Shown one piece after another: positions 1-64,000 of a stretch of 64,000 nucleotides of DNA. The translations under genes and the position numbers were made by a program. How positions within the stretch are numbered: the stretch's first letter is position 1; each line of letters begins with the position of its first letter. The notes under the pieces were generated by a model. The model ran no database searches, was not told where the DNA came from, and was given only the letters and a program-made list of their open reading frames with translations. The DNA is from Sulfitobacter aestuariivivens. GTDB taxonomy: Bacteria; Pseudomonadota; Alphaproteobacteria; Rhodobacterales; Rhodobacteraceae. Location: the NCBI RefSeq assembly GCF_014763045.1, contig NZ_JACTAG010000001.1, positions 186,001-250,000 on the forward strand. The letters run 5' to 3'.

Positions 1-2
1 CC

Positions 3-185
3 GAAACACGCGCGGCACGGTCCGCCGTAGACATCGCGAAACGCGCATTGGGCGAACGTGGGCCGGTCTGGTGGGACGATGGCGCGCCAGATGAGGGTGG
101 TAAGCACCCCAAGAATTCGGGTTACGCGCATTGGTGGCGGTCGCTGGACAAGGCGATGCAGGCCAAGGGCGAGGGGCGAAATTAA
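3..185 (+). CDS. C-terminal end of an unrecognised protein (5' truncated)
   Basis: An open frame runs in from the left edge and stops at TAA 183-185, giving the last 60 residues of a protein. The piece is rich in tryptophan and charged residues and contains a GPVWWDDGAPD stretch followed by a second WW pair near the C-terminus. I do not recognise the family and assign no function. Its stop overlaps the stop of the convergent broken regulator by a few bases. The reading frame is well supported by codon use, but its start lies outside the window. Confidence 0.55.
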   Translation, partial: ETRAARSAVDIAKRALGERGPVWWDDGAPDEGGKHPKNSGYAHWWRSLDKAMQAKGEGRN

Positions 186-931
186 GCCGCAGCATCCTCC
201 AGAAACCTGCGCGTGGCCTCGTCCGTCGGGAAAAATAGCTCAATCTTCAACGCGTCCAGCAAAACATCTTCGGGCGTGCCGAACTGTGCAATTGTTCCAA
301 AGAGTGACAGATGCTGATCGCCCAGACAAAGGATCAGGGGCACAACCGCGCCCGCAGCTTGTCCGGTTGGCTTGCCAACTTTTGCGAGATCGGCTGCGAC
401 CCTATCAAATGCCGGAATGCCACCTTGAGCGGCGCTCTCGGTGCGCAGGCGCAAGGCGCTGTGATGGGCAACCTCGGCCCAGTTCTCGACAACCTGCGGC
501 ATCACGTCTGACGTGAGCAGGTCCAGCAGGCTGTCTCCTTCTCTGAGGCCCAGAAGTCCGTATAGATGCGCCGCCGGTCAATTTAGCTGCAGAATGCGCC
601 ACGAGGCATCAAGGGCAAGGGCGGGGTAGGGCGCATGAACCTGAAGCGTATGAGAGATTGCCGCCCGTATCGGTGCCATATCGGCGTCTTCCCAAGCACG
701 TGCGGGAAATCTCGGCGCAAACCCCGCATGTGTCAGCAGCGTATTGCGCGCAGTCAGCGGCAGATCCATCGCGTCACCAAGACGGCGGATCATATCCCGG
801 CTGGGTTGCGCACGCCCTGTCTCCAGAAACGAGATATGCCGGGCGGAAACATCAGCCTCCAGTGATAAATCAAGCTGGCTGAAACGTCGTGACTGGCGCC
901 AGTCACGCAGGGTCTGGGCAAACTGCGTCAT
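182..931 (-). pseudogene. XRE-family regulator with MmyB-like ligand domain, interrupted by an in-frame TGA
   Basis: Residues 1-117 (from ATG 929-931) carry an N-terminal HTH_XRE domain (RQSRRFSQLDLSLEADVSAR followed by HISFLETGRAQPS) and the start of an MmyB-type ligand-binding domain (APYPALALDASWRILQLN). A TGA at 578-580 then stops the frame. The same frame continues for 131 more codons with the expected rest of the domain (PAAHLYGLLGLREGDSLLDLL ending FPTDEATRRFLEDAAA). No indel is needed: one CGA-to-TGA transition (Arg to stop) explains it. MmyB-type proteins are usually about 260 residues, which matches the 249 residues of the joined frame. Either this is a recent nonsense pseudogene, or it is a sequencing error, or a short HTH-only product is made. 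It is divergent from the small membrane protein gene at 1043. Confidence 0.85.
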
Positions 932-1042
932 GGCATCACCCTACCTGCGGAAACTCGCGTTGCCCATTACCTGCGAAGTAATTGCGAGGATGACCTTAGC
1001 CGGTCTAGGCAACGCAATGTTCATTCAAAAGAAAGTGAAGTC

Positions 1043-1384
1043 ATGACATATCTACGCACTGGTCTGATCGCGATGTGCGCGCTATTGGCGACATACACGC
1101 TGATCGTTGTTTTCCGTGAGGGTACGGGCCTTGTCGCAGTCTTCTTCGGCGATCTGATTTCCGTCACGTGGCGTGGTCAGTTCAATCTGGACTTTGCATG
1201 CTACCTTATGCTGTCTGCGCTCTGGGTGGCATGGCGCAGCGGTTTTAAGGCCGCAGGCATTTTCACCGCCCTTATCGCATCGGTCGTGGGTATGCTGTTC
1301 TTTGCGCCCCTTGTGCTGGTCTACGCATCGCGCGCAAGCGGGGACCTGAAGAAACTCCTCTTGGGTGTTCACGCCAGTTCGTGA
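1043..1384 (+). CDS. Small conserved membrane protein
   Basis: This is a 113-residue protein with three clear hydrophobic segments, at roughly residues 5-25, 48-63 and 68-95, and a short charged tail (ASGDLKKLLLGV). The conserved-looking WRGQFNLDFACYLMLSALW core resembles a family of uncharacterised proteobacterial integral membrane proteins; I know of no assigned function. It is transcribed away from the broken XRE regulator, which could have controlled it. The start is ATG 1043, preceded by a GAAAGTGAAG stretch that gives a plausible ribosome site. Confidence 0.7.
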   Translation: MTYLRTGLIAMCALLATYTLIVVFREGTGLVAVFFGDLISVTWRGQFNLDFACYLMLSALWVAWRSGFKAAGIFTALIASVVGMLFFAPLVLVYASRASGDLKKLLLGVHASS

Positions 1385-1506
1385 GGGTGGCATTGCCTGC
1401 CATGCGACTGTTTTCCAAAGGGCCTCAACGATAACGCCGACACCAGCTTTGGCCCGGTCTATCCAAACAATGGGACGATTTTGGCCCGCCGCCGCCCGGT
1501 CAGGGT

Positions 1507-1959
1507 TCATTCTTCCGCAATGGCCTTTGACGTCAGCTTGTCCAACGCGCCGGTCATCTTGGCGATGTATTCCGCATCCGCGGGCAGGCCATGGGCGGCA
1601 GCCAGATCAACAGGCGCGTGGTATGTCAGATGCACAACGCCCTCTCCGTCTGCGTAGGCCAGGACACGCAGCGGTAAATCAAGGCCAGCCGTCTGGTTGC
1701 CCTGCATCGCGGGGGTCCCCAGCTTGGGATTGCCAAAGATCAGAAGCTGCGTGGGCCGCAGTTCCATCTCTACCTTTGCTGCTCCGGCTGCATGATCGAC
1801 GCGGGCAAAGACTGTGGCACCTGCGCCTTCAACGGCGCTTGCAAGACGGTCGATGGTCTCCGAGACAGAATGCGGGCTGACTTTCTCGATCATCTCTGCT
1901 GAGGCGGGCAGGGCAAGCGTGGCTGCGGTGACGGCGGCAACAAGGGCTGCACGTTTCAT
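1507..1959 (-). CDS. DUF302 domain protein, exported
   Basis: This 150-residue protein starts with a Sec signal peptide (MKRAALVAAVTAATLALPASA, cleavage after about residue 21). The mature part has the DUF302 pattern: HSVSETIDRLASAVEGAGATVFARVDHAAGA, then a strand with LLIFGNPKLGTPAM and a later LPLRVLAYADGEG. DUF302 proteins are small alpha/beta domains of unknown biochemical role, often periplasmic or linked to metal or redox stress genes. It is monocistronic as far as can be seen. The AGGAGAC just upstream of ATG 1957-1959 is a good ribosome-binding site. Confidence 0.85.
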   Translation of the reverse strand: MKRAALVAAVTAATLALPASAEMIEKVSPHSVSETIDRLASAVEGAGATVFARVDHAAGAAKVEMELRPTQLLIFGNPKLGTPAMQGNQTAGLDLPLRVLAYADGEGVVHLTYHAPVDLAAAHGLPADAEYIAKMTGALDKLTSKAIAEE

Positions 1960-2046
1960 AGGTGTCTCCTTTTATCGCATGACCCAAGGATAGAGCGTTG
2001 GCGCAAAAGAACGAGGGCACGGCCCCTCACAAGCGCTTGATCAGCC

Positions 2047-5000
2047 CTATTCCGCCGGTTTCAGTGCGACGGGCGCAGGCCCCGCCAGGTCTTCGTCCCA
2101 GATGATTTCCTGTGCCTTGGACCGCCGGGCGTCGCGCTGCAGCGCCCAGTCACGTGCGGCCTTGCTGGCCCGTCCCATGGACATGCGTGCCAGCAGGCGC
2201 GCAAACCAGCGCACATATGTCGTGGCCCAGATCCGGATCGCCAGCATTGACGGGGTCACCATGAGCGTCAGCACCGTGGCGATGCCAAGGCCAAAAACCA
2301 CTGCCGTCGCCAGCTGCTTCCACCAAAGTGCGGTGGGGCTGTCGATGGTATAGCCGCCTTCTGCGAAATTCAGCGAGAGGCCGAACATCATCGGAGCGAG
2401 CCCCGCCATTGTGGTGATCGTGGTCAACAGAACGGGTCGGATCCGCGCCTGTGCGGTGCGGATGATCGCCTCGATCCGGGGCATGTATCGCTCGTATTCC
2501 TGGTACGTATCGATCAGAATGATGTTGTTGTTCACCACAATCCCCGCAAGAGCGACGATCCCAGTTCCGGTCATAATGATCGAGAACGTCTGATCCATCA
2601 CCAACATGCCTATCAGTACGCCGGTGGTGCTGAGAACCACGGCCAAAAGCACCAGGATCGCATTGTAGAAGCTGTTGAACTGGGCCAGCAGAATAATGAA
2701 CATTAGCCCCAACGCTGCTGAAAAGGCGGAGGAGAGGAATGCCTGGCTTTCTGCCTGATCTTCCTGATCACCGGTCCATTCAGTCGTCACGCCAAGGTCG
2801 AAAGGCTTGGTGTCGAGCCACTTATCCAGTTCCGCGATACGTTCGTTGGCATTGACGGGAACCATGCGGATGCTTCCCTCGGTCCTGACTGCATCCCACA
2901 GATCCATCCCTTCTGCCGCCGCTTCACGATCAATGATCTTGTAGGCAATACCATCGTCCGACGTGAATTCAGCATCCGCGCCTGCGGGCCTGGCGGTGCC
3001 AAGCGTTTCAAGGGTTTCTACGCCGTCTTGGCGCGTGGCCCGAACGATCTTCATCAGGCCGGGAATCACATCTGCCTTCACGTCCAGATACCGCTTTTGA
3101 TCCACGCGACTGATCTCGGCCAGTTTGGGCACTGGTGTGCGCGTGATGAAATTGCTGAGCGGTATGAGCCCGTCCGGGGTGCGGACCTTGAGCGTGTCCA
3201 GCGTGGACAACACCCGGTCTTCCTCAGGCAGGCGCACACGGATTTCGATCTCTTCGTCAGAGGTATCGACCCGCATCGTGTCAAGCAACAAACCACGTGT
3301 GACCAACTGCACCATCGCACCGACTGTCAGAACATCGGCACCGTATCGGCCCGCTTTTTCGACATCGACGTCGATCTGCCAGTCGATGCCGGGCAGGGGG
3401 CGGGTGTCTTCGATCAGGGTCAGACCCGGCGTGCGCTCAAACTGTTCGCGCGCCATACTGGCAGAGGCAACAAGGTCCTCCCAACTGTCTGATTTCAAGC
3501 GCAAATGCACGGGCTTGCCCGAGGCAGGTCCGCGCGAGAGGTTCAGGATCTCTGTGCGAATGCCGGGGATAACCTCTAACTGCTCCAACAGGTCCGCAAG
3601 AACCACATCGCCATCAAAGGCCGGGTCCTGCACGTCTCGGGTCACCTCGAAGTTTATGAACGGTATGGTAAACAGCACGCTGGATTGGTTGGGACGATCT
3701 TCCCAGGGTATCGTTTCAAGCTGTATCTGCCCCACGGTATCCTTTGGCGCCTGCGCGCCACCGGTGTTGGAGTCCAACCCGCCTTCGCCGGCAAAGGCAA
3801 AGGCTGTCTGTATACCGGGATGTGCGCGGACGATATCCTCGGCTTGCTGGAGCAGGCTATCCTTTTCCTCCAGGCTCAGGTTGCCGCGCGCCAGCACATA
3901 GACGATCGCCTGTTCGGGCTCTGATTCAACAAAGAATTCGACCCCTTTCGAATTGCTCGAAAAGTAGATAAGGACCGTGCCCACAAAAGTGAAAACCACA
4001 CCAGCCAGAACCAGTGGCATCACCGGATTGCCCACAATACCTTCAATCAGCCGCCCGAAAAAGTTTCGGCGATAGCCTGCATGGATGCGGTCGGGTTCCT
4101 TGCGAAAAAGCCGCGATGCCAGCCAGCGACCACCCCGCCCAAGGCGCAGCAACTCAGCGAAAAGCGCAATAAGCAGCAACAGGAAGCCCGACAGCAGGCA
4201 GGCGATCAGGACTGCGGCCAGCAGCACCAATGCAAAAACAACGACAAAGGTCGGGATCACTGACCCAAGGATGTTGGCCGTATCCATCTGAGCGAATTGC
4301 GCGCCCATACCGCCAAACACAGGCTGCAAGAACATCATAGGCAAGATAAAGAGCACGAGCGCAGGTACAAAGATCAGCTGATGCAGATACCATTTGAGGT
4401 TTGCGAAGGCCTTCATTTGTGCGGCGATCCACTGCTCAAGACGTCCTGTCACACCCCCCAGAACAGGAAGATAAATCAGGGCCACGACCAGAGAAGCTGA
4501 CAGCACGAAGATCAGCGTGACAGGAAGCATCCCCATGAATTCGCCTGGCACACCGGGCCAGAAGAGCATCGGCAGAAAGGCGCAGAGCGTCGTCGCAGTA
4601 GAGCTCACGATGGGCCAGAACATGCGCTTTGCGCTTTCGACATAGGCGTGCATGGGCCCCACGCCCTCTTGCTGCCGTGCGTCGGCGTATTCGACCACGA
4701 CGATCGCGCTGTCGACCAACATCCCCACGGCAAGGATCAGTCCGAACATCACGATGTTACTGACAGAAATGCCCATCAGCGCAAGGAACGCGAAACACAA
4801 CAGGAACGATGTGGGGATTGCAAAACCAACCAGCAAAGCTGCCCGGATGCCCAAGGCGGCCAGGACCACGATCATCACCAGCGCAATCGCGGTAAAGACG
4901 GATCCCAACAACTGCTGAACCATGGAATTGACCACACGGCTTTGGTCGTTCGATGTGCCAACGGTCACCGCTGCCTGCAATCCTTCCGGCCAGTCGGCTG

Positions 5001-5916
5001 CGCGTTCCTCGACGATTTGTTTTACCGTCTCAGCGGTGTCGATCAGGTTGAAGCCCTTGCGCTTGACCACCTGCAAAGCCAACGTTTTTTCACCGTTGAA
5101 CCGCGCAGTTCCTTCGCGGTCTTCGAAGGTCAGATTGATCTCTGCCAGATCGCCCAGCGTCACAACCCGGTCGCCATTGGTCTTGACCGGTAAGGCGTAG
5201 ACATCCCGCGCTTCATCAAAGGACGAGGGGATCTTTACTGCAAAGGCACCTTGCGCCGTTTCGACCACACCCGCAGCGATCAGCTGGTTGTTGTTTTGTA
5301 CCACATTGATCAATTCGCCGGCGGTGACGTTGTAGGCTTCAAGCCGCAATGGATCGATCAACACCTCGAGCATTTCGTCGCGGTCACCCGCGAGGGCCGC
5401 CTCAAGCACAGCGTCCAGCCCTTCAATATCGTCCTGCAGGTCGCGGGCAACGCGTGCGATTGTGCGTTCGGGCACGGGGCCGGTCAGATTGACGATGATG
5501 ATGGGAAATTCGGAAAAGTTGATTTCATTGATGGTGTAGGTTTCAGCGCCTTCTGGAAATTTCGATTCTGCTGTACCCATGGCATCGCGCACATCGGCCA
5601 TGACTTTCGTCTTGTCCCAGCCGAACTCGAATTCCAAGGCAATACCGGCGTAGTTCTCGGCGGCGGTACCCGACATGGTTTTCAGCCCGTCGAGGTCGGC
5701 CAGTTCGGCTTCCATGGGTTTGACCAGAAGGGTTTCACTGTCTGCAGCAGAAATGCCCGGGAACTGGACCGATACGAAAAGTGCCGGAATCTCGATGTCC
5801 GGCTCACCTTCCTTGGGCAAGGTTGAATAGGCGTACCCGCCGACCACAAGGCTGAGCAGGATAAACGCCATGACCATCCGGGCACGGCCGGCGGCCCAAT
5901 CTACAATGCCGCTCAT
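2047..5916 (-). CDS. RND efflux pump inner-membrane permease (AcrB-like), unusually long
   Basis: This is a 1289-residue AcrB/AcrD/AcrF-family proton-driven drug or solute antiporter. It has the N-terminal first membrane helix, two large periplasmic domains, and TM4-type DSAIVVVEYADA and C-terminal VVNNNIILIDTYQEYER segments. Usual family length is about 1030-1060. The extra length lies mainly at residues ~495-610, between the two RND halves, where extra hydrophobic stretches occur (IFVPALVLFILPMMFLQPVF; then ILGSVIPTFVVVFALVLLAA and the stretch following it). The C-terminal cytoplasmic tail is also extended. The start codon overlaps the stop of the upstream membrane-fusion gene (ATGA, 5913-5916), so translation is coupled. 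The substrate is unknown. No outer-membrane channel gene is adjacent. Confidence 0.93.
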   Translation of the reverse strand: MSGIVDWAAGRARMVMAFILLSLVVGGYAYSTLPKEGEPDIEIPALFVSVQFPGISAADSETLLVKPMEAELADLDGLKTMSGTAAENYAGIALEFEFGWDKTKVMADVRDAMGTAESKFPEGAETYTINEINFSEFPIIIVNLTGPVPERTIARVARDLQDDIEGLDAVLEAALAGDRDEMLEVLIDPLRLEAYNVTAGELINVVQNNNQLIAAGVVETAQGAFAVKIPSSFDEARDVYALPVKTNGDRVVTLGDLAEINLTFEDREGTARFNGEKTLALQVVKRKGFNLIDTAETVKQIVEERAADWPEGLQAAVTVGTSNDQSRVVNSMVQQLLGSVFTAIALVMIVVLAALGIRAALLVGFAIPTSFLLCFAFLALMGISVSNIVMFGLILAVGMLVDSAIVVVEYADARQQEGVGPMHAYVESAKRMFWPIVSSTATTLCAFLPMLFWPGVPGEFMGMLPVTLIFVLSASLVVALIYLPVLGGVTGRLEQWIAAQMKAFANLKWYLHQLIFVPALVLFILPMMFLQPVFGGMGAQFAQMDTANILGSVIPTFVVVFALVLLAAVLIACLLSGFLLLLIALFAELLRLGRGGRWLASRLFRKEPDRIHAGYRRNFFGRLIEGIVGNPVMPLVLAGVVFTFVGTVLIYFSSNSKGVEFFVESEPEQAIVYVLARGNLSLEEKDSLLQQAEDIVRAHPGIQTAFAFAGEGGLDSNTGGAQAPKDTVGQIQLETIPWEDRPNQSSVLFTIPFINFEVTRDVQDPAFDGDVVLADLLEQLEVIPGIRTEILNLSRGPASGKPVHLRLKSDSWEDLVASASMAREQFERTPGLTLIEDTRPLPGIDWQIDVDVEKAGRYGADVLTVGAMVQLVTRGLLLDTMRVDTSDEEIEIRVRLPEEDRVLSTLDTLKVRTPDGLIPLSNFITRTPVPKLAEISRVDQKRYLDVKADVIPGLMKIVRATRQDGVETLETLGTARPAGADAEFTSDDGIAYKIIDREAAAEGMDLWDAVRTEGSIRMVPVNANERIAELDKWLDTKPFDLGVTTEWTGDQEDQAESQAFLSSAFSAALGLMFIILLAQFNSFYNAILVLLAVVLSTTGVLIGMLVMDQTFSIIMTGTGIVALAGIVVNNNIILIDTYQEYERYMPRIEAIIRTAQARIRPVLLTTITTMAGLAPMMFGLSLNFAEGGYTIDSPTALWWKQLATAVVFGLGIATVLTLMVTPSMLAIRIWATTYVRWFARLLARMSMGRASKAARDWALQRDARRSKAQEIIWDEDLAGPAPVALKPAE

Positions 5917-7178
5917 TGAGTGACCTCACGCCAGGTCGGGGCCACGGTGACGCCAGCGGTGACGAATTCCTGTCCCACCACGATCACGTTTGCCTCAGCG
6001 GGCAAGTCTGTCACCCAGATCCCCGCGTCGGTATCGCGCATGACACCAACGGGCGCAAAGGACACAAGGTTCTTATCGCCGACCAGCCGGACGCCCAGCG
6101 CCCCGTCATCGTTCAGGGTCAGTGCAGATTGCGGTATCAGGTGCGCCGAAACCCCTGCGGAGGCGATTGCGATTTCCGCCGTCTGACCGTCCCGGATCGC
6201 GAAATCGTCGTTGGCAACCTCGATTTCGACGCGAAAAGTACGGGTCGCGGGATCGGCAGAGCGGGAAATGAAGGTGACCTTACCACCAACATCGTTGCCA
6301 CCAGCCGCCAGCCGTGCCCCTGCCATGGCCCCGAGGCTGACCCGGTTCACTTCGGTCTCGGGCACAAAGGCCACTAGCTTGATCGGATTCAGCTGGATAA
6401 TCGTCGCGCAAAGTGCGCCGGGCTGCAGCAGGCTGCCAAGCTCGGCCGTATCGCTTTCCAGCAGCCCAGAGAAAGGCGCCTTGATGGTCAGCCGGTCGAT
6501 TTCCGTTTCCGCACCGGCGACTGCCGCTGTCGCCGCTTCAATACCGGAGCGGGCCGCGCGCAGGCCAGCGGTCGCCGATGTGACACCCGCCTTTGCGGCC
6601 TCCACAGAGGCATTCGCGCTTGCCAGGCGGGTTTGCGATGCAAAACCATCTTCGCTCAATTTTGAGGCAGCGTTTTGATTGATCTCGGCCTCTTTCAGGC
6701 GGGCCTCGGCCTCGCTGACGCGAGCCTCCGCTTCGGGAACACGCGATTCAGCCTCGGTCAGGCGCGCGCGTGCTTCTTCAAGCGCCGCGCCGCGCGTGCC
6801 CGGATCAAGCACACAAAGTGCATCGCCGTTCTCAATCTGTGCACCTTTGCGCAGCGGTTCAGAGGTCACCACAGCCGAGGTTTCGGCCCGAACATCGACC
6901 TGCCGTACTGCCGAAGTCTGACCGCGCAGGATGACGGCGCTGTCAACCTGCTGGGCTGTAAAGCGTTCAACCATCACCTTGACCAATGCGGACGTGTCTG
7001 GCGCATCCGCTGTTGCAGTTTCGCTGTCGGCATTAATGCTGCTTTGTGCGTTTTCAGGCTGGGCCGCCTCTGCGGGCGAATTCATGCCCAGAAGGGCCAT
7101 CAGTTGCGGACGAGCCAAGATGGACATGGCCAATACAATCGAGACCACAACTGCGGCCAGAATGGAGAATATGCGCAT
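5913..7178 (-). CDS. RND efflux membrane fusion protein (periplasmic adaptor)
   Basis: This 421-residue HlyD/AcrA-family adaptor has one N-terminal membrane anchor (residues ~5-30), a lipoyl-type half (DVRAETSAVVTSEPLRKGAQ), a long coiled-coil hairpin (residues ~135-215, rich in Ala/Glu with the LTEAESRVPEAEARVSEAEA heptads), the second lipoyl half (LTIKAPFSGLLESDTAELGS), and beta-barrel and membrane-proximal domains. It joins the permease encoded immediately downstream to an outer-membrane channel. ATG 7176-7178 follows AGAGG at 7 bases. It is the first gene of the operon; a candidate operator lies 76-91 bases upstream. Confidence 0.93.
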   Translation of the reverse strand: MRIFSILAAVVVSIVLAMSILARPQLMALLGMNSPAEAAQPENAQSSINADSETATADAPDTSALVKVMVERFTAQQVDSAVILRGQTSAVRQVDVRAETSAVVTSEPLRKGAQIENGDALCVLDPGTRGAALEEARARLTEAESRVPEAEARVSEAEARLKEAEINQNAASKLSEDGFASQTRLASANASVEAAKAGVTSATAGLRAARSGIEAATAAVAGAETEIDRLTIKAPFSGLLESDTAELGSLLQPGALCATIIQLNPIKLVAFVPETEVNRVSLGAMAGARLAAGGNDVGGKVTFISRSADPATRTFRVEIEVANDDFAIRDGQTAEIAIASAGVSAHLIPQSALTLNDDGALGVRLVGDKNLVSFAPVGVMRDTDAGIWVTDLPAEANVIVVGQEFVTAGVTVAPTWREVTQ

Positions 7179-7233
7179 GGCGCGACCTCTTCTTATTCAC
7201 TTTCCGCCAAGCATGACGTGGCGGCATATGCGC

Positions 7234-7269
7234 AGTATATAGGGAAGGACAAGTGAACTGACCAGTTCA
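7234..7269 (-). promoter_or_regulatory. Candidate promoter -10 box and palindromic operator of the RND operon
   Basis: On the minus strand a TATACT box (7234-7239) lies upstream of the membrane-fusion gene. A perfect palindrome, TGAACTG-AC-CAGTTCA (arms of 7, spacer of 2), occupies 7254-7269, about where the -35 region would be. This layout is typical of TetR-type repressor sites at efflux operons. No TetR gene is present nearby, so the cognate regulator is unknown. The palindrome is seen directly; the promoter and its control are inferred. Confidence 0.5.
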
Positions 7270-7340
7270 GATAGCACCTTTTTTCTGAACCCCGTGCGGT
7301 ATGCCCAGGATTTGGACACAATACGGGGCGCATCCTGCTC

Positions 7341-7369
7341 TTGGCTTGGTCCGACGTGCACGCTATGAG
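7341..7369 (+). promoter_or_regulatory. Candidate sigma-70 promoter for yfgM-like/bamB/der
   Basis: TTGGCT (7341-7346) and TATGAG (7364-7369) are separated by 17 bases and lie 39 bases ahead of the start chosen for the YfgM-like gene. Spacing and partial consensus match suit a housekeeping promoter. There is no experimental support. Confidence 0.35.
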
Positions 7370-7407
7370 GGGCAAAATTCATCCCCATGGGTGAGGGAGC
7401 CACCGCA

Positions 7408-8109
7408 ATGAGCGACACCGACAGTTTTATCGACGAGGTCAATGAGGAGGTCCGCCGCGACCGCCTTTATGGCTATTTGCGGCGCTATGGATGGATTGCA
7501 ATTCTCGCCATCGTGCTGATTGTCGGGGGCGCGGCTTGGTCAGAATACCAAAAGGCGCAGGCCCGGGCGCAGGCAGAAGCGCTTGGTGACGCGATGTTGG
7601 CGGCACTGGCAAACGACGAAGGCGTCTCGCGGGTGGATGCGCTGGAGGCGATTGATGCACCGGATAGGGCGACAGGGGCGGTCTTGCGGCTTTTGACGGC
7701 GGCAGAACAGGCCGATGCGGGCCGGACGGAAGACGCCGTCGCAACGCTTGACGCCATTGCGAGCGACGGAGACGTATCCGCCATCTATCGGCAAATCGCG
7801 CAATTCAAGTCTCTGACCCTGCAAAGCGACCAGACACCTGTCGAAGATCGCCTTCTTGCATTCGAATCCATGGCGCAGCCGGGTAACCCGATGCGCTTAT
7901 TGGCGGAAGAGCAGATTGCCTTGATTGAGATCGCGCAGGGCAAGGATACCGAAGCGATTGCGCGGTATCAGGCAATTCAGGAGGACGCTGAGGTATCCTC
8001 GGACTTGCAACAGCGCGCGCTACAGGTGATTGTGGCGCTGGGGGGCGAACCTGAATTGGCCGATGATGAAACATCGGACGCAGGTACGGTTTCCGGGAGC
8101 GATAACTGA
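7408..8109 (+). CDS. YfgM-like TPR membrane protein
   Basis: This 233-residue protein has a short cytoplasmic N-terminus, one membrane helix (residues ~28-46, WIAILAIVLIVGGAAW) and a periplasmic alpha-helical TPR_21/YfgM-type domain. In E. coli YfgM works with the periplasmic chaperone network and the Sec translocon, and its gene sits beside bamB and der exactly as here. I chose ATG 7408 (MSDTDSF) because GGGAG lies 8 bases before it; an ATG at 7387 in the same frame has no ribosome site. An acidic C-terminal tail (LADDETSDAG) is present. Confidence 0.85.
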   Translation: MSDTDSFIDEVNEEVRRDRLYGYLRRYGWIAILAIVLIVGGAAWSEYQKAQARAQAEALGDAMLAALANDEGVSRVDALEAIDAPDRATGAVLRLLTAAEQADAGRTEDAVATLDAIASDGDVSAIYRQIAQFKSLTLQSDQTPVEDRLLAFESMAQPGNPMRLLAEEQIALIEIAQGKDTEAIARYQAIQEDAEVSSDLQQRALQVIVALGGEPELADDETSDAGTVSGSDN

Positions 8110-8161
8110 GGCACAGGCCAGGCTTGTGCCACACGGGCAAAAGACAAGAGTGAGCAGCGCC

Positions 8162-9514
8162 ATGATCAAGCAAATGGGTGTCTCTTTCAGGGGATGGACC
8201 GCAGGGCTGATGACTGGTGTGTTGGTCCTCGGCGCTTGCGCCGAAGACCAGACATATCTGCCGGGCGAACGCGAAGACATCAGGTCCGTCTTGCAAAATC
8301 CCGATCTCGCGCTTCCCCTTGATGGGCCGACGCCGCAAAATCAGTCGCGCGCCATTGCACTCGGCGCAGCAACGAACAACGCGAGCTGGACCCACAGCAT
8401 TGGAACGGCACAATACCGCATAGCCCATCCGGCCCTTGGCAGCGTGCCGCAGTTGGCATGGTCGGCCGATATCGGAGCAGGCGACAGCCGTCGCCAGAGG
8501 ATCACGGCTGATCCCGTTGTCGCGGCGGGCCGCGTCTTTACCTTGGATGCGGATGCGCGCGTCACAGCAACATCGACCAGCGGCGCAACCTTGTGGACGC
8601 GCGATCTGACGCCAGCAAGCGACCGACAGGGCCAAAGCAGCGGCGGCGGCCTCGCGGTGGAAGGGGACACGCTTTATGTCAGCGTGGGCTACGGCGTTCT
8701 GGCGGCCCTTGATGTGGCAAGTGGAGGCGTTCGATGGGAGCAAAAGCTAGAAGCGACAGGCACTGGCACGCCCACAGTCTTCGGTGACCTGATCTATCTC
8801 ACTTCGGGCGATGACACCGGCTGGGCCGTGCGAAAATCAGATGGCCGGGTTGAGTGGCAAACCGCAGCGACGGCAAGCATCAACAATGTGCTGGGAGCCC
8901 CGGCGCCCGCGATCACATCGCAGTTTGCAATCTTTGCCTTTGGGTCTGGCGAAGTGCAAGGCGTCTTTCGGCGCGGAGGCGTCAACCGGTGGAATTCCGC
9001 TGTTGTCGGGCGCAGACCGGGGCGCGCGTCTTCCTTGATATCGGACGTGACAAGCGCGCCGGTCGTATCCGGCGATCGGGTCTATGTTGGCAACCAGTCG
9101 GGACGTCTGGCTGCGCTGTCCATCGATTCCGGTGTACGGCTTTGGACCGCGCGTGATGGGGCGATGGGCCCGGTGTGGCCGGCAGGTGGCAGTATATTTG
9201 CGATGACGGACCTGAATGAACTTGTGCGGCTCGACGCCTCAGACGGTAGTCGCATCTGGGGCGCGCGTCTGCCAAATTTTGTCAAAGACAAGCCCAAGCG
9301 TCAGTCCGAAGTCTTTGCTCACTATGGACCCGTCATTGCAGGCGGTCGGGTGATCATCGCGTCGAATGACGGGCTTTTGCGCAGTTACAGCCCGGTGGAC
9401 GGCACGTTGATCAGCAGTGTCGAGATCCCGGGCGGGGCCACCACGGCACCGGTTGTTGCGGGTGGCACGCTTTATGTGGTTTCCGCCAAGGGCCAATTGC
9501 ACGCCTATCGCTAA
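8162..9514 (+). CDS. bamB: Outer membrane assembly lipoprotein BamB-like (PQQ-repeat beta-propeller)
   Basis: The protein has 450 residues. ATG 8162 gives a lipoprotein signal (hydrophobic VLVLGAC lipobox, lipidated Cys near residue 22). An eight-bladed WD40/PQQ-type propeller follows, with repeated blades such as VAAGRVFTLDADARVTATS, VEGDTLYVSVGYGVLAALD and VVAGGTLYVVSAKGQLHAY. BamB assists BamA in inserting beta-barrel proteins into the outer membrane. An upstream in-frame GTG (8030) would overlap the preceding gene and is rejected because it would bury the signal peptide. Context between yfgM and der supports the call. Confidence 0.92.
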   Translation: MIKQMGVSFRGWTAGLMTGVLVLGACAEDQTYLPGEREDIRSVLQNPDLALPLDGPTPQNQSRAIALGAATNNASWTHSIGTAQYRIAHPALGSVPQLAWSADIGAGDSRRQRITADPVVAAGRVFTLDADARVTATSTSGATLWTRDLTPASDRQGQSSGGGLAVEGDTLYVSVGYGVLAALDVASGGVRWEQKLEATGTGTPTVFGDLIYLTSGDDTGWAVRKSDGRVEWQTAATASINNVLGAPAPAITSQFAIFAFGSGEVQGVFRRGGVNRWNSAVVGRRPGRASSLISDVTSAPVVSGDRVYVGNQSGRLAALSIDSGVRLWTARDGAMGPVWPAGGSIFAMTDLNELVRLDASDGSRIWGARLPNFVKDKPKRQSEVFAHYGPVIAGGRVIIASNDGLLRSYSPVDGTLISSVEIPGGATTAPVVAGGTLYVVSAKGQLHAYR

Positions 9515-9553
9515 TGGGCTAAAGCGCGGATCTGCCTTTGGAGCCATTGTGCC

Positions 9554-11017
9554 ATGTCCTTTACCCTCGCCATCGTGGGGCGCCCGAATGTGGGCAAGTC
9601 CACGCTGTTCAATCGCCTTGTCGGCAAACGGCTGGCGTTGGTCGATGACCAGCCCGGCGTGACGCGCGATTTGCGCGAAGGCGCCGCACGGTTGGCAGAT
9701 CTCAAATTCACAGTGATCGACACGGCCGGACTGGAAGAAGTCACTGATGACAGCCTTCAGGGCCGAATGCGGCGGCTGACCGAACGGGCGGTCGACATGG
9801 CCGATGTCTGCCTCTTCATGATTGACGCGCGTGTGGGGGTGACACCCTCTGACCTGGTCTTTGCCGATATCCTGCGTAAACGGTCGGCGCATGTGATCCT
9901 TGCGGCCAACAAGGCCGAAGGGAAGGCCGCGGACGCGGGCGTGATCGAGGCCTATTCGCTGGGGCTGGGAGAGCCTATACGCATGTCAGCCGAACATGGA
10001 GAAGGTCTTAATGACCTCTACACGTCTCTGATGCCGATCTCGGACGGTTTTGCCGAAAAGGCGATGGAAGATACGCCGGAAACGGACGTTGATCTGACAG
10101 AGGAAGACGCAGCGGAAGGTGACGTCGTTCCCCAACCCACAGACGCCAAACCTCTGCAGGTAGCCGTGGTCGGGCGGCCCAATGCGGGCAAATCCACACT
10201 GATCAATCAGATAATGGGCGAAGACCGGCTTCTCACGGGGCCAGAGGCCGGCATCACCCGGGACGCGATTTCGCTGCGGATGGACTGGAATGGCGTGCCA
10301 ATGCGCATCTTTGATACCGCCGGCATGCGCAAAAAAGCCAAGGTTCAGGAAAAACTCGAGAAGTTGTCGGTCTCTGACGGGCTGCGCGCTGTAAAGTTTG
10401 CTGAGGTCGTTGTGGTACTATTGGATGCCGAGATTCCGTTTGAGCAGCAGGATTTGCGCATCGCTGACCTGGCCGAGCGTGAAGGCCGCGCAGTGGTTGT
10501 GGCGGTGAATAAGTGGGACGTCGAAGACGACAGACAAGCCAAACTGAAGTCTCTGAAAGAGAGCTTTGAGCGGCTCTTGCCGCAACTGCGCGGCGCGCCG
10601 CTGATTACCGTTTCAGCCAAGACGGGCAGGGGGCTTGACCGTCTGCATGATGCAATCATGCGGGCCTATGACGTCTGGAACCGTCGCGTCAGCACGGCGC
10701 AGCTGAACCGTTGGCTGACGGGCATGCTGGAACAACATCCGCCACCTGCACCGCAAGGCAAGCGGATCAAGCTGCGTTACATGACGCAGGCCAAAACGCG
10801 TCCCCCCGGCTTTGTTGTGATGTGTAGCCATCCTGACAAGGTGCCTGACAGCTATAATCGCTATCTGGTCAACGGCCTGCGTCTGGACTTCGACATGCCG
10901 GGCACACCGATCCGGCTTTGGATGCGCGGTCAGAACGACGCCAACCCGTTCAAAGGACGCAAGAAAGCGCCCCCATCGAAACTGCGCAAACACACGTCCA
11001 AGCGACGTCGCGATTAG
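9554..11017 (+). CDS. der: Ribosome biogenesis GTPase Der (EngA)
   Basis: The protein has 487 residues with the hallmark tandem GTPase domains: P-loops GRPNVGKST (residue ~9) and GRPNAGKST (~200), DTAG switch motifs in each, NKAE/NKWD G4 motifs, and a C-terminal KH-like domain (from ~400) ending in basic residues ([13 protein letters not shown]). Der binds the 50S subunit during assembly. The linker between the G domains (residues ~165-195) is very acidic ([15 protein letters not shown]). Its start is 39 bases after the bamB stop, so it is probably co-transcribed. Confidence 0.97.
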
Positions 11018-11075
11018 ATCGACGGATCCGGGCTTTTGAGAAGTTCGGACCGGTTTTGTTACAAGAGAACGGCGG

Positions 11076-11792
11076 CTACCCGGTGCGCAGGGTGCGGAGT
11101 GTCGCAAGGGCGACGATTACGGCTCCGGCCAGCGCGACATAGGCCACGTCGCGTGCGTCGGTCCAATTGGCGACAATCACGGCGATCAACGCCCAGATCA
11201 CCGCGATGCCATAGGTTGGCGTGCGCCCCAGTGCGGCCTGAACCGCCGCACCGATCAGGGCGGCGAGGGCCACAAAGATCAGTCCTGCGATGTTTTCATC
11301 CAGATACCCGTAGCCCGCGGCAAGCAGGCCCAGTGACACACAGGACGCAGCGGACAGCCAGCCTGCATAGAGCCCAACCGGGTAGGCCGCCCACGCCCGG
11401 TCCCGGACAGGCGCGACAAAAAGCGCACCGAGCGCGCTGAGCAGCATCACCCAGATCAGCACTGCCGCCCATACCGGGCTTTGTGTTGCGACCCATAACC
11501 ACGTGGACCCGACGGCCAATGAAAGGCAGAGCGGCAGGCGCATGTCGTGCCATTGCCCGTCCTGTCGCGCTTTGAACAGTCCCCAGGCCGCGCCGAGGAT
11601 CAACCATAGATAAATCGCTCCCCAGATCGCAAAGGCGTAGCCCGCGGGCTGTACGGGTGGATTATCCTGCGGCACCGGGAACTGGTTGGGATCAAACCCG
11701 TTGAAGCTGTCCACAAAGTAAGGAGAAGCGGCAAAGGCGATCGCCAGCAAAAGTGTGAGGATAGCAACCGCAGGGCGCAAGGGACCGGACAT
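11076..11792 (-). CDS. TspO-like / tryptophan-rich membrane protein
   Basis: This 238-residue integral membrane protein has about seven hydrophobic helices and several conserved Trp/Gly/Pro positions (AGYAFAIWGAIYLWLILGAA, YPVGLYAGWLSAASCVSLG). It belongs with the proteins annotated as tryptophan-rich sensory or TspO-related in Roseobacter genomes. It is longer than classic TspO (about 160 residues), so function should not be transferred. ATG 11790-11792 (MSGPLRP) follows AGGAG at 6 bases; the longer in-frame reading back to 11966 has no support. Confidence 0.75.
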   Translation of the reverse strand: MSGPLRPAVAILTLLLAIAFAASPYFVDSFNGFDPNQFPVPQDNPPVQPAGYAFAIWGAIYLWLILGAAWGLFKARQDGQWHDMRLPLCLSLAVGSTWLWVATQSPVWAAVLIWVMLLSALGALFVAPVRDRAWAAYPVGLYAGWLSAASCVSLGLLAAGYGYLDENIAGLIFVALAALIGAAVQAALGRTPTYGIAVIWALIAVIVANWTDARDVAYVALAGAVIVALATLRTLRTG

Positions 11793-12115
11793 TCGTGGCT
11801 CCTGTTGATCGTTCATGTCACACCGCATTTGGGGCGATGGCAGGAGGGTAGCGGGATCCGGCGGGGTTTCAACCGATGGGGCCGTGATCCAATTGCCGCG
11901 CCATGCGGCGCGATCGTTCTTGCGGGTGTCCGGGTCAGCCGTGAGCCCAATATCGCGGCCCGTCAAAGAGGCCGCGCAGGTTTCCCTGATTGCCGAGAAG
12001 CGCTTGAGGGCGCATTACGTCCTCATGGCGCCTTCTCAAGGGGCAGGGCGATTCTATCTGGCCTCAGGGCCTGGTGCCTGCAGCAGTCTTGACCCCGGAG
12101 CAAATCCCCGTGGTG
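11793..12115 (-). ncRNA. Structured serS-tspO spacer; possible small RNA or 5' leader
   Basis: These 323 bases between two minus-strand genes hold no convincing ORF, but they contain strong potential RNA structure. On the minus strand, CTTGAG and GGCGC (around an AA bulge) pair with GCGCC and CTCAAG about 14 bases later (near 12000-12040). A second stem, GCGGCC with GGCCGC, lies downstream near 11955-11980. A GC-rich dense hairpin series of this kind could be a small RNA, a 6S-like RNA, or the leader of the TspO-like gene. I could not match a known RNA family by eye, so the type is tentative. Confidence 0.25.
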
Positions 12116-13408
12116 TCAGATCAGCGTACCGTCCGTGCTAAGTGTTGATTTCCCACGCAGATAGGGGCCGAGCGCCTTGGGCAGCGTCACGGAGCCGTCC
12201 GCCTGCTGACCATTTTCCAATACCGCGATCAGGCAACGGCCTACGGCCAACCCCGACCCGTTCAGCGTATGCAGAAACTGCGGTTTGCCCCCATCAGCGG
12301 GCTTGAACCGCGCATTCATGCGCCGCGCCTGAAAGTCACCTGTGTTCGAAACAGAAGAGATTTCGCGGTACGTATTCTGGCCTGGCACCCAGGCTTCGAT
12401 ATCGAAGGTGCGGCGTGCCCCAAAGCCCATGTCGCCCGTGCAAAGAATGACTGTTCTGTAAGGTATTTCAAGGCGTTCCAGCAAATCTTCGGCACACCGC
12501 AGCATGCGCTTTTGTTCCGCATCGCTGTTATCGGGATGTGTGACACTGACCATCTCGACCTTCTCGAACTGGTGCTGGCGCAGCATGCCCGCGGTGTCGC
12601 GGCCAGCGGATCCGGCCTCTGATCTGAAGCAGAGGGTATGCGCGGTGTAGCGTCGCGGCAGATAGCTTTCTTCGACGACGTGACCAGCCACGATGTAGGT
12701 CAGGGGTACCTCGGACGTTGGCACCATCCACCAGCCGTTTGTTGTCTGATAGCTGTCCTCGCCGAACTTCGGCAACTTGTCCGTGCCGTACATCGCGTCA
12801 TTATTGACGAGGACAGGCGGGTTCACTTCTGTCAGGCCGTTTTCATCCACATGGGTGTCGATCATGAACTGTGCCAGCGCGCGGTGAATGCGGGCAACGG
12901 CACCCGAGAGCAGCACGAAACGGCTGCCGGACATCTTTGCGGCGGTCTCAAAGTCCATGCCATGGGCGACGCCTTTGATCTCAAAGTGTTCCTTCGGCTC
13001 GAAATCAAACGATTTGGGTTCACCCCAGCGGCTGACCTCGACGTTGTCGTTCTCATCTGCCCCATCTGGCACATCATCCGCCGGAGTGTTGGGAATGCGC
13101 GCAAGCATGTCGGTCAGTTGAGCGTCCAGCTCTTTGGCCTCGGTCTGCATCGCCGCAACTTCGGCCTTTTTCTCGCCCACCAAGGCGCGCAGGCGTTCAA
13201 ATTCAGCCTCATCCCCGCTGGCCTTGGCAGCGCCGACCTGCTTGGAGGCTTTGTTTTGCTCTGCCTGGGCCGCTTCGGCGGCTGTAATGCATGCGCGTCT
13301 GGCGGTATCCAGCTTGAGGACCTGTGATGACATTGGCGCATCCCCGCGGCGCGCCAGAGCGGCGTCAAGGTGGTCGGGATTTTCGCGGATGGCGCGGATG
13401 TCGTGCAT
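12116..13408 (-). CDS. serS: Seryl-tRNA synthetase
   Basis: This 430-residue class II aminoacyl-tRNA synthetase has the N-terminal antiparallel coiled-coil arm that binds tRNA-Ser (residues ~25-105, [20 protein letters not shown]), then motif 1 ([13 protein letters not shown]), motif 2 ([20 protein letters not shown] followed by HQFEKVEM) and motif 3 ([18 protein letters not shown]). It charges tRNA-Ser. ATG 13406-13408 ([12 protein letters not shown]) is the conserved start; an extra 55 residues of in-frame reading upstream are not part of the family. Confidence 0.97.
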
Positions 13409-13604
13409 GAGAGGCATTCCTCGGCAAGAGTGAGTCGTGTGGTGGCGGTTATGCCCCAAACCTTTGAGGGAGTGTAGGGGGCGCCCAAAGGGCGAAATCG
13501 CCCCTTTGCACCTTGCGCCCCACCCCTGCCACGCATAGGTTCTGCCAAACTTTGCGGACCGGGGCCAAGGCACCCCTGAGCGCTCTCAGAAAAAGGACCC
13601 TCCC

Positions 13605-13883
13605 ATGGAAGGCATCGGCCAATTCATTCCTCTCATCCTGATCTTTGCGATCATGTATTTCCTGCTGATCCGCCCGCAGCAGAAAAAGGTGAAAGAGCAT
13701 CAGGCGATGGTTGCGGCACTGCGCCGGGGCGATCAGGTTGTCACCCAGGGCGGTGTGATCGGCAAGGTCGTCAAGGTCAAGGATGACGGCGAGGTCGAGG
13801 TCGAGATTGCTGATGGCGTCAAGGTGCGCATCGTGCAATCCACCATTGCAACGGTTGTGTCCAAGACCGAACCCGCAAAGTAA
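13605..13883 (+). CDS. yajC: Preprotein translocase subunit YajC
   Basis: The product is a 92-residue single-pass membrane protein: helix at residues ~6-24 (FIPLILIFAIMYFLLIRPQQ), the characteristic RPQQKKVKEHQ, and a cytoplasmic domain with GDQVVTQGGVIGKV. YajC associates with SecDF at the Sec translocon, and secD and secF follow directly. It is divergent from serS. Confidence 0.95.
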   Translation: MEGIGQFIPLILIFAIMYFLLIRPQQKKVKEHQAMVAALRRGDQVVTQGGVIGKVVKVKDDGEVEVEIADGVKVRIVQSTIATVVSKTEPAK

Positions 13884-13917
13884 GCGCATCCGCGCACCTT
13901 CAGCATAAGGCGGACCC

Positions 13918-15567
13918 ATGCTTCATATCGATATGTGGAAACGTATCCTGATCGTGCTCGTTTGTGCGACAGGATTGGGTCTGGCGCTGCCCAACGCGTT
14001 TTATGGACCGGTCGAGCAGCACAACGACGCCGTTGCAGCAATCGAATTGCGCGGCAGCACGGCCGAGCTGGAGGCACAAAAGGCGCTTTGGCCTGAGTGG
14101 ATGCCGTCAGGGCTGGTTAATCTTGGCCTTGATTTGCGCGGTGGCGCGCATTTGCTGGCAGAAGTCCAGGTCGAAGATGTCTACGCCAGCCGGATGGAAG
14201 CCACATGGCCCGAAGTCCGCGATGCGCTGCGCAGTCTGACACCAGTACGCCGTCAGCAATCACCGGCCGATGAATTGCGCGTTCGCCTGAATGACCCCGA
14301 AAAGATGGCCGAGGCGCTGCAGATCGTCCGCGGGCTGGCCCGTCCGGTGGTGACCCTGACCGGGGCTGGTGCGGATGACATCGACGTCTCGGGCGCCGAA
14401 GGTGTGATCACCGTCACCCTGTCAGATGCTGAGCGGATGTCCACGGACGAGCGCACAATGCAGCAATCGCTGGAGATCATTCGCCGCCGGATCGACGAGG
14501 TTGGCACGCGGGAGCCGACAATTCAGCGGCAGGGCGCTGAGCGTATTCTCATTCAGGTCCCGGGCATCGGATCGGCGGCAGAACTGAAAGACATTATTGG
14601 CACCACGGCCCAGCTGACTTTCAATCCGGTTATCAGCCGGGGAGCGGATGAAAATGCGAACCCCGGTATTGGCAATATGCTGGTGCCGTCGCTCGACGAA
14701 CCGGGCGCATTCTATACGATTGAAGCCGCCCCTGTGGTTACGGGTGAGGAACTGGTCGATGCGCAGCCCAGTTTTGACCAGAATGGCAACCCGGCGGTGA
14801 ACTTCAGATTCAACACCACGGGCGCCCGTAAGTTCGGCGATTACACGGCTGAAAATATTGGTGCGCCCTTTGCCATTGTGCTGGATGACGAGGTCATCAG
14901 CGCGCCGACGATTCAAAGCCATATTCCCGGCGGTTCGGGGATCATCACGGGCAATTTCACGGTTGAGGAAAGCACCAATCTGGCGGTGCTGCTCCGCGCA
15001 GGTGCCTTGCCTGCAGGGCTGACGTTTGTCGAAGAACGGACCGTTGGTCCGGAACTAGGCCAAGACAGCATCGATGCCGGCAAGGTGGCCACATTGGTGG
15101 CGTTCGTCGCAGTCCTTTTCTTTATGTTCGCCAGCTATGGCCTTTTCGGGATCTTCGCCAATGTCGCGTTGATTATCAACGTCGGCTTGATCTTTGGCTT
15201 GCTCAGTCTCATTGGGGCCACGCTCACGCTTCCCGGTATTGCAGGCATTGTTCTGACCGTGGGTATGGCGGTGGATGCCAACGTGCTGATTTTCGAACGT
15301 ATCCGAGAAGAGCTCAAGACGGCCAAGGGGCCTGCGCGCGCGATTGAGCTGGGTTATGAAAAAGCGCTCAGCGCCATTCTGGACGCCAATATCACCACCT
15401 TCATCACCGCCGTGATCCTTTTCGCCATGGGCTCCGGTCCGGTGCGTGGCTTTGCGATCACGCTGGGGCTGGGCATCCTCACATCCGTTTTCACCGCGAT
15501 CTTTGTCACCCGTTTGTTCGTGGTGATCTGGTTCGAACGCCGTCGCCCCAAAACGATCGAGGTCTGA
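13918..15567 (+). CDS. secD: Protein translocase subunit SecD
   Basis: This 549-residue RND-superfamily subunit has one N-terminal helix, a large periplasmic region (DLRGGAHLLAEV near residue 80; a second domain around IRRRIDEVGTREP), and five C-terminal helices with the conserved TVGMAVDANVLIFERIREEL segment. It uses the proton gradient to help pull exported proteins across the membrane. The chosen ATG (13918) has AAGG 7 bases upstream; an internal ATG at 13933 is the alternative. It sits 4 bases ahead of secF. Confidence 0.97.
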   Translation: MLHIDMWKRILIVLVCATGLGLALPNAFYGPVEQHNDAVAAIELRGSTAELEAQKALWPEWMPSGLVNLGLDLRGGAHLLAEVQVEDVYASRMEATWPEVRDALRSLTPVRRQQSPADELRVRLNDPEKMAEALQIVRGLARPVVTLTGAGADDIDVSGAEGVITVTLSDAERMSTDERTMQQSLEIIRRRIDEVGTREPTIQRQGAERILIQVPGIGSAAELKDIIGTTAQLTFNPVISRGADENANPGIGNMLVPSLDEPGAFYTIEAAPVVTGEELVDAQPSFDQNGNPAVNFRFNTTGARKFGDYTAENIGAPFAIVLDDEVISAPTIQSHIPGGSGIITGNFTVEESTNLAVLLRAGALPAGLTFVEERTVGPELGQDSIDAGKVATLVAFVAVLFFMFASYGLFGIFANVALIINVGLIFGLLSLIGATLTLPGIAGIVLTVGMAVDANVLIFERIREELKTAKGPARAIELGYEKALSAILDANITTFITAVILFAMGSGPVRGFAITLGLGILTSVFTAIFVTRLFVVIWFERRRPKTIEV

Positions 15568-15571
15568 GCAT

Positions 15572-16540
15572 ATGCGTCTACGTCTGGTTAAGCAGGATAC
15601 GAGCTTTGATTTCTTCAGCCGCTGGAAGATGTGGCTGGGCATCTCTGGCATTCTTATGGTGATCGCATTTGTCAGCTTCATGCTGCAGGGGTTGAACTTT
15701 GGCATCGATTTTCGCGGCGGCACTACGATCCGCACAGAAAGCCCGGTCGTCGTGGACGTGGCGGGGTACCGCGAGGCGCTGGCGCCGCTGGAGCTTGGTG
15801 ACATTTCGATCACGGAGGTCTTTGACCCCAATTTTAGGGATGATCAGAATGTCGCGATGATCCGGATTCAGGCGCAGGAAGGGCAAGAGGCGGTGACCTC
15901 GGAAACCACCAAGGCCATCGAAGCAGCCATGAAAGGTTACGAGCCGGGGATCAAGTTCACTTCTGTTGAATCCGTCGGTCCCAAGGTGTCAGGCGAATTG
16001 ATACAGACTGCTGTGATTGCGGTGGTTCTCGCCATCGGGGCGGTGCTGATCTACATCTGGTTGCGGTTTGAATGGCAGTTTGCAGCAGGCGCGGTGCTGG
16101 CACTGGTGCATGACGTGTTGCTGACCATCGGGATATTCTCGGAACTGCAGATCAAGTTCGATCTGGCGATTATCGCAGCACTTCTGACCATCGTTGGCTA
16201 TTCGCTGAATGACACCGTCGTCGTCTTTGACCGGGTGCGCGAGAACCTGCGCAAGTACAAGAAACGGCCGCTGAACGAAGTGCTCAATATCTCGATTAAC
16301 GAAACGCTGAGCCGGACGTTTATGACTTCGGTCACGACCTTGTTGGCGCTTATTGCACTGTTCGTTCTGGGCGGTGATGTGATCCGGGGGTTCGTCTTCG
16401 CGATGATCTGGGGCGTGATCGTGGGGACGTATTCATCGATCTTCGTGGCCAGCGCCATTCTGCTTTACCTCGGGGTCAAACGGGACTGGTCCAAACCCGA
16501 CGCCAATGCGGGTAATCAATACGCAAACATCGATGCCTGA
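15572..16540 (+). CDS. secF: Protein translocase subunit SecF
   Basis: The 322-residue partner of SecD has an N-terminal helix, a short periplasmic domain (GLNFGIDFRGGTTIRTE), then five helices with VGYSLNDTVVVFDRVRENLR and NETLSRTFMTSVTT. It forms the SecDF complex. Its TGA lies inside ATGCCTGA, so the next gene starts within its last codons. Confidence 0.97.
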   Translation: MRLRLVKQDTSFDFFSRWKMWLGISGILMVIAFVSFMLQGLNFGIDFRGGTTIRTESPVVVDVAGYREALAPLELGDISITEVFDPNFRDDQNVAMIRIQAQEGQEAVTSETTKAIEAAMKGYEPGIKFTSVESVGPKVSGELIQTAVIAVVLAIGAVLIYIWLRFEWQFAAGAVLALVHDVLLTIGIFSELQIKFDLAIIAALLTIVGYSLNDTVVVFDRVRENLRKYKKRPLNEVLNISINETLSRTFMTSVTTLLALIALFVLGGDVIRGFVFAMIWGVIVGTYSSIFVASAILLYLGVKRDWSKPDANAGNQYANIDA

Positions 16541-17288
16541 TATCATCCTTGAGGCCTTCGCGATCGAGGGTCTGGGATGGCTGGTACTGGCGGTAATTGC
16601 CGCAGGCCTTGTCCGCGGATTTTCCGGATTTGGGTCGGCCATGATTATCATGCCGGTCGCCTCGTCCGTTCTGAGCCCGGTGGAAGCGGTCATCTTTCTG
16701 GTCGCGACCGAACTCTTGGGTCCGCTGCCCAACCTGCGTGGTGCGTTGCGCGAAGGTGAGGTGCGTGATGTGGGGCTTTTGATGCTGGGGGTGGTGATCG
16801 CGCTGCCGTTCGGGCTTTGGTACCTTTCAAGTGTTGATCCGGTCATTTTCGGCTGGATGGTGTCGTGTTGCGTGATCGGGCTGTTGGTGCTTGTGATGAT
16901 GGGGTGGCGCTTCAAGGGGGAGTTGACCCGGGCGATGACCGTGGGCGCGGGCGCTGTCGGCGGATTCATGATGGGCATTGCAGGCATACCGGGGCCGCCG
17001 GTGATCATGCTTTATATGGCCAGCAAACTGCCCGTGTCGGTCATCCGGGCGAATTTCCTGCTTTATCTTGTCGCGATTGACCTCCTGCTTTTTCCATTGT
17101 TGTGGTTGGCGGACATGCTGGTCTGGAAGATCGTGGTGCTGGGCCTGCTGATTGGCGTGCCCAACCTGATTGCGAATTATGTCGGTGCTTTGTTGTTCAA
17201 ACCGGGCGCTGAGAAAGTTTTTCGCGCCGTGGCCTACAGTGTTATCGCCGCATCCGCTATCATCGGTCTGCCGGTCTGGAAGGGATAA
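16533..17288 (+). CDS. TauE/SafE-family permease (putative sulfite/organosulfonate exporter)
   Basis: This 251-residue integral membrane protein has about eight helices and two related halves (VLAVIAAGLVRGFSGFGSAM and AVGGFMMGIAGIPGPPVIML), the family signature. TauE/SafE members export sulfite, sulfoacetate or related anions; the substrate here is unknown. I take ATG 16533, which overlaps the secF stop, rather than 16506, which would overlap secF by 35 bases. It looks coupled to the sec genes. Confidence 0.8.
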   Translation: MPDIILEAFAIEGLGWLVLAVIAAGLVRGFSGFGSAMIIMPVASSVLSPVEAVIFLVATELLGPLPNLRGALREGEVRDVGLLMLGVVIALPFGLWYLSSVDPVIFGWMVSCCVIGLLVLVMMGWRFKGELTRAMTVGAGAVGGFMMGIAGIPGPPVIMLYMASKLPVSVIRANFLLYLVAIDLLLFPLLWLADMLVWKIVVLGLLIGVPNLIANYVGALLFKPGAEKVFRAVAYSVIAASAIIGLPVWKG

Positions 17289-17291
17289 GCC

Positions 17292-17645
17292 ATGCGCCTT
17301 AATGAGATTGTCTTTACCGATGCAAGTCCGATCGAAAGCTACGGGCCGGGGTTCTTTCGTGTGGGCGGCGCGGTGATCGAGGGTCCCATGATCACAAGCC
17401 CTAACGGGACGCAGCCCTGGGCGGGCTATGAGGACACCGAAAGCCTGCTGGCGCTTGCAGGCAAGGTGGATGTGATCTTCTTGGGCACCGGTGCAGATGT
17501 CGCGCACCTGCCAGATGTACTGCAATCGCAGTTGGATGACGCAGGCGTCGGGGTTGAAGCGATGGCCTCACCGGCGGCCTGCCGCACTTACAATATCCTG
17601 CTGAGCGAAGGCCGACGGATTGCGCTTGCCGCACTGCCGGTATGA
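17292..17645 (+). CDS. Mth938-like domain protein
   Basis: This 117-residue protein of the Mth938/NDUFAF3-like family (DUF498/DUF598) shows the pattern ESYGPGFFRVGG, EGPMITSP, then VDVIFLGTGADVAHLPD and a C-terminal ACRTYNILLSEGRRIALAAL. The mitochondrial homologue NDUFAF3 helps assemble respiratory complex I. The role of the bacterial protein is not settled. It follows the TauE gene by 3 bases and precedes the ccm genes. Confidence 0.88.
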   Translation: MRLNEIVFTDASPIESYGPGFFRVGGAVIEGPMITSPNGTQPWAGYEDTESLLALAGKVDVIFLGTGADVAHLPDVLQSQLDDAGVGVEAMASPAACRTYNILLSEGRRIALAALPV

Positions 17646-17678
17646 GCGGTCACTCTCTGCGCCAAGGAGAAATCAAGG

Positions 17679-17738
17679 ATGAGTTTAAGAGAAAGATGAA
17701 GGAAAACGGTGCGTGCTTCATCTTTCCAATAAACTCAT
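17679..17738. repeat. Long perfect-stem inverted repeat between the Mth938-like gene and ccmA
   Basis: Arms ATGAGTTTA (17679-17687) and TAAACTCAT (17730-17738) pair perfectly. Inside them GAAAGATGAAG (17691-17701) and CTTCATCTTTC (17716-17726) pair perfectly. A 3x3 internal loop separates the two stems and the apical loop has 14 bases. The 20 paired bases are AT-rich, unlike the surrounding DNA. A T-run follows directly on the plus strand (17738-17741), so it could end transcription of the upstream operon, but the stem is far longer than a normal terminator. Confidence 0.6.
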
Positions 17739-17835
17739 TTTGACAGAGCAGACCGGGTCGAAACCTTCGTTATGGAGGTGTGCTGTGGGCCAAAGATGCT
17801 TTTGCCCGCCCTATCAATAGGCTACGGCTGACGGT

Positions 17836-18456
17836 ATGGAACTGCACGTCGAAAATCTAAGCCTTGCGCGTGGCGGTGTGCCGGTGCTGACGGATGTCTC
17901 CTTTGTTCTGCGATCCGGACAAGCGCTGATCCTGCGCGGGCCCAACGGATCGGGTAAGACCACGCTTTTGCGTACCATTGCCGGGTTGCAACCTGCCTTG
18001 CGGGGTCAGATCATCGGGGCCGAAGATCAGATCGGATATGCGGGTCACGCGGACGGATTGAAGGCGATGCTGACCGTCGCCGAAAATCTGACATTCTGGG
18101 CGGAGGTCTTTGGACAGACTGACATTACCGCTGCACTTGATGCCTATGCGCTGCATCCTCTGGCCGACCGTCTGGCGGGCACTTTGTCTGCCGGACAGAA
18201 ACGGCGGTTGGGCCTCGCACGGCTGCTTGTCACTGGTCGCCCGCTCTGGGTTCTGGATGAGCCCACCGTTTCTTTGGATACCGACGCTGTGGGTCTTTTC
18301 GCCGCAGCGGTTGAGCGACATATGGCGGAGGGTGGCGCGGCATTGATGGCCACCCATATCGATCTTGGACTAACCGCTGCCGATGTGCTGGACATTACGC
18401 CGTTCCGCGCAGTGTCAGGCACCCGTGCCGGGGCGAGTGACGAGGCCTTCCTGTGA
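17836..18456 (+). CDS. ccmA: Cytochrome c maturation ABC transporter ATP-binding protein CcmA
   Basis: This 206-residue ABC ATPase has Walker [10 protein letters not shown] (residue ~35), signature LSAGQKRR (~120) and Walker B LWVLDEP (~140). With CcmB it powers release of holo-CcmE after haem transfer in the System I cytochrome c pathway. Its stop overlaps the ccmB start (GTGA). The family is normally about 200-210 residues, so it is intact. Confidence 0.95.
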
Positions 18457-19109
18457 CGGCGCTGCTGATCCGCGATCTGCGTCTTGCGATGCGCGCGGGC
18501 GGAGGTTTCGGCCTGGCGCTTGCCTTCTTTCTTATTGTGGTCGTCTTGATACCTTTCAGCGTCGGCCCGGAGGCCTCGTTACTGAGCGTCATCGCGCCGG
18601 GGGTCCTTTGGTTGGGAGCACTGTTATCCTGTCTGCTGTCCTTAGACCGCTTGCTGGCAATAGATTTCGAAGACGGAACCCTTGACGTGCTTGCAACCGC
18701 GCCACTGCCATTGGAGGCCGCACTGAGCATCAAGGCGCTGGCGCACTGGCTGACGACTGGTTTGCCTTTGGTGCTGGCCGCGCCGGTTTTGGGGGTTTTG
18801 CTGAACTTACCCGGTCAGGGGTACCTTTGGTTGGTTGCATCACTCGCGCTGGGTACGCCTGCGCTGTCGGTCATCGGCACATTCGGCGCAGCGCTGACCG
18901 TAGGCATCAAGCGGGGTGGTTTGTTGCTGTCGCTGTTGGTGCTGCCTCTCTACATCCCCACTTTAATTTTCGGGGCCGAAGTCGCGCGTCGAGGCGCCCA
19001 AGGCACGGACGCGACAACACCGCTGCTGATGCTGGCCGGGATCACGCTGGCCACCATCGCGTTGCTGCCCTTTGCGTCAGCCTCGGTATTGCGGCGCGGT
19101 CTGCGATGA
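18453..19109 (+). CDS. ccmB: Haem exporter membrane protein CcmB
   Basis: The 218-residue membrane subunit has six hydrophobic helices and the conserved [20 protein letters not shown] loop after helix 2. It pairs with CcmA. GTG 18453 is the start, overlapping the ccmA stop by 4 bases, which implies translational coupling. Confidence 0.95.
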
Positions 19110-19161
19110 GTTCACGCGTTTCTGCATTGAGGTCGCCCGACGAGGAGACTAGATAGCCTGC

Positions 19162-19896
19162 ATGTCGATCTGGACCTATGCAAACCCGGTCAAATTTCTG
19201 GCCCTCAGCACCCGCGTGCAGCCCTGGCTCTGGGCGGCTGCGTCGATTGCAATCGGCGTCGGGTTGGTCTGGGGCTTTTTCGGAACACCCGACGACTTTC
19301 GGCAGGGTTCCACGGTCAAGATCATCTATCTGCATGTGCCTTCAGCGCTGATGGCCATTAACGCGTGGTTCATGATGCTGGTCACATCGCTGATCTGGCT
19401 GATCCGCCGCCACCACGTCAGCGCACTTGCCGCCAAGGCGGCGGCACCTGTGGGTGTGGTGATGACACTGATTGCGCTTGTAACAGGCGCGATATGGGGA
19501 CAGCCGATGTGGGGTACGTGGTGGGCATGGGATCCGCGCCTGACCTCCTTTTTGATCTTGTTCCTGTTTTACTTGGGCTACATCGCCCTGTGGGAAGCCA
19601 TCGAGGATCCCGATACCGCCGCTGATCTGACCTCTATCCTGTGCCTTGTCGGGTCTGTCTTTGCCGTCCTCAGCCGCTATGCAGTGCAGTTTTGGAACCA
19701 GGGTTTGCATCAGGGTACCTCTGTCCCGGTTGCCACGGGAGGGCGCACAGTGGCGGACGTTTTCTGGTATCCGCTCTTATTGTCGATGATCGGCTTTGCG
19801 TTGCTTTTTGTTGCTTTGGTTTTCTATCGCACAGGCACCGAGATCCGGATCCGCCGGGCCGCGGCGTTGCGGGCCCGCGCGGGCAGAGGGCTTTAG
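19162..19896 (+). CDS. ccmC: Haem lyase/delivery protein CcmC
   Basis: This 244-residue member of the haem-handling protein family has six helices and the tryptophan-rich periplasmic WWD-type motif (WGTWWAWDPRLTS, residues ~117-129). Flanking conserved His residues at HVPSALMAIN and in the C-terminal loop are expected to ligate haem. CcmC loads haem onto CcmE. It is 52 bases downstream of ccmB in the same operon. Confidence 0.95.
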   Translation: MSIWTYANPVKFLALSTRVQPWLWAAASIAIGVGLVWGFFGTPDDFRQGSTVKIIYLHVPSALMAINAWFMMLVTSLIWLIRRHHVSALAAKAAAPVGVVMTLIALVTGAIWGQPMWGTWWAWDPRLTSFLILFLFYLGYIALWEAIEDPDTAADLTSILCLVGSVFAVLSRYAVQFWNQGLHQGTSVPVATGGRTVADVFWYPLLLSMIGFALLFVALVFYRTGTEIRIRRAAALRARAGRGL

Positions 19897-19897
19897 A

Positions 19898-20053
19898 ATG
19901 CCGGAGCTTGGCAAGTATGCAGTTGAGGTGCTGTCGGCCTATGCCGCATCGCTCGCTCTTTTGGCCGTGCTGATCCTGTTGACGCTGCGCCGTGGGCGCG
20001 CCGCACGTGCAGATCTGCGGCGTGCGGAAGCCGAAGGAAACAGCGATGCCTAA
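19898..20053 (+). CDS. ccmD: Haem exporter small protein CcmD
   Basis: This 51-residue single-pass protein starts at ATG 19898, one base after the ccmC stop. It has a helix with the conserved Tyr (VEVLSAYAASLALLAVLIL) followed by a basic stretch (LRRGRAARADLRRAEAEG). CcmD stabilises the CcmABCE release complex. Its size, single helix, basic tail and position between ccmC and ccmG are diagnostic. Confidence 0.9.
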   Translation: MPELGKYAVEVLSAYAASLALLAVLILLTLRRGRAARADLRRAEAEGNSDA

Positions 20054-20588
20054 AGTCTCTCCGATGATGGTTGCGCCACCGCTTATCTTCGCAGCCTTCG
20101 TGGCCCTGGCAGCGGTTGGCATGTTTCGTGACGACCCTGACGGTTTGCCGTCGACGCTGGTCGGGCTACCCGCCCCCGGGGTGCCGGAAAAGGCGCTGGA
20201 AGGGTTTCCGCCCGCGACGGCAGAAATGCTCGCGTCGGGCGATGTGACACTTGTCAACTTCTGGGCCAGCTGGTGCCCACCCTGCCGCGCGGAACATCCT
20301 AAGTTGCTCGAGATGCAAGCCGCCGGCATCCCGATCATCGGGATCAATTTCAAGGACAAGGCATCCGCGGCAGCCGGGTATCTGATCGAAGATGACAATC
20401 CGTTCATTGGCGTCGGCTTTGACCCGCAGGGCCGCACCGCTATTGACTGGGGCGTAACAGCGCCCCCTGAGACATTCATTCTGGCAGGCGACGGCACGGT
20501 TCTTTATCGGTTTGCGGGCCCATTGGTGGGCAGTGATTATGAGCAGCGGTTTTTGCCAGAACTGAAGGCAGCGTCGGGTCAGGATTAA
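20046..20588 (+). CDS. ccmG: Thiol:disulfide interchange protein CcmG/DsbE
   Basis: This 180-residue thioredoxin-fold protein is anchored by one N-terminal helix (residues ~8-25). It carries the active-site WCPPC (residues ~77-81, in NFWASWCPPCRAEHPKL) and the conserved GVTAPPETFILAGDG loop with the cis-proline region. It keeps apocytochrome c cysteines reduced before haem ligation. ATG 20046 overlaps the ccmD stop (ATGCCTAA). The ccmE, ccmF and ccmH genes are not in the window. Confidence 0.95.
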   Translation: MPKVSPMMVAPPLIFAAFVALAAVGMFRDDPDGLPSTLVGLPAPGVPEKALEGFPPATAEMLASGDVTLVNFWASWCPPCRAEHPKLLEMQAAGIPIIGINFKDKASAAAGYLIEDDNPFIGVGFDPQGRTAIDWGVTAPPETFILAGDGTVLYRFAGPLVGSDYEQRFLPELKAASGQD

Positions 20589-20920
20589 AGTCCTGCAGGC
20601 CGGTATCTGGCCCCTATCCTTGATAGTGTTGATCCTGCTCTGGGCTGAAGGTCGTCGTGCAAAAGCGATCTGAAATTGGCGGCAGAATATCTGAATTCTC
20701 AGGAACATGTGCGCGCACCTGGCATGGCCAGACCTTCAGCATTTGGACCTTGGCTGGACTGATGCTGGGCTTTGTGTGCGAACCATCCCTGTGGGTCTGT
20801 GTCCTATGCAGGTCAATCGGGCCCTCTCTGAGCCTTTTTGGCGTTGGATCCGGTCGCATTTAAGCGCGACATGTCGTGGACTGCCGCTGCACATGATGCA
20901 AACAGGATCAGGAGATGCAG
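20589..20920. other. Intergenic region after ccmG
   Basis: These 332 bases hold no ORF with convincing coding character. A weak GGCC...GGCC stem lies just after ccmG and could help end its transcript. The bases immediately before the next gene carry a good AGGAG. I see no other structure. Confidence 0.4.
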
Positions 20921-21865
20921 ATGAAGGTCGGATTTATTGGGCTTGGCAACGTGGGTGGAAAGCTGGCGGGGTCGTTGCTCAGGAATGGCGTGGATCTTTA
21001 TGTCCATGATCTAAATGCGGATTTCGTGACCACAAAGGTCGCGGATGGCGCGAAGGACGGGCTGAGCTCTGCACACATGATGCAGACGTGTGATGCCGTG
21101 ATCACCTGCCTGCCGTCGCCCGCCGCCTGTGCTGCGGTTGTCGCGGAACTGTTGCCACATGTGGGGCCGGGCAGGGTCTGGATGGAAATGTCCACGACGG
21201 ATGCGGATCAGATCAAGGAACACGCGAACGCGGTGATCGCGCGCGGGGGCGAAGCCGTGGACTGCCCGGTTTCCGGTGGGTGCCATCGGGCGGATACGGG
21301 GAATATCTCGATCTACGCGGGCTGCACGCGGGATACGTTTGAAAAAGTGCTGCCGATCCTCACCCACATGGGGCGACGGATCTTGCATGTAGGGGATGTG
21401 GGGGCCTCCAGCACGCTCAAGGTGATGACCAATTATCTGGCCACCATCAATCTGCTGTCGCTTTGCGAGGCGTTGACGGTGATGAGAGCCGCGGGAATGG
21501 ATCTGGGTGTCACCTATGAGGCGATTGCAGCGTCGTCAGGGAATTCCTTTGTGCATGAAACGGAAAGCCAGTTGATCCTGTCCGGGTCTCGCGATGTCAA
21601 CTTCACGCTGGATCTTGTGCAAAAGGACGTCGGGCTGTTCCAGAAACTGGCGGACGATCATGGCGTGCCGCTTGAGATGTCGCCTCTGATGATCGAGATG
21701 CTGAGCGACGGGCAAAGGCGCTATGGGGACCGCGCGCAGTCCGATCGGATGATCGAACGGCTTGAGGAGGCGACGGGCCTTAGCATCACGGCACCCGGTT
21801 TCCCCACCGAACTGGTCGACGACGAACCCGAAGAGCGTGGCTATGAGGTGCCAGTACGGCGTTGA
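20921..21865 (+). CDS. NAD(P)-dependent beta-hydroxyacid dehydrogenase (3-hydroxyisobutyrate dehydrogenase family)
   Basis: This 314-residue protein has an N-terminal Rossmann fold (VGFIGLGNVGGKLAG), substrate-loop motif VDCPVSGGCHRADTGN (around residue 112) and the catalytic Lys in LKVMTNYLA (residue ~169), followed by the all-helical C-terminal domain. Family members oxidise short beta-hydroxy acids such as 3-hydroxyisobutyrate, tartronate semialdehyde or related compounds. The exact substrate cannot be read from sequence. ATG 20921 follows AGGAG by 6 bases and is preferred to the ATG at 20915, which lies against the AGGAG. Confidence 0.88.
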   Translation: MKVGFIGLGNVGGKLAGSLLRNGVDLYVHDLNADFVTTKVADGAKDGLSSAHMMQTCDAVITCLPSPAACAAVVAELLPHVGPGRVWMEMSTTDADQIKEHANAVIARGGEAVDCPVSGGCHRADTGNISIYAGCTRDTFEKVLPILTHMGRRILHVGDVGASSTLKVMTNYLATINLLSLCEALTVMRAAGMDLGVTYEAIAASSGNSFVHETESQLILSGSRDVNFTLDLVQKDVGLFQKLADDHGVPLEMSPLMIEMLSDGQRRYGDRAQSDRMIERLEEATGLSITAPGFPTELVDDEPEERGYEVPVRR

Positions 21866-22059
21866 GCGTTTGGGCGAAGATGCATCGATGGCAGGCACAC
21901 CTGCAGCCTCTCAAACGCCGCACCGGCCCATTGTCTGCGACTTGAGGATAGGTTTAGGGCAATTTTGGAATGGCAGGTTTGAGCCCATTGTGTTGAATGC
22001 TGCGGATTGTTCGAATGTCTGCTAAACGGTGGAGCAAAGAAGTTGTAAGGGCATGAAAG

Positions 22060-22299
22060 TTGCTGAGTTGGAACTCTGAAGATGGATGGCAGTTTAGCAT
22101 TTTCGGCGCAGTTTTAGTCGCTGCCGTTGTCGCCTTTACAGTCTATCGCAATCGTGTCCGTCGCAAATCACTACGGAAACGCGAAGATGGAATGTACGTT
22201 TGGGTCGAGTGGCACGGAGGTGAACGAATTTCACACCGAGACCCTTCCGAACCGGGTGGCGAGTGGGACAGCGATGGCGATGGAGACGGCGGCGACTGA
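22060..22299 (+). CDS. Small single-pass protein with acidic Gly/Asp tail
   Basis: This 79-residue frame begins at TTG 22060 after AAGGG. It has one hydrophobic helix (residues ~12-28, FSIFGAVLVAAVVAFTVY), a basic patch (RNRVRRKSLRKRE), a YVWVEWHGG segment and a C-terminus of DPSEPGGEWDSDGDGDGGD. The membrane helix followed by positive residues and the Asp/Gly tail argue for a real protein. The tail could bind divalent cations, but that is speculation. The weak start codon and lack of a recognised family limit confidence. Confidence 0.5.
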   Translation: MLSWNSEDGWQFSIFGAVLVAAVVAFTVYRNRVRRKSLRKREDGMYVWVEWHGGERISHRDPSEPGGEWDSDGDGDGGD

Positions 22300-22372
22300 A
22301 TAGCGGTCATTCAAAGCCCAACACTGGAAGGCGGCAATGTCCCGCGATCCAGTCCTTCAAACCGCCCCACGC

Positions 22373-23746
22373 TCAGCAGTTCGGTACGTTCACCGCCAAT
22401 CCACCCAGCGAGGTTTCCTTGTATTTTTCGCTCATGTCCGCGCCCGTTTGACGCATGGTTTCAATACAGGCGTCGAGGGGGACAAGGTGGGTACCGTCGC
22501 CTCTGAGCGAAAGGGAAGCTGCCGAGACGGCTTTGATTGCGCCCAATCCGTTGCGCTCGATGCAAGGGACCTGCACAAGGCCTTTAACCGGGTCGCAGGT
22601 CATCCCGAGATGGTGCTCCAGCGCGATTTCAGCCGCGTTTTCCACCTGTTCCGGCGTACCGCCCATCACAGCGCAGAGACCGGCGGCGGACATCGCGGCG
22701 GCGGAGCCTACTTCGGCCTGGCAGCCTGCTTCGGCGCCTGAGATTGACGCGTTGAATTTGACCAAGCCGCCGATGGCGGCAGCGGTCAGCAGAAAATCCT
22801 CGACATGGGCCTCGGACGCGCCGGGCACGTGATCAAGATAGTAGCGCAAGGTCGCTGGCAGGACGCCAGCAGCCCCGTTGGTGGGGGCGGTCACGACCTG
22901 CCCGCCAGCAGCGTTTTCTTCGTTCACCGCCATTGCGTAGACACTCATCCAGTCGTTGATTGTGTGCGGGGCGTTCAGGTTCATGCCGCGTTCGGCTTGC
23001 AAGGCATCATGGATGCCTTTGGCGCGGCGCTTTACGTTTAGTCCGCCGGGCAGGATGCCGTCGGTCGTCAGGCCGCGGTCAATGCAGTCATTCATCACTT
23101 CCCAAAGGCGTCTGGTCCCGGTCTTGAGGCGTACCTCGCCGTTGCGGGATACTTCGTTATCGCGCTTCATGGCGGCGATGGTTTTGCCAGAGGTTTTTGC
23201 CATCGCAAGCATTTCAGCGGCGGACTTGAAGGGGAAGGGCACCGGGGCGCCCTCGTCTGTATCCTTGCCGGCGGCCAGCTCCGCTTCGGTCATCACAAAG
23301 CCACCGCCGATGGAATAATACGTCTCCCGCAGGGTCACGTCGCCTTGGGCATCTGTGGCCATCAGCATCATGCCATTGGCGTGGCCTTCCAGGCGGGTGT
23401 CATAGTCAAAGATCAGGTCGGTCTTGGGATCGAAAGACAGTGTCGGCAGACCGTCGACCGAGAGTGTCCGGTTGTCATGGATCTCTTTAAGCGTATCTTC
23501 TGCGCGTTCGGCGTCGTAGGTCTCTGGCGTAAAACCTGCCAACCCCAATATCGTTGCCCTGTCCGTGGCATGTCCGACGCCAGTGAAGGCCAGCGACCCA
23601 TGCAAAGAGGCGCGCAGTCCTGAGAACTGGAAGGGTGAGGCACGCATCAGGTCGAGAAAGCGCGCGGCGGCCACCATCGGTCCCATCGTGTGGGAAGAAG
23701 AGGGGCCGATGCCCACTTTGAACATGTCGAAAACCGAGAGAAACAT
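22373..23746 (-). CDS. sdaA: L-serine ammonia-lyase (L-serine dehydratase), single-chain
   Basis: This 457-residue fused alpha/beta L-serine dehydratase carries the N-terminal beta-type domain ([20 protein letters not shown]) and the C-terminal catalytic domain with cysteines expected to bind the oxygen-sensitive [4Fe-4S] cluster ([31 protein letters not shown]). It deaminates L-serine to pyruvate and ammonia. Its ATG shares one base with the stop of the upstream GST gene. In a methylamine or betaine user it can drain serine made from glycine. Confidence 0.95.
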
Positions 23747-24441
23747 CAGGTTGCACTGCCTTCCGGTGGATTTGGGGGTTTGGGGGCCGTAAAGGGCGTC
23801 ATGCCCAGCCCTTCAGCTTTTTGCAAGGCTGCGGTACAGGGCAAGGATTCCAGCCGCGCACATAGATCGTGGAGTGCAGGGTAATTGGTCAGGCGAAACC
23901 ACCCGCGATTACGATCCTTGGGATAAAGCGCGGGCCAACGCAAGGTTCCTGCGCTGTAAAAATCCAGCACGGTCGGATGGTGCGCACCGAGAAACGGAGG
24001 GTTTTCGGCGGCGACCGCGTCAAGGGTTTTGAAGCTTTGATGCACGCCTGCCTCTGCGCCCACGCTCAGTGCTTCTTTGTGGTCGGGGGCGATGTATTTG
24101 TCCGGGTAGAACAGCATGCGCAGCGCTGGGTGAATGGTGTTTGAGAGAAAGAACAGCCACTTCAGAAAGGCGCCTCGGTCTGGGTCATGTGGGCCCGGGC
24201 CAAGCTGTCCATGTTTATCCGCCAACCACAGCAGGATCGCGCCTGTTTCAAACAGCGGGCCTTGCGGGGTTTGCAGCACCGGGATCAGCCCGTTGGGATT
24301 GAGCGCGCGATATGTGGCGCTTTCCTGCGCACGGGATGCGCGGTCAACCAGTTGGCCGGTGTAGGGGATGCCGCGATGCTCCAGCGCCAGTCGGATCACC
24401 AGCGAGGCATTGTCGGGCGCGTAATGGAGGACATACGTCAT
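23746..24441 (-). CDS. Glutathione S-transferase family protein
   Basis: The protein has 231 residues. The N-terminal thioredoxin-like domain (VLHYAPDNASLVIRLALEHR; the LNPNGLIPVLQ cis-Pro loop; FETGAILLWLADKHG glutathione-binding segment) is followed by a helical C-terminal domain from ~85. The substrate is unknown. It is the first gene of a two-gene operon with sdaA, overlapping it by one base (TGATG). Confidence 0.88.
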   Translation of the reverse strand: MTYVLHYAPDNASLVIRLALEHRGIPYTGQLVDRASRAQESATYRALNPNGLIPVLQTPQGPLFETGAILLWLADKHGQLGPGPHDPDRGAFLKWLFFLSNTIHPALRMLFYPDKYIAPDHKEALSVGAEAGVHQSFKTLDAVAAENPPFLGAHHPTVLDFYSAGTLRWPALYPKDRNRGWFRLTNYPALHDLCARLESLPCTAALQKAEGLGMTPFTAPKPPNPPEGSAT

Positions 24442-24665
24442 GGGGGTGTCCTAGCGCAGCGGTATGATCCTGCGTGCCTCATTGCGACCTGTTACGGTAC
24501 GAAGTGGACGTGGTCTGATTGGTCGCGTTTCGCACATTGATCTGCCGCGTCATGTGCATTCGGTTCAGCATACCCTCCGCGGAAACCGGAAAAATACCAT
24601 TGCGGGTATCGCCCCGTAAACGTTCGGGGGCTATAAGCGCACAACCAAAGATCAGGAGCGCGACA

Positions 24666-25454
24666 ATGTCAGGAGATCTCTCACCCATCGACAGGGCCAA
24701 ATTTGTGGCTGCCAAACGCGCGACAGATTTCGTCGATGATGGCATGCGTGTCGGGCTTGGAACCGGTTCAACCGCAGCCTGGCTGGTGCGTTGCCTTGGA
24801 GAAATGGTGCGCGATGATGGCCTGCGGATAAAGGGCGTGCCGACATCAACCCGTACCGCCGAACTGGCGCGGGACGTGGGGATCGACGTCATTTCGCTTG
24901 ATGAAGCCAAGTGGCTCGACATCACCATTGATGGCGCGGATGAGTTCGATGGCGATCTCAATCTCATCAAGGGCGGAGGTGGGGCGCTCTTGCAGGAAAA
25001 AATCGTTGCGACGGCGTCGGATCAGATGATCGTTATTGCAGATGCGGCCAAGGAAGTGGAACATCTGGGCGCATTCCCTCTGCCGGTCGAGGTGATCCCA
25101 TTTGGTTGGCAGACTACGCAGGCCCTGATCGAGGAAACGCTGATCAGCATGGATGTGATGGGGCGGACGTCAAGCCTTCGGATGAACGGTCAGGTGCCTT
25201 TCATCACCGATGAAGGCAATCACATTCTCGATTTGCATCTTGGCCGGATTGGCAATGCGCGACAACTGGCATTGGTGTTGAACCAGATGCCCGGCGTTGT
25301 GGAAAACGGGTTGTTCATCGATGTTTGTGACATCGTGATCATCGGCTATGGCAGTGGCAAGGTTGAAGTGCGCGATATCAACGAGGGCACCGTCTCATCC
25401 CAGCAGATAGATTTCGTGGAAAATGACAATCTTTTTGCCGATCTGGCGGATTGA
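24666..25454 (+). CDS. rpiA: Ribose-5-phosphate isomerase A
   Basis: This 262-residue enzyme interconverts ribose-5-phosphate and ribulose-5-phosphate. Signature segments are VGLGTGSTAAWLV (phosphate loop), DITIDGADEFDGDLNLIKGG with catalytic Asp/Glu/Lys, and PVEVIPFG. The longer in-frame reading to 24519 is rejected because MSGDLSPIDRAK at ATG 24666 matches the usual start and has AGGAG upstream. Confidence 0.96.
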   Translation: MSGDLSPIDRAKFVAAKRATDFVDDGMRVGLGTGSTAAWLVRCLGEMVRDDGLRIKGVPTSTRTAELARDVGIDVISLDEAKWLDITIDGADEFDGDLNLIKGGGGALLQEKIVATASDQMIVIADAAKEVEHLGAFPLPVEVIPFGWQTTQALIEETLISMDVMGRTSSLRMNGQVPFITDEGNHILDLHLGRIGNARQLALVLNQMPGVVENGLFIDVCDIVIIGYGSGKVEVRDINEGTVSSQQIDFVENDNLFADLAD

Positions 25455-25465
25455 GCTCCGCCAGA
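25442..25465 (+). terminator. Hairpin at the end of rpiA
   Basis: TCTGGCGG (25442-25449) pairs perfectly with CCGCCAGA (25458-25465) over an 8-base loop that includes the TGA stop of rpiA. No U-tract follows, so it is either a weak terminator or a 3'-end stabiliser. Confidence 0.45.
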
Positions 25466-25545
25466 CCCACAAATCTGCGCTGTCCTGTGGTCTTTGCGAA
25501 ATCACGCCCATATAGAAGAGGGCGCAACATCAGCCGGAGCCTGTG

Positions 25546-27024
25546 ATGAGCAACGACACTTTCGACTACGACCTTTTCGTGATTGGCGGCGGCTCAGGCG
25601 GCGTGCGTGCAGCACGCGTCGCAGCAGGAGAGCACGGTGCAAAGGTCGCGTTGGCAGAGGATGATCGCTATGGGGGGACCTGCGTCATTCGGGGCTGCGT
25701 GCCCAAGAAGCTGATGGTCTTTGCCTCCAGCTACAGCGGGATCGTGGAAGAAGCCAAGGCCTATGGCTGGGACCATTCAAAAGGTCCGTTTGACTGGCAT
25801 GGATTTCGCGACCGTCTGAACAATGAACTGGACAGGCTGGAAGGCGTTTATCGCAACCTTTTGAAGGGCAGCGGGGTAGAGACCTTTGACATGCGTGCCC
25901 GTCTCAAGGATGCCCACACGGTCGAGCTCTCTGACGGAACCACAAAGACCGCCAAGCACATTCTTGTCGCAACAGGCGGACGGCCTGTGAGGCCCGATCT
26001 GCCTAATGCCGACCTTGGGATCGTGTCGGATGATATTTTCCACCTCGAACAATTGCCAAAGTCCCTGCTGATTATTGGCGGGGGGTATATCGCCTGCGAA
26101 TTCGCCTGCATCATGAAAGGTCTGGGCGTCGAGGTGACGCAATATTATCGCGGCGCTCAGATCCTTCGCGGATTTGATGAAGAAGCCCGCGGGCTGGTTG
26201 CGGAAAGCATGCGTGAGAACGGCATCGATCTGCACGTCGGCACCAACATTGTCGAAATGCAGCTTGCGGGCGATCAGGAAGACGGCTCGATGCCGACGCA
26301 GTCTGATGCCGCCATGGGGGCATCGGCCCAGCAACGCGCGCAGATGCGCAAAGACAGCGACGGTGCTGCGGCAGGTCAGTCCGGCCCGATCTGGGTCAAG
26401 TCGACCAATGGCGGGCAAAAGGTCTTTGACATGGTGCTGTTCGCCACGGGCCGCGTGCCGAATACCGATGACATGGGTCTGGAAGACGCAGGTGTGAAAA
26501 TCGGCCGACGGGGCGAGATAGAAGTGGACGAATTCAGCCAGACGGCAGTGCCGTCGATCTATGCCATCGGCGATGTCACAAACCGGGTAAACCTTACGCC
26601 CGTCGCAATCCGGGAGGGCATGGCCTTTGTTCAGACCGTCTTTGGCGGGGAGCCGACGCCAGTTGATCACGACCTGATTGCCAGCGCGATTTTCACGCAG
26701 CCCGAAATGGGGACTGTAGGCATGTCAGAGGAAGATGCACGCGACGCGGAAGAGGTCGAGGTGTATTGCACCTCTTTCAGACCCATGCAGACGGCCTTTG
26801 CTGACAAACCAAACCGCGTGCTGATGAAACTGGTGGTTTCAAAGAAGACACGGGTGGTACTGGGCTGTCACATTGTCGCTCCTGCGGCCGGGGAACTCAT
26901 CCAGATGGCAGGTATCGCGATCAAGGCAAAGCTGACCAAGGAACAATTTGATGCCACCTGCGCGGTGCATCCCACGATGTCCGAAGAGCTTGTAACCATG
27001 CGTTCACCGATGCGGACAGCTTGA
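25546..27024 (+). CDS. gor: Glutathione-disulfide reductase
   Basis: The product is a 492-residue FAD flavoprotein: FAD-binding GGGSGGVRAAR, redox-active pair in GGTCVIRGCVPKK (two Cys about residue 45-50), NADPH domain GGGYIACEFACI, FAD-binding YAIGDVTNRVNLTPVAI, and C-terminal catalytic CAVHPTMSEE. It reduces GSSG with NADPH. It is about 30-40 residues longer than typical; the extra is a polar segment at residues ~242-280 (around PTQSDAAMGASAQQRAQMRK) inside the NADPH-domain region. ATG 25546 is used; GTG 25543 directly precedes it. Confidence 0.95.
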   Translation: MSNDTFDYDLFVIGGGSGGVRAARVAAGEHGAKVALAEDDRYGGTCVIRGCVPKKLMVFASSYSGIVEEAKAYGWDHSKGPFDWHGFRDRLNNELDRLEGVYRNLLKGSGVETFDMRARLKDAHTVELSDGTTKTAKHILVATGGRPVRPDLPNADLGIVSDDIFHLEQLPKSLLIIGGGYIACEFACIMKGLGVEVTQYYRGAQILRGFDEEARGLVAESMRENGIDLHVGTNIVEMQLAGDQEDGSMPTQSDAAMGASAQQRAQMRKDSDGAAAGQSGPIWVKSTNGGQKVFDMVLFATGRVPNTDDMGLEDAGVKIGRRGEIEVDEFSQTAVPSIYAIGDVTNRVNLTPVAIREGMAFVQTVFGGEPTPVDHDLIASAIFTQPEMGTVGMSEEDARDAEEVEVYCTSFRPMQTAFADKPNRVLMKLVVSKKTRVVLGCHIVAPAAGELIQMAGIAIKAKLTKEQFDATCAVHPTMSEELVTMRSPMRTA

Positions 27025-27098
27025 TTTTCGGACCAAAGACACACATTTGAAGCACAACGGGTTCTCATGGCGGGAACCACTTAGGGGAAAGGCAATCG

Positions 27099-28319
27099 AT
27101 GGCTGGGAATTCAGGCGGCCCATGGGGCGGCGGCGGCGGAAACAAAGGCGGGGACAGGGGGCAGGATGACGGCCCTCGTGAACCGCGCGGTCCAAATGGC
27201 GGCGGGCGTGGTCCCGGCGGTGATGGTCCACAAATTCCTGAAATCGATGAACTTGTCAAAAAGGGGCAGGAGCAGCTGCGCGTCCTGATGGGCGGCGGTG
27301 GTCGCAAACGTGATCGCCCCAATGGCGGCGGTGGCGGCGGTGGCACGGGCCCTGCGATTACCGGCGGCACGATTGGTCTTGGACTTGTTGCAGCAGCGGT
27401 GCTTTGGGGCTTTGCAAGCTTCTACACGGTTCGCACGGAACAGCAGTCCATCGAATTGTTCCTTGGCGAATTTTCCGAGATCGGCACCGAAGGTCTGAAC
27501 TTTGCACCCTGGCCTTTGGTCACGGCAGAAGTGTTCGACGTGACCACCAACCGCACGGAAGAGCTCGGCATTCGTCGGGGCAATGACGGCAACGAGGGTC
27601 TGATGTTGACCACGGATGAAAACATTGTGGACATCGACTTTCAGGTGGTCTGGAACATCAAAGATGCCAAGGACTTTAAATTCTCTCTGCGTGACCCGGA
27701 TGCGTCTGTACGTGCGATTGCAGAATCTGCGATGCGCGAAGTTGTGGCGCAATCTGAACTGGCTCCAATCCTGAACCGGGATCGTGGCGTGGTTGAAGAG
27801 CGCGTCAAGGAACTGACCCAGTCGACGCTGGACAAGCGCGACAGCGGTATCAACATCCTGCGTGTCAACGTGAACAAGGTCGATCCGCCATCGGAATCTG
27901 TGCAGGTCACAGATGCCTCCGGCAACACGACGACGGTGTCGGTCGTGGACGCCTTCCGCGACGTTCAGGCCGCAGAACAGGAACGTGACCGGGTGGAACG
28001 TCAGGCTGACGCCTACGCCAACCAGCGTACCGCCGAAGCGCGCGGTGAAAGCGCAAGATTGCTTGAGGCTGCGGAAGGTTACCGTGCGCGTGTGGTCAAT
28101 GATGCCATCGGTGAAGCCAGCCGTTTCGAGGCGGTCCTTGAAGAGTATACCGCCGCACCGGAAGTGACTCGCAAGCGTCTTTACCTTGAAACCATGCAGA
28201 AGGTGCTGGGCGACGTGGACAAGATTATCCTTGAAAACAATACCGGCGGAAATGGCGGGCAAGGTGTCGTACCTTATCTGCCGCTGAATGAGCTTCGGCG
28301 CAATGGAGGGTCAAACTGA
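27099..28319 (+). CDS. hflK: FtsH protease modulator HflK
   Basis: This 406-residue SPFH/band-7 protein has a Gly/Pro-rich cytoplasmic N-terminus (residues ~1-85), one membrane helix (~90-108, GTIGLGLVAAAVLWGFASF), the SPFH domain (LGIRRGNDGNEGLMLTTDEN and following) and a helical C-terminal part (RDVQAAEQERDRVERQADAY). HflKC forms a periplasmic-facing cage around the FtsH protease. The stop overlaps the hflC ATG by one base. Confidence 0.95.
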   Translation: MAGNSGGPWGGGGGNKGGDRGQDDGPREPRGPNGGGRGPGGDGPQIPEIDELVKKGQEQLRVLMGGGGRKRDRPNGGGGGGGTGPAITGGTIGLGLVAAAVLWGFASFYTVRTEQQSIELFLGEFSEIGTEGLNFAPWPLVTAEVFDVTTNRTEELGIRRGNDGNEGLMLTTDENIVDIDFQVVWNIKDAKDFKFSLRDPDASVRAIAESAMREVVAQSELAPILNRDRGVVEERVKELTQSTLDKRDSGINILRVNVNKVDPPSESVQVTDASGNTTTVSVVDAFRDVQAAEQERDRVERQADAYANQRTAEARGESARLLEAAEGYRARVVNDAIGEASRFEAVLEEYTAAPEVTRKRLYLETMQKVLGDVDKIILENNTGGNGGQGVVPYLPLNELRRNGGSN

Positions 28320-29218
28320 TGCGTGCAACAAGATTCCTGATCCCCATTTTGGTGGTCGCCGTCGTCGCTGTTCTGATGGCCATTTACGTGGTCGATGAAC
28401 GCGAAAAAGTGCTCGTGGTCCGTTTTGGTCAAATTGAACAGGTCCGCACGGAACCTGGTATCGGCTTTAAAGTGCCTCTTCTTGATGAGGTGCTGCGGTT
28501 CGAGGACCGGGTCCTGTCGCTTGAAACCGAAGTGATCGAAGTTACGCCAGCCGATGATCGTCGCTTGCGTATTGACGCTTTCGTTCTCTACCGGATCGAC
28601 GACATCGTGCAGTATCGTCAGGCGATTGGTACCGGCGGTCAGGGGCGTGCCACGGCTGAACTGAGCGGTATTCTGGAATCCCAGATCCGCGCCGTGCTTG
28701 GTGCGCAGGGTGTCACGTCCAACACCATCCTGTCCCCGGAACGGGCTGATCTGATGGATCAGATCAGGGTGCGGTCTGACAGCCGCGCCTCGGCGCTGGG
28801 CCTTGAGGTTGTGGATGTGCGTCTGCGCCAGACCAACCTTCCCGACCAGAACTTTGACGCAACCTTGCAGAGGATGATTGCGGAACGTGAACGTGAAGCA
28901 ACCGACGAACGCGCCCGGGGCCGCGAGGCCGCACAGCGTGTAACGGCGCTTGCCGACCGGACCTATGAAGAGATCCTGTCGGAAGCCAATCGGGACGCGC
29001 GCATCATCGAAGGTGAAGCGGACGCGGAGCGGAACCGCATCTTTGCCCAAGCCTATGGCAAAGATCAGGAATTCTTTGAATTCTACCGCTCGCTTTCGGC
29101 TTACGAGGAAGCGCTTCAGGGGAAGAATTCCACGATGGTGCTGTCACCGGATTCCGAATTCTTCAACTACCTGCGCTCTGATCAGGGCAGCCGGTCGGAA
29201 GAAGGCGAACTTCGTTGA
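28319..29218 (+). CDS. hflC: FtsH protease modulator HflC
   Basis: The 299-residue SPFH partner of HflK has an N-terminal signal anchor (residues ~5-25), an SPFH domain (VVRFGQIEQVRTEPGIGFKV, DAFVLYRIDDIVQYRQAIG), then a long helix (AEREREATDERARGREAAQR) and the family C-terminal YEEALQGKNSTMVLSPDSEF segment. Its TGA overlaps the TTG start of the next small gene. Confidence 0.95.
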   Translation: MRATRFLIPILVVAVVAVLMAIYVVDEREKVLVVRFGQIEQVRTEPGIGFKVPLLDEVLRFEDRVLSLETEVIEVTPADDRRLRIDAFVLYRIDDIVQYRQAIGTGGQGRATAELSGILESQIRAVLGAQGVTSNTILSPERADLMDQIRVRSDSRASALGLEVVDVRLRQTNLPDQNFDATLQRMIAEREREATDERARGREAAQRVTALADRTYEEILSEANRDARIIEGEADAERNRIFAQAYGKDQEFFEFYRSLSAYEEALQGKNSTMVLSPDSEFFNYLRSDQGSRSEEGELR

Positions 29219-29409
29219 GCCTGCTGCTGCTGGCCTTCGGGCTGGTCATGATACTTGAGGGGCTGGTCTATGCGCTGGCCCCTCAGCTTTTGGAGCGTAT
29301 GCTGGAAGCCATGCGCGCCATGCCCGAAGCCGCCATCCGCCAGATTGGTGCGCTGGTCGTGGTAGGAGGTCTGATCCTTGTCTGGGGTGCGTTTCAGATC
29401 GGTTTGTGA
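29215..29409 (+). CDS. DUF2065 small membrane protein
   Basis: This 64-residue protein consists of two hydrophobic helices (residues ~1-20 and 44-62) around a short amphipathic linker (ERMLEAMRAMPEAAIRQIGA). It matches DUF2065 (YjeT-like), which is commonly encoded right after hflC. The TTG start (29215) overlaps the hflC stop (TTGA). Function is unknown; the location suggests a link with HflKC or membrane protein quality control. Confidence 0.85.
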   Translation: MSLLLLAFGLVMILEGLVYALAPQLLERMLEAMRAMPEAAIRQIGALVVVGGLILVWGAFQIGL

Positions 29410-29598
29410 CCAGATCCTGCATGAGGGCACCAATTGTTGATCCCGCCGGTTTTGGAAATGCCGGGTAAGACGGGAAAGCTTGTGTTGAAAACACCGTGAT
29501 AAAGCACATCTTTGATGTTGCGATAGAAGGCGCGACAGCGCACTCTTGCGCGGGAAAGCAAAGACAGGACCTTTTGTGGTCTGATTGAGGAGAAAGCG

Positions 29599-31083
29599 AT
29601 GCAGCCAAGGGCACGCACGAAAGCCAGAAAATTTCACGAAAGCAAAACCTTCCGCGCAGGAATGGTGACGCTGCTGGCCATGGCTCTGGTTGTGGCGATG
29701 GCGCTGCAAGCCTTTGCCAAGCCCGAGAGCCTTGCCCCGCTGGCCGAGCAGATCAGCCCTTCGGTTGTCAACATCACCACCTCGACCGTGGTCGAAGGCC
29801 GCACCGGACCGCGCGGTATCGTGCCCGAAGGATCACCGTTCGAGGATTTCTTCCGCGAATTTCAGGACCGCAACAACGATGGTGAAGGCCCGCGTCCGCG
29901 CCGGTCCTCTGCGTTGGGTTCAGGCTTTGTGATTTCCGAAGATGGCTTTGTCGTGACCAACAACCACGTGATTGACGGTGCGGACGAAATCACGATCGAA
30001 TTCTTCTCCGGACAGGAATTGAAGGCCAAGGTGATCGGGACCGACCCCAATACCGATATCGCGCTCTTGAAGGTCGAGGCGGAAGAGCCATTGTCCTTTG
30101 TGAACTTTGGCGACAGCAACGAGGCACGGGTGGGCGACTGGGTTATCGCCATGGGCAACCCACTGGGGCAGGGGTTTTCCGTTTCTGCGGGCATCGTGTC
30201 TGCACGTAACCGCGCGCTTAGCGGTACCTATGACGACTACATTCAGACTGATGCCGCGATCAACCGGGGCAATTCCGGGGGTCCGCTGTTCAATATGGAC
30301 GGTGATGTAATTGGCGTGAATACCGCAATCCTCAGCCCCAATGGCGGCTCGATCGGGATCGGTTTTTCCATGGCCTCCAACGTTGTGACCCGGGTTGTTG
30401 ATCAGCTCAAGGAATTTGGCGAAACCCGTCGCGGGTGGCTGGGCGTGCGTATTCAGGACCTGAACGAAGATCTGGCGGAAAGCATCGAAGGTCTGACAAC
30501 AGCCAAGGGCGCTTTGATCACCGATGTGCCTGAAGGGCCTGCCAAAGAAGCGGGTCTTGAGACCGGAGACGTTATCCTTCAATTCGATGGCGTGGACGTA
30601 GAAGATACCCGCGGCCTGGTGCGTCAGGTGGGGAACAGTCCCGTCGGTGCCGTGATCCGTGTCACTGTTTTGCGGGACGGGAAAAGCCAGACTTTCAAGG
30701 TCACTCTGGGACGTCGCGAAGATGCGGACAGCGACGCAACGCCAGAGGCCACGGATGAAGACGAGGCAGATGAGGGCGCGCAAACCTCAGAAATGCTTGG
30801 CCTGACCCTGACCCCGCTGACCGATGCCCTGCGCGAGGAGTTGGGCGCGGACAGCAAGATGGTTGGCCTTGCCGTGACGGCGGTAGACGAGAGCAGCGAG
30901 GCTTATGAGAAGGGCTTGCGCACGGGCGATATCATCACCGAAGCCGGCCAGCAGAAGATCACCAGCTTCGACGACTTGCAAAAGCGTCTGGCCGCGGCCA
31001 AGGACGCCGGGCGCAAATCATTGTTGCTGTTGGTACGCCGGGCAGGCGATCCACGTTTTGTGGCGCTGACCTTGACCGACTGA
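29599..31083 (+). CDS. degP: Periplasmic serine protease/chaperone DegP (Do family)
   Basis: The product is a 494-residue HtrA protein: signal peptide (cleavage near AFA-KP, residue ~40), trypsin-like domain with His in NNHVIDG, Asp in DPNTDIALLK and nucleophile Ser in NRGNSGGPLFN, then two PDZ domains (~300-390 and ~410-490). It degrades or refolds damaged envelope proteins. The linker between the PDZ domains is acidic (DADSDATPEATDEDEADEGA). Its position after hflKC groups membrane and envelope quality control together. Confidence 0.95.
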   Translation: MQPRARTKARKFHESKTFRAGMVTLLAMALVVAMALQAFAKPESLAPLAEQISPSVVNITTSTVVEGRTGPRGIVPEGSPFEDFFREFQDRNNDGEGPRPRRSSALGSGFVISEDGFVVTNNHVIDGADEITIEFFSGQELKAKVIGTDPNTDIALLKVEAEEPLSFVNFGDSNEARVGDWVIAMGNPLGQGFSVSAGIVSARNRALSGTYDDYIQTDAAINRGNSGGPLFNMDGDVIGVNTAILSPNGGSIGIGFSMASNVVTRVVDQLKEFGETRRGWLGVRIQDLNEDLAESIEGLTTAKGALITDVPEGPAKEAGLETGDVILQFDGVDVEDTRGLVRQVGNSPVGAVIRVTVLRDGKSQTFKVTLGRREDADSDATPEATDEDEADEGAQTSEMLGLTLTPLTDALREELGADSKMVGLAVTAVDESSEAYEKGLRTGDIITEAGQQKITSFDDLQKRLAAAKDAGRKSLLLLVRRAGDPRFVALTLTD

Positions 31084-31105
31084 TCGTAAGGTCTGATTGG
31101 CACAG

Positions 31106-31129
31106 AACGGCCCCTTGCGGGGCCGTTTT
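31106..31129 (+). terminator. Rho-independent terminator after degP
   Basis: AACGGCCCC (31106-31114) pairs with GGGGCCGTT (31119-31127) across a TTGC loop and runs into a T-stretch. This is a textbook intrinsic terminator. The convergent gene ends at 31149. Confidence 0.88.
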
Positions 31130-31148
31130 GGTTTTGAGGGTGCTGATC

Positions 31149-31688
31149 TTAGCTGCGCGGAACGGCGACTAACCCCAGAAGGCGGGCTGTCGCAAGGGCC
31201 AAAACCGGGCTGTCAGGGCCGCCGTTCTCACGCTGATAATTGCGCATGGCAGCCCGCGTGGGTGGGTCGAATACGCCTGTCGCCGTCCCGCCATAGTAGC
31301 CGCGCGCGGCCAGTGCCCGTTGCAGTGAGGCATAAAACTCAGGCGTCAGGACGTTTCCACAGGGCGTTTCAAACCAGTTATCGACACGCGGCGTGACGAT
31401 CTCTTGGCGTTCTTCGGTGCGGTATTTGGGCGGTGCGGCAACGGTGCCATCGGGATTTACCTGTGCGGGCTTCACCTGCACCTGTTTCACGACCGTCTGA
31501 ACCACAGCGGGGCTAACGGTGCGTCCCCAGCACGTCCCCTCGGCTGCACCCGGCGGACCGTCGCGTGTGGCAGCCATAACGCCCGGTTCTTTGCGCGTGG
31601 GTGCGACAGGGTCGCTGACAGGATCGCATCCGGTCAGCACCACGGCAAGTGTGATGATCAGGGAGGCGGCATAGCGCTTTGAGTTCAT
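31149..31688 (-). CDS. Peptidoglycan-binding-like lipoprotein
   Basis: The protein has 179 residues. ATG 31688 gives a lipoprotein signal (RYAASLIITLAVVLTGC; LTGC lipobox). The C-terminal part (residues ~120-175) resembles a PG_binding_1 repeat: LTPEFYASLQRALAARGYYG then TGVFDPPTRAAMRNYQRENG. The middle is a Pro/Val/Gln-rich linker (VVKQVQVKPAQVNPDG). It probably anchors in the outer membrane and contacts the cell wall. A further ATG at 31703 would add five residues. Confidence 0.78.
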   Translation of the reverse strand: MNSKRYAASLIITLAVVLTGCDPVSDPVAPTRKEPGVMAATRDGPPGAAEGTCWGRTVSPAVVQTVVKQVQVKPAQVNPDGTVAAPPKYRTEERQEIVTPRVDNWFETPCGNVLTPEFYASLQRALAARGYYGGTATGVFDPPTRAAMRNYQRENGGPDSPVLALATARLLGLVAVPRS

Positions 31689-31765
31689 TTTTGCCTGCGT
31701 CATGGCCCAATGCCTTTGGGTCTGGTCTTTCGCGCACCCTAGCGGCTTTCCAGCAGCAAGGATAG

Positions 31766-32199
<434 letters not shown>

Positions 32200-32200
<1 letters not shown>

Positions 32201-32904
32201 TGCGGCTTGCGGCGATGCTGATTTGCCTTTTGGCAAGCAGCGCCTTCGCCGAGACAATCGTGGGCGCGCGTTTTATTGCGCCCACTCAGCACTACGCCCA
32301 TGGCATTCTTGGGGACACCACCGAATACGGCGGCATGATGGTCGAACTGTCTAGCGGACAGGATTTTCTGGTGGGGTTTCCACCGCGCTCGCGTGTTTTC
32401 GAAGACATCGCACCCAGACTTTGGGACCTGACAGGCGATAGCTCCCCCGAGGTTGTGGTCATTGAGACCAACCCACCGGAAGGCGCACAATTGGCGGTTT
32501 ACGGTGTCCGGGAAGGGGCGGTGTTCAAAATCGCGGCAACCCCTCACATTGGACGCACTAACCGCTGGCTCGCCCCCATAGGTGCGGCTGACCTTGACGG
32601 TGACGGACACATCGAAGTCGCCTATATCGACCGCCCGCATCTGGCCAAGACCTTGCGCGTCTGGCGTTTCAAGGACCAGATGCTGGAACCTGTTGCCGAT
32701 CTTCCGGGCTTTACCAATCACCGCATTGGCGAAACTGATATTGCAGGTGGCATACGCGTCTGTGGCGGTGTGCCTGAAATGATCGTAGCCCGCAGCGATT
32801 GGGCGCGGGTGATGGCCATCACCTTTCAGAACGGTACGTTCGCCGCCCGGGACCTGGGCCCGCACAAGGGTCGCGAGAGTTTCGCGCACGCGCTAAAATG
32901 CTGA
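32200..32904 (+). CDS. Exported FG-GAP/VCBS-like repeat protein
   Basis: This 234-residue protein has a signal peptide (MRLAAMLICLLASSAFA). At least two FG-GAP-like calcium motifs are visible (DLTGDSSPEVVVIE and DLDGDGHIEVAYID), suggesting a small beta-propeller. Two Cys occur late (IRVCGGVPEM and the C-terminal LKC). Function is unknown. It is translationally coupled to the ferredoxin (TGATG overlap) and overlaps the next gene. Confidence 0.72.
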
Positions 32905-33296
32905 GCCGCGCCTTCGCTCTGTCAGCGCTGTGCATCTGCGCCGGGGCGGCTGTGGCACAACAGCAGATATCGCCTGAGGCATTTCTTGACCGGGCAGAAG
33001 GCAAAACGTTCACGTTCCGGCAATATCAGGGCAATGCTTACGTCGGGACAGAGCAGTTTCTGCGCCGCGATCTGTCGGTCTGGGCCACGTCAACAGGGCG
33101 CTGTACATACGGCACGATCACTGTCCGCGGGCCGCAGGTATGCTTTCTCTACGATGATTTTCCGGATCCTGAAAATTGCTGGCTCCCGTTTGAATATAAC
33201 GGTGACTTGGTCGTCATGGCGCCCACGGGGGAAGTTCAGCGCGTCACGAAGATTACAGAACGCCCCATCAGCTGCGAAGGTGCGCCCGTCTCCTGA
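32898..33296 (+). CDS. Small secreted protein of unknown function
   Basis: This 132-residue protein has a signal peptide (residues ~1-19, ending AAVAQ). The mature part has four Cys (RCTYG, QVCFLYDD, ENCWLPFEY, ISCEGA), likely two disulfides, and a strand-rich pattern (GKTFTFRQYQGNAYVGTEQF). I do not recognise a named family with certainty. ATG 32898 overlaps the preceding stop, so it belongs to the ferredoxin operon. Confidence 0.7.
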   Translation: MLSRAFALSALCICAGAAVAQQQISPEAFLDRAEGKTFTFRQYQGNAYVGTEQFLRRDLSVWATSTGRCTYGTITVRGPQVCFLYDDFPDPENCWLPFEYNGDLVVMAPTGEVQRVTKITERPISCEGAPVS

Positions 33297-33403
33297 GGGA
33301 AGATCAGTCTCTGCTTGCACGTTAATCAGGATGTAAGACCTGTCGACCTAGTGTCATCCGAGGGTTCGGCATTGGGCCGTTTTCATCCCGGAGGAATGGC
33401 AAA

Positions 33404-35995
33404 ATGGCGCGAGAGACTGCACAGTTCAGTGAGGTGCATCCACTGCGCAGTCTGTTCATTGCCTGTACACTAGTGGTCGCGTGCTGTGTCGTTGTCGTGG
33501 CATTTACCATCGAAACCAAAAGCTATCTCAACGAAGAAAGATACGTGAAGCAATCGGTGGCAGAGCGGGCCGCCGAAGTGACAAATCTGCTATCGATGCA
33601 GTTGGGCGGTTCCGTTCAATTTGAGAACAACGAAGCGCTGGACCGGATAGTTGGGAATGTGATGGCCCAGGCGGGACAGGATGCGCTGGGTGCTGTGGTC
33701 TATGACGCGCAGGCTAACAAGCTCTATCAGACACCGCTTAAGGGTAAAGATGCTGCCGTGATTGACCAAATCGCGCTGCAGGTTCTGGAGAGCGGCGCCA
33801 ATGTGCTCTCTGAAAGCGGCAATGCTAAAGGCGTGCCGATCACATTCGGTGAAAACAATCAGGTCGTTGGTGTTGTCGTCACCGAATGGACGGAGCAATT
33901 CCGCCTTGAGGGAATGTTTGCGCGAAGATTGCAGTCTCTGGCCGCAGGGGCCGGTGTTCTGGCGCTCGCACTTGTCGCCGCAGCGTTGTTTTTGCGATGG
34001 CACATGTCACAGCCTTTGACACGCCTTCAGAGTGCCCTGTCGACCATTGCCAGAGGCGATTATGGTGGAACAGTGACCGAAACCCATCGCCCGGATGAAA
34101 TCGGCACAATGGCGATCGGTCTGGAGCACGTCCGCATTGCGCTTGCTCAGTCGCAGGACCTTGCCCGCGAGACGGATTTCAAAAGCACGGCTTTTGTCAG
34201 CTCATCGGCCCCCATGATGATGGTGAACGAAGATTTTGAGGTGATCTTTGTCAATCCGGCTTGCGAAGCGCTGATCGGCAAAATCATGACTTCGCTTGTG
34301 GAAGTCTGGCCGGCAATTTCCCCCCAAAATCTGGTCGGATGCAACATGTCCGATCTTGATGGGATCGAGGACTGTATCGCCGCAATCAAAAGATCTGACG
34401 CGGGAAATCCGATGGGGCGGCGGTCGGTCGAAAAGGATCTGAGGCTTGACGGGCGTATCGTTCAGATCCGACTTAGCCCTGCCGTCGACAATACCGGCGA
34501 GATGATTGGCTGTGTGATCGAATGGAAGGATCGGACCGAAGACCAGCGCAACGCGGCCCTCATCGCGGCAATCAATGCCAACCAAGTGCGGATAGAATAC
34601 GATCTGGACGGCAGGATCGTCGACGCAAATGACAACTTCCGGAAACTGATCAAGGGACAATTCTCTGATGCATCTCTTTGTTCGATTGCAACCATGTTTG
34701 CAGGAAACCTGGAGGGGGATGAAACAGGAGAGACGTTTGCCGCAAAAGTGATTGGCGGCGTAATTCAGCGTGGCCGGTTTACCCTCAATATCCGACAAGC
34801 CCCAGAAGGGTTTGTCATGGACGGCAGCTTTGCGCTGCTCAAAAACGAGGACGCACAAACCGAAGGCGTTATCTTCCTGGCCAACGATGTCACAGAACAG
34901 GCAACAAACATCGCCGCCGCAAAAGCGGAGCGATTGAAGAATGCGCGCGGGCAGGAGCATGTCGTCGCCATCCTGGGGCAGGCGCTAACGACACTGTCGC
35001 AGGGTGATTTGAACGCGCGCATCACCCAGGACGTGCCAGAAGCCTATGAGAAACTGCGCAGAGACTTTAACGCAACCGTCGAAGCGCTGCGCGGTGCAAT
35101 CGTCGCCGTTGTTGAGAACAGCGATTCGATCCGCAATGAAACGGCTGAAATCACCTCCGCTGCGGACGACCTGTCGTTCAGGACAGAAAAGCAAGCCGCG
35201 ACATTGGAAGAAACGGCGGCGGCGCTGGATGAGTTGACGGTGTCCGTCAAGTCAGCGGCAGAGGGTGCCGACGAAGCCAGCAGCATGTCTGCGGATGCGC
35301 AAAAGAACGCAGAGCAGGGCGGCGATGTGGCGCGCAAGGCTGTCGCCGCCATGGACAGCATCAAGGCGTCGTCGCTGGAAATCTCCAAAATCACGACAGT
35401 TATCGACGACATTGCCTTTCAGACAAATCTGCTCGCGCTTAACGCCGGGGTAGAGGCGGCGCGTGCGGGCGAGGCGGGGCGGGGGTTTGCCGTAGTCGCC
35501 ACCGAAGTGCGCGCTTTGGCCCAGCGCTCGTCCGATGCAGCCAGGGAAATAAACGCGCTGATTTCCTGTAGCGGTGAACAGGTGCAGCAGGGCGTTGAAC
35601 TGGTTGACCGCACCGGGGCGGCGCTGGCCTCAATTGTGACGTCGGTTTCGGAGATTTCCAATCGGGTTTCCGCCATCGCCGTCTCCGCACGCGAGCAATC
35701 GAGCGGACTGGCTGAAATCAACGCCGCTGTGAATGAATTGGATCATGTCACCCAACAAAACGCAGCCATGTTTCAGGAAACGACAGCCGCAAGTCACGCG
35801 TTGACATCGGAGGCCGATGCGCTTGCCAATGCCGTTTCGCGCTTCAAGCTTGATGGAATATCAGCAACACCAAAAACCGCTGCCCCGACCGCATTTTCCA
35901 CGCCCGTGACGTCTGCATCAGGGCCATTCTTGGAAGGAAGTGCTGCGCTCGAACTATCGGAGTATCCTGAATCGGACGGATGGGAAGAATTCTAA
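33404..35995 (+). CDS. Methyl-accepting chemotaxis protein with PAS-like domains
   Basis: The product is an 863-residue chemoreceptor: first helix (~20-40), periplasmic sensor (~40-175), second helix (~185-203), HAMP ([20 protein letters not shown]), two PAS-like modules (~250-390 and ~390-510), then the signalling domain with the hairpin tip [20 protein letters not shown] followed by [20 protein letters not shown]. The protein ends in GWEEF, like the aromatic C-terminal pentapeptides that tether CheR/CheB. No other che gene lies in the window. An upstream GGAGG gives a good ribosome site. Confidence 0.93.
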
Positions 35996-36231
35996 ACCCG
36001 GTTCGTGGATTGCGAGTACAATTCGGGTCAGGTTTTTGGTGAGAATTGCCAGCTTTTTCCGCCGGACCCCGACAAAATCACCACATGCCAGATTGGATCA
36101 ATGGCACGTCAATCGCAGCGAAGGGATTAAGGTGGTCTGCTCGGTTTCTGAAACCAAAAGTTGCATCGCTAAACGAAGGGCCGCGGACGATGTTCGCCCG
36201 CGCCGGATCTCATACAGCAATGCTTGGCCTA

Positions 36232-37944
36232 TCAGGTCCTGTCGCCAGCAAACCGTTCAGCCCATGCTTCGCGATTGTCGTCACTGATTTTGGCGAACAA
36301 GACTTCGGGCACCTCGAATTCATGGCCCGGCGAGAGGGTCGCGAGTGCCGCTTCAACGCTGTCGGGCCAGCCGGCATCGGGCACTTTCATCGCGTCCAGC
36401 ATCCGCGCCGCAGCTGTCGGAATGAAAGGCGCGGACAAGACCGCGTAGAGCGGAATGAGATTGAGCGCCAGCCGCACCTGAGCGGCAGCCTTGTCGGGAT
36501 CGGATTTCACCGTGGTCCAGGGCGCCTCGGCTTGCAGATATTCGTTGCCTGCAGCCCAGATCGCGCGCAGTTCAGCCGCGGATTTGCGCACTTCCATTGC
36601 GTCCATCTGGGCCTCATAGCGTGCGACCCGCTGCGCCAGATCGGCGATCAGCGCGTGTTCGGCCTCTCCGTATTCCCCCGCAGCGGGCACGGCCTCACCA
36701 AACTTGGAACGGCAGAACTTGGTAATCCGGCTGACGAAATTGCCCAACACATCCGCAAGGTCCTTGTTCACGGATGCTTGGAAGTTCTCCCAGGAAAACT
36801 CTGCGTCCTGCGTTTCCGGCGCATGGCTCAAAAGCCACCACCGCCAATAGTCGGCGGGCAGAATGTCGAGCGCCTGATCCATGAAGACCCCCCGCCTGCG
36901 GGAAGTGGAGAACTGCCCGCCATCGTAGTTCAGAAAATTGAACGACTTGATGTAGTCCACCAGCTTCCATGGCTCGCCCGAACCCATGATCGTGGAGGGA
37001 AAGCTGAGCGTGTGGAAGGGGACGTTATCCTTGCCCATGAATTGGGTATAGGTCACGTCGTCCGCCCCCTTGTCGGTGCGCCACCATCGTTCCCAATCGG
37101 TCCCCTTGCCCGCGTCCACCCACTCCTGCGCGCAGGCGATGTATTCAATCGGCGCGTCGAACCAGACATAGAACACCTTGCCTTCCATGCCCGGCCAATC
37201 AACATCGCCCCGCTTGACCGGGACACCCCAGTCAAGATCGCGGGTGATCCCACGATCCTGCAAGCCATCCCCGTCATGCAGCCATTTCTTCGCAATGGAT
37301 GTGGTCAGGACCGGCCAATCGGTTTTGCTGTCGATCCATTCGTCGAGCGTGTCCTTCATCGCTGACTGGCGCAGCATCAGGTGTTTGGTCGCGCGCATCT
37401 CAAGGTCGGTGGCGCCAGAGATGGTCGAGCGCGGGTTGATCAGGTCTTCGGGATCCAGCTGCTTGGTGCAATTGTCGCACTGATCGCCGCGCGCGTCTTC
37501 AAAACCGCAGTTGGGGCACGTGCCTTCGACATAACGATCGGGCAGAAAGCGCCCATCGGTGGGCGAGTATATCTGGCGCTGGTCAACTTCATCGATCAGA
37601 CCCTGATCGGCCAGCACACCCGCGAAATGCTGTGTCAGCGTGTGATTCTGCGCACTCGAAGAGCGCCCGAAATGATCAAAGCTGAGGCCAAAGCCTTCGG
37701 CGATGCGCGCCTGAACTTCGTGCATTTCGGCGCAGTATTGGGCGACAGGTTTGCCCGCCTTGGCAGCGGCCAATTCGGCGGGTGTGCCATGTTCGTCAGT
37801 GGCGCACAGAAACAGCACCTCATGCCCGCGCATGCGCAGATACCGCGCATAGAGGTCCGCAGGCAGTTGGCTGCCCACGAGATTGCCCAGGTGTTTGACC
37901 CCGTTGATGTAGGGGATCGCCGAAGTGATGAGATGTCGCGCCAT
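36232..37944 (-). CDS. metG: Methionyl-tRNA synthetase
   Basis: This 570-residue class I enzyme has a HIGH-like HLGN near residue 18, a zinc knuckle of [17 protein letters not shown] type (residues ~142-158), a KMSKS-like [10 protein letters not shown] segment (~345) and an all-helical anticodon domain with [17 protein letters not shown]. It lacks the C-terminal tRNA-binding extension, as in many alphaproteobacteria. It charges initiator and elongator tRNA-Met. Confidence 0.97.
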
Positions 37945-38020
37945 GGTGCCGTCTTTGGTCTGGAATGAAGCACCGCTTTAGCAGGGGCGGGTACGGTTCA
38001 CCAGTCTTTAGCGCGGCCGC

Positions 38021-39241
38021 TTATTCATCGCGCGACCGGCCCAGCAATCGGCCAACGATGAAACTGGTGCGCGGGGCATAGACGTAGCGGGTGCGATCGG
38101 GTCGGGTCGACCGGGCACGCATGCGTATGAGGCCAAAGACAACCAACCCGCCATGCGCCACGCTGATCATCAAGAAAAGGGCGGAGGGACCAAAATTCTC
38201 AATCAGGACGGAGGCGAGATACGGCGCAAATATTGCGCCCAAGGCAAAGTAGAACATCAGGGCTGCCGATAGTTCGACCCGTTCCTCGGAGCTGGCAAAG
38301 TCATGGGCGTGAGCGGCGGCAACAGAGTAGATCGGAAAGGTTGTCAGGCCGAAAAGGGCTGCGGTAAGCATGATCCCGGTGGTGCCCAGTCCGCTGCTCA
38401 TCATTGTGATCCCGCAGCTGATCATCGCCGCAATCGACAGCCAAATCAGCACCCAGCGGCGGTCATATTTATCGGCCAGCCAACCGATTGGAAACTGGGC
38501 AACCGCCCCCCCCAGCACAAACGCAGACAAAAACCAGGCGATCTGTCCTGCGGTCAACCCGACCTCCTGACCATAGATCGGGCCCACCATGCGGAAAGAG
38601 GCGCTTGATACGGCGGCAACAACGACGCCAGCCGCGGCAAGAGGCGAGCGTTCAACCGCCAGTCTTGGGCGCAAACGAGGTGAGGCCGGCGTTTCGGGCT
38701 GGGCGACTTTGGTCAGCGTGATGGGCAGAAGGGCCGCGATGCATCCGATAGCCAGCAGGTTGTATGAGACGTAGGACGCCGGAGCGAGAATGCCGATGAT
38801 CATTTGCGCGCCCAGTGATCCGGTCATGTCGACGACGCGGTAGATGCCCATGGCTCTGCCGCGCGTTTCGTTGGTGACTTTGGCTTGCAGCCAGGCCTCT
38901 ATCACCGTGTAGCAACCCGCGACGCACAGACCCGAACCCACGCGCATCACCGTCCAGGCGTAGGGGTCCAATACCAGCATATGTGCCATCAGGCTGATCG
39001 CCCCCACTGCTGTGAAGGCGGCAAAGGCACGGCTATGGCCAATTGACCCCATTAGACGCGGGGCCCACCAGCACCCGATGAAAAAGCCAAAGAAATGGGC
39101 GGACCCCAACAGGCCGATCTGCTGTCGTGAAAAGCCCAGTTGGGTGCCGGAGAGCACATCGAGAGGTCCAACGCCGCCAGAGCTTAGCTGCAACAGGATG
39201 ACAGAGAAAAACAGGGCGGCAAAGGAAACCAAGAGGCGCAT
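38021..39241 (-). CDS. MFS transporter
   Basis: The protein has 406 residues with 12 predicted helices and the MFS loop motif G-x-L-(A/s)-D-(k)-Y-D-R-R (GWLADKYDRRWVLI) between helices 8 and 9, a second-half variant of the signature. The pattern FSRQQIGLLGSAHFFGFFIG is typical of YcaD/UhpT-unrelated small MFS exporters. The substrate is unknown. It is a single gene downstream of metG's promoter side; no regulator is adjacent. Confidence 0.85.
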   Translation of the reverse strand: MRLLVSFAALFFSVILLQLSSGGVGPLDVLSGTQLGFSRQQIGLLGSAHFFGFFIGCWWAPRLMGSIGHSRAFAAFTAVGAISLMAHMLVLDPYAWTVMRVGSGLCVAGCYTVIEAWLQAKVTNETRGRAMGIYRVVDMTGSLGAQMIIGILAPASYVSYNLLAIGCIAALLPITLTKVAQPETPASPRLRPRLAVERSPLAAAGVVVAAVSSASFRMVGPIYGQEVGLTAGQIAWFLSAFVLGGAVAQFPIGWLADKYDRRWVLIWLSIAAMISCGITMMSSGLGTTGIMLTAALFGLTTFPIYSVAAAHAHDFASSEERVELSAALMFYFALGAIFAPYLASVLIENFGPSALFLMISVAHGGLVVFGLIRMRARSTRPDRTRYVYAPRTSFIVGRLLGRSRDE

Positions 39242-39375
39242 GAGACCGCTCTACGCCTCTTTGCGGGCCGTCCCGCGCGGGAATGCGACGGCAGCAGCGT
39301 CGTTTTTGCCTCTTTGGGTTGCGGTCGTGTGCCATGCGGCTAGGTTGCCCGGAACCACCATTGGAGCCGTGCGAG

Positions 39376-40419
39376 ATGAAAATGAAGACTCTTGGCCGTA
39401 GTGATCTAACCGTGTCCGAGTTTTGCCTCGGGTCGATGACTTGGGGCAGTCAGAACAGCTTTGCCGAAGGACATGCGCAGATTGATGCGGCTCTGCAGGC
39501 GGGAATCAACTTTGTCGATACCGCAGAGATGTATCCGGTCAACCCGGTCAGCGCAGAAACGACCGGGCGTACGGAAGAGGTGATTGGCGACTGGTTTGCT
39601 ACCCGCAAGGGGCGTGACCGGATGGTGTTGGCGACAAAACATTCCGGGGAGGGCATGATGCATGTGCGAGACGGTGCGCCGATATCATCGGCAACGATCC
39701 CCGAAACCATTCAGGGGTCGCTGAGACGTTTGAAAACGGACTATATCGACCTCTACCAATTTCACTGGCCCAATCGCGGCAGCTATATGTTTCGGAAGAA
39801 TTGGACCTTTGACCCTTCTGATCAAAGCCGTGCAGATACGATCGCCCATATGGAAGATGCGCTGGGCGCATTGCAGCGCGAAGTCGAAAAAGGCACGATC
39901 CGCGCCTTTGGGTTGTCCAACGAAAGCGCCTGGGGGTTGGCGCAATGGGCGGCGGTGGCGGACCGGGTTGGGGGCCCTCGACCGGTGTCCGTACAGAACG
40001 AATATTCGTTAATGTGTCGTATGGCAGATACGGATGTTTCAGAGGCTTGCATCAATGAAGACATTGATATGTTGGCATTTTCGCCGCTCGCTGCGGGATT
40101 GCTAAGTGGCAAATACCGTGGTGGGGCGATACCCGACGGATCCCGCGCGACCTATGTGGCGGATTTGGGCGGGCGCAAAACCGAACGCGCGGCAGAGGCG
40201 GTTTCGGCCTATCATGCGGTGGCCAACGAACACGGGCTTGATCCGATTCACATGGCATTGGCATGGTGCACCACCCGACCCTTTATGGGGTCGGTAATAT
40301 TCGGGGCAACGTCGCAGGCGCAGCTGGAGCACATCCTTTCGGGCTGCGATCTGATCCTGAGCGATGAGGTTCTGGCGGCGCTGGATGAAACGCATCGGGC
40401 GCACCCCATGCCATACTGA
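39376..40419 (+). CDS. Aldo/keto reductase (Tas-like)
   Basis: This 347-residue TIM-barrel oxidoreductase has a start of MKMKTLGRSDLTVSEFCLGS, catalytic Tyr in NFVDTAEMYPVNP, Lys in VLATKHSGEG and His in LYQFHWPN, plus an NADPH-binding end (FGATSQAQLEHILSGCDLIL). It closely resembles the Tas subgroup. It reduces aldehydes or ketones; the substrate is unknown. It precedes the carnitine cluster by 128 bases in the same direction, but a hairpin lies between them. Confidence 0.88.
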   Translation: MKMKTLGRSDLTVSEFCLGSMTWGSQNSFAEGHAQIDAALQAGINFVDTAEMYPVNPVSAETTGRTEEVIGDWFATRKGRDRMVLATKHSGEGMMHVRDGAPISSATIPETIQGSLRRLKTDYIDLYQFHWPNRGSYMFRKNWTFDPSDQSRADTIAHMEDALGALQREVEKGTIRAFGLSNESAWGLAQWAAVADRVGGPRPVSVQNEYSLMCRMADTDVSEACINEDIDMLAFSPLAAGLLSGKYRGGAIPDGSRATYVADLGGRKTERAAEAVSAYHAVANEHGLDPIHMALAWCTTRPFMGSVIFGATSQAQLEHILSGCDLILSDEVLAALDETHRAHPMPY

Positions 40420-40431
40420 GGACCGCAGGAA

Positions 40432-40454
40432 ATCGGCGGCCAACCGGCCCCGAT
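40432..40454 (+). terminator. Hairpin between the aldo/keto reductase and the BKACE gene
   Basis: ATCGG and GGCC (40432-40441, one bulged C) pair with GGCC and CCGAT (40446-40454) across a 4-base loop. It is strong but followed by few T residues. It could partly separate the reductase from the carnitine operon. Confidence 0.45.
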
Positions 40455-40547
40455 GATCTGTTTGCGGCATGCGCCTTCGTTTTTTGCTTGGCGCGCCGGT
40501 AATCCTCGCGCCAAGGTGCCTCGAAAGCCACAAAAGGATTCCCACCC

Positions 40548-41462
40548 ATGCCGCTGTCCATGAACAAAGACGTCTTCATCACCTGTGCCGTCACAGGCTC
40601 CGGCGGCACGCAGGACCGCAGCCCGCTGGTGCCGCGCAGCCCTCAGCAGATCGCGGACAGCGCCATCGCGGCGGCCAAGGCAGGGGCGGCAATTGTGCAT
40701 TGTCACGTGCGTGATCCTGAGACGGGCAAGCCTAGCCGGGATCCGTTGATGTTTCGTGAAGTCACCGAACGGATCCGCGACAGCGACACCGACGTTGTGC
40801 TGAACCTGACTGCGGGCATGGGAGGGGACATGGTTTTTGGCCCTACCGAAAACCCCATGGCGCTCAGTCAGGAAGGGACTGATATGGTCGGCGCCTCAGA
40901 GCGGGTACAGCATGTTGCCGAGTGCCTGCCTGAGATCTGCACGCTGGATTGCGGGACGATGAATTTTGCCGAGGCCGATTACGTCATGACCAACACGCCC
41001 GGAATGCTGACGGCCATGGGGCGGATGATGACGGATCTGGGTGTAAAGCCAGAGATCGAGGCATTTGATACAGGCCATTTATGGTATGCAAAACAATTGG
41101 TTGCCGACGGGGTGCTGGAAAGCCCAGCCTTGGTGCAGCTCTGCATGGGGGTGCCTTGGGGCGCGCCGGATGATCTGAACACCTTTATGGCGATGGTGAA
41201 CAATGTGCCCAATGACTGGTGTTTTTCGGCCTTTGGGTTGGGGCGCAATCAGATGGCGTATGTGGCTGCTGCGGTGCTGGCGGGGGGAAATGTCCGTGTG
41301 GGGCTAGAGGACAACCTTTGGCTGGACAAAGGGGTTTTGGCAGAGAACTGGCAGTTGGTCGAACGGGCGCAGAACATTATTGAAAACATGGGCGCACGGG
41401 TCATTGGGCCTGGGGAAGTGCGCGCGAAACTGGGGCTGGAAAAGCGGGCCCCGAAGGGGTGA
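40548..41462 (+). CDS. BKACE-family beta-keto acid cleavage enzyme (probable 3-dehydrocarnitine:acetyl-CoA trimethylamine-type acyltransfer)
   Basis: The protein has 304 residues. The family (PF05853) is a TIM barrel with a catalytic Zn held by the HCH in AAIVHCHVRDPETGKPSRDP (residues ~45-65), with SGGTQ-type residues at the N-terminal strand (CAVTGSGG). BKACE enzymes condense a beta-keto acid with acetyl-CoA to give acetoacetate and a new acyl-CoA. Beside a carnitine dehydrogenase the expected substrate is 3-dehydrocarnitine, giving betainyl-CoA. That specificity is inferred from context. The stop overlaps the next gene (GTGA). Confidence 0.88.
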   Translation: MPLSMNKDVFITCAVTGSGGTQDRSPLVPRSPQQIADSAIAAAKAGAAIVHCHVRDPETGKPSRDPLMFREVTERIRDSDTDVVLNLTAGMGGDMVFGPTENPMALSQEGTDMVGASERVQHVAECLPEICTLDCGTMNFAEADYVMTNTPGMLTAMGRMMTDLGVKPEIEAFDTGHLWYAKQLVADGVLESPALVQLCMGVPWGAPDDLNTFMAMVNNVPNDWCFSAFGLGRNQMAYVAAAVLAGGNVRVGLEDNLWLDKGVLAENWQLVERAQNIIENMGARVIGPGEVRAKLGLEKRAPKG

Positions 41463-42022
41463 AAAGGCGGGTCGGTATCACGTCGGTATCACGTCGGTAT
41501 TACGTCGGTATTTTTCTGATTTTGGCACTGGCTGCCTGCGACGCGCGCCGTGACACAGCCCAAAGTGGTGCAAGCTACCGCGACCAGGATGTTTTGATCG
41601 GCGTGACCTCGCGGTATGACGAAGCCCGGTTTTTGGGGCAATGGTATATGCGCGCGGCGTTACCGGCGAACGAACGGATCGAACGGGTCAGATTTGAAAA
41701 CCGGGCCACCGGCCTGCAGATGCAGATGGCGCAATATGGGTGTGATCCGGGCGGCACCTGCGGCACAATCAGCGACACGCTGAAAGTCGAACGCGAAGGT
41801 GTGGGGCGCTATGCGATCGACATGGCCGATGGCACGACCCGGACCTTATGGGTGCTGTGGGTGGATGAGAGCTTTCGCACAGCACTTGTCGGAAATCCGG
41901 AAGGAGCCTTTGCCTGGATACTCGATCGGCAGCCCACGGGGGGCGCTGACCGGATCGCAGCGGCGCGCGAAATACTCGATTTCAACGGCTACGATGTGAG
42001 CCAACTGAGGATGAACGAATGA
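41459..42022 (+). CDS. Lipocalin-like lipoprotein inside the carnitine operon
   Basis: The protein has 187 residues. GTG 41459 gives a lipoprotein signal (YYVGIFLILALAAC lipobox). The mature part has lipocalin features: the RYDEARFLGQWYMRAALPAN segment (GxW motif) and later strands with RTLWVLWVDESFRTALVGNP. Bacterial lipocalins bind small hydrophobic or amphipathic ligands in the envelope. Both ends overlap their neighbours by 4 bases. The N-terminal signal region is encoded by an 11-bp tandem repeat (separate entry). Ligand binding relevant to carnitine is only a guess. Confidence 0.75.
   Translation: MKRRVGITSVSRRYYVGIFLILALAACDARRDTAQSGASYRDQDVLIGVTSRYDEARFLGQWYMRAALPANERIERVRFENRATGLQMQMAQYGCDPGGTCGTISDTLKVEREGVGRYAIDMADGTTRTLWVLWVDESFRTALVGNPEGAFAWILDRQPTGGADRIAAAREILDFNGYDVSQLRMNE
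41471..41513 (+). repeat. 11-bp tandem repeat in the signal-peptide region of the lipocalin gene
   Basis: Four consecutive units, GTCGGTATCAC, GTCGGTATCAC, GTCGGTATTAC and a partial GTCGGTATTT, start at 41471, 41482, 41493 and 41504. An 11-bp unit is not a multiple of three, so gain or loss of one unit would shift the reading frame of the lipoprotein. It lies 12 bases inside the GTG start. Confidence 0.9.
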
Positions 42023-43488
42023 CAAGAACGGCGGCAATCATTGGGGGTGGGATTATCGGCGGCGGCTGGGCCGCGCGGTTCCTCCTGAATGGCTGGGATG
42101 TGCGGGTCTATGACCCGGATCCAGAGGCGGAGCGCAAGATCACTGAAGTGCTTGTCAACGCGCGGCGGTCCCTGCCGGGGTTGACGGATGTTGCTTTGCC
42201 CGCGGAAGGGTGCCTGAGTTTTGGCGCAAGCCTTGCCGAGGTGGTGGCGGATGCCGAGTTGATCGTAGAGGCCGTGCCTGAGCGGCTGGATGTTAAGCGC
42301 GCGGTCTATGCAGAGATTGAGGCCGCAAATACGGATGGCATCATCGCCTCTTCCACCTCGGGCATCATGCCAAGCGATCTGCAGGCAGAGCTTGCCTATC
42401 CGGGGCGGTTGATCGTGGCGCATCCATTTAACCCGGTTTACCTGCTGCCGCTCGTTGAACTGGTGGGCGGCGCGCAAACAGATGCGGCCCATATCGAGAA
42501 AGCCAAGGGCATCTACAGCGATCTGGGCATGTATCCGTTGCATTGCCGGGTTGAGATCGAAGGGTTCCTGTCGGACCGACTGCAGGAGGCGCTGTGGCGC
42601 GAGGCCTTGTGGTTGCTCAAAGATGAGGTCGCCACGGCAGAGGAGATCGACGCGGCGGTTGCCTACGGTCCGGGCCTGCGCTGGGCGCAGATGGGCACGA
42701 TGCAGACCTTTCATCTGGCGGGCGGTGAAGGCGGCATGCGCGCTATGCTGGCGATGTTTGGCCCCTGTCTGAAATGGCCCTGGACCAAGCTGATGGATGT
42801 CCCCGAGCTTACCGATGATTTTGTCGAGATGGTCGGGGATCAGTGCGACACTCAGGCCGGGGCATTAAGCCCGCGCGATCTGGAGGTCATCCGCGATGAC
42901 AACCTTGTCGGGATCATCCGGTCGCTGAAGGCCCAGAACTGGGGTGCAGGGGCGGTGGCGCAGGCGCATGACCGAAGGCTGCGCGCCGGCACCGTGCAGG
43001 CCGCGCGTGCCGCCGACCTGCCTGCTGACCAGCCGGTGCTGACGGCGCGGCGTGTGGTGCCGCTGGACTGGACAGATTACAACGGACACATGACCGAAAG
43101 CCGCTATCTGCACGCCTTTGCAGACGCCACCGACAGGTTCATGGAGATTATCGGCTGCGATGCCGACTATATCGCCTCTGGCGGCAGCTATTTCACCGCT
43201 GAAACTCACATTCGGCATCTCGATGAAGTGCATGCAGGTGCCCGGATCGACATCACGACGCGTGTTATTCTTGGAGAAGGCAAGAAAATGCACCTTTGGC
43301 ACGAAATGCGCGAAGGTGATCGGTTGCTGGCCAGCGGAGAGCATTTTCTGCTGCATGTCTCGCTAGAAACACGCAAGCCGACGCCGCCGTCCGAGGCCAT
43401 TGCGGCCGCACTTGTGCGCTTTGCGGCGGGGCATGCGGATCTGCCTGCGCCGGAGGGGCTGGGCAGAGCCATCGGCGGGCCGAGGTGA
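42019..43488 (+). CDS. Carnitine 3-dehydrogenase fused to a thioesterase domain
   Basis: The product is 489 residues in two parts. Residues ~1-320 form a 3-hydroxyacyl-CoA-dehydrogenase-like L-carnitine dehydrogenase: Rossmann GGGIIGGGWAARFL, SSTSGIMPSDLQ and the RLIVAHPFNPVYLLPLVELV signature, then a helical domain. Residues ~340-475 form a hotdog acyl-CoA thioesterase (RVVPLDWTDYNGHMTESRYL). Such fusions of carnitine dehydrogenase with betainyl-CoA thioesterase are known in alphaproteobacteria. The enzyme would make 3-dehydrocarnitine and release betaine from the BKACE product. ATGA overlap with the lipocalin gene. Confidence 0.88.
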   Translation: MTRTAAIIGGGIIGGGWAARFLLNGWDVRVYDPDPEAERKITEVLVNARRSLPGLTDVALPAEGCLSFGASLAEVVADAELIVEAVPERLDVKRAVYAEIEAANTDGIIASSTSGIMPSDLQAELAYPGRLIVAHPFNPVYLLPLVELVGGAQTDAAHIEKAKGIYSDLGMYPLHCRVEIEGFLSDRLQEALWREALWLLKDEVATAEEIDAAVAYGPGLRWAQMGTMQTFHLAGGEGGMRAMLAMFGPCLKWPWTKLMDVPELTDDFVEMVGDQCDTQAGALSPRDLEVIRDDNLVGIIRSLKAQNWGAGAVAQAHDRRLRAGTVQAARAADLPADQPVLTARRVVPLDWTDYNGHMTESRYLHAFADATDRFMEIIGCDADYIASGGSYFTAETHIRHLDEVHAGARIDITTRVILGEGKKMHLWHEMREGDRLLASGEHFLLHVSLETRKPTPPSEAIAAALVRFAAGHADLPAPEGLGRAIGGPR

Positions 43489-44231
43489 AACGTGTTTTGA
43501 TCACTGCCGGGGCAGGCGGCATTGGGCGGGCGATGGCCGAAGCCTTTGAGGTGGCTGGCTATGAGGTCTGGGTGACAGATGTAGACGCCGATGCGCTGTC
43601 GGGGTGCCCGGCAGGGTGGCAGTGTCATCAGGCAAGTGCGGCAGATGAGGATCAGATGGCAGCGGTCTTTGCGCAGATCGACCGCCTGGATGTGTTGTGT
43701 GCCAATGCGGGTGTGGCAGGGCCGACAGCACTGGTCGAAGATATTGAATTGGCAGATTGGCGCAGTTGCGTCAGCGTCAATCTTGAAGGGGCCTTTCTGG
43801 CGGCGAAATACGCGGCCCCCCTGATGAAAGAGGCGGGACGGGGCGCGATCACGCTGACGTCCTCGACTGCGGGGCTGTTCGGGTACCCGAACCGCGCGCC
43901 TTATGCGGCGGCGAAATGGGCGGTTATCGGATTGATGAAGACCCTCGCGATGGAGTTGGGGCCTTTCGGCGTGCGCGCCAATGCGATCTGCCCCGGCGCG
44001 GTGGAAGGTCCGCGCATGGAAGGCGTGCTGGCCCGCGAAGCCGATGCCAAGGGGATGACCCGTGATGAGGTGTATCGCGGCTATGCTGCCGGCACCTCGA
44101 TGCGGTCTTTTGTAGAGGCCTCCGATATTGCCGATATGGCTGTCTTCCTGGCCTCGGATCAGGCGCGGATGGTATCGGGTCAGGTCATTGCCGTGGATGG
44201 GCATACGGAAAACCCCGACCCCAGGATCTGA
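43485..44231 (+). CDS. SDR-family dehydrogenase of the carnitine operon
   Basis: This 248-residue classical short-chain dehydrogenase has cofactor motif TAGAGGIGRAMA (TGxxxGxG variant), NAG in LCANAGVAGP, catalytic Ser in TLTSSTAGLFG and YxxxK in APYAAAKWAVIG. The C-terminus ends IAVDGHTENPDPRI. Asp at the end of the second strand (VWVTDVDAD) favours NAD. A role in carnitine or an upstream hydroxy-precursor is inferred only from the 4-base overlap (GTGA) with the dehydrogenase-thioesterase. Confidence 0.85.
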   Translation: MKRVLITAGAGGIGRAMAEAFEVAGYEVWVTDVDADALSGCPAGWQCHQASAADEDQMAAVFAQIDRLDVLCANAGVAGPTALVEDIELADWRSCVSVNLEGAFLAAKYAAPLMKEAGRGAITLTSSTAGLFGYPNRAPYAAAKWAVIGLMKTLAMELGPFGVRANAICPGAVEGPRMEGVLAREADAKGMTRDEVYRGYAAGTSMRSFVEASDIADMAVFLASDQARMVSGQVIAVDGHTENPDPRI

Positions 44232-44241
44232 CCCGCGCCGC

Positions 44242-45102
44242 TTAGCGGATGAGGGCGCGCATGTCTGACAGGTAATCCGGGAAATCACGGGCGGTGCGGC
44301 TGGCTTCGACCACAAGGACGTCAAAGTCGGTCATGAGGGTATCGATCCGGTTGCGGTCGCGAAAAGCCATGTAGTGTCCGCCCGTATAAATCACGGCCAG
44401 AAGGCGGCCAAAAACCGTTACCGGTGCGGAATAGAGGCGGCGGGCGTCGAACTGGTAGATCCGCATGCGGGGATACAATTGACGACTGAGCGTGATCAGA
44501 TGGTCGGTCTGGGCGATGCGCAGGGGGGCGGGCAGACCGGCGTAGTACCCTGCGCCGCGAATGAAGCAGGTGATTTCGTAAAGCGGCATGGCGATTTCAT
44601 ATTCGGAACCGACCTGACGCATCCAGTCCAGGCGGTCACGGCTGGCGTTGATGGCCTGTTGCGTCGTGCGGCCCAGATGCGGGCCATATTCCCACTCAAG
44701 CATCTCATCGGTTTTCAACATGTCGGGCAGGGTCGCAGGAACATGCCGGATCTTCGATCCTGCCGCTTCGCGATGCCAAGCAAAGATCTGTTCGTCCACA
44801 AGCGCGCGGGGGGCGTGGGAGACCTCGAAACTGTTGGACAGCAGATCGGCGGCGGATTCCGGTCGGTCTGACAGGCCCAGCAACCAGTCGCTGGAGACAC
44901 CCAGCACCGAGGCGCATGCCCCGATCACATGCGCACCGGGCATGCGCGCGCCGCTATCCGTAAGGGCTTGGGACAGGGTCGAGCGGTCGGCCCCGATGCT
45001 GCGCGCAAGCGCACTTTGGGTCATGCCAGAGGCGTTGATCGCTTCGGCCAATCGGGTGCGGAACAGAGTTGCGCGGGCATGTTTGTCAATAAAAGAAACC
45101 AT
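44242..45102 (-). CDS. XRE-family transcriptional regulator
   Basis: The protein has 286 residues. The HTH lies at ~22-70 (ASGMTQSALARSIGADRSTL, then GVSSDWLLGLSDRPES). The C-terminal ~170 residues are a distinct domain ending VEASRTARDFPDYL, which I do not recognise. It converges on the carnitine operon (stop 11 bases after the SDR stop) and diverges from the desaturase. It could regulate either or both. A small palindrome directly in front of its start suggests autoregulation. Confidence 0.85.
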   Translation of the reverse strand: MVSFIDKHARATLFRTRLAEAINASGMTQSALARSIGADRSTLSQALTDSGARMPGAHVIGACASVLGVSSDWLLGLSDRPESAADLLSNSFEVSHAPRALVDEQIFAWHREAAGSKIRHVPATLPDMLKTDEMLEWEYGPHLGRTTQQAINASRDRLDWMRQVGSEYEIAMPLYEITCFIRGAGYYAGLPAPLRIAQTDHLITLSRQLYPRMRIYQFDARRLYSAPVTVFGRLLAVIYTGGHYMAFRDRNRIDTLMTDFDVLVVEASRTARDFPDYLSDMRALIR

Positions 45103-45104
45103 TG

Positions 45105-45118
45105 GTGATTTTTATCAC
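45105..45118. promoter_or_regulatory. Candidate operator between the XRE regulator and desaturase
   Basis: GTGAT-TTTT-ATCAC is a perfect palindrome two bases from the regulator start codon. A direct repeat TGTCA/TGTCA at about 45170-45185 lies nearer the desaturase start. Both genes share this 101-base divergent control region. Binding by the XRE protein is inferred. Confidence 0.4.
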
Positions 45119-45203
45119 GTTTTGGGGTGAAAGTTAATCATTATCTGAATGGGCGCACGTCCCGAGACCTGTCACGAAAGTGTCATAAAGAGGGACACAC
45201 ATC

Positions 45204-46163
45204 GTGACGGCACTACCGCCAGAGGTGCAGGGCACACCGCCGGCCAAGACAATTGGACAAACTATCATTGGGCGGATCGCCCATTGGGACTGGCCGACGC
45301 TTTGGCTTTTCGCCGGTGCGGTATTGGTCTTGGGCATTGCTTTGCTGCTGCCCGAGGGGTGGGGGGCGCTGGGCTTCGTGTTGCTGGTGCTGGGTCTTGT
45401 ATTGCATTCGTCCCTAAGCCACGAAATTCTGCATGGCCATCCATTTGCGTCTGAGCGGGCGGGCACTCTGTTGGGGCTTGTTCAGCCGGGACTGGCCATT
45501 CCCTACCTGAGATTCAAACGTCTGCATCTGGATCACCATATGGATGCGCGGCTGACCGACCCTTATGATGATCCTGAATCCAATTATCTGGATCCGGCAG
45601 TCTGGGCGGGGCTGTCGCGATTTTCAAAGATCACGCTGCAGTTCAACAACACGCTGCTGGGCCGGATGCTGATTGGGCCGTTGATTGCGCAATGGGCGTT
45701 CATGCGCGGTGATCTGGCGCGGATCCTAAAGGGCGACCGGCAGGTGCTGTGGGACTGGGTCTTACATATGCCGGGCGCGGTTTTGGTGGTCTGGCTGGTC
45801 ACGCTGTCTGCCGTACCGCTGTGGCTTTATCTGTTAGCGTGTTACGTGGCCCTGTCGGTTCTGAAGATCCGGACGTTTCTTGAGCATCAGGCTCATGAAC
45901 ATTGTGCCGGGCGTACGGTGATCATCGAAGACCGCGGATTGTTGGCGCTTTTGTTTCTGAACAATAATCTGCATGTGGTGCATCACATGCATCCGACTGT
46001 CGCATGGTACCGTCTGCCGGACCTCTACCGAAGCCAGAAACAGCGGTTTCAGGCGCGCAATGACGGGTATGTCTACCAGTCATACAGCCAGATATTTCGT
46101 CGTTTCTTTTTGCGCCGCAAGGACCCGGTGGCGCATCCACTCTGGCGGGGCCCGTCGGAGTAG
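45204..46163 (+). CDS. Membrane fatty acid desaturase/hydroxylase family protein
   Basis: This 319-residue di-iron membrane oxygenase has His clusters in SLSHEILHGHPF (HxxxH), HLDHHMDAR (HxxHH) and NLHVVHHMHP (HxxHH). It has four main hydrophobic stretches (residues ~30-75 and ~180-225). The family includes acyl desaturases and lipid or carotenoid hydroxylases. The substrate is not determined by sequence here. It starts at GTG 45204. Confidence 0.85.
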   Translation: MTALPPEVQGTPPAKTIGQTIIGRIAHWDWPTLWLFAGAVLVLGIALLLPEGWGALGFVLLVLGLVLHSSLSHEILHGHPFASERAGTLLGLVQPGLAIPYLRFKRLHLDHHMDARLTDPYDDPESNYLDPAVWAGLSRFSKITLQFNNTLLGRMLIGPLIAQWAFMRGDLARILKGDRQVLWDWVLHMPGAVLVVWLVTLSAVPLWLYLLACYVALSVLKIRTFLEHQAHEHCAGRTVIIEDRGLLALLFLNNNLHVVHHMHPTVAWYRLPDLYRSQKQRFQARNDGYVYQSYSQIFRRFFLRRKDPVAHPLWRGPSE

Positions 46164-46178
46164 GGCACAAGACGGGTC

Positions 46179-47093
46179 ATGAGCGCCCTTTTCGAGCTTT
46201 GGATCATCGTCACGCTGCTGGCCGCTACGTTCCAGACAGTGCGGTTCATGCTGCAAAAGCAATTGGCCACGGCCACGCTGAGTGCTGCGGGGGCGACGTT
46301 TTCACGCTTTGTCTATTCGGCACCATTCATCCTTGTCTTGTTGCTTGTCTATATGGCCGCAACTGGAGTCGCACTGCCCGCGATTGCGCCATCTTTCTGG
46401 GCATATGGATTGGCAGGAGGCACGGCACAGATCACGGCGACAGTGTGCGTCGTGCTGCTGTTCAAACAGCGCAACTTTGCGGTGGGGATCACGTTCAAGA
46501 AGACCGAAGTGATCCAGACCGTGCTGGTCGGGTTTGTGGTCCTGGGCGAGGGGGTTTCGGCCATGGGATTTGTCGCGATTGCATTGGGGGTTGCAGGCCT
46601 GTTGCTGTTGTCGGGCGGGCCGGAGGCCAAGGGGCTGCATTTAAGCGACTTTCGCAATCGTGCGGCGGGCCTGGGCATCGCGTCGGGCTTTCTTTTTGCG
46701 ATTTCGGCGGTCTGTTATCGCGGGGCGACCCAAGGCGTTGCGGCAGAAGATCCGATCCTGCGCGCGGGCGTGACGCTGGCGGTTGTGGTGCTGATGCAGA
46801 CGCTGATCATGTTGGTCTGGCTTCGGGCACGCGAACCGGGTGAGATCGCGCGTGTCTGGGATGCCCGCAAGGTCGCGGTATGGATCGGGCTGACGTCCAT
46901 GGGGGGGTCGTTTTGCTGGTTCGTGGCCTTTGCTGTTCAGAATGCGGCCTACGTCAAGGCGCTGGGACAGGTGGAACTGATCCTGAGCGTGGCCGCGTCC
47001 ACCCTGTTTTTCCATGAAAAGATCAGCAACAGGGAATGGGCGGGGATCGTGGTTTTGATGGCGTCGATCGTGCTGCTGGTTTTGGTGGCGTGA
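46179..47093 (+). CDS. EamA/DMT-family transporter
   Basis: This 304-residue membrane protein has ten helices in two EamA repeats (the first ends VVLGEGVSAMGFVAIALGVA, the second ends HEKISNREWAGIVVLMASIV). DMT exporters move metabolites, amino acids or nucleosides. The substrate is unknown. It follows the desaturase by 15 bases, so it is probably co-transcribed. Confidence 0.85.
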   Translation: MSALFELWIIVTLLAATFQTVRFMLQKQLATATLSAAGATFSRFVYSAPFILVLLLVYMAATGVALPAIAPSFWAYGLAGGTAQITATVCVVLLFKQRNFAVGITFKKTEVIQTVLVGFVVLGEGVSAMGFVAIALGVAGLLLLSGGPEAKGLHLSDFRNRAAGLGIASGFLFAISAVCYRGATQGVAAEDPILRAGVTLAVVVLMQTLIMLVWLRAREPGEIARVWDARKVAVWIGLTSMGGSFCWFVAFAVQNAAYVKALGQVELILSVAASTLFFHEKISNREWAGIVVLMASIVLLVLVA

Positions 47094-47214
47094 TGATCAC
47101 TTTGGTGCGGTACGCGGCGCGCCGGGCGCGCGCATCAGCGGATTGTGCAAAAAGCTGACATTTTGATTTCAAACGGATACTATCCCGACGGGTATCCTGA
47201 ATTGCGAGATGATC

Positions 47215-48078
47215 ATGTTCAATCCTACCGCTGTCGTTGCTACAGAATTCGGCGATCATCTGGCAGAGACCTACTTGCAGTATTTTTCCGGACGGAAGGC
47301 CGAATACGCGGCTTTCATCAGCGGCAGTGCGCGCATGATACTTGAGCGGCTCGGCAATTCGGATGCGCTTTATCACAACGCCGAACATACGATGATGGTG
47401 ACGCTGGTGGGTCAGCAGATCATTCGGGGCCAGTTGGTGACGCGCGCGGTCCAGCCGGAAGACTGGCTGCATTTCATTGTGTCTCTGCTGGTGCACGACA
47501 TCGGGTACTCGCGCAACATCTGTGAAGGGGATTCCGATACAGAGGTTGTGATCAACGAAGCCGGAGACAAGATCTGTCCGCCGCGCGGGGCGTCAGATGC
47601 GTTTCTTGCGCCGTATCATATCGAGCGTGGGAAGATTTACGCCCGCCAACGCTTTGAGGGGTCCGGGCTGATTGACGAAGAGCGGATCGCCGATGCCATC
47701 GAATACACGCGTTTCCCGGTTCCTGATGACAAGGCCTATGCACAGACAACGACGGAGGCGGCTTTGGTGCGCGCGGCTGACCTAATCGGGCAGATCGCAG
47801 ATCCGTTCTATCACAGGAAGATCACTGCGCTTTATTATGAGTTTGACGAGACCGGGTTTGCGGAGAAGCTGGGCTATGAAACGCCAATGGACCTGATGGA
47901 GCAATTTCCGCAGTTCTTCTGGCGACAGGTGCAACCCCTGATCGGCCCCGCGCTGACGCATCTGGAGCAGACGATGGAGGGCAAGCAGTGGGTGGCGCAG
48001 CTTTATAACCACGTCTTTCAGGCGTCCCATCGTGCAAGTTGTCTTGGGCCCTTTCCCGGTGCCGTGGATACCAAGTAG
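47215..48078 (+). CDS. HD-domain metal-dependent phosphohydrolase
   Basis: The protein has 287 residues. Metal ligands are visible in YHNAEHTMMV (H...H) and in SLLVHDIGYSR (HD), with a later Asp in LVRAADLIGQIADP. Such proteins hydrolyse phosphoesters of nucleotides or cyclic nucleotides; the substrate is unknown. ATG 47215 is one of two starts six bases apart. It lies ~120 bases after the EamA gene. Confidence 0.8.
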   Translation: MFNPTAVVATEFGDHLAETYLQYFSGRKAEYAAFISGSARMILERLGNSDALYHNAEHTMMVTLVGQQIIRGQLVTRAVQPEDWLHFIVSLLVHDIGYSRNICEGDSDTEVVINEAGDKICPPRGASDAFLAPYHIERGKIYARQRFEGSGLIDEERIADAIEYTRFPVPDDKAYAQTTTEAALVRAADLIGQIADPFYHRKITALYYEFDETGFAEKLGYETPMDLMEQFPQFFWRQVQPLIGPALTHLEQTMEGKQWVAQLYNHVFQASHRASCLGPFPGAVDTK

Positions 48079-48094
48079 CCGGACCGGGTGGCGC

Positions 48095-48790
48095 TTAGTC
48101 GGGCTGTGGAAAGCCGCGCAGGCGCAGGAACAGGCTTTCTTCATCGTTGTTCTTGAAAAAGGGAACGGACGCAGGCGGGGCGGTGTCGCCGGCGCGTGCC
48201 TCGATTTCGGCGAGCACGACTTCGGTGATGAAGGGCATGTCAAAGGCGCGTGCCTCAGAAAGTTTCACCCATTGCAGATGCGAAAGTTCATCGCTCGCGG
48301 CTGAAAAATCATCAAGATCGCCTGCAATGTCCGCGGCATCCACCAGAAAAAAGCGCGCGTCGAACCGGCGTGGGCGACCCGGGGGTGTGAGCGCGCGAAA
48401 GACAAACTGCAGCGGCGCGGCATGGGGCAGGTGACCGGTTGCGGCATAGCTTTCCCAATCGGCGGGTGGATGTGCGGCCCATCGACCGGGATGCCCCAGC
48501 ACGAGGCCGGTTTCCTCCCACAGTTCGCGGATGGCCGCAGCCGCCAGCGCGTGGGCCAGTGATGGGTCGGCATCCTCTGCAAGACGCGCAGCGCATGTCC
48601 CCGTCAGGGCGGTTGCCAGCGGGATATCGGCATCACCTGCATCGACCGCACCGCCGGGAAAGACGAATTTGTTGGGCATGAACACCGCCTTTGCGCCGCG
48701 CTGGCCCATCAATATGTGCGGTTCTTCAAATCGGTTGCGCAGCACGATGACCGTGGCTGCGTTCCGGATTTGTGATTTGTCGATACTCAT
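48095..48790 (-). CDS. NUDIX hydrolase
   Basis: The 231-residue protein has a NUDIX fold with an N-terminal strand set (RNAATVIVLRNRFEEPHILM) and the core Nudix helix as AAAAIRELWEETGLVLG (REUxEExGU). A long insert (~60-90) precedes the helix, as in coenzyme A diphosphatase or NUDT19-like members. It hydrolyses a nucleoside diphosphate linked to another group; the substrate is unknown. Confidence 0.88.
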   Translation of the reverse strand: MSIDKSQIRNAATVIVLRNRFEEPHILMGQRGAKAVFMPNKFVFPGGAVDAGDADIPLATALTGTCAARLAEDADPSLAHALAAAAIRELWEETGLVLGHPGRWAAHPPADWESYAATGHLPHAAPLQFVFRALTPPGRPRRFDARFFLVDAADIAGDLDDFSAASDELSHLQWVKLSEARAFDMPFITEVVLAEIEARAGDTAPPASVPFFKNNDEESLFLRLRGFPQPD

Positions 48791-48823
48791 GCGGCTCTCC
48801 GGTATGACGAAAAGGCGCGCCGG

Positions 48824-49231
48824 TCAGGTGGAAGGGGCAAACCCGCCCATACCCTTGGCCCATTGAAAGCCGATCATGGCCCCCTTCAGTCTGGGCAGAA
48901 GGTAAAGCGACAACCCGGTACAGCCAACCGCAAAAATGGTGAACAGGGTCAGCGGCTCTGGACGCCAGGTCACAAAGACCCAATGCAGCAGCGGCGCCAT
49001 CAGATGGCCCACGAAAAGGATGGTCAGATAGGCAGGCCCATCGTCGGCACGATGATGATGCAATTCCTGCCTGCAAACAGCGCAGTCGTGGTTCACCTTG
49101 AGGTAGCCATTGAGCAGCGGACCACTGCCGCAGCGTGGGCATTTGCCGCGCCATCCGCGCACAATCGATCCCCACCGCGGCCGGTCTTCATCGGCGTTCT
49201 CGATCTGCTGCGCCAGGGTGATGGGGGACAT
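48824..49231 (-). CDS. DUF983 membrane protein
   Basis: The 135-residue protein has a CPRCG...CAVC zinc-ribbon-like pair (GKCPRCGSGPLLNGYLKVNH then DCAVCRQELHHH) and two C-terminal helices (residues ~70-115). It matches DUF983, conserved in alphaproteobacteria near respiratory or cell-wall genes; its function is unknown. The start is ATG 49229-49231 (MSPITLAQQ). The much longer in-frame reading to 51211 is not coding. Confidence 0.88.
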   Translation of the reverse strand: MSPITLAQQIENADEDRPRWGSIVRGWRGKCPRCGSGPLLNGYLKVNHDCAVCRQELHHHRADDGPAYLTILFVGHLMAPLLHWVFVTWRPEPLTLFTIFAVGCTGLSLYLLPRLKGAMIGFQWAKGMGGFAPST

Positions 49232-49424
49232 AGAGTGCTCCTTTGCGTCCCGTCTCAAATGCGCTTTCTGGCGGGAAATTGGAAGGGTCTTGCGCCCCGC
49301 CGCGTCGCGATGTCGCGCAGGCGGATGCGGCTGCTGAACTTTTTTCGACGGAAGTCGGAATGTGCTGCGTTGAAAGGTGGACCGGGCCAAGAAGGAGCCG
49401 GGCAGAGCAAAGAGGAAAGATGTT

Positions 49425-49970
49425 ATGAAACTACGGGAAAATCTGCATATCGCGACGCTGGTCAGCTTGATTGCGCTCGGGGCGGGAGCGGCGCATGCCA
49501 AATCCGGCAACCACGCGGAACGCTTTGGAGAAATCGACGCCGACGGCAACGGTGAGATCACCCAGGCTGAGCTGAAAGCCCATGCAGAGGCGCGGTTTGC
49601 CAGTGCCGATACGAATGGTGACGGCCTGCTGGACAACGCGGAAATGGCCGCTGCACGGGCAGAGCGGGGCGGAAAGCGCGCGCAGAAAATGCTGGAAAAG
49701 TTCGACGCGGACGGCAGTGGCGCACTTGATGCCGCAGAGTTGCAAGAGGCCGCCAAGGGCCGCCATGGCAAGCGTGGCGATCGGATGATGAAGCGTCTGG
49801 ATGCCAACAATGACGGCAAATTGTCGATGGCAGAGATGACCGGCCGCCGCGACCCTGCAAAGATGTTCGAGCGGCTGGATGCGGATGAGAATGGCACGCT
49901 GAGTGCTGAGGAATTCGCCAAGGCGGGCGAGCGCATGCGGCATCGCCACGGCAAGAAATCCCGCGACTGA
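49425..49970 (+). CDS. Exported EF-hand calcium-binding protein
   Basis: The protein has 181 residues with a signal peptide (residues ~1-23, GAAHA) and about five EF-hand loops: DADGNGEITQAE, DTNGDGLLDNAE, DADGSGALDAAE, DANNDGKLSMAE and DADENGTLSAEE, each with the expected Asp/Asn/Gly/Glu pattern. It should bind Ca2+ in the periplasm. The tail is basic (RHRHGKKSRD). It directly precedes the ECF sigma gene, so a calcium or metal signal to that sigma factor is conceivable. AGAGGAAAG upstream of ATG 49425 is a good ribosome site. Confidence 0.88.
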   Translation: MKLRENLHIATLVSLIALGAGAAHAKSGNHAERFGEIDADGNGEITQAELKAHAEARFASADTNGDGLLDNAEMAAARAERGGKRAQKMLEKFDADGSGALDAAELQEAAKGRHGKRGDRMMKRLDANNDGKLSMAEMTGRRDPAKMFERLDADENGTLSAEEFAKAGERMRHRHGKKSRD

Positions 49971-50025
49971 GACTGTTTGCGGGCGTGGTTGTCTTCTGCG
50001 CCCGCAGACCCTAGCCAAGACCGTG

Positions 50026-50601
50026 ATGCATGAAAGAAACGAGCCAGACGCCGATGCCGCGCTGTTGGCGCGATATGCTGCCGGGGATCCGGCGGCGGCG
50101 GCGCTGTTGGCGCAGCGTTTGGGGCCGCGCGTCTACGCGCAGGCCAGTCGCATTCTGGGCGATGCAACCGAGGCCGAGGATGTGACCCAGGATGCAATGA
50201 TGCGGCTGTGGCGCGTGGCGCCTGACTGGCAGACCGGGCAGGCAAAGGTGACGACATGGCTTTACCGTGTGGTTGCAAATCTGTGCACCGACCGCCTGCG
50301 CAAGCGGCCTGCGACGTCGCTGGACGCAATTGCTGAACCTGCCGATCCCGCGCCTTCTGCGGCGCAACACCTGCAGAACGTGGCGCGTGCAGACGCGCTT
50401 CAGACGGCGCTTGATACCTTGCCAGAGCGGCAGCGGATGGCCGTGGTTCTGCGGCATATCGAAGGCTTGGCCAATCCGGAAATTGCGGCCATTCTTGATG
50501 TTGGCGTTGAAGCGGTGGAAAGCCTGACCGCGCGTGGAAAAAAGGCTTTGAAGGGGGCGCTGGCGGGTCAGCGCGATGCATTGGGGTACGACGATGAGTG
50601 A
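50026..50601 (+). CDS. ECF RNA polymerase sigma factor
   Basis: The 191-residue protein has region 2 (RILGDATEAEDVTQDAMMRLW, then KVTTWLYRVVANLCTDRLRK) and region 4 (LPERQRMAVVLRHIEGLANP followed by EIAAILDVGVEAVESLTARG). No region 1.1 or 3 is present. It follows the EF-hand gene by 55 bases, and its stop overlaps the next start (ATGAGTGA). It likely controls envelope or metal-stress genes, perhaps those of this operon. Confidence 0.92.
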   Translation: MHERNEPDADAALLARYAAGDPAAAALLAQRLGPRVYAQASRILGDATEAEDVTQDAMMRLWRVAPDWQTGQAKVTTWLYRVVANLCTDRLRKRPATSLDAIAEPADPAPSAAQHLQNVARADALQTALDTLPERQRMAVVLRHIEGLANPEIAAILDVGVEAVESLTARGKKALKGALAGQRDALGYDDE

Positions 50602-50938
50602 TGTGGACAAGACAATCAGCGATGACGCCCTGGAAGCCTGTTTCGAGCAGGCCCGTGTGACGCAGGCCCCTCTGCCAGAGGCTGCAATGGCGCGCATTCT
50701 GGCCGATGCCGCGGCGGTTCAGCCACGCGCCCCTCGGATGGCGTGGCGCGCTTGGGTGCGTGCATTGGGAGGGGCCCCGGGGATCGGTGGCCTGATCACG
50801 GCGACCTGCGTTGGCTTCTGGATCGGGATTGCACCGCCCCAGATGCTGCCCGATGTGGGCGGTATCGTTCTGGGGGCTGAGGTGTCTGCCTTTGATCTTG
50901 ATGCCGATGGATTTGGCTGGGATCTTGAGGAAGGATGA
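50594..50938 (+). CDS. Small membrane protein, candidate anti-sigma factor
   Basis: The 114-residue protein has an N-terminal soluble part (EACFEQARVTQAPLPEAAMA), a basic patch (WRAWVRAL), one membrane helix (~65-85, GIGGLITATCVGFWIGIA) and a short periplasmic tail. The layout and the ATGAGTGA overlap with the sigma gene fit a transmembrane anti-sigma factor. It lacks a clear ZAS motif, so the call is by context. Confidence 0.65.
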   Translation: MSDVDKTISDDALEACFEQARVTQAPLPEAAMARILADAAAVQPRAPRMAWRAWVRALGGAPGIGGLITATCVGFWIGIAPPQMLPDVGGIVLGAEVSAFDLDADGFGWDLEEG

Positions 50939-50942
50939 TAAA

Positions 50943-51443
50943 ATGACAACCACGCCCCCGACCGCGCGGCCGCGCCGCCTTTTCAAGATTGCGCTTGTTG
51001 TCTCGCTTGCACTGAATCTGCTGTTTGTGGGGCTGGTGGCGGGTGCCGCGTGGCGGTTTGGGGGCGGGGGTCCATCCCGCGACCATGGCGGACCCGACTG
51101 GCAGGGGTTTGCGGCGCCATACGTTTGGGCCTTGCCCAAGGCAGAGCGGCGCGCGCTTTTTGGTGAGTTGCGCCGCGTGCATCCGCGACGCGACAGGGAC
51201 GCGCGGCGCATGACGTACGATCAGATGCTTGCCGCCCTGCGGTCCGATCCCTACGACGCGGCGCGTGTCGAGGCGATCCTGACAGAGCAGCAGTCCGGGA
51301 TTGTCGCGCTGCAGTCGGCGGCGCGAGATCGGTGGCTTGGCACCATCTCTGAAATGTCGGATGCGGACAGGGTTGCCTATGCAGACCGGTTGGAAAAGAT
51401 CATCGAACGCGGTCCGCGCAGGCGCAACAAGGATCGGCGCTGA
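50943..51443 (+). CDS. Periplasmic heavy-metal-sensor-like protein (CnrX/ZraP type)
   Basis: The 166-residue protein has a single N-terminal anchor (residues ~13-33, FKIALVVSLALNLLFVGLV) and a helical periplasmic domain (LPKAERRALFGELRRVHPRR, TYDQMLAALRSDPYDAARVE, LQSAARDRWLGTISEMSDAD). It resembles the heavy-metal resistance/CpxP-like helical-hairpin family. It starts 4 bases after the previous stop. It may sense metals and feed the ECF sigma switch. Confidence 0.75.
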   Translation: MTTTPPTARPRRLFKIALVVSLALNLLFVGLVAGAAWRFGGGGPSRDHGGPDWQGFAAPYVWALPKAERRALFGELRRVHPRRDRDARRMTYDQMLAALRSDPYDAARVEAILTEQQSGIVALQSAARDRWLGTISEMSDADRVAYADRLEKIIERGPRRRNKDRR

Positions 51444-51506
51444 TGCGTGCGCTTGTCAGCACATGGCCCGCAGGATAGACCCCGGCCAGCAGCATGCGGG
51501 GGCGAC

Positions 51507-52001
51507 GTGGCAACAGAAGATCACAAAGATGAGGTGCTTGCCGTCGTTCAGGCGTCCCGGGGCAGACGCTTTCTGGGGATGACATCGCTGACGTTGCTTG
51601 GTGTTTTGCTGATTTATGTCGCCATCGCTCAGCCTCCGACGCCGGTTTGGCAAGTTTTCCTGATTGTTGTGGGGCTTGCCGCATTGTGGTGTGCGGATGC
51701 GATGCGCAAGGCGACCGCAAGTCAGGTTGTTCTTACAGAAACCGAACTGCGCGATGGTGACGGGACGCTGATTGCACCGCTGGAAGATGTGATTGGCGTC
51801 GATCGCGGCTTTTTCGCGTTCAAACCGTCGAACGGGTTTCTGCTGAAGACACGGTCCCGGGCACCGCGACGGTGGCGACCGGGATTGTGGTGGCGGATTG
51901 GCAACCGTGTGGGCGTGGGCGGCATGACGGCGGCGCATCAGGCCAAGAACATGTCCGAGATCCTGGCGATCATTCTGGCCCGCCGCGATATGTCGCCGTA
52001 G
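51507..52001 (+). CDS. Membrane protein of unknown function, PH-like C-terminus
   Basis: The 164-residue protein starts at GTG 51507 (GCGGGGGCG before it). It has two helices (~20-40 and ~48-65) and then a strand-rich region (QVVLTETELRDGDGTLIAPL, VIGVDRGFFAFKPSNGF) that could be a small PH-type domain. I do not recognise it with certainty. It converges on the Tad locus. Confidence 0.65.
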   Translation: MATEDHKDEVLAVVQASRGRRFLGMTSLTLLGVLLIYVAIAQPPTPVWQVFLIVVGLAALWCADAMRKATASQVVLTETELRDGDGTLIAPLEDVIGVDRGFFAFKPSNGFLLKTRSRAPRRWRPGLWWRIGNRVGVGGMTAAHQAKNMSEILAIILARRDMSP

Positions 52002-52014
52002 GCCACGTGGCACG

Positions 52015-52040
52015 AAAAAAGGCGCGCCCCGGGGGCGCGA
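52015..52040 (-). terminator. Rho-independent terminator of the first Tad locus
   Basis: On the minus strand CGCGCC and GGCGCG arms (within 52023-52039) are followed directly by six T residues (complement of 52015-52020). This fits an intrinsic terminator for the TadE/TadG genes ending at 52063. Confidence 0.8.
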
Positions 52041-52062
52041 CTTTCAGAGCAAAGGCATCAAA

Positions 52063-52635
52063 TCAGTTGCAGGCGTCAAAGCAGACCGCAGGCGCATAGC
52101 GCGGGCTGGTAAAGACATATGTCCTGATCTCGTCCGCCGTGAGACCGGTCTCGAAAGGCGTGTCGTAATTGCTCCAGGTTTCGAGAAGCACGATCCGTTC
52201 ATTGTCGGGCATGACCGGCAGCTTGTCGTGCCAGTTAGACACCTGCGCGTCCGACAGGGGCGAGATCGAGCCGCGCACTTCGGACCAGTCAGCGCGGTAG
52301 CTGTCGTTGTCCTCGTCGTACCAGATCTGGCTGACACGCATGCTGGTCTGGCCCTGGCTGCGCGACAGGTATTCAAACAGATCGTGGGTGCCGTCCAGAT
52401 AGTCATCGTCGATCGGCATCGTTTCGCGCGAGATTGCATCGCTGATGGTAAAGGCTGCCTTCTGGTGCACGCTGAACATCCGGTAGGCGTCATATATGGC
52501 GAACATGCACAGGTAGGCCCAGAAAATCACCGGCAGGATGATCATGGCCTCAACGGCCACAGACCCGTCTTCACGGCGCAGAAAAGAGCCGCGCATCCAG
52601 TCCTTGCCGGTTTGGAGAAGGTGTTTGATATACAT
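52063..52635 (-). CDS. TadE-like minor pseudopilin
   Basis: The 190-residue protein has a basic leader (FLRREDG) and a hydrophobic helix SVAVEAMIILPVIFWAYLCM (prepilin-peptidase type G-SVAVE; Glu at +5). The periplasmic part is hydrophilic. TadE and its relatives sit at the base of Flp pili. It is the last gene of a three-gene set, with its start overlapping the previous stop. Confidence 0.8.
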   Translation of the reverse strand: MYIKHLLQTGKDWMRGSFLRREDGSVAVEAMIILPVIFWAYLCMFAIYDAYRMFSVHQKAAFTISDAISRETMPIDDDYLDGTHDLFEYLSRSQGQTSMRVSQIWYDEDNDSYRADWSEVRGSISPLSDAQVSNWHDKLPVMPDNERIVLLETWSNYDTPFETGLTADEIRTYVFTSPRYAPAVCFDACN

Positions 52636-53174
52636 TAGCTTGGCTCCTGTACAAAGGCGGCGGACGAGATCATGCGTACCCGGCCTGAGCCGTCGTCGTC
52701 GAATGCATACCCAAGGCCCGTTGTCGCAAAGACCGGCTTGAACTTGACGCAGGCGCGCAAGATCATCAGCTCGTGGGACTCCCCCAGGGTAAAGCCGCGC
52801 TCTGGCTCGACCGGTTGGCTGAGATCGATGCAATCGGGTTGAGGGTCGAATGCCGCAAAGGCACGTGGGTTCAGGGGCTGCATTTCAAGCCGCAGGGTCG
52901 TGTCGCAGTCGTCGATGAAGCCCGCGTTGCGGCAGATCATGTCCTTGAGCTGCGGATGCGTCATCGGCGTATTGGTGTTGAGCCGCACATAACGCACTGT
53001 CAGATCAAGACCACGGTCGAGGAACATGTGCCGCATGGAGTACAAACCCATTTCCACGCCCATCAGGAAACAGCCGATGATCAGCGGTGTGAAGATCACG
53101 AATTCGACCACGAGGGCGCTGCCGTCTTCGTCGCGGCGAAACTGCCGCAGGTATGATGTGAGTGTGCGTATCAT
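52635..53174 (-). CDS. TadE-like minor pseudopilin
   Basis: The 179-residue protein has a leader ending RRDEDG, then SALVVEFVIFTPLIIGCFLM, matching the TadE motif with a Glu after the cleavage site. Several Cys occur later (MICRNAGFIDDC, DCIDLS, LRACVKF). It overlaps the vWA gene upstream and the next TadE-like gene downstream, so it is one operon. Confidence 0.8.
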   Translation of the reverse strand: MIRTLTSYLRQFRRDEDGSALVVEFVIFTPLIIGCFLMGVEMGLYSMRHMFLDRGLDLTVRYVRLNTNTPMTHPQLKDMICRNAGFIDDCDTTLRLEMQPLNPRAFAAFDPQPDCIDLSQPVEPERGFTLGESHELMILRACVKFKPVFATTGLGYAFDDDGSGRVRMISSAAFVQEPS

Positions 53175-54631
53175 TGGGTCAACCTCAGCTGATTGATTTG
53201 CCCGGCGATGGCGCCGAAGGCCTCCTTAATCTGTTCGCTTCCGGCGACGCGGAAGAAATGGCTAGGCGATGAGGCGCAATCCTCCATCACTGTGGCGCCG
53301 TGATCGAGCACCTCAAAACCGATGGTCCAGACGATGATCTCTCTGGCTTTGGCAGCGTCGCAGATGTTCTTAAGGAGCGCGTCGCCTTTGGCCTCAGTGT
53401 ATTTGTTGTAGTAGTATTGCGTGTGATTACTGGAGCTTACGTTGTTCCACAGGTAATATTGCAGGTTGTACTCTTCCCAATGGGTGTAGTGTCGGGGTGT
53501 GCCGATGTCCGCGTCATTGGTGGTGTAATACGCATCATAAATGCGGTTGGCTTTTGAATTCTGGCCATCGGTCATCAGGACGACCGTCTTGAGCGTTTCA
53601 TCATCGGTATAGGCGGCGGGTCTGTCACTGAAGGCGGCATCTACGTGGCCAGCGGTGGACAGATCTGCTGTCATGGACCTGAACGAGGGATCCAGCATCG
53701 AAGCCGCCCATTTCATGCCGATGAAGATTTGCGTGCCTGCGCGGGGTTTCATCGCATTGATCTGCGCCTTGAGCTGGCTGGCGTTCTGGCTGAAAGGCCG
53801 GATTTCCTCATAATCGTTACGCGGGCAGACCGTGTCGTACACCGTGTTCAGTTGCGACCCGGATTCGATGGAGTACCAGTTCCACTGATAATGCTGCATC
53901 TGAGCATAGGTCTTGTTGCGCTCGAAGTTTGCCGTCTGAAAGTCCGCATCGGTAAATTCAACGCAATGGGAATAATCATGTGTCGTCACGATGTTCGGCA
54001 TCTGGTCATAGATCTTCGGGCCGGCATTGACGTGCTGGGAGTAGGGGATCAGCGAAACAGAGACCAGATCCCGGTTTTTGGGTTTCAACACTTCGTCAAT
54101 GAATTCGCCAGCCGCGGCCTGCATGTCGGCCATCTTGGTGCCGTTCTTCATGGAGCCTGAAACGTCAAGCACCAGCGAGATTTCGACCTTGTTCACCTTT
54201 TCCTGCGCCTGGGAGGCCGCAGGGACGACAAGCGTATCAACACCCACCATGTTCATGAACTGGGTGTTCATTGTGGTGGTTGCGTCCACATTCACCGTTC
54301 GAAAATTGAGCCCTTCGACGACAGTGACGTTTGAGACATAGTCGCCCATGCCGGATTTGACGAAATAGTCCCGTACGACCGCTTCTGGATCGAGGGTCTG
54401 GTCGAGATCGGCTGCTGCGAGCACGGCACGGTCAGACACGGCCTGAAGGCGGGTGCGCTCCATTTCGTTGCGCATCAGGTCAACGCCGATACCACCCACC
54501 ATCAACATCATGAGGATCATGAAACAGGCGAAGATGGTCATCGTCCCGTTTTCATTTCTGGCAAAGATTTTTAGGAATCTTTCTTCATCGCGAATACGAT
54601 CGCGATGGCACAACGTGCCACAGTTTACCAT
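53171..54631 (-). CDS. TadG-like protein with von Willebrand factor A domain
   Basis: The protein has 486 residues. The N-terminus has a membrane helix with TadG-type composition (NENGTMTIFACFMILMMLMV). A vWA domain starts near residue 170 with an intact MIDAS (DVSGSMKNGTKM), a later Thr and TDGQN. A long Asn/Tyr-rich insert (SSNHTQYYYNKYTEAKG) lies within the domain. Such proteins may link pili to surfaces or to a secretion route. ATG 54629-54631 has AAGG 7 bases before it; the longer frame to 55006 is not supported. Confidence 0.85.
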   Translation of the reverse strand: MVNCGTLCHRDRIRDEERFLKIFARNENGTMTIFACFMILMMLMVGGIGVDLMRNEMERTRLQAVSDRAVLAAADLDQTLDPEAVVRDYFVKSGMGDYVSNVTVVEGLNFRTVNVDATTTMNTQFMNMVGVDTLVVPAASQAQEKVNKVEISLVLDVSGSMKNGTKMADMQAAAGEFIDEVLKPKNRDLVSVSLIPYSQHVNAGPKIYDQMPNIVTTHDYSHCVEFTDADFQTANFERNKTYAQMQHYQWNWYSIESGSQLNTVYDTVCPRNDYEEIRPFSQNASQLKAQINAMKPRAGTQIFIGMKWAASMLDPSFRSMTADLSTAGHVDAAFSDRPAAYTDDETLKTVVLMTDGQNSKANRIYDAYYTTNDADIGTPRHYTHWEEYNLQYYLWNNVSSSNHTQYYYNKYTEAKGDALLKNICDAAKAREIIVWTIGFEVLDHGATVMEDCASSPSHFFRVAGSEQIKEAFGAIAGQINQLRLTQ

Positions 54632-54647
54632 AGTCTTACCTTTCACT

Positions 54648-54673
54648 CCGGTGACCGAACACTCGGCCACCGG
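54648..54673 (-). promoter_or_regulatory. Hairpin directly before the vWA-TadG ribosome site
   Basis: CCGGTG and CCGA (from 54648) pair with TCGG and CACCGG (to 54673) around an ACAC loop, with one mismatch. The stem ends only ~5 bases before the AAAGG ribosome site of the minus-strand gene, so it may control translation or be the end of a leader. Confidence 0.45.
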
Positions 54674-55332
54674 TACAATAGTCGTCAGTACCCAATGTTT
54701 ACCTCTGCGCTTGAAATCGGGCTTAATTGGGGCTTGAGCGTGGCACGCCGAAAAATTTCCTAAAATGTTCAATAACACTGAGTTTTGCCGTTTCTGGTCC
54801 ACGCGCTTGACGCTGATCAATCTGACGCGGTTTGCGGCCGGGGTCGGGCATTTGCGGGTGCTGTTTATAAGATGAGAAAGCGCGCGCAAAGCACTCTTAA
54901 ATATGAAAGAAAGTGGGATGGAGATGCTTTCGCCACCCCCGGTTGTGCCAGGGGATGGATGGCCGCGAAGCTTTGGTTCGCGATTGTTGGTCATCTGATT
55001 TGTCATGTCGCGCTCTCAGCAGCAGGCCCCCAAGCCAGCTCGGATCGGGCATGAACAACGATCCGTGGCGCATAATATGCGGTATAAATGCGGCCAAACT
55101 GAGGCAAATGGTTCAAAATTGAGGAAACCCATGGCTTTTTCGCGGCGGTTGGTTTCGCGTTTGGAAACGGTCGGCGCGATCCATGCGGATTGGATATCTA
55201 GCTATAAAATGAAGCGCCGAGCTAAATAAAGTCGCACGTTTGAAACATGATCGTTAGGGTGGTGTGAGTTCAACTGATTGAAGTGAGTCGTGCCCGGCAA
55301 GGGTGACCACAAATTGCCAACAGGAGAAATCT
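54674..55332. other. Divergent intergenic region, vWA-TadG / glutamate dehydrogenase
   Basis: This 659-base gap is more AT-rich than its surroundings. It has several TATAAA-like boxes (near 54870, 55083, 55200) and no convincing ORF. It must hold promoters for both divergent operons. I see no repeat or RNA family beyond the hairpin at its left edge. An ORF of 60-90 codons on either strand has no coding signature. Confidence 0.4.
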
Positions 55333-56763
55333 ATGTCCCCAGCCAATGAACCAAGCTTTCGCGAAAGTGTGGATATCATGTTCAACAGGGCGGTTGCCCT
55401 GATGGATCTGCCGCCCGGTCTGGAAGAAAAGATCAGGGTGTGTAATGCCACCTATACCGTGCGGTTTGGGGTGCGCCTGCGCGGCAAGATCCATACGTTC
55501 ACCGGCTACCGGTCCGTGCATTCGGAACATATGGAACCGGTGAAGGGCGGCATCCGCTATTCGCTTGGCGTCAATCAGGATGAGGTTGAGGCGCTCGCGG
55601 CGCTGATGACCTACAAGTGTTCATTGGTGGAGGCCCCCTTTGGCGGCTCCAAGGGCGGGTTATGCATCGACCCACGTGAATACGATGATCACGAAATGGA
55701 ACTGATCACGCGCCGTTTTGCCTATGAGCTGATCAAGCGCGACCTGATCAACCCCGCGCAGAACGTGCCCGCGCCCGACATGGGCACCGGTGAGCGCGAA
55801 ATGGCCTGGATCGCCGATCAGTACAAACGCATGAACACGACGGAATTGAATGGTGTGGCCTGCGTGACCGGCAAACCGATCAACGCAGGCGGCATTCAGG
55901 GCCGCACGGAGGCCACGGGCCGCGGCGTGCAATATGCCCTTCACGCGTTCTTCAACGATGAAGAGGGCATGAAGAAAGCCGGGATGACCGGGACCATGAA
56001 AGGCAAGCGCGTGGTCGTGCAGGGCCTTGGCAACGTGGGCTATCACGCGGCCAAGTTCTTGCAGGAAGAGGATGGCTGCAAAATCACGGCCATTATCGAA
56101 CGAGACGGCGCGTTGCACAACGAAGACGGGCTTGATGTTGAGGCCGTACACCAGTGGATTGCCAAGCACGGGACCATCACCGGCTATCCTGACACCCATT
56201 GTGAGGAAGACGGGGCAAAATTGCTGGAAGCGGAGTGCGATATCCTGATCCCGGCGGCCCTAGAGGGGGTGATCAACCTGTCAAACGCCGCGAACGTCAA
56301 AGCACCGCTGATCATTGAGGCCGCAAATGGTCCGGTCACCGCTGGTGCGGATGAGATCCTGCGCAAGAAAGGCTGCGTGATCATCCCTGACATGTATGCC
56401 AACGCTGGTGGTGTGACTGTCTCATATTTTGAGTGGGTCAAGAACCTGAGCCACATCCGCTTTGGCCGGATGCAACGCCGCCAGGAAGAGGCCCGGCACC
56501 AATTGGTGGTGGATGAACTGGAACGGCTTGACCGCTACATGGGCGATGCCTGGTCGATGACGCCGGACTTCAAGGAGAAGTATCTGCGCGGCGCGGGAGA
56601 GCTGGAACTGGTCCGGTCGGGTCTCGATGACACGATGCAGACGGCCTATCAGTCGATGGCCCGGGTCTGGCATGACCGTGATGACGTGGATGATCTGCGC
56701 ACTGCGGCCTATCTGGTGTCGATCGAAAAGGTTGCGGCCAGCTATCGCGCCAAAGGGCTGTAG
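55333..56763 (+). CDS. gdhA: Glutamate dehydrogenase (Glu/Leu/Phe/Val family)
   Basis: The 476-residue enzyme has the conserved KGGIRYSLGVNQDEVEALAA segment, catalytic-loop CSLVEAPFGGSKGGLCIDP, GRTEATGRGVQYALHAF, Rossmann VVVQGLGNVGYHAAKFL and CDILIPAALEGVINLSNA. It converts glutamate to 2-oxoglutarate and ammonia. Coenzyme preference is not decided. ATG 55333 follows AGGAG at 7 bases. Confidence 0.93.
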   Translation: MSPANEPSFRESVDIMFNRAVALMDLPPGLEEKIRVCNATYTVRFGVRLRGKIHTFTGYRSVHSEHMEPVKGGIRYSLGVNQDEVEALAALMTYKCSLVEAPFGGSKGGLCIDPREYDDHEMELITRRFAYELIKRDLINPAQNVPAPDMGTGEREMAWIADQYKRMNTTELNGVACVTGKPINAGGIQGRTEATGRGVQYALHAFFNDEEGMKKAGMTGTMKGKRVVVQGLGNVGYHAAKFLQEEDGCKITAIIERDGALHNEDGLDVEAVHQWIAKHGTITGYPDTHCEEDGAKLLEAECDILIPAALEGVINLSNAANVKAPLIIEAANGPVTAGADEILRKKGCVIIPDMYANAGGVTVSYFEWVKNLSHIRFGRMQRRQEEARHQLVVDELERLDRYMGDAWSMTPDFKEKYLRGAGELELVRSGLDDTMQTAYQSMARVWHDRDDVDDLRTAAYLVSIEKVAASYRAKGL

Positions 56764-56770
56764 CGTTAGC

Positions 56771-56800
56771 GGCGGGGATTTCTTTCAAGGCATCCCCGCC
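56771..56800. terminator. Hairpin at the convergent ends of gdh and the cyclase gene
   Basis: GGCGGGGAT (56771-56779) pairs perfectly with ATCCCCGCC (56792-56800) over a 12-base loop. It lies 8 bases after the gdh stop and overlaps the last codons of the cyclase. Neither strand has a clear U-tract; a two-way terminator is likely but unproven. Confidence 0.55.
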
Positions 56801-58461
56801 ATCTTCATACCCTCGAAATAGCGCTTGCCGCCTTCTGAGCCGCCGTAGTTATTGGTGGCCGCCCAGTTCGCCAATGTGCGTTCCGGTTCGAGTTTGCGGT
56901 ATTCTTCCAGCGCGATGCGCGCTTCATCCAGCCGACCCAGATGCGCCAGTGCGGCAGTGCGCACCATGTAGAAGGTGGGATAAAGGTCTGACAGGGCCAG
57001 ACCCTTATCGACCAGCGCCAGCGCCTTCTCATCTTTGCCCAGTTGCAAGCTGGCGCTTGCGGCCCCACCCAGCGAGGCAACATAGAACGGGCCCAACCGC
57101 CCAAATTCCAGAGACTTGTGAAAGCAGTCGTAGGCGTCTTGGGTCTGCCCTGACCACAGGTTCGCCCAGCCGCAAAAGCTGAGAACGCGGGCATCGAAGG
57201 GGGCAAGGCGCAGGGTTTGTGCGATGGCCTCCTTGAGCGGGATAACTTTCTTTTCTTGGGCGTATGTGGCGACGGCAATAGCAAGGGTCAGCATGGCATG
57301 TCCGGGTGCCAGGGGGCGCGCAGCTTCGATCCAAGCAGGTATCTTGTCAAAGTATTCTTGCAAAATATCGCTACTGGTGACGGTACGCCCGGCCTGTAGC
57401 ACGATAAGTGCCTCAGCATAGGCGTCAGCCATGTCGGGCTTTGCGATCATGGCGCGTTCGTGAAATTGGACTGATCGGATGTAGGAGTCTCTTCCAAAGT
57501 CGCGCCAGGTGATGATACCCATCAACAGGCACTGTTCGGCGGTCAGGTCTTCGTCAGGTAGAGCCATGATGCGGGTGGTTTCGGCCTCTAGAATCAAACC
57601 AATGCAATGATCCGCGATTTCGGCGATGACGCTATCCTGCCAGTCAAATGCTTCATCCAGCGTGGTATCAGATTTGTGGGTCCACAGTGTATCGCCCGCC
57701 GGACTGTAGAGCCGCGTTTCCAGCCGTATCCTTTCCCCGCGCGCGCGCAGGACGGGGCGCAACGCATAGGCATCGGGGATGGGTGTGCTTTTGATGTTCG
57801 CCTGCAGCCAGTTGATACTGCTGAAATAGGTGTCAAAGTCAGCCGAGAGGGCATCGGCGGTGTCGCGCAATTCTGCGCGCGGGTCGCTGTTGGCGGTCGG
57901 TTCAATCCTGAGACGCGGGAGGGCAGAGACGACGTCTTGGGCCGGCGTGCGCTGTTGTATCGCGCCGCCGCTGGGAGTGCGCACCCAGGTAATGATCGGG
58001 CGGTCGATGTTCTTGAGCTTTTGCGCGCCTGCCGCCTCGAAAGAAGGCGAGAGTGTGCCATCAAGGCTGGAGTAGACGGCGTCAGAGATGGTGATCCCGC
58101 CTTTGGGCGCAATGCTTTCCAGACGTGCGGCGATATTGATGCCGTCGCCGTAGAGGTCGTGTTCATTGTGGACAACATCACCGATGTGGATCCCGATGCG
58201 CAGGGTGATGGTGGGGTGATCTGTCAGCCTGTCTTGCACCTGCATTGCGGCATTGACGGCTGCTACCGCGCTTTCAAAGGCAACCAGCCAGCCATCGCCC
58301 ATGCTTTTGACGATCGTCCCATGGTGATCGGTGAAGACGGGGCCGAAAACCTCGGCGCGCAAGGTGTCGAGGGCATCAAGCGTCGCTGTCTCGTTCGCGG
58401 CGATCATGCGCGAATAGCCCACGACATCGGCGGCAAGGATGGCGGCAAGTTTGCGGGGCAT
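56785..58461 (-). CDS. Class III adenylate/guanylate cyclase with C-terminal TPR region
   Basis: The protein has 558 residues. The N-terminal cyclase domain (~1-180) has metal Asp in LAADVVGYSRM and MGDGWLVAF, and the transition-state Asn/Arg in GINIAARLESIA; a Lys before the second Asp (VKSMGDG) suits ATP. A middle part (~190-320) resembles OmpR-less FlgN-type sensor proteins of this class. TPR-like helices fill ~330-550 (FYVASLGGAASASLQLGKDE). It should make cAMP in response to an unknown signal. Confidence 0.85.
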   Translation of the reverse strand: MPRKLAAILAADVVGYSRMIAANETATLDALDTLRAEVFGPVFTDHHGTIVKSMGDGWLVAFESAVAAVNAAMQVQDRLTDHPTITLRIGIHIGDVVHNEHDLYGDGINIAARLESIAPKGGITISDAVYSSLDGTLSPSFEAAGAQKLKNIDRPIITWVRTPSGGAIQQRTPAQDVVSALPRLRIEPTANSDPRAELRDTADALSADFDTYFSSINWLQANIKSTPIPDAYALRPVLRARGERIRLETRLYSPAGDTLWTHKSDTTLDEAFDWQDSVIAEIADHCIGLILEAETTRIMALPDEDLTAEQCLLMGIITWRDFGRDSYIRSVQFHERAMIAKPDMADAYAEALIVLQAGRTVTSSDILQEYFDKIPAWIEAARPLAPGHAMLTLAIAVATYAQEKKVIPLKEAIAQTLRLAPFDARVLSFCGWANLWSGQTQDAYDCFHKSLEFGRLGPFYVASLGGAASASLQLGKDEKALALVDKGLALSDLYPTFYMVRTAALAHLGRLDEARIALEEYRKLEPERTLANWAATNNYGGSEGGKRYFEGMKMAGMP

Positions 58462-58577
58462 GGGGGGCGCGGGTCTCCTGTCGACGCGTTCATCTTAGGG
58501 GGGCATCACGTCCTGTGCCAGACATGAAAATCGAATAGACGCCCGATACGAGGCGGACAAGGGCGCGGGCAGCGGGT

Positions 58578-59657
58578 ATGCCTGTGCGCATGTTACTTGA
58601 CCTGCCCGACGAAGACAGCCTTTACGCCGCCTTGCTGGCGCGCGATGCGTCGTTTGACGGTCGCGCTTTTGTTGGGGTGACTTCGACCGGGGTGTTTTGC
58701 AGATTGACCTGCCCTGCACGCAAGCCAAAGCGCGAAAATTGCGTATTCTTCGACCGCATAGGGGCATGCATCGACGCTGGCTATCGTCCCTGCAAGCGCT
58801 GTCATCCGATGGCACCGGCAGCGCAGGCCGATCCGGTCATAATGCACCTGCTGAAAGCGCTTGAAGCTGATCCGGTGCGGGTGTGGCATGAGCGGGACAT
58901 CATCGCGCTGGGTCTGGATGCGTCGACGGTTCGACGGGCCTTCAAGCGGCATTTTGGCACGACCTTTCTCGACATGGCGCGCCAGATGCGGCTGCGTACG
59001 GCGGCCGCTGAATTGCCGCAGGGAGCCAAGGTCATCGACGCGCAGATGGTCGCGGGATATGACAGCCCTTCGGCATTTCGCGCGGCCTTTGGGCGGATCA
59101 TGGGGCTGGCGCCGGGTGCATTTGTGAAAGACGCCTTGCTGAGGGCAGATTGGATCGAGACACGGCTTGGCGCGATGATCGCGGTCAGTTCTGCCAGTCA
59201 TCTGCATCTGCTGGAGTTCGTGGAGCGAAAGGCGCTGCCGGCTGAGCTACGGCGGTTGCACACCGCGGCAAAGGGGAGCCTTGGATTTGGTCGGTTTGAT
59301 CCGACAGATCAGATCGAGGCGGAGATGACAGCATTTCTGCGCTTGGAGCAGGATCACTTTGCGACGCCAATCGCGCCGCATGGCACGCCCTTTTCCCAGT
59401 CTGTCTGGCGTGCACTTCGCGACATTCCCGCAGGCGAGACGCGTAGCTATTCCGATCTTGCGCGGTCTATGGGCAGACCAGATGCCACGCGCGCAGTGGC
59501 GCGCGCGAACGGGGCAAACCCCATCGCGATTGTTGTGCCATGTCACCGTGTGCTGGCTGCGGATGGCGCGCTGACGGGATATGGTGGTGGGCTTTGGCGC
59601 AAGCAGGCTTTGATTGAACTTGAACAGGGCTTTGCAGCCCGCAGACAGGAGAGTTGA
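58578..59657 (+). CDS. ada: Bifunctional Ada: methylphosphotriester sensor and O6-methylguanine-DNA methyltransferase
   Basis: The 359-residue protein has the N-terminal Ada zinc domain (GVFCRLTCPARKP and YRPCKRCHP; first Cys is the phosphotriester acceptor), an AraC HTH region (~90-180) and the C-terminal methyltransferase with IVVPCHRVL. It repairs alkylated DNA and activates the adaptive response. All key Cys are intact. No alkA/alkB lies nearby. Confidence 0.95.
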   Translation: MPVRMLLDLPDEDSLYAALLARDASFDGRAFVGVTSTGVFCRLTCPARKPKRENCVFFDRIGACIDAGYRPCKRCHPMAPAAQADPVIMHLLKALEADPVRVWHERDIIALGLDASTVRRAFKRHFGTTFLDMARQMRLRTAAAELPQGAKVIDAQMVAGYDSPSAFRAAFGRIMGLAPGAFVKDALLRADWIETRLGAMIAVSSASHLHLLEFVERKALPAELRRLHTAAKGSLGFGRFDPTDQIEAEMTAFLRLEQDHFATPIAPHGTPFSQSVWRALRDIPAGETRSYSDLARSMGRPDATRAVARANGANPIAIVVPCHRVLAADGALTGYGGGLWRKQALIELEQGFAARRQES

Positions 59658-59659
59658 GG

Positions 59660-60418
59660 ATGGATCAGATCGGCAAGGCGAAGGCGTTCAAAGCGTTGCA
59701 TGTGAAGGGGCGACCGCTGGTTCTTTACAATATCTGGGATGCCGGATCAGCAGGCGCGGTGGCCAAGGCCGGGGCACCTGCACTAGCCACTGGCAGTTGG
59801 TCGGTAGCGGCGGCGCAGGGTTTTGCCGATGGCGAGCAGTTGCCTTTGGTGGCCGCCCTGCGCACGGCACGCGAGATCGTGCAGGCCGTTGATGTGCCGG
59901 TGAGCGTGGATTTCGAAGGCGGATATGCCGAAGACCCCGCGCGCGTCGGGGAAAATGCGGTTGCTTTGATTGAAACGGGCGCCGTGGGTCTGAACATGGA
60001 GGACCGGATTGTAGGCGGCAAAGGGTTGCACGCACCGGATGTGCAGGCCGCCCGTCTTGCGGCAATCCGCGCGCGTTCAGATGCAGCGGGCGTTCCGTTT
60101 TTCATCAACGCGCGGACAGATGTCTTCTTTTCGGGGTACGAGGGCGATGCCGTCGATCTTGTGCCGGAAGCGATTGCGCGGGCCAAGGCCTATGCCGATG
60201 CCGGGGCGGATGGGGTGTTTTTGCCGGGGCTGGATGATCTGGCGTTGATCGCGCAGCTCTGCGAGGCGATTGATCTACCGGTGAATGTCATGCGCCTGAG
60301 TGAGGCGCATGACATTGAGGAGATCGCCAAAACCGGTGTGGCCCGGATCAGCCATGGCCCCGCACCTTATCGCGCGGCCATGAAAGCGCTGGGCGCTGCC
60401 GCCCAGGCGCTTTACTGA
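59660..60418 (+). CDS. Isocitrate lyase/PEP mutase superfamily protein
   Basis: This 252-residue TIM barrel has VSVDFEGGYAEDP (metal-binding D/E), GLNMEDRIVGGKGLH and PFFINARTDVFF. It lacks the KKCGH of true isocitrate lyase and is shorter. Relatives act on oxaloacetate, methylisocitrate, dimethylmalate or phosphonopyruvate. The substrate is unknown. It starts 2 bases after the ada stop, so co-transcription is likely. Its end overlaps the convergent TadG-like gene by 7 bases. Confidence 0.85.
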   Translation: MDQIGKAKAFKALHVKGRPLVLYNIWDAGSAGAVAKAGAPALATGSWSVAAAQGFADGEQLPLVAALRTAREIVQAVDVPVSVDFEGGYAEDPARVGENAVALIETGAVGLNMEDRIVGGKGLHAPDVQAARLAAIRARSDAAGVPFFINARTDVFFSGYEGDAVDLVPEAIARAKAYADAGADGVFLPGLDDLALIAQLCEAIDLPVNVMRLSEAHDIEEIAKTGVARISHGPAPYRAAMKALGAAAQALY

Positions 60419-61755
60419 ACCATACGGAAGTAGGGGGCGCGATAGGCGTTTTCCATGCCATCGCCGTTGCAAAAGCCCATGTTCATGTTGCTGGTGCCGT
60501 CGATTTGGCCATAAGACACAAATGACGCGCCCTGGATGCCATTTGCCTCCGCTGCGAATTCAATATCGCCGATGGCCAGGATCTGGCCGTTATAGACGCT
60601 GAGCGATGCAGCGGCATTAAAGCCACCCAAAGTCATCAGCGTGGCACCGCCACCTTCGGCGCAATTGTCATTGCGGCCGATCTGCAGCCCGGCAGGTGTG
60701 TTGAACGATGTGGCGCCTGTATGTGTGGTGGCGACAACAACGTCTTCAAGAACCACGCCGTTCGCGAACTTCACTTCGCAATCGCTGACGAACAGCATTT
60801 GCGAATAGACGCCCGCGTTCATGGTCATTTTGCCGGAGCCGGAGCAGGTGAGGTAGTTCACCGCATTGGGCACAAAATCAACAGGGTCAAGCGTTTTGCC
60901 GTCGGGTCCATTGCTCAGGCTGTTTGACAGATCGTACAAGCTGGAACCTGAGATGTACGGCGGCAAATGCTTTGGATCGGCGGACCAGAAGCTGTCGATC
61001 ATATCGGGCAGCTTGTTGAGAAGCCGCATGCGGTATTCGCCCTGACGCAGAGCGGTCTGGAGACCTTCGTTGGTTTCAAACCCGGAGTTGGGGATATCCA
61101 GCTGGTCCAGGTTTGGCATCGAAACGACGGTGCCGGGTTCGAAGAAGTTATTCGAGTTCAGGCTCACGTAGTCGTTGGAATGGATGCAGAACCCGTTGAA
61201 GAAGTTGTTGTTCGACTGGATGTCCACAGGTTCCTGCGCCACGAACCCTTCGGTAAGACAGGGAGGATAGTATGTGGAATAGATCGATTCAGCTGTCACA
61301 TCGAATGTGTCCTGGCCCACCATGCTGAGCAGGATGGTATTGGATGGATTGCTGCGGGTCTCGTTCATCTGGGCATAGACCCGCACCGCCTTGTTGGAGG
61401 TGCTGTCAGCGGTAAAGAGGTTGAGATCAAAATCCCAGGTGCCGAAGGTCACATCAGCAACCGTCACAGGATTGGCGCCGAACTGGTGTTCAGGCAGGAA
61501 CCCGTCAATGGTGTTCATCGCGGCAGTTTTGGACGTCGACACGTCTTCATCTTCGCGGGTGTAGAGCGCGGCATGCGCGGCGGTGTCTGCGGCGATCTGC
61601 AGATGGGTCCGTTCGGACATCACCTTGTTAAAGTCGACAGCCAGGCCACCCATCACGAGGAAAATCATGGCGAAAAGCACAGCGAGGATTGTCGCTGAGC
61701 CATCTTCTTTTTCGATGAACCGACGTGCGGCCCGCGGGACGAGTTTGATGATCAT
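60412..61755 (-). CDS. TadG-like protein without a vWA domain
   Basis: The 447-residue protein has an N-terminal TadG/Flp-type segment (RFIEKEDGSATILAVLFAMI, then FLVMGGLAVDFNKVMSERTH; DUF2134-like). The rest is Asn/Ser/Gly-rich with few recognisable motifs (VDIQSNNNFFNGFCIHSNDY). There is no DxSxS MIDAS. It may be a minor pilus or adhesin subunit. It forms a two-gene operon with a TadE-like gene. Confidence 0.8.
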   Translation of the reverse strand: MIIKLVPRAARRFIEKEDGSATILAVLFAMIFLVMGGLAVDFNKVMSERTHLQIAADTAAHAALYTREDEDVSTSKTAAMNTIDGFLPEHQFGANPVTVADVTFGTWDFDLNLFTADSTSNKAVRVYAQMNETRSNPSNTILLSMVGQDTFDVTAESIYSTYYPPCLTEGFVAQEPVDIQSNNNFFNGFCIHSNDYVSLNSNNFFEPGTVVSMPNLDQLDIPNSGFETNEGLQTALRQGEYRMRLLNKLPDMIDSFWSADPKHLPPYISGSSLYDLSNSLSNGPDGKTLDPVDFVPNAVNYLTCSGSGKMTMNAGVYSQMLFVSDCEVKFANGVVLEDVVVATTHTGATSFNTPAGLQIGRNDNCAEGGGATLMTLGGFNAAASLSVYNGQILAIGDIEFAAEANGIQGASFVSYGQIDGTSNMNMGFCNGDGMENAYRAPYFRMVQ

Positions 61756-61764
61756 GGTTCTCTC

Positions 61765-62190
61765 CTAGAACTCGATGATGTGCTGGGCGTTGACGCCGAC
61801 CTGGATGCCACTAAAGGCACCGGTCATAAAATTGAGGGGCATCAGTTCTGAAGCGGCCACAGTCAGATCAGTTTCGATCAACCCGCCAGCGACAGCAGAA
61901 GTCACGTTCAGGTTGACGTCTAAATAGCTTAACTCGGTAAGGATGTATTGCTCGACCTCTGCTGCACTATCAAGGCGGCCCAGGGAAAACGCGCGATTGC
62001 CGTCCTGGACGACCCGCAGCATCTGAGATTCATTGAAGAAGACCATCGAGATATTCATGATGAAAGCGAGGAGGATCGCGAAGATCGGAAACCAGATTAC
62101 CGATTCAATGGTAACGCTTCCGTTCTCGTCCTTTACAAACGCGCCAAGGCGTTTTTTTGTAAGGCTCTTTTTCATAACTCTGGGATCCAT
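61765..62190 (-). CDS. TadE-like minor pseudopilin
   Basis: The ~141-residue protein has a basic leader (KKSLTKKRLGAFVKDENG) and hydrophobic SVTIESVIWFPIFAILLAFI with Glu at +5 after Gly. Neither ATG 62190 nor 62175 has a strong ribosome site; I list the longer. It is the first gene of the second Tad locus and is separated by 9 bases from the TadG-like gene. Confidence 0.78.
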   Translation of the reverse strand: MDPRVMKKSLTKKRLGAFVKDENGSVTIESVIWFPIFAILLAFIMNISMVFFNESQMLRVVQDGNRAFSLGRLDSAAEVEQYILTELSYLDVNLNVTSAVAGGLIETDLTVAASELMPLNFMTGAFSGIQVGVNAQHIIEF

Positions 62191-62287
62191 CACTCTGGGC
62201 ACATTGATAGCGGCGAGGTTCCTTTTCGCACGCAATGATGGAATGACTTGGACTCGAATGTGTTGGATCAAAGGTCTTTTTCTGCAC

Positions 62288-62333
62288 TTTTGCCACAATT
62301 GGGTAGAATTGCGGACGATTTTTGCCACAATTG
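62288..62333. repeat. Direct repeats upstream of the second Tad locus
   Basis: TTTTGCCACAATTG occurs at 62288-62301 and again at 62320-62333, 32 bases apart (about three helix turns). They lie ~100-140 bases upstream of the TadE-like start. They could be paired regulator sites. I see no copy near the first Tad locus. Confidence 0.55.
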
Positions 62334-62422
62334 AAAGCAGTCTGTGCAGATGCTTTTCCGCGCTTTGAAACATTGGGCTTGCGTCTGGTGTCCGTTGCCT
62401 GTCAGCATTGAAACTGCTTAGA

Positions 62423-62438
62423 TGGACAGACCTGTCCA
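62423..62438. promoter_or_regulatory. Palindromic candidate operator before soxB
   Basis: TGGACAG-AC-CTGTCCA has perfect 7-base arms and a 2-base spacer. It ends 13 bases before the soxB ATG, so a bound protein would block transcription or the ribosome site. The design matches the palindrome before the RND operon (7-2-7, AC centre) although the arms differ. The regulator is unknown. Confidence 0.5.
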
Positions 62439-62451
62439 ATTGGGGGAGACG

Positions 62452-63708
62452 ATGCGTTTTTCAGGGCTGCGCATTCTGCGCGAAGGCTTGACCGGCAACA
62501 AAGGCTGGACGCCCCATTGGCGTGATCCCGAACCCAAGGCCGAATATGATGCCATCATCATCGGGGGCGGCGGGCACGGTCTGGCCACGGCGTACTATCT
62601 GGCGAAGAACCATGGACTTACCAATATTGCGGTTCTGGAAAAGGGATATCTTGGCGGGGGTAATGTGGGGCGCAATACCACCATCGTGCGCGCCAATTAC
62701 ATGCTGGACGGCAACAGCCAGTTCTATTCGCATTCGCTGAAGCTGTGGGAGAACCTGGAGCAGGAACTGAACTACAATGTCATGCTGTCCCAGCGTGGGC
62801 ATCTGATGTTGTGTCATTCGGACGGCCAGCGCGACGCCTATGCGCGCCGGGGCAACATGATGCACAGCCAGGGCGATACGGATGCCGAACTGTTGGACCG
62901 AGACGGCGTGCGCCGCATTCTGCCCTATCTGGATTACGACAACACCCGGTTTCCGATCTATGGGGGGCTGATGCACTGGCGCGCGGGGTCGGCGCGTCAC
63001 GATGCTGTCGCATGGGGATTTGCGCGCGGGGCGGATGCGCGGGGCGTGGATCTGATCCAGCAGTGTGAAGTCACGGGCATCGACATTGAGGACGGCAAGG
63101 TCACGGGTGTGCAAACCACCCGCGGGGCCATCCGGTCCCGAAAGGTCGGCATTGTGGTGGCGGGCCGGTCCGGTCAGGTGGCCGCCATGGCGGGGATGAC
63201 ACTGCCGATTGAAAGCCATGTGTTGCAGGCCTTTGTGACCGAGGGGCTGAAACCGGTCATCAACCATGTGGTCAGCTTTGGCATGGGGCACTTCTATATC
63301 AGCCAGTCCGACAAGGGCGGATTGGTCTTTGGCGGGGATCTCGATTTCTATGCCTCGTATGCCCAACGCGGCAACATGCCGATGATGGAACATGTGATGG
63401 AGGCGGGCATGACGCTGATGCCGATGATCGGCAAGTCGAAGGTTCTACGCAGTTGGGGCGGCATCATGGACATGACGCCCGACGGATCACCGATCATCGA
63501 CAAGACAGAGACAGAGGGGCTCTTTATCAACTGCGGTTGGTGTTACGGCGGGTTCAAGGCGGTGCCTGGGTCGGGCTATTCCTTTGCGCATCTGATGGCC
63601 AGGGATGAGCATCACGCCCCGGCGGCGAAGTTCCGGATGGACCGGTTCCGAACCGGCTATGGGTTGATGGACGAGGAGGCGACCGGTGCGCAGCATAATC
63701 TTCACTAG
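62452..63708 (+). CDS. soxB: Sarcosine oxidase beta subunit
   Basis: This 418-residue flavoprotein has FAD motif DAIIIGGGGHGLATAYYLA, GGGNVGRNTTIVRANY, and GSARHDAVAWG, whose His (~183) is the expected covalent FMN site in heterotetrameric sarcosine oxidase. It oxidatively demethylates sarcosine to glycine. ATG 62452 follows a GGGGGAG. soxD follows after 147 bases, the usual BDAG order. Confidence 0.95.
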   Translation: MRFSGLRILREGLTGNKGWTPHWRDPEPKAEYDAIIIGGGGHGLATAYYLAKNHGLTNIAVLEKGYLGGGNVGRNTTIVRANYMLDGNSQFYSHSLKLWENLEQELNYNVMLSQRGHLMLCHSDGQRDAYARRGNMMHSQGDTDAELLDRDGVRRILPYLDYDNTRFPIYGGLMHWRAGSARHDAVAWGFARGADARGVDLIQQCEVTGIDIEDGKVTGVQTTRGAIRSRKVGIVVAGRSGQVAAMAGMTLPIESHVLQAFVTEGLKPVINHVVSFGMGHFYISQSDKGGLVFGGDLDFYASYAQRGNMPMMEHVMEAGMTLMPMIGKSKVLRSWGGIMDMTPDGSPIIDKTETEGLFINCGWCYGGFKAVPGSGYSFAHLMARDEHHAPAAKFRMDRFRTGYGLMDEEATGAQHNLH

Positions 63709-63799
63709 CACTTGGCCGCAGGAGTGCGCGGGGCCTTCGCGGCATGCCTCAGCCGGGCTTTGCTTGTCTAAGGCGCTGGTGGGTGCGGCGGGATCACCG

Positions 63800-63841
63800 C
63801 AGAGGTATTTGAAAAAGGGTGAAACAGGGGATGCGCCCCTG
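63800..63841 (+). repeat. Intergenic sequence with hairpin before soxD
   Basis: A TATTTGAAAAAGGGTGAAAC segment (~63806-63825) precedes the hairpin CAGGGG-ATGCG-CCCCTG (63825-63841). It resembles short sequences I have seen repeatedly between genes in Rhodobacterales, but I cannot verify copy number here. The hairpin lies 14 bases before the soxD GTG. Confidence 0.35.
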
Positions 63842-63855
63842 CACGGAGGTGTGGC

Positions 63856-64000
63856 GTGAGAATTGAGTGCCCGATCTGTGGATCGCGAGAGCGGCGCGAG
63901 TTTTATTATCAGGGGGCGGACGGGATGATTGCGCGGCCCGACCCGGATGCGGGCGGAGAGGTGTGGCATGCGTATCTGCACCTGCGCGACAATCCCGCGG
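63856..64000 (+). CDS. soxD: Sarcosine oxidase delta subunit (3' truncated by window end)
   Basis: GTG 63856 begins RIECPICGSRERREF, the zinc-binding start of SoxD (CPxCG). The remaining visible part (DGMIARPDPDAGGEVWHAYL) fits the family. The gene runs off the right edge. AGGTG upstream serves as ribosome site. soxA and soxG presumably follow outside the window. Confidence 0.92.
   Translation, partial: MRIECPICGSRERREFYYQGADGMIARPDPDAGGEVWHAYLHLRDNPA

Follow-up and report, generated by a model that had tools for sequence, protein, structure and literature searches.

The hairpin upstream of ccmA

According to our analysis, the hairpin upstream of ccmA in Sulfitobacter aestuariivivens probably belongs to a set of chromosomal sites that selection maintains and that a putative sequence-specific trans-acting factor reads, the specificity of this factor drifting between species. 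The two arms of the hairpin would be copies, placed head to head, of one short and asymmetric recognition site, the half-sites of which (TGAGTTTA and GAAAGATGAAG in S. aestuariivivens) lie 3 or 4 bases apart, with the bases between them free to vary. The window, i.e., the whole stretch of 64,000 nucleotides that was analyzed, contains the element between a gene for an Mth938-like protein and the first gene of the ccm cluster (Table 1).

The sequence-only reading had described a long, AT-rich hairpin with twenty paired bases in two perfect stems, and this description holds. The GC content of the element is 0.37 versus 0.58 across positions 17000 to 18500, and the two arms of 23 nt, separated by a loop of 14 nt, are complementary at 20 of 23 positions (87%), giving stems of 9 and 11 pairs split by a 3x3 internal loop. 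Folding of positions 17660 to 17760 as RNA yields -29.1 kcal/mol (z = -3.4), a value matched by 1 of 200 shuffles. The T-run reported at the end amounts to four T only, one of which belongs to the stem, and scanning positions 17200 to 18000 for terminators gave none. No Rfam 15 family reached its gathering score in positions 17500 to 17900, the only hit being mir-627 with 21.2 bits versus a gathering score of 86. Downstream of the element, the promoter-like stretch resembles the sequence of some relatives by eye; a strict sigma-70 scan did not find it.

Table 1. Element and neighboring genes in the window (positions are those of the window; contig C1 coordinates in parentheses)
Feature	Positions	Strand	Basis
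Left unit, (A)TGAGTTTA-AGA-GAAAGATGAAG	17679..17701, core 17680-17701 (C1:203680-203701)	+	repeat and pattern search
Loop separating the arms, 14 nt	17702..17715	.	sequence and fold
Right unit, inverted, CTTCATCTTTC-CAA-TAAACTCA(T)	17716..17738, core 17716-17737 (C1:203716-203737)	-	pattern search
Four T closing the second arm, no canonical terminator tract	17738..17741	+	sequence and terminator scan
DUF498 gene (PF04430; Mth938-like), upstream of the element	17292..17645	+	ORF and family match
ABC ATPase gene, ccmA by context, first of the ccm cluster, downstream	17836..18456	+	ORF and family match
ccmB, in the ccm cluster	18453-19109		
ccmC-like gene, in the ccm cluster	19162-19896		
Promoter-like stretch (GCTTTTG ... 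CAATAGGCTA) before ccmA, downstream of the element	17798..17824	+	by eye, inference

Copies of the unit in the genome

Each arm of the hairpin is a copy of a non-palindromic unit of 22 to 23 bp, TGAGTTTA-N3/4-GAAAGATGAAG. The search for further copies of the arms, which the sequence-only reading had proposed as a check, returned about 47 units in the genome of S. aestuariivivens (33 places with at most 2 mismatches and 14 places with a four-base spacer) and 0 in reversed-pattern controls. In the window alone, a 20-nt arm pattern with at most 3 mismatches has 2 matches, with 0.00 expected by chance. Genome-wide, the arm sequence CATCTTTCCAATAAACTCAT with at most 3 mismatches occurs at 28 places, a wider pattern with the same tolerance at 34, and the exact half-sites, with any spacer of 2 to 32 bases allowed, at 41, each with a control of 0. 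The spacing is strict, the last search giving 27 places with a spacer of 3, 14 with a spacer of 4, and none with a spacer of 2 or of 5 to 32. The density is approximately one unit per 90 kb, and by eye the extended consensus on the unit strand reads gcGGGAT-TGAGTTTANNGG-AAGATGAAG-cnGGGG.

None of the 30 places examined in this genome lies inside a called gene, as judged from genes called with a home-made script; outside this context check of the 34 places were C7:375566, C8:292945, and C7:314537, the latter being the sole 3-mismatch match. In Rfam 15, units in 16 other loci gave no gathering-score match, RNase P and SRP RNA being the only families found there, away from the units. At one locus (L061, C1:1197467), the unit adjoins a gap of 616 nt without a called gene, flanked by an nrdJ-like and an ECF-sigma-like gene (both named by eye), and the orthologous gap in the related genome G043 is also long; neither L061 nor L025 has an Rfam match.

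Single units and facing pairs

We compared loci of four genomes, namely, 31 from S. aestuariivivens, 43 from G043, 37 from G018, and 20 from G008, those of G018 and G008 being a subset of the places listed. They hold 104 single and 43 paired units. With their flanks, single units fold with a median z of -0.04, versus -4.96 for paired units, and only 7% of the 104 fall below -2; the sequence is asymmetric, so the unit is not an imperfect palindrome. By eye, single units are about as close to the consensus as paired ones. The gap within the 22 distinct pairs is 10 to 21 nt in 15 cases, 14 of which span 10 to 16 nt, and 51 to 143 nt in the other 7. In 16 pairs with spacers of equal length, the spacers are complementary at 17 of 48 positions, which is below the random expectation of 0.51. 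Since single units are unstructured and the spacers less complementary than random, the hairpin would be a consequence of two sites facing each other, and it looks like the conserved object is the unit. The related genome G043 points the same way: its orthologous DUF498-ccmA junction holds a single arm only, oriented like the left arm of the window. Many other relatives have a short gap without a unit at this junction, the boundaries of which are not alignable. The suggestion of something beyond a terminator, with further copies in the genome, thus stands; the hairpin itself would not be what is conserved, as most of the units examined are single and unstructured and the G043 junction is one-armed.

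The same data bear on the possibility that the element simply serves the DUF498 operon as a long intrinsic terminator, which we deem highly improbable even though a stable hairpin here follows a gene and precedes the promoter-like stretch of the ccm cluster, and even though convergent genes flank 25 of the 43 paired units. The short T tract and the negative scan argue against it, as do a stem that is not GC-rich, the conservation of primary sequence in many copies, the poor complementarity of the paired-arm spacers, and the lone arm in G043. The sequence-only reading had reserved the name of a plain terminator for a single-copy element with clean transcript termination at its end, and the genome has about 47 units.

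Gene context

In the places examined, the sites are intergenic, close to the 3' ends of genes and not near divergent promoters. Of the single units, 101 are outside called genes; 29 of these are between convergent and 5 between divergent genes, compared with 13 and 44, respectively, of 151 distinct other gaps. Fisher tests on the loci of the four genomes give P values of 5e-5 (convergent) and 6e-7 (divergent), which are optimistic because orthologous sites were counted more than once. The remaining three single units, one each in G043, G018, and G008, are within called genes and did not enter the context test; that of G008 is in a phosphoglycerate-mutase-like gene. Between tandem genes, 50 single units are in sense and 17 in antisense orientation (5:2 in S. 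aestuariivivens, 16:10 in G043, 19:3 in G018, and 10:2 in G008). A promoter reading of the unit was dropped, many sites being between convergent genes.

Dialects and orthologous junctions

The spelling of the second half-site varies from one genome to the next but hardly at all within any of them, reading GAAAGATGAAG in S. aestuariivivens, GCAAGATGAAG in G018 and G008, GAAGGGTGAAA in G043, and, among the matches listed, GCAAAATGGAG in G001. Within the genus, 47 of 58 genomes have a match to the unit and 16 of 58 have at least ten, whereas the reversed control gives no more than 3 in any genome; zero copies in this count do not signify absence, because dialects with a four-base spacer are missed by the pattern. 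Related spellings are present in other genera. The spelling TTGAGTATTTNTGGNAAAATGAAG has matches in 19 of 61 genomes of the family, up to 47 per genome, with a control of 0 in all, and among the matches listed each genome with several of them has a spelling of its own. A deviant dialect in G024 (L012:1504-1561 and L022:1489-1545) has an altered first half-site, TGAATTGTA-TTGG-AAAGATGAAG, with matching arms, and a similar spelling is found at the purC-purS junction (L153). The reading of NTGAGTTTANNGGNAAGATGA as a hexapeptide mini-ORF was dropped by eye, its frame being broken in some dialects (G001, G024, and those with 4-base spacers).

The exact pattern is carried by 33 stretches of Sulfitobacter strains, Planktotalea, Rhodobacteraceae bacterium HTCC2083, and one Syntrophaceae MAG, where the match lies in a called gene (L096:2282-2303) and is probably due to chance. 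Four of the 33 stretches are in a phosphoglycerate-mutase-like gene. The exact 22-mer TGAGTTTATTGGCAAGATGAAG occurs in this gene, where it encodes the peptide EFIGKMK, at L094:678-699, L115:4801-4822, L103:7161-7182, and L112:1553-1574, its hosts being Sulfitobacter M05 and F26204, HTCC2083, and a Planktotalea MAG; a link between the unit and this coding sequence was set aside, the exact in-gene 22-mers being judged, though not proven, to be a coding coincidence. In Planktotalea and HTCC2083, a wide inverted pair (L100:5044-5232 and L116:4850-5038) is conserved between divergent genes, upstream of a gene resembling that for 3-hydroxyisobutyrate dehydrogenase (named by eye). A relative of this gene is found at positions 20915 to 21865 of the window, where the pattern in the dialect of S. 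aestuariivivens has no match.

When junctions were matched on both flanks, units at the same junction and in the same orientation numbered 17 between G018 and G008, 11 between G043 and G018, 8 between S. aestuariivivens and G043, 7 between G043 and G008, and 1 between S. aestuariivivens and G018, counting both arms of paired sites. At these junctions, 89 of 97 diagnostic cells are in the host spelling on both sides (23/24 for S. aestuariivivens-G043, 38/44 for G018-G043, 27/28 for G008-G043, and 1/1 for S. aestuariivivens-G018), and 8 of 97 are off the host dialect. The bases in the middle of the unit are identical at 9/24, 15/33, 8/21, and 2/3 positions in the same order of comparisons, and the 12-bp flanks at 70/192 (36%), 105/264 (40%), 73/168 (43%), and, for the single pair with G018, 13/24 (54%). 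Identity in the other core columns (128/128, 165/165, 103/105, and 17/18) is inflated, since the search pattern that gave the sites tolerated no more than 3 mismatches. No G043 place kept another spelling, as all 48 listed G043 places have at least 2 mismatches to the other dialects. Of 49 readable purC-purS loci of the genus, 35 have a unit-like sequence at the junction and 14 have none, with 3/49 in the reversed control; in other genera, the numbers are 3/25 and 1/25. An antisense unit at a recR/ybaB-like junction (named by eye) is conserved in G018 and G008. The dialect shift at orthologous places, as read from the genomes compared, is a strong result. Many sites stay at the same junction and in the same orientation in related species while the second half-site is respelled genome-wide, as may be expected if the specificity of the putative factor drifts and the sites follow. 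The data are most simply explained by selection acting via a common reader, because neutral relics should not change their spelling in concert as the sequence around them randomizes.

Mobility is the other account that these data address. REP and REPIN elements with their RAYT transposases are described, in PMC3116915 and PMC2817692, as short extragenic units of about 20 to 60 bp that occur as singles and as inverted doublets folding into hairpins. Were the units here REP/REPIN-like small mobile repeats, inverted pairs would move, singles would be their relics, and a trans-acting, co-evolving transposase would spread them. They share with REPs the dispersed extragenic location, the single copies alongside inverted doublets with short loops, and a species-specific sequence, PMC2817692 reports co-evolution of REPs and their transposases, and the many relatives with a short, unit-free DUF498-ccmA gap would fit as well. 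We nevertheless consider this unlikely. The Y1_Tnp domain (PF01797) has 0 matches in the S. aestuariivivens genome, while 5 of 14 control genomes were positive; the unit is not palindromic, and its consensus has no GTAG or GTGG head. In these three defining features the unit family fails to conform to REP/REPIN elements, its arrangement being alike. Furthermore, there are about 47 copies versus the hundreds usual for REPs, single units match the consensus no less closely than paired ones do, and in different species the same junctions are occupied in a new dialect, many sites being retained and respelled in concert. For this last reason, the proposal of a small mobile remnant also fits poorly. 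If the units were REP-like after all, they would constitute a repeat without the usual Y1 transposase. The terminal inverted repeats of MITEs or insertion sequences offer a similar likeness, with inverted pairs and a 22-bp end-like sequence; they differ in that single units predominate in the loci examined and many sites are orthologous, and we noticed no full-length element with unit-like ends in the coordinate lists and, by eye, no target duplication.

Replication polarity

Oriented from origin to terminus, single units are leading versus lagging in ratios of 19:3 in G008 and 33:5 in G018; the polarity is weak in S. aestuariivivens (10:5, P = 0.3) and G001 (18:10, P = 0.18). Origin and terminus were placed by sampled GC skew, not by dnaA or dif. 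The count leaves out paired units and those near the origin or terminus (ambiguous: 1, 3, 3, and 7), the phosphoglycerate-mutase-like matches and 3-mismatch places of G008 and G018, and G018 C7:128878 together with four arms of S. aestuariivivens that have a four-base-spacer partner; for S. aestuariivivens, also C8:292945 and the 14 four-base-spacer places; and for G001, all places outside contig C1. Of the two arms in the window, the left one is leading oriented, the skew being positive at 60 and 260 kb of C1. Gene and replication direction are partly confounded, since tandem singles are mostly in gene sense. In G008 and G018, however, hand tallies find all 5 antisense tandem units and 8 of 11 units between convergent genes to be leading oriented, which argues that there replication rather than gene direction matters; in S. 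aestuariivivens, 1 of 2 antisense tandem units is leading oriented (hand tally).

These tallies also bear on whether the unit acts as RNA, i.e., as a target that a small RNA or an RNA-binding protein recognizes in 3' untranslated regions or between cistrons, with dialects that track this one RNA or protein. The excess of gene-sense units between tandem genes is consistent with this, and a bipartite match with a free middle would suit base pairing. Yet antisense units are conserved too, in G018 and G008, and are all leading oriented there, if not in S. aestuariivivens; single units lack RNA structure; neither the element nor the units in the 16 other loci reach an Rfam gathering score; and a small RNA with exact complementary halves at another spacing, sought in the S. 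aestuariivivens genome, was dropped, such halves being absent at spacings of 2 or 5 to 32. An RNA-level element is thereby rendered quite improbable in our estimation. Given that the sites follow replication in two genomes, we infer that they may have a polar role at the DNA level in maintaining the chromosome (its replication, its segregation, or the organization of the nucleoid) rather than in local control of ccm.

Comparison with known systems and implications

Among polar chromosomal sequences, the KOPS read by FtsK, as described in PMC7901474, resemble the unit in being directional from origin to terminus, which here applies to two genomes. KOPS are 8 bp long according to PMC2680272; the unit has 22 bp, is sparse, is intergenic in the S. 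aestuariivivens places examined, and has species dialects, and it shows no significant polarity in two of the four genomes.

DNA uptake sequences of Neisseriaceae are 10 to 12 bp long and are present in about a thousand copies or more. Their dialects present a likeness in that a dispersed motif is respelled per species and forms inverted pairs near gene ends; the difference lies in the about 47 copies of 22 bp here. Among the matches listed from the open-licence literature, there was no description of the unit family, and the hairpin is an ordinary-looking member of an unusual and apparently undescribed family of sites.

It is possible, although we would not call it probable, that Rhodobacteraceae possess a chromosome-wide system of sparse, long, polar, and position-conserved sites, the code of which is rewritten across the genome per species together with a putative reader protein, and that these constitute an undescribed kind of site linked to chromosome maintenance or replication. 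If one factor reads all the sites, dozens of loci would have followed its changing code in step. Such a system, if real, would be a rare natural experiment in the joint change of a recognition protein and all the sites that it reads, and the 22-mer, used as bait, would provide a direct handle on the reader. The known parts of alphaproteobacterial chromosomes would also gain a sparse, polar type of site.
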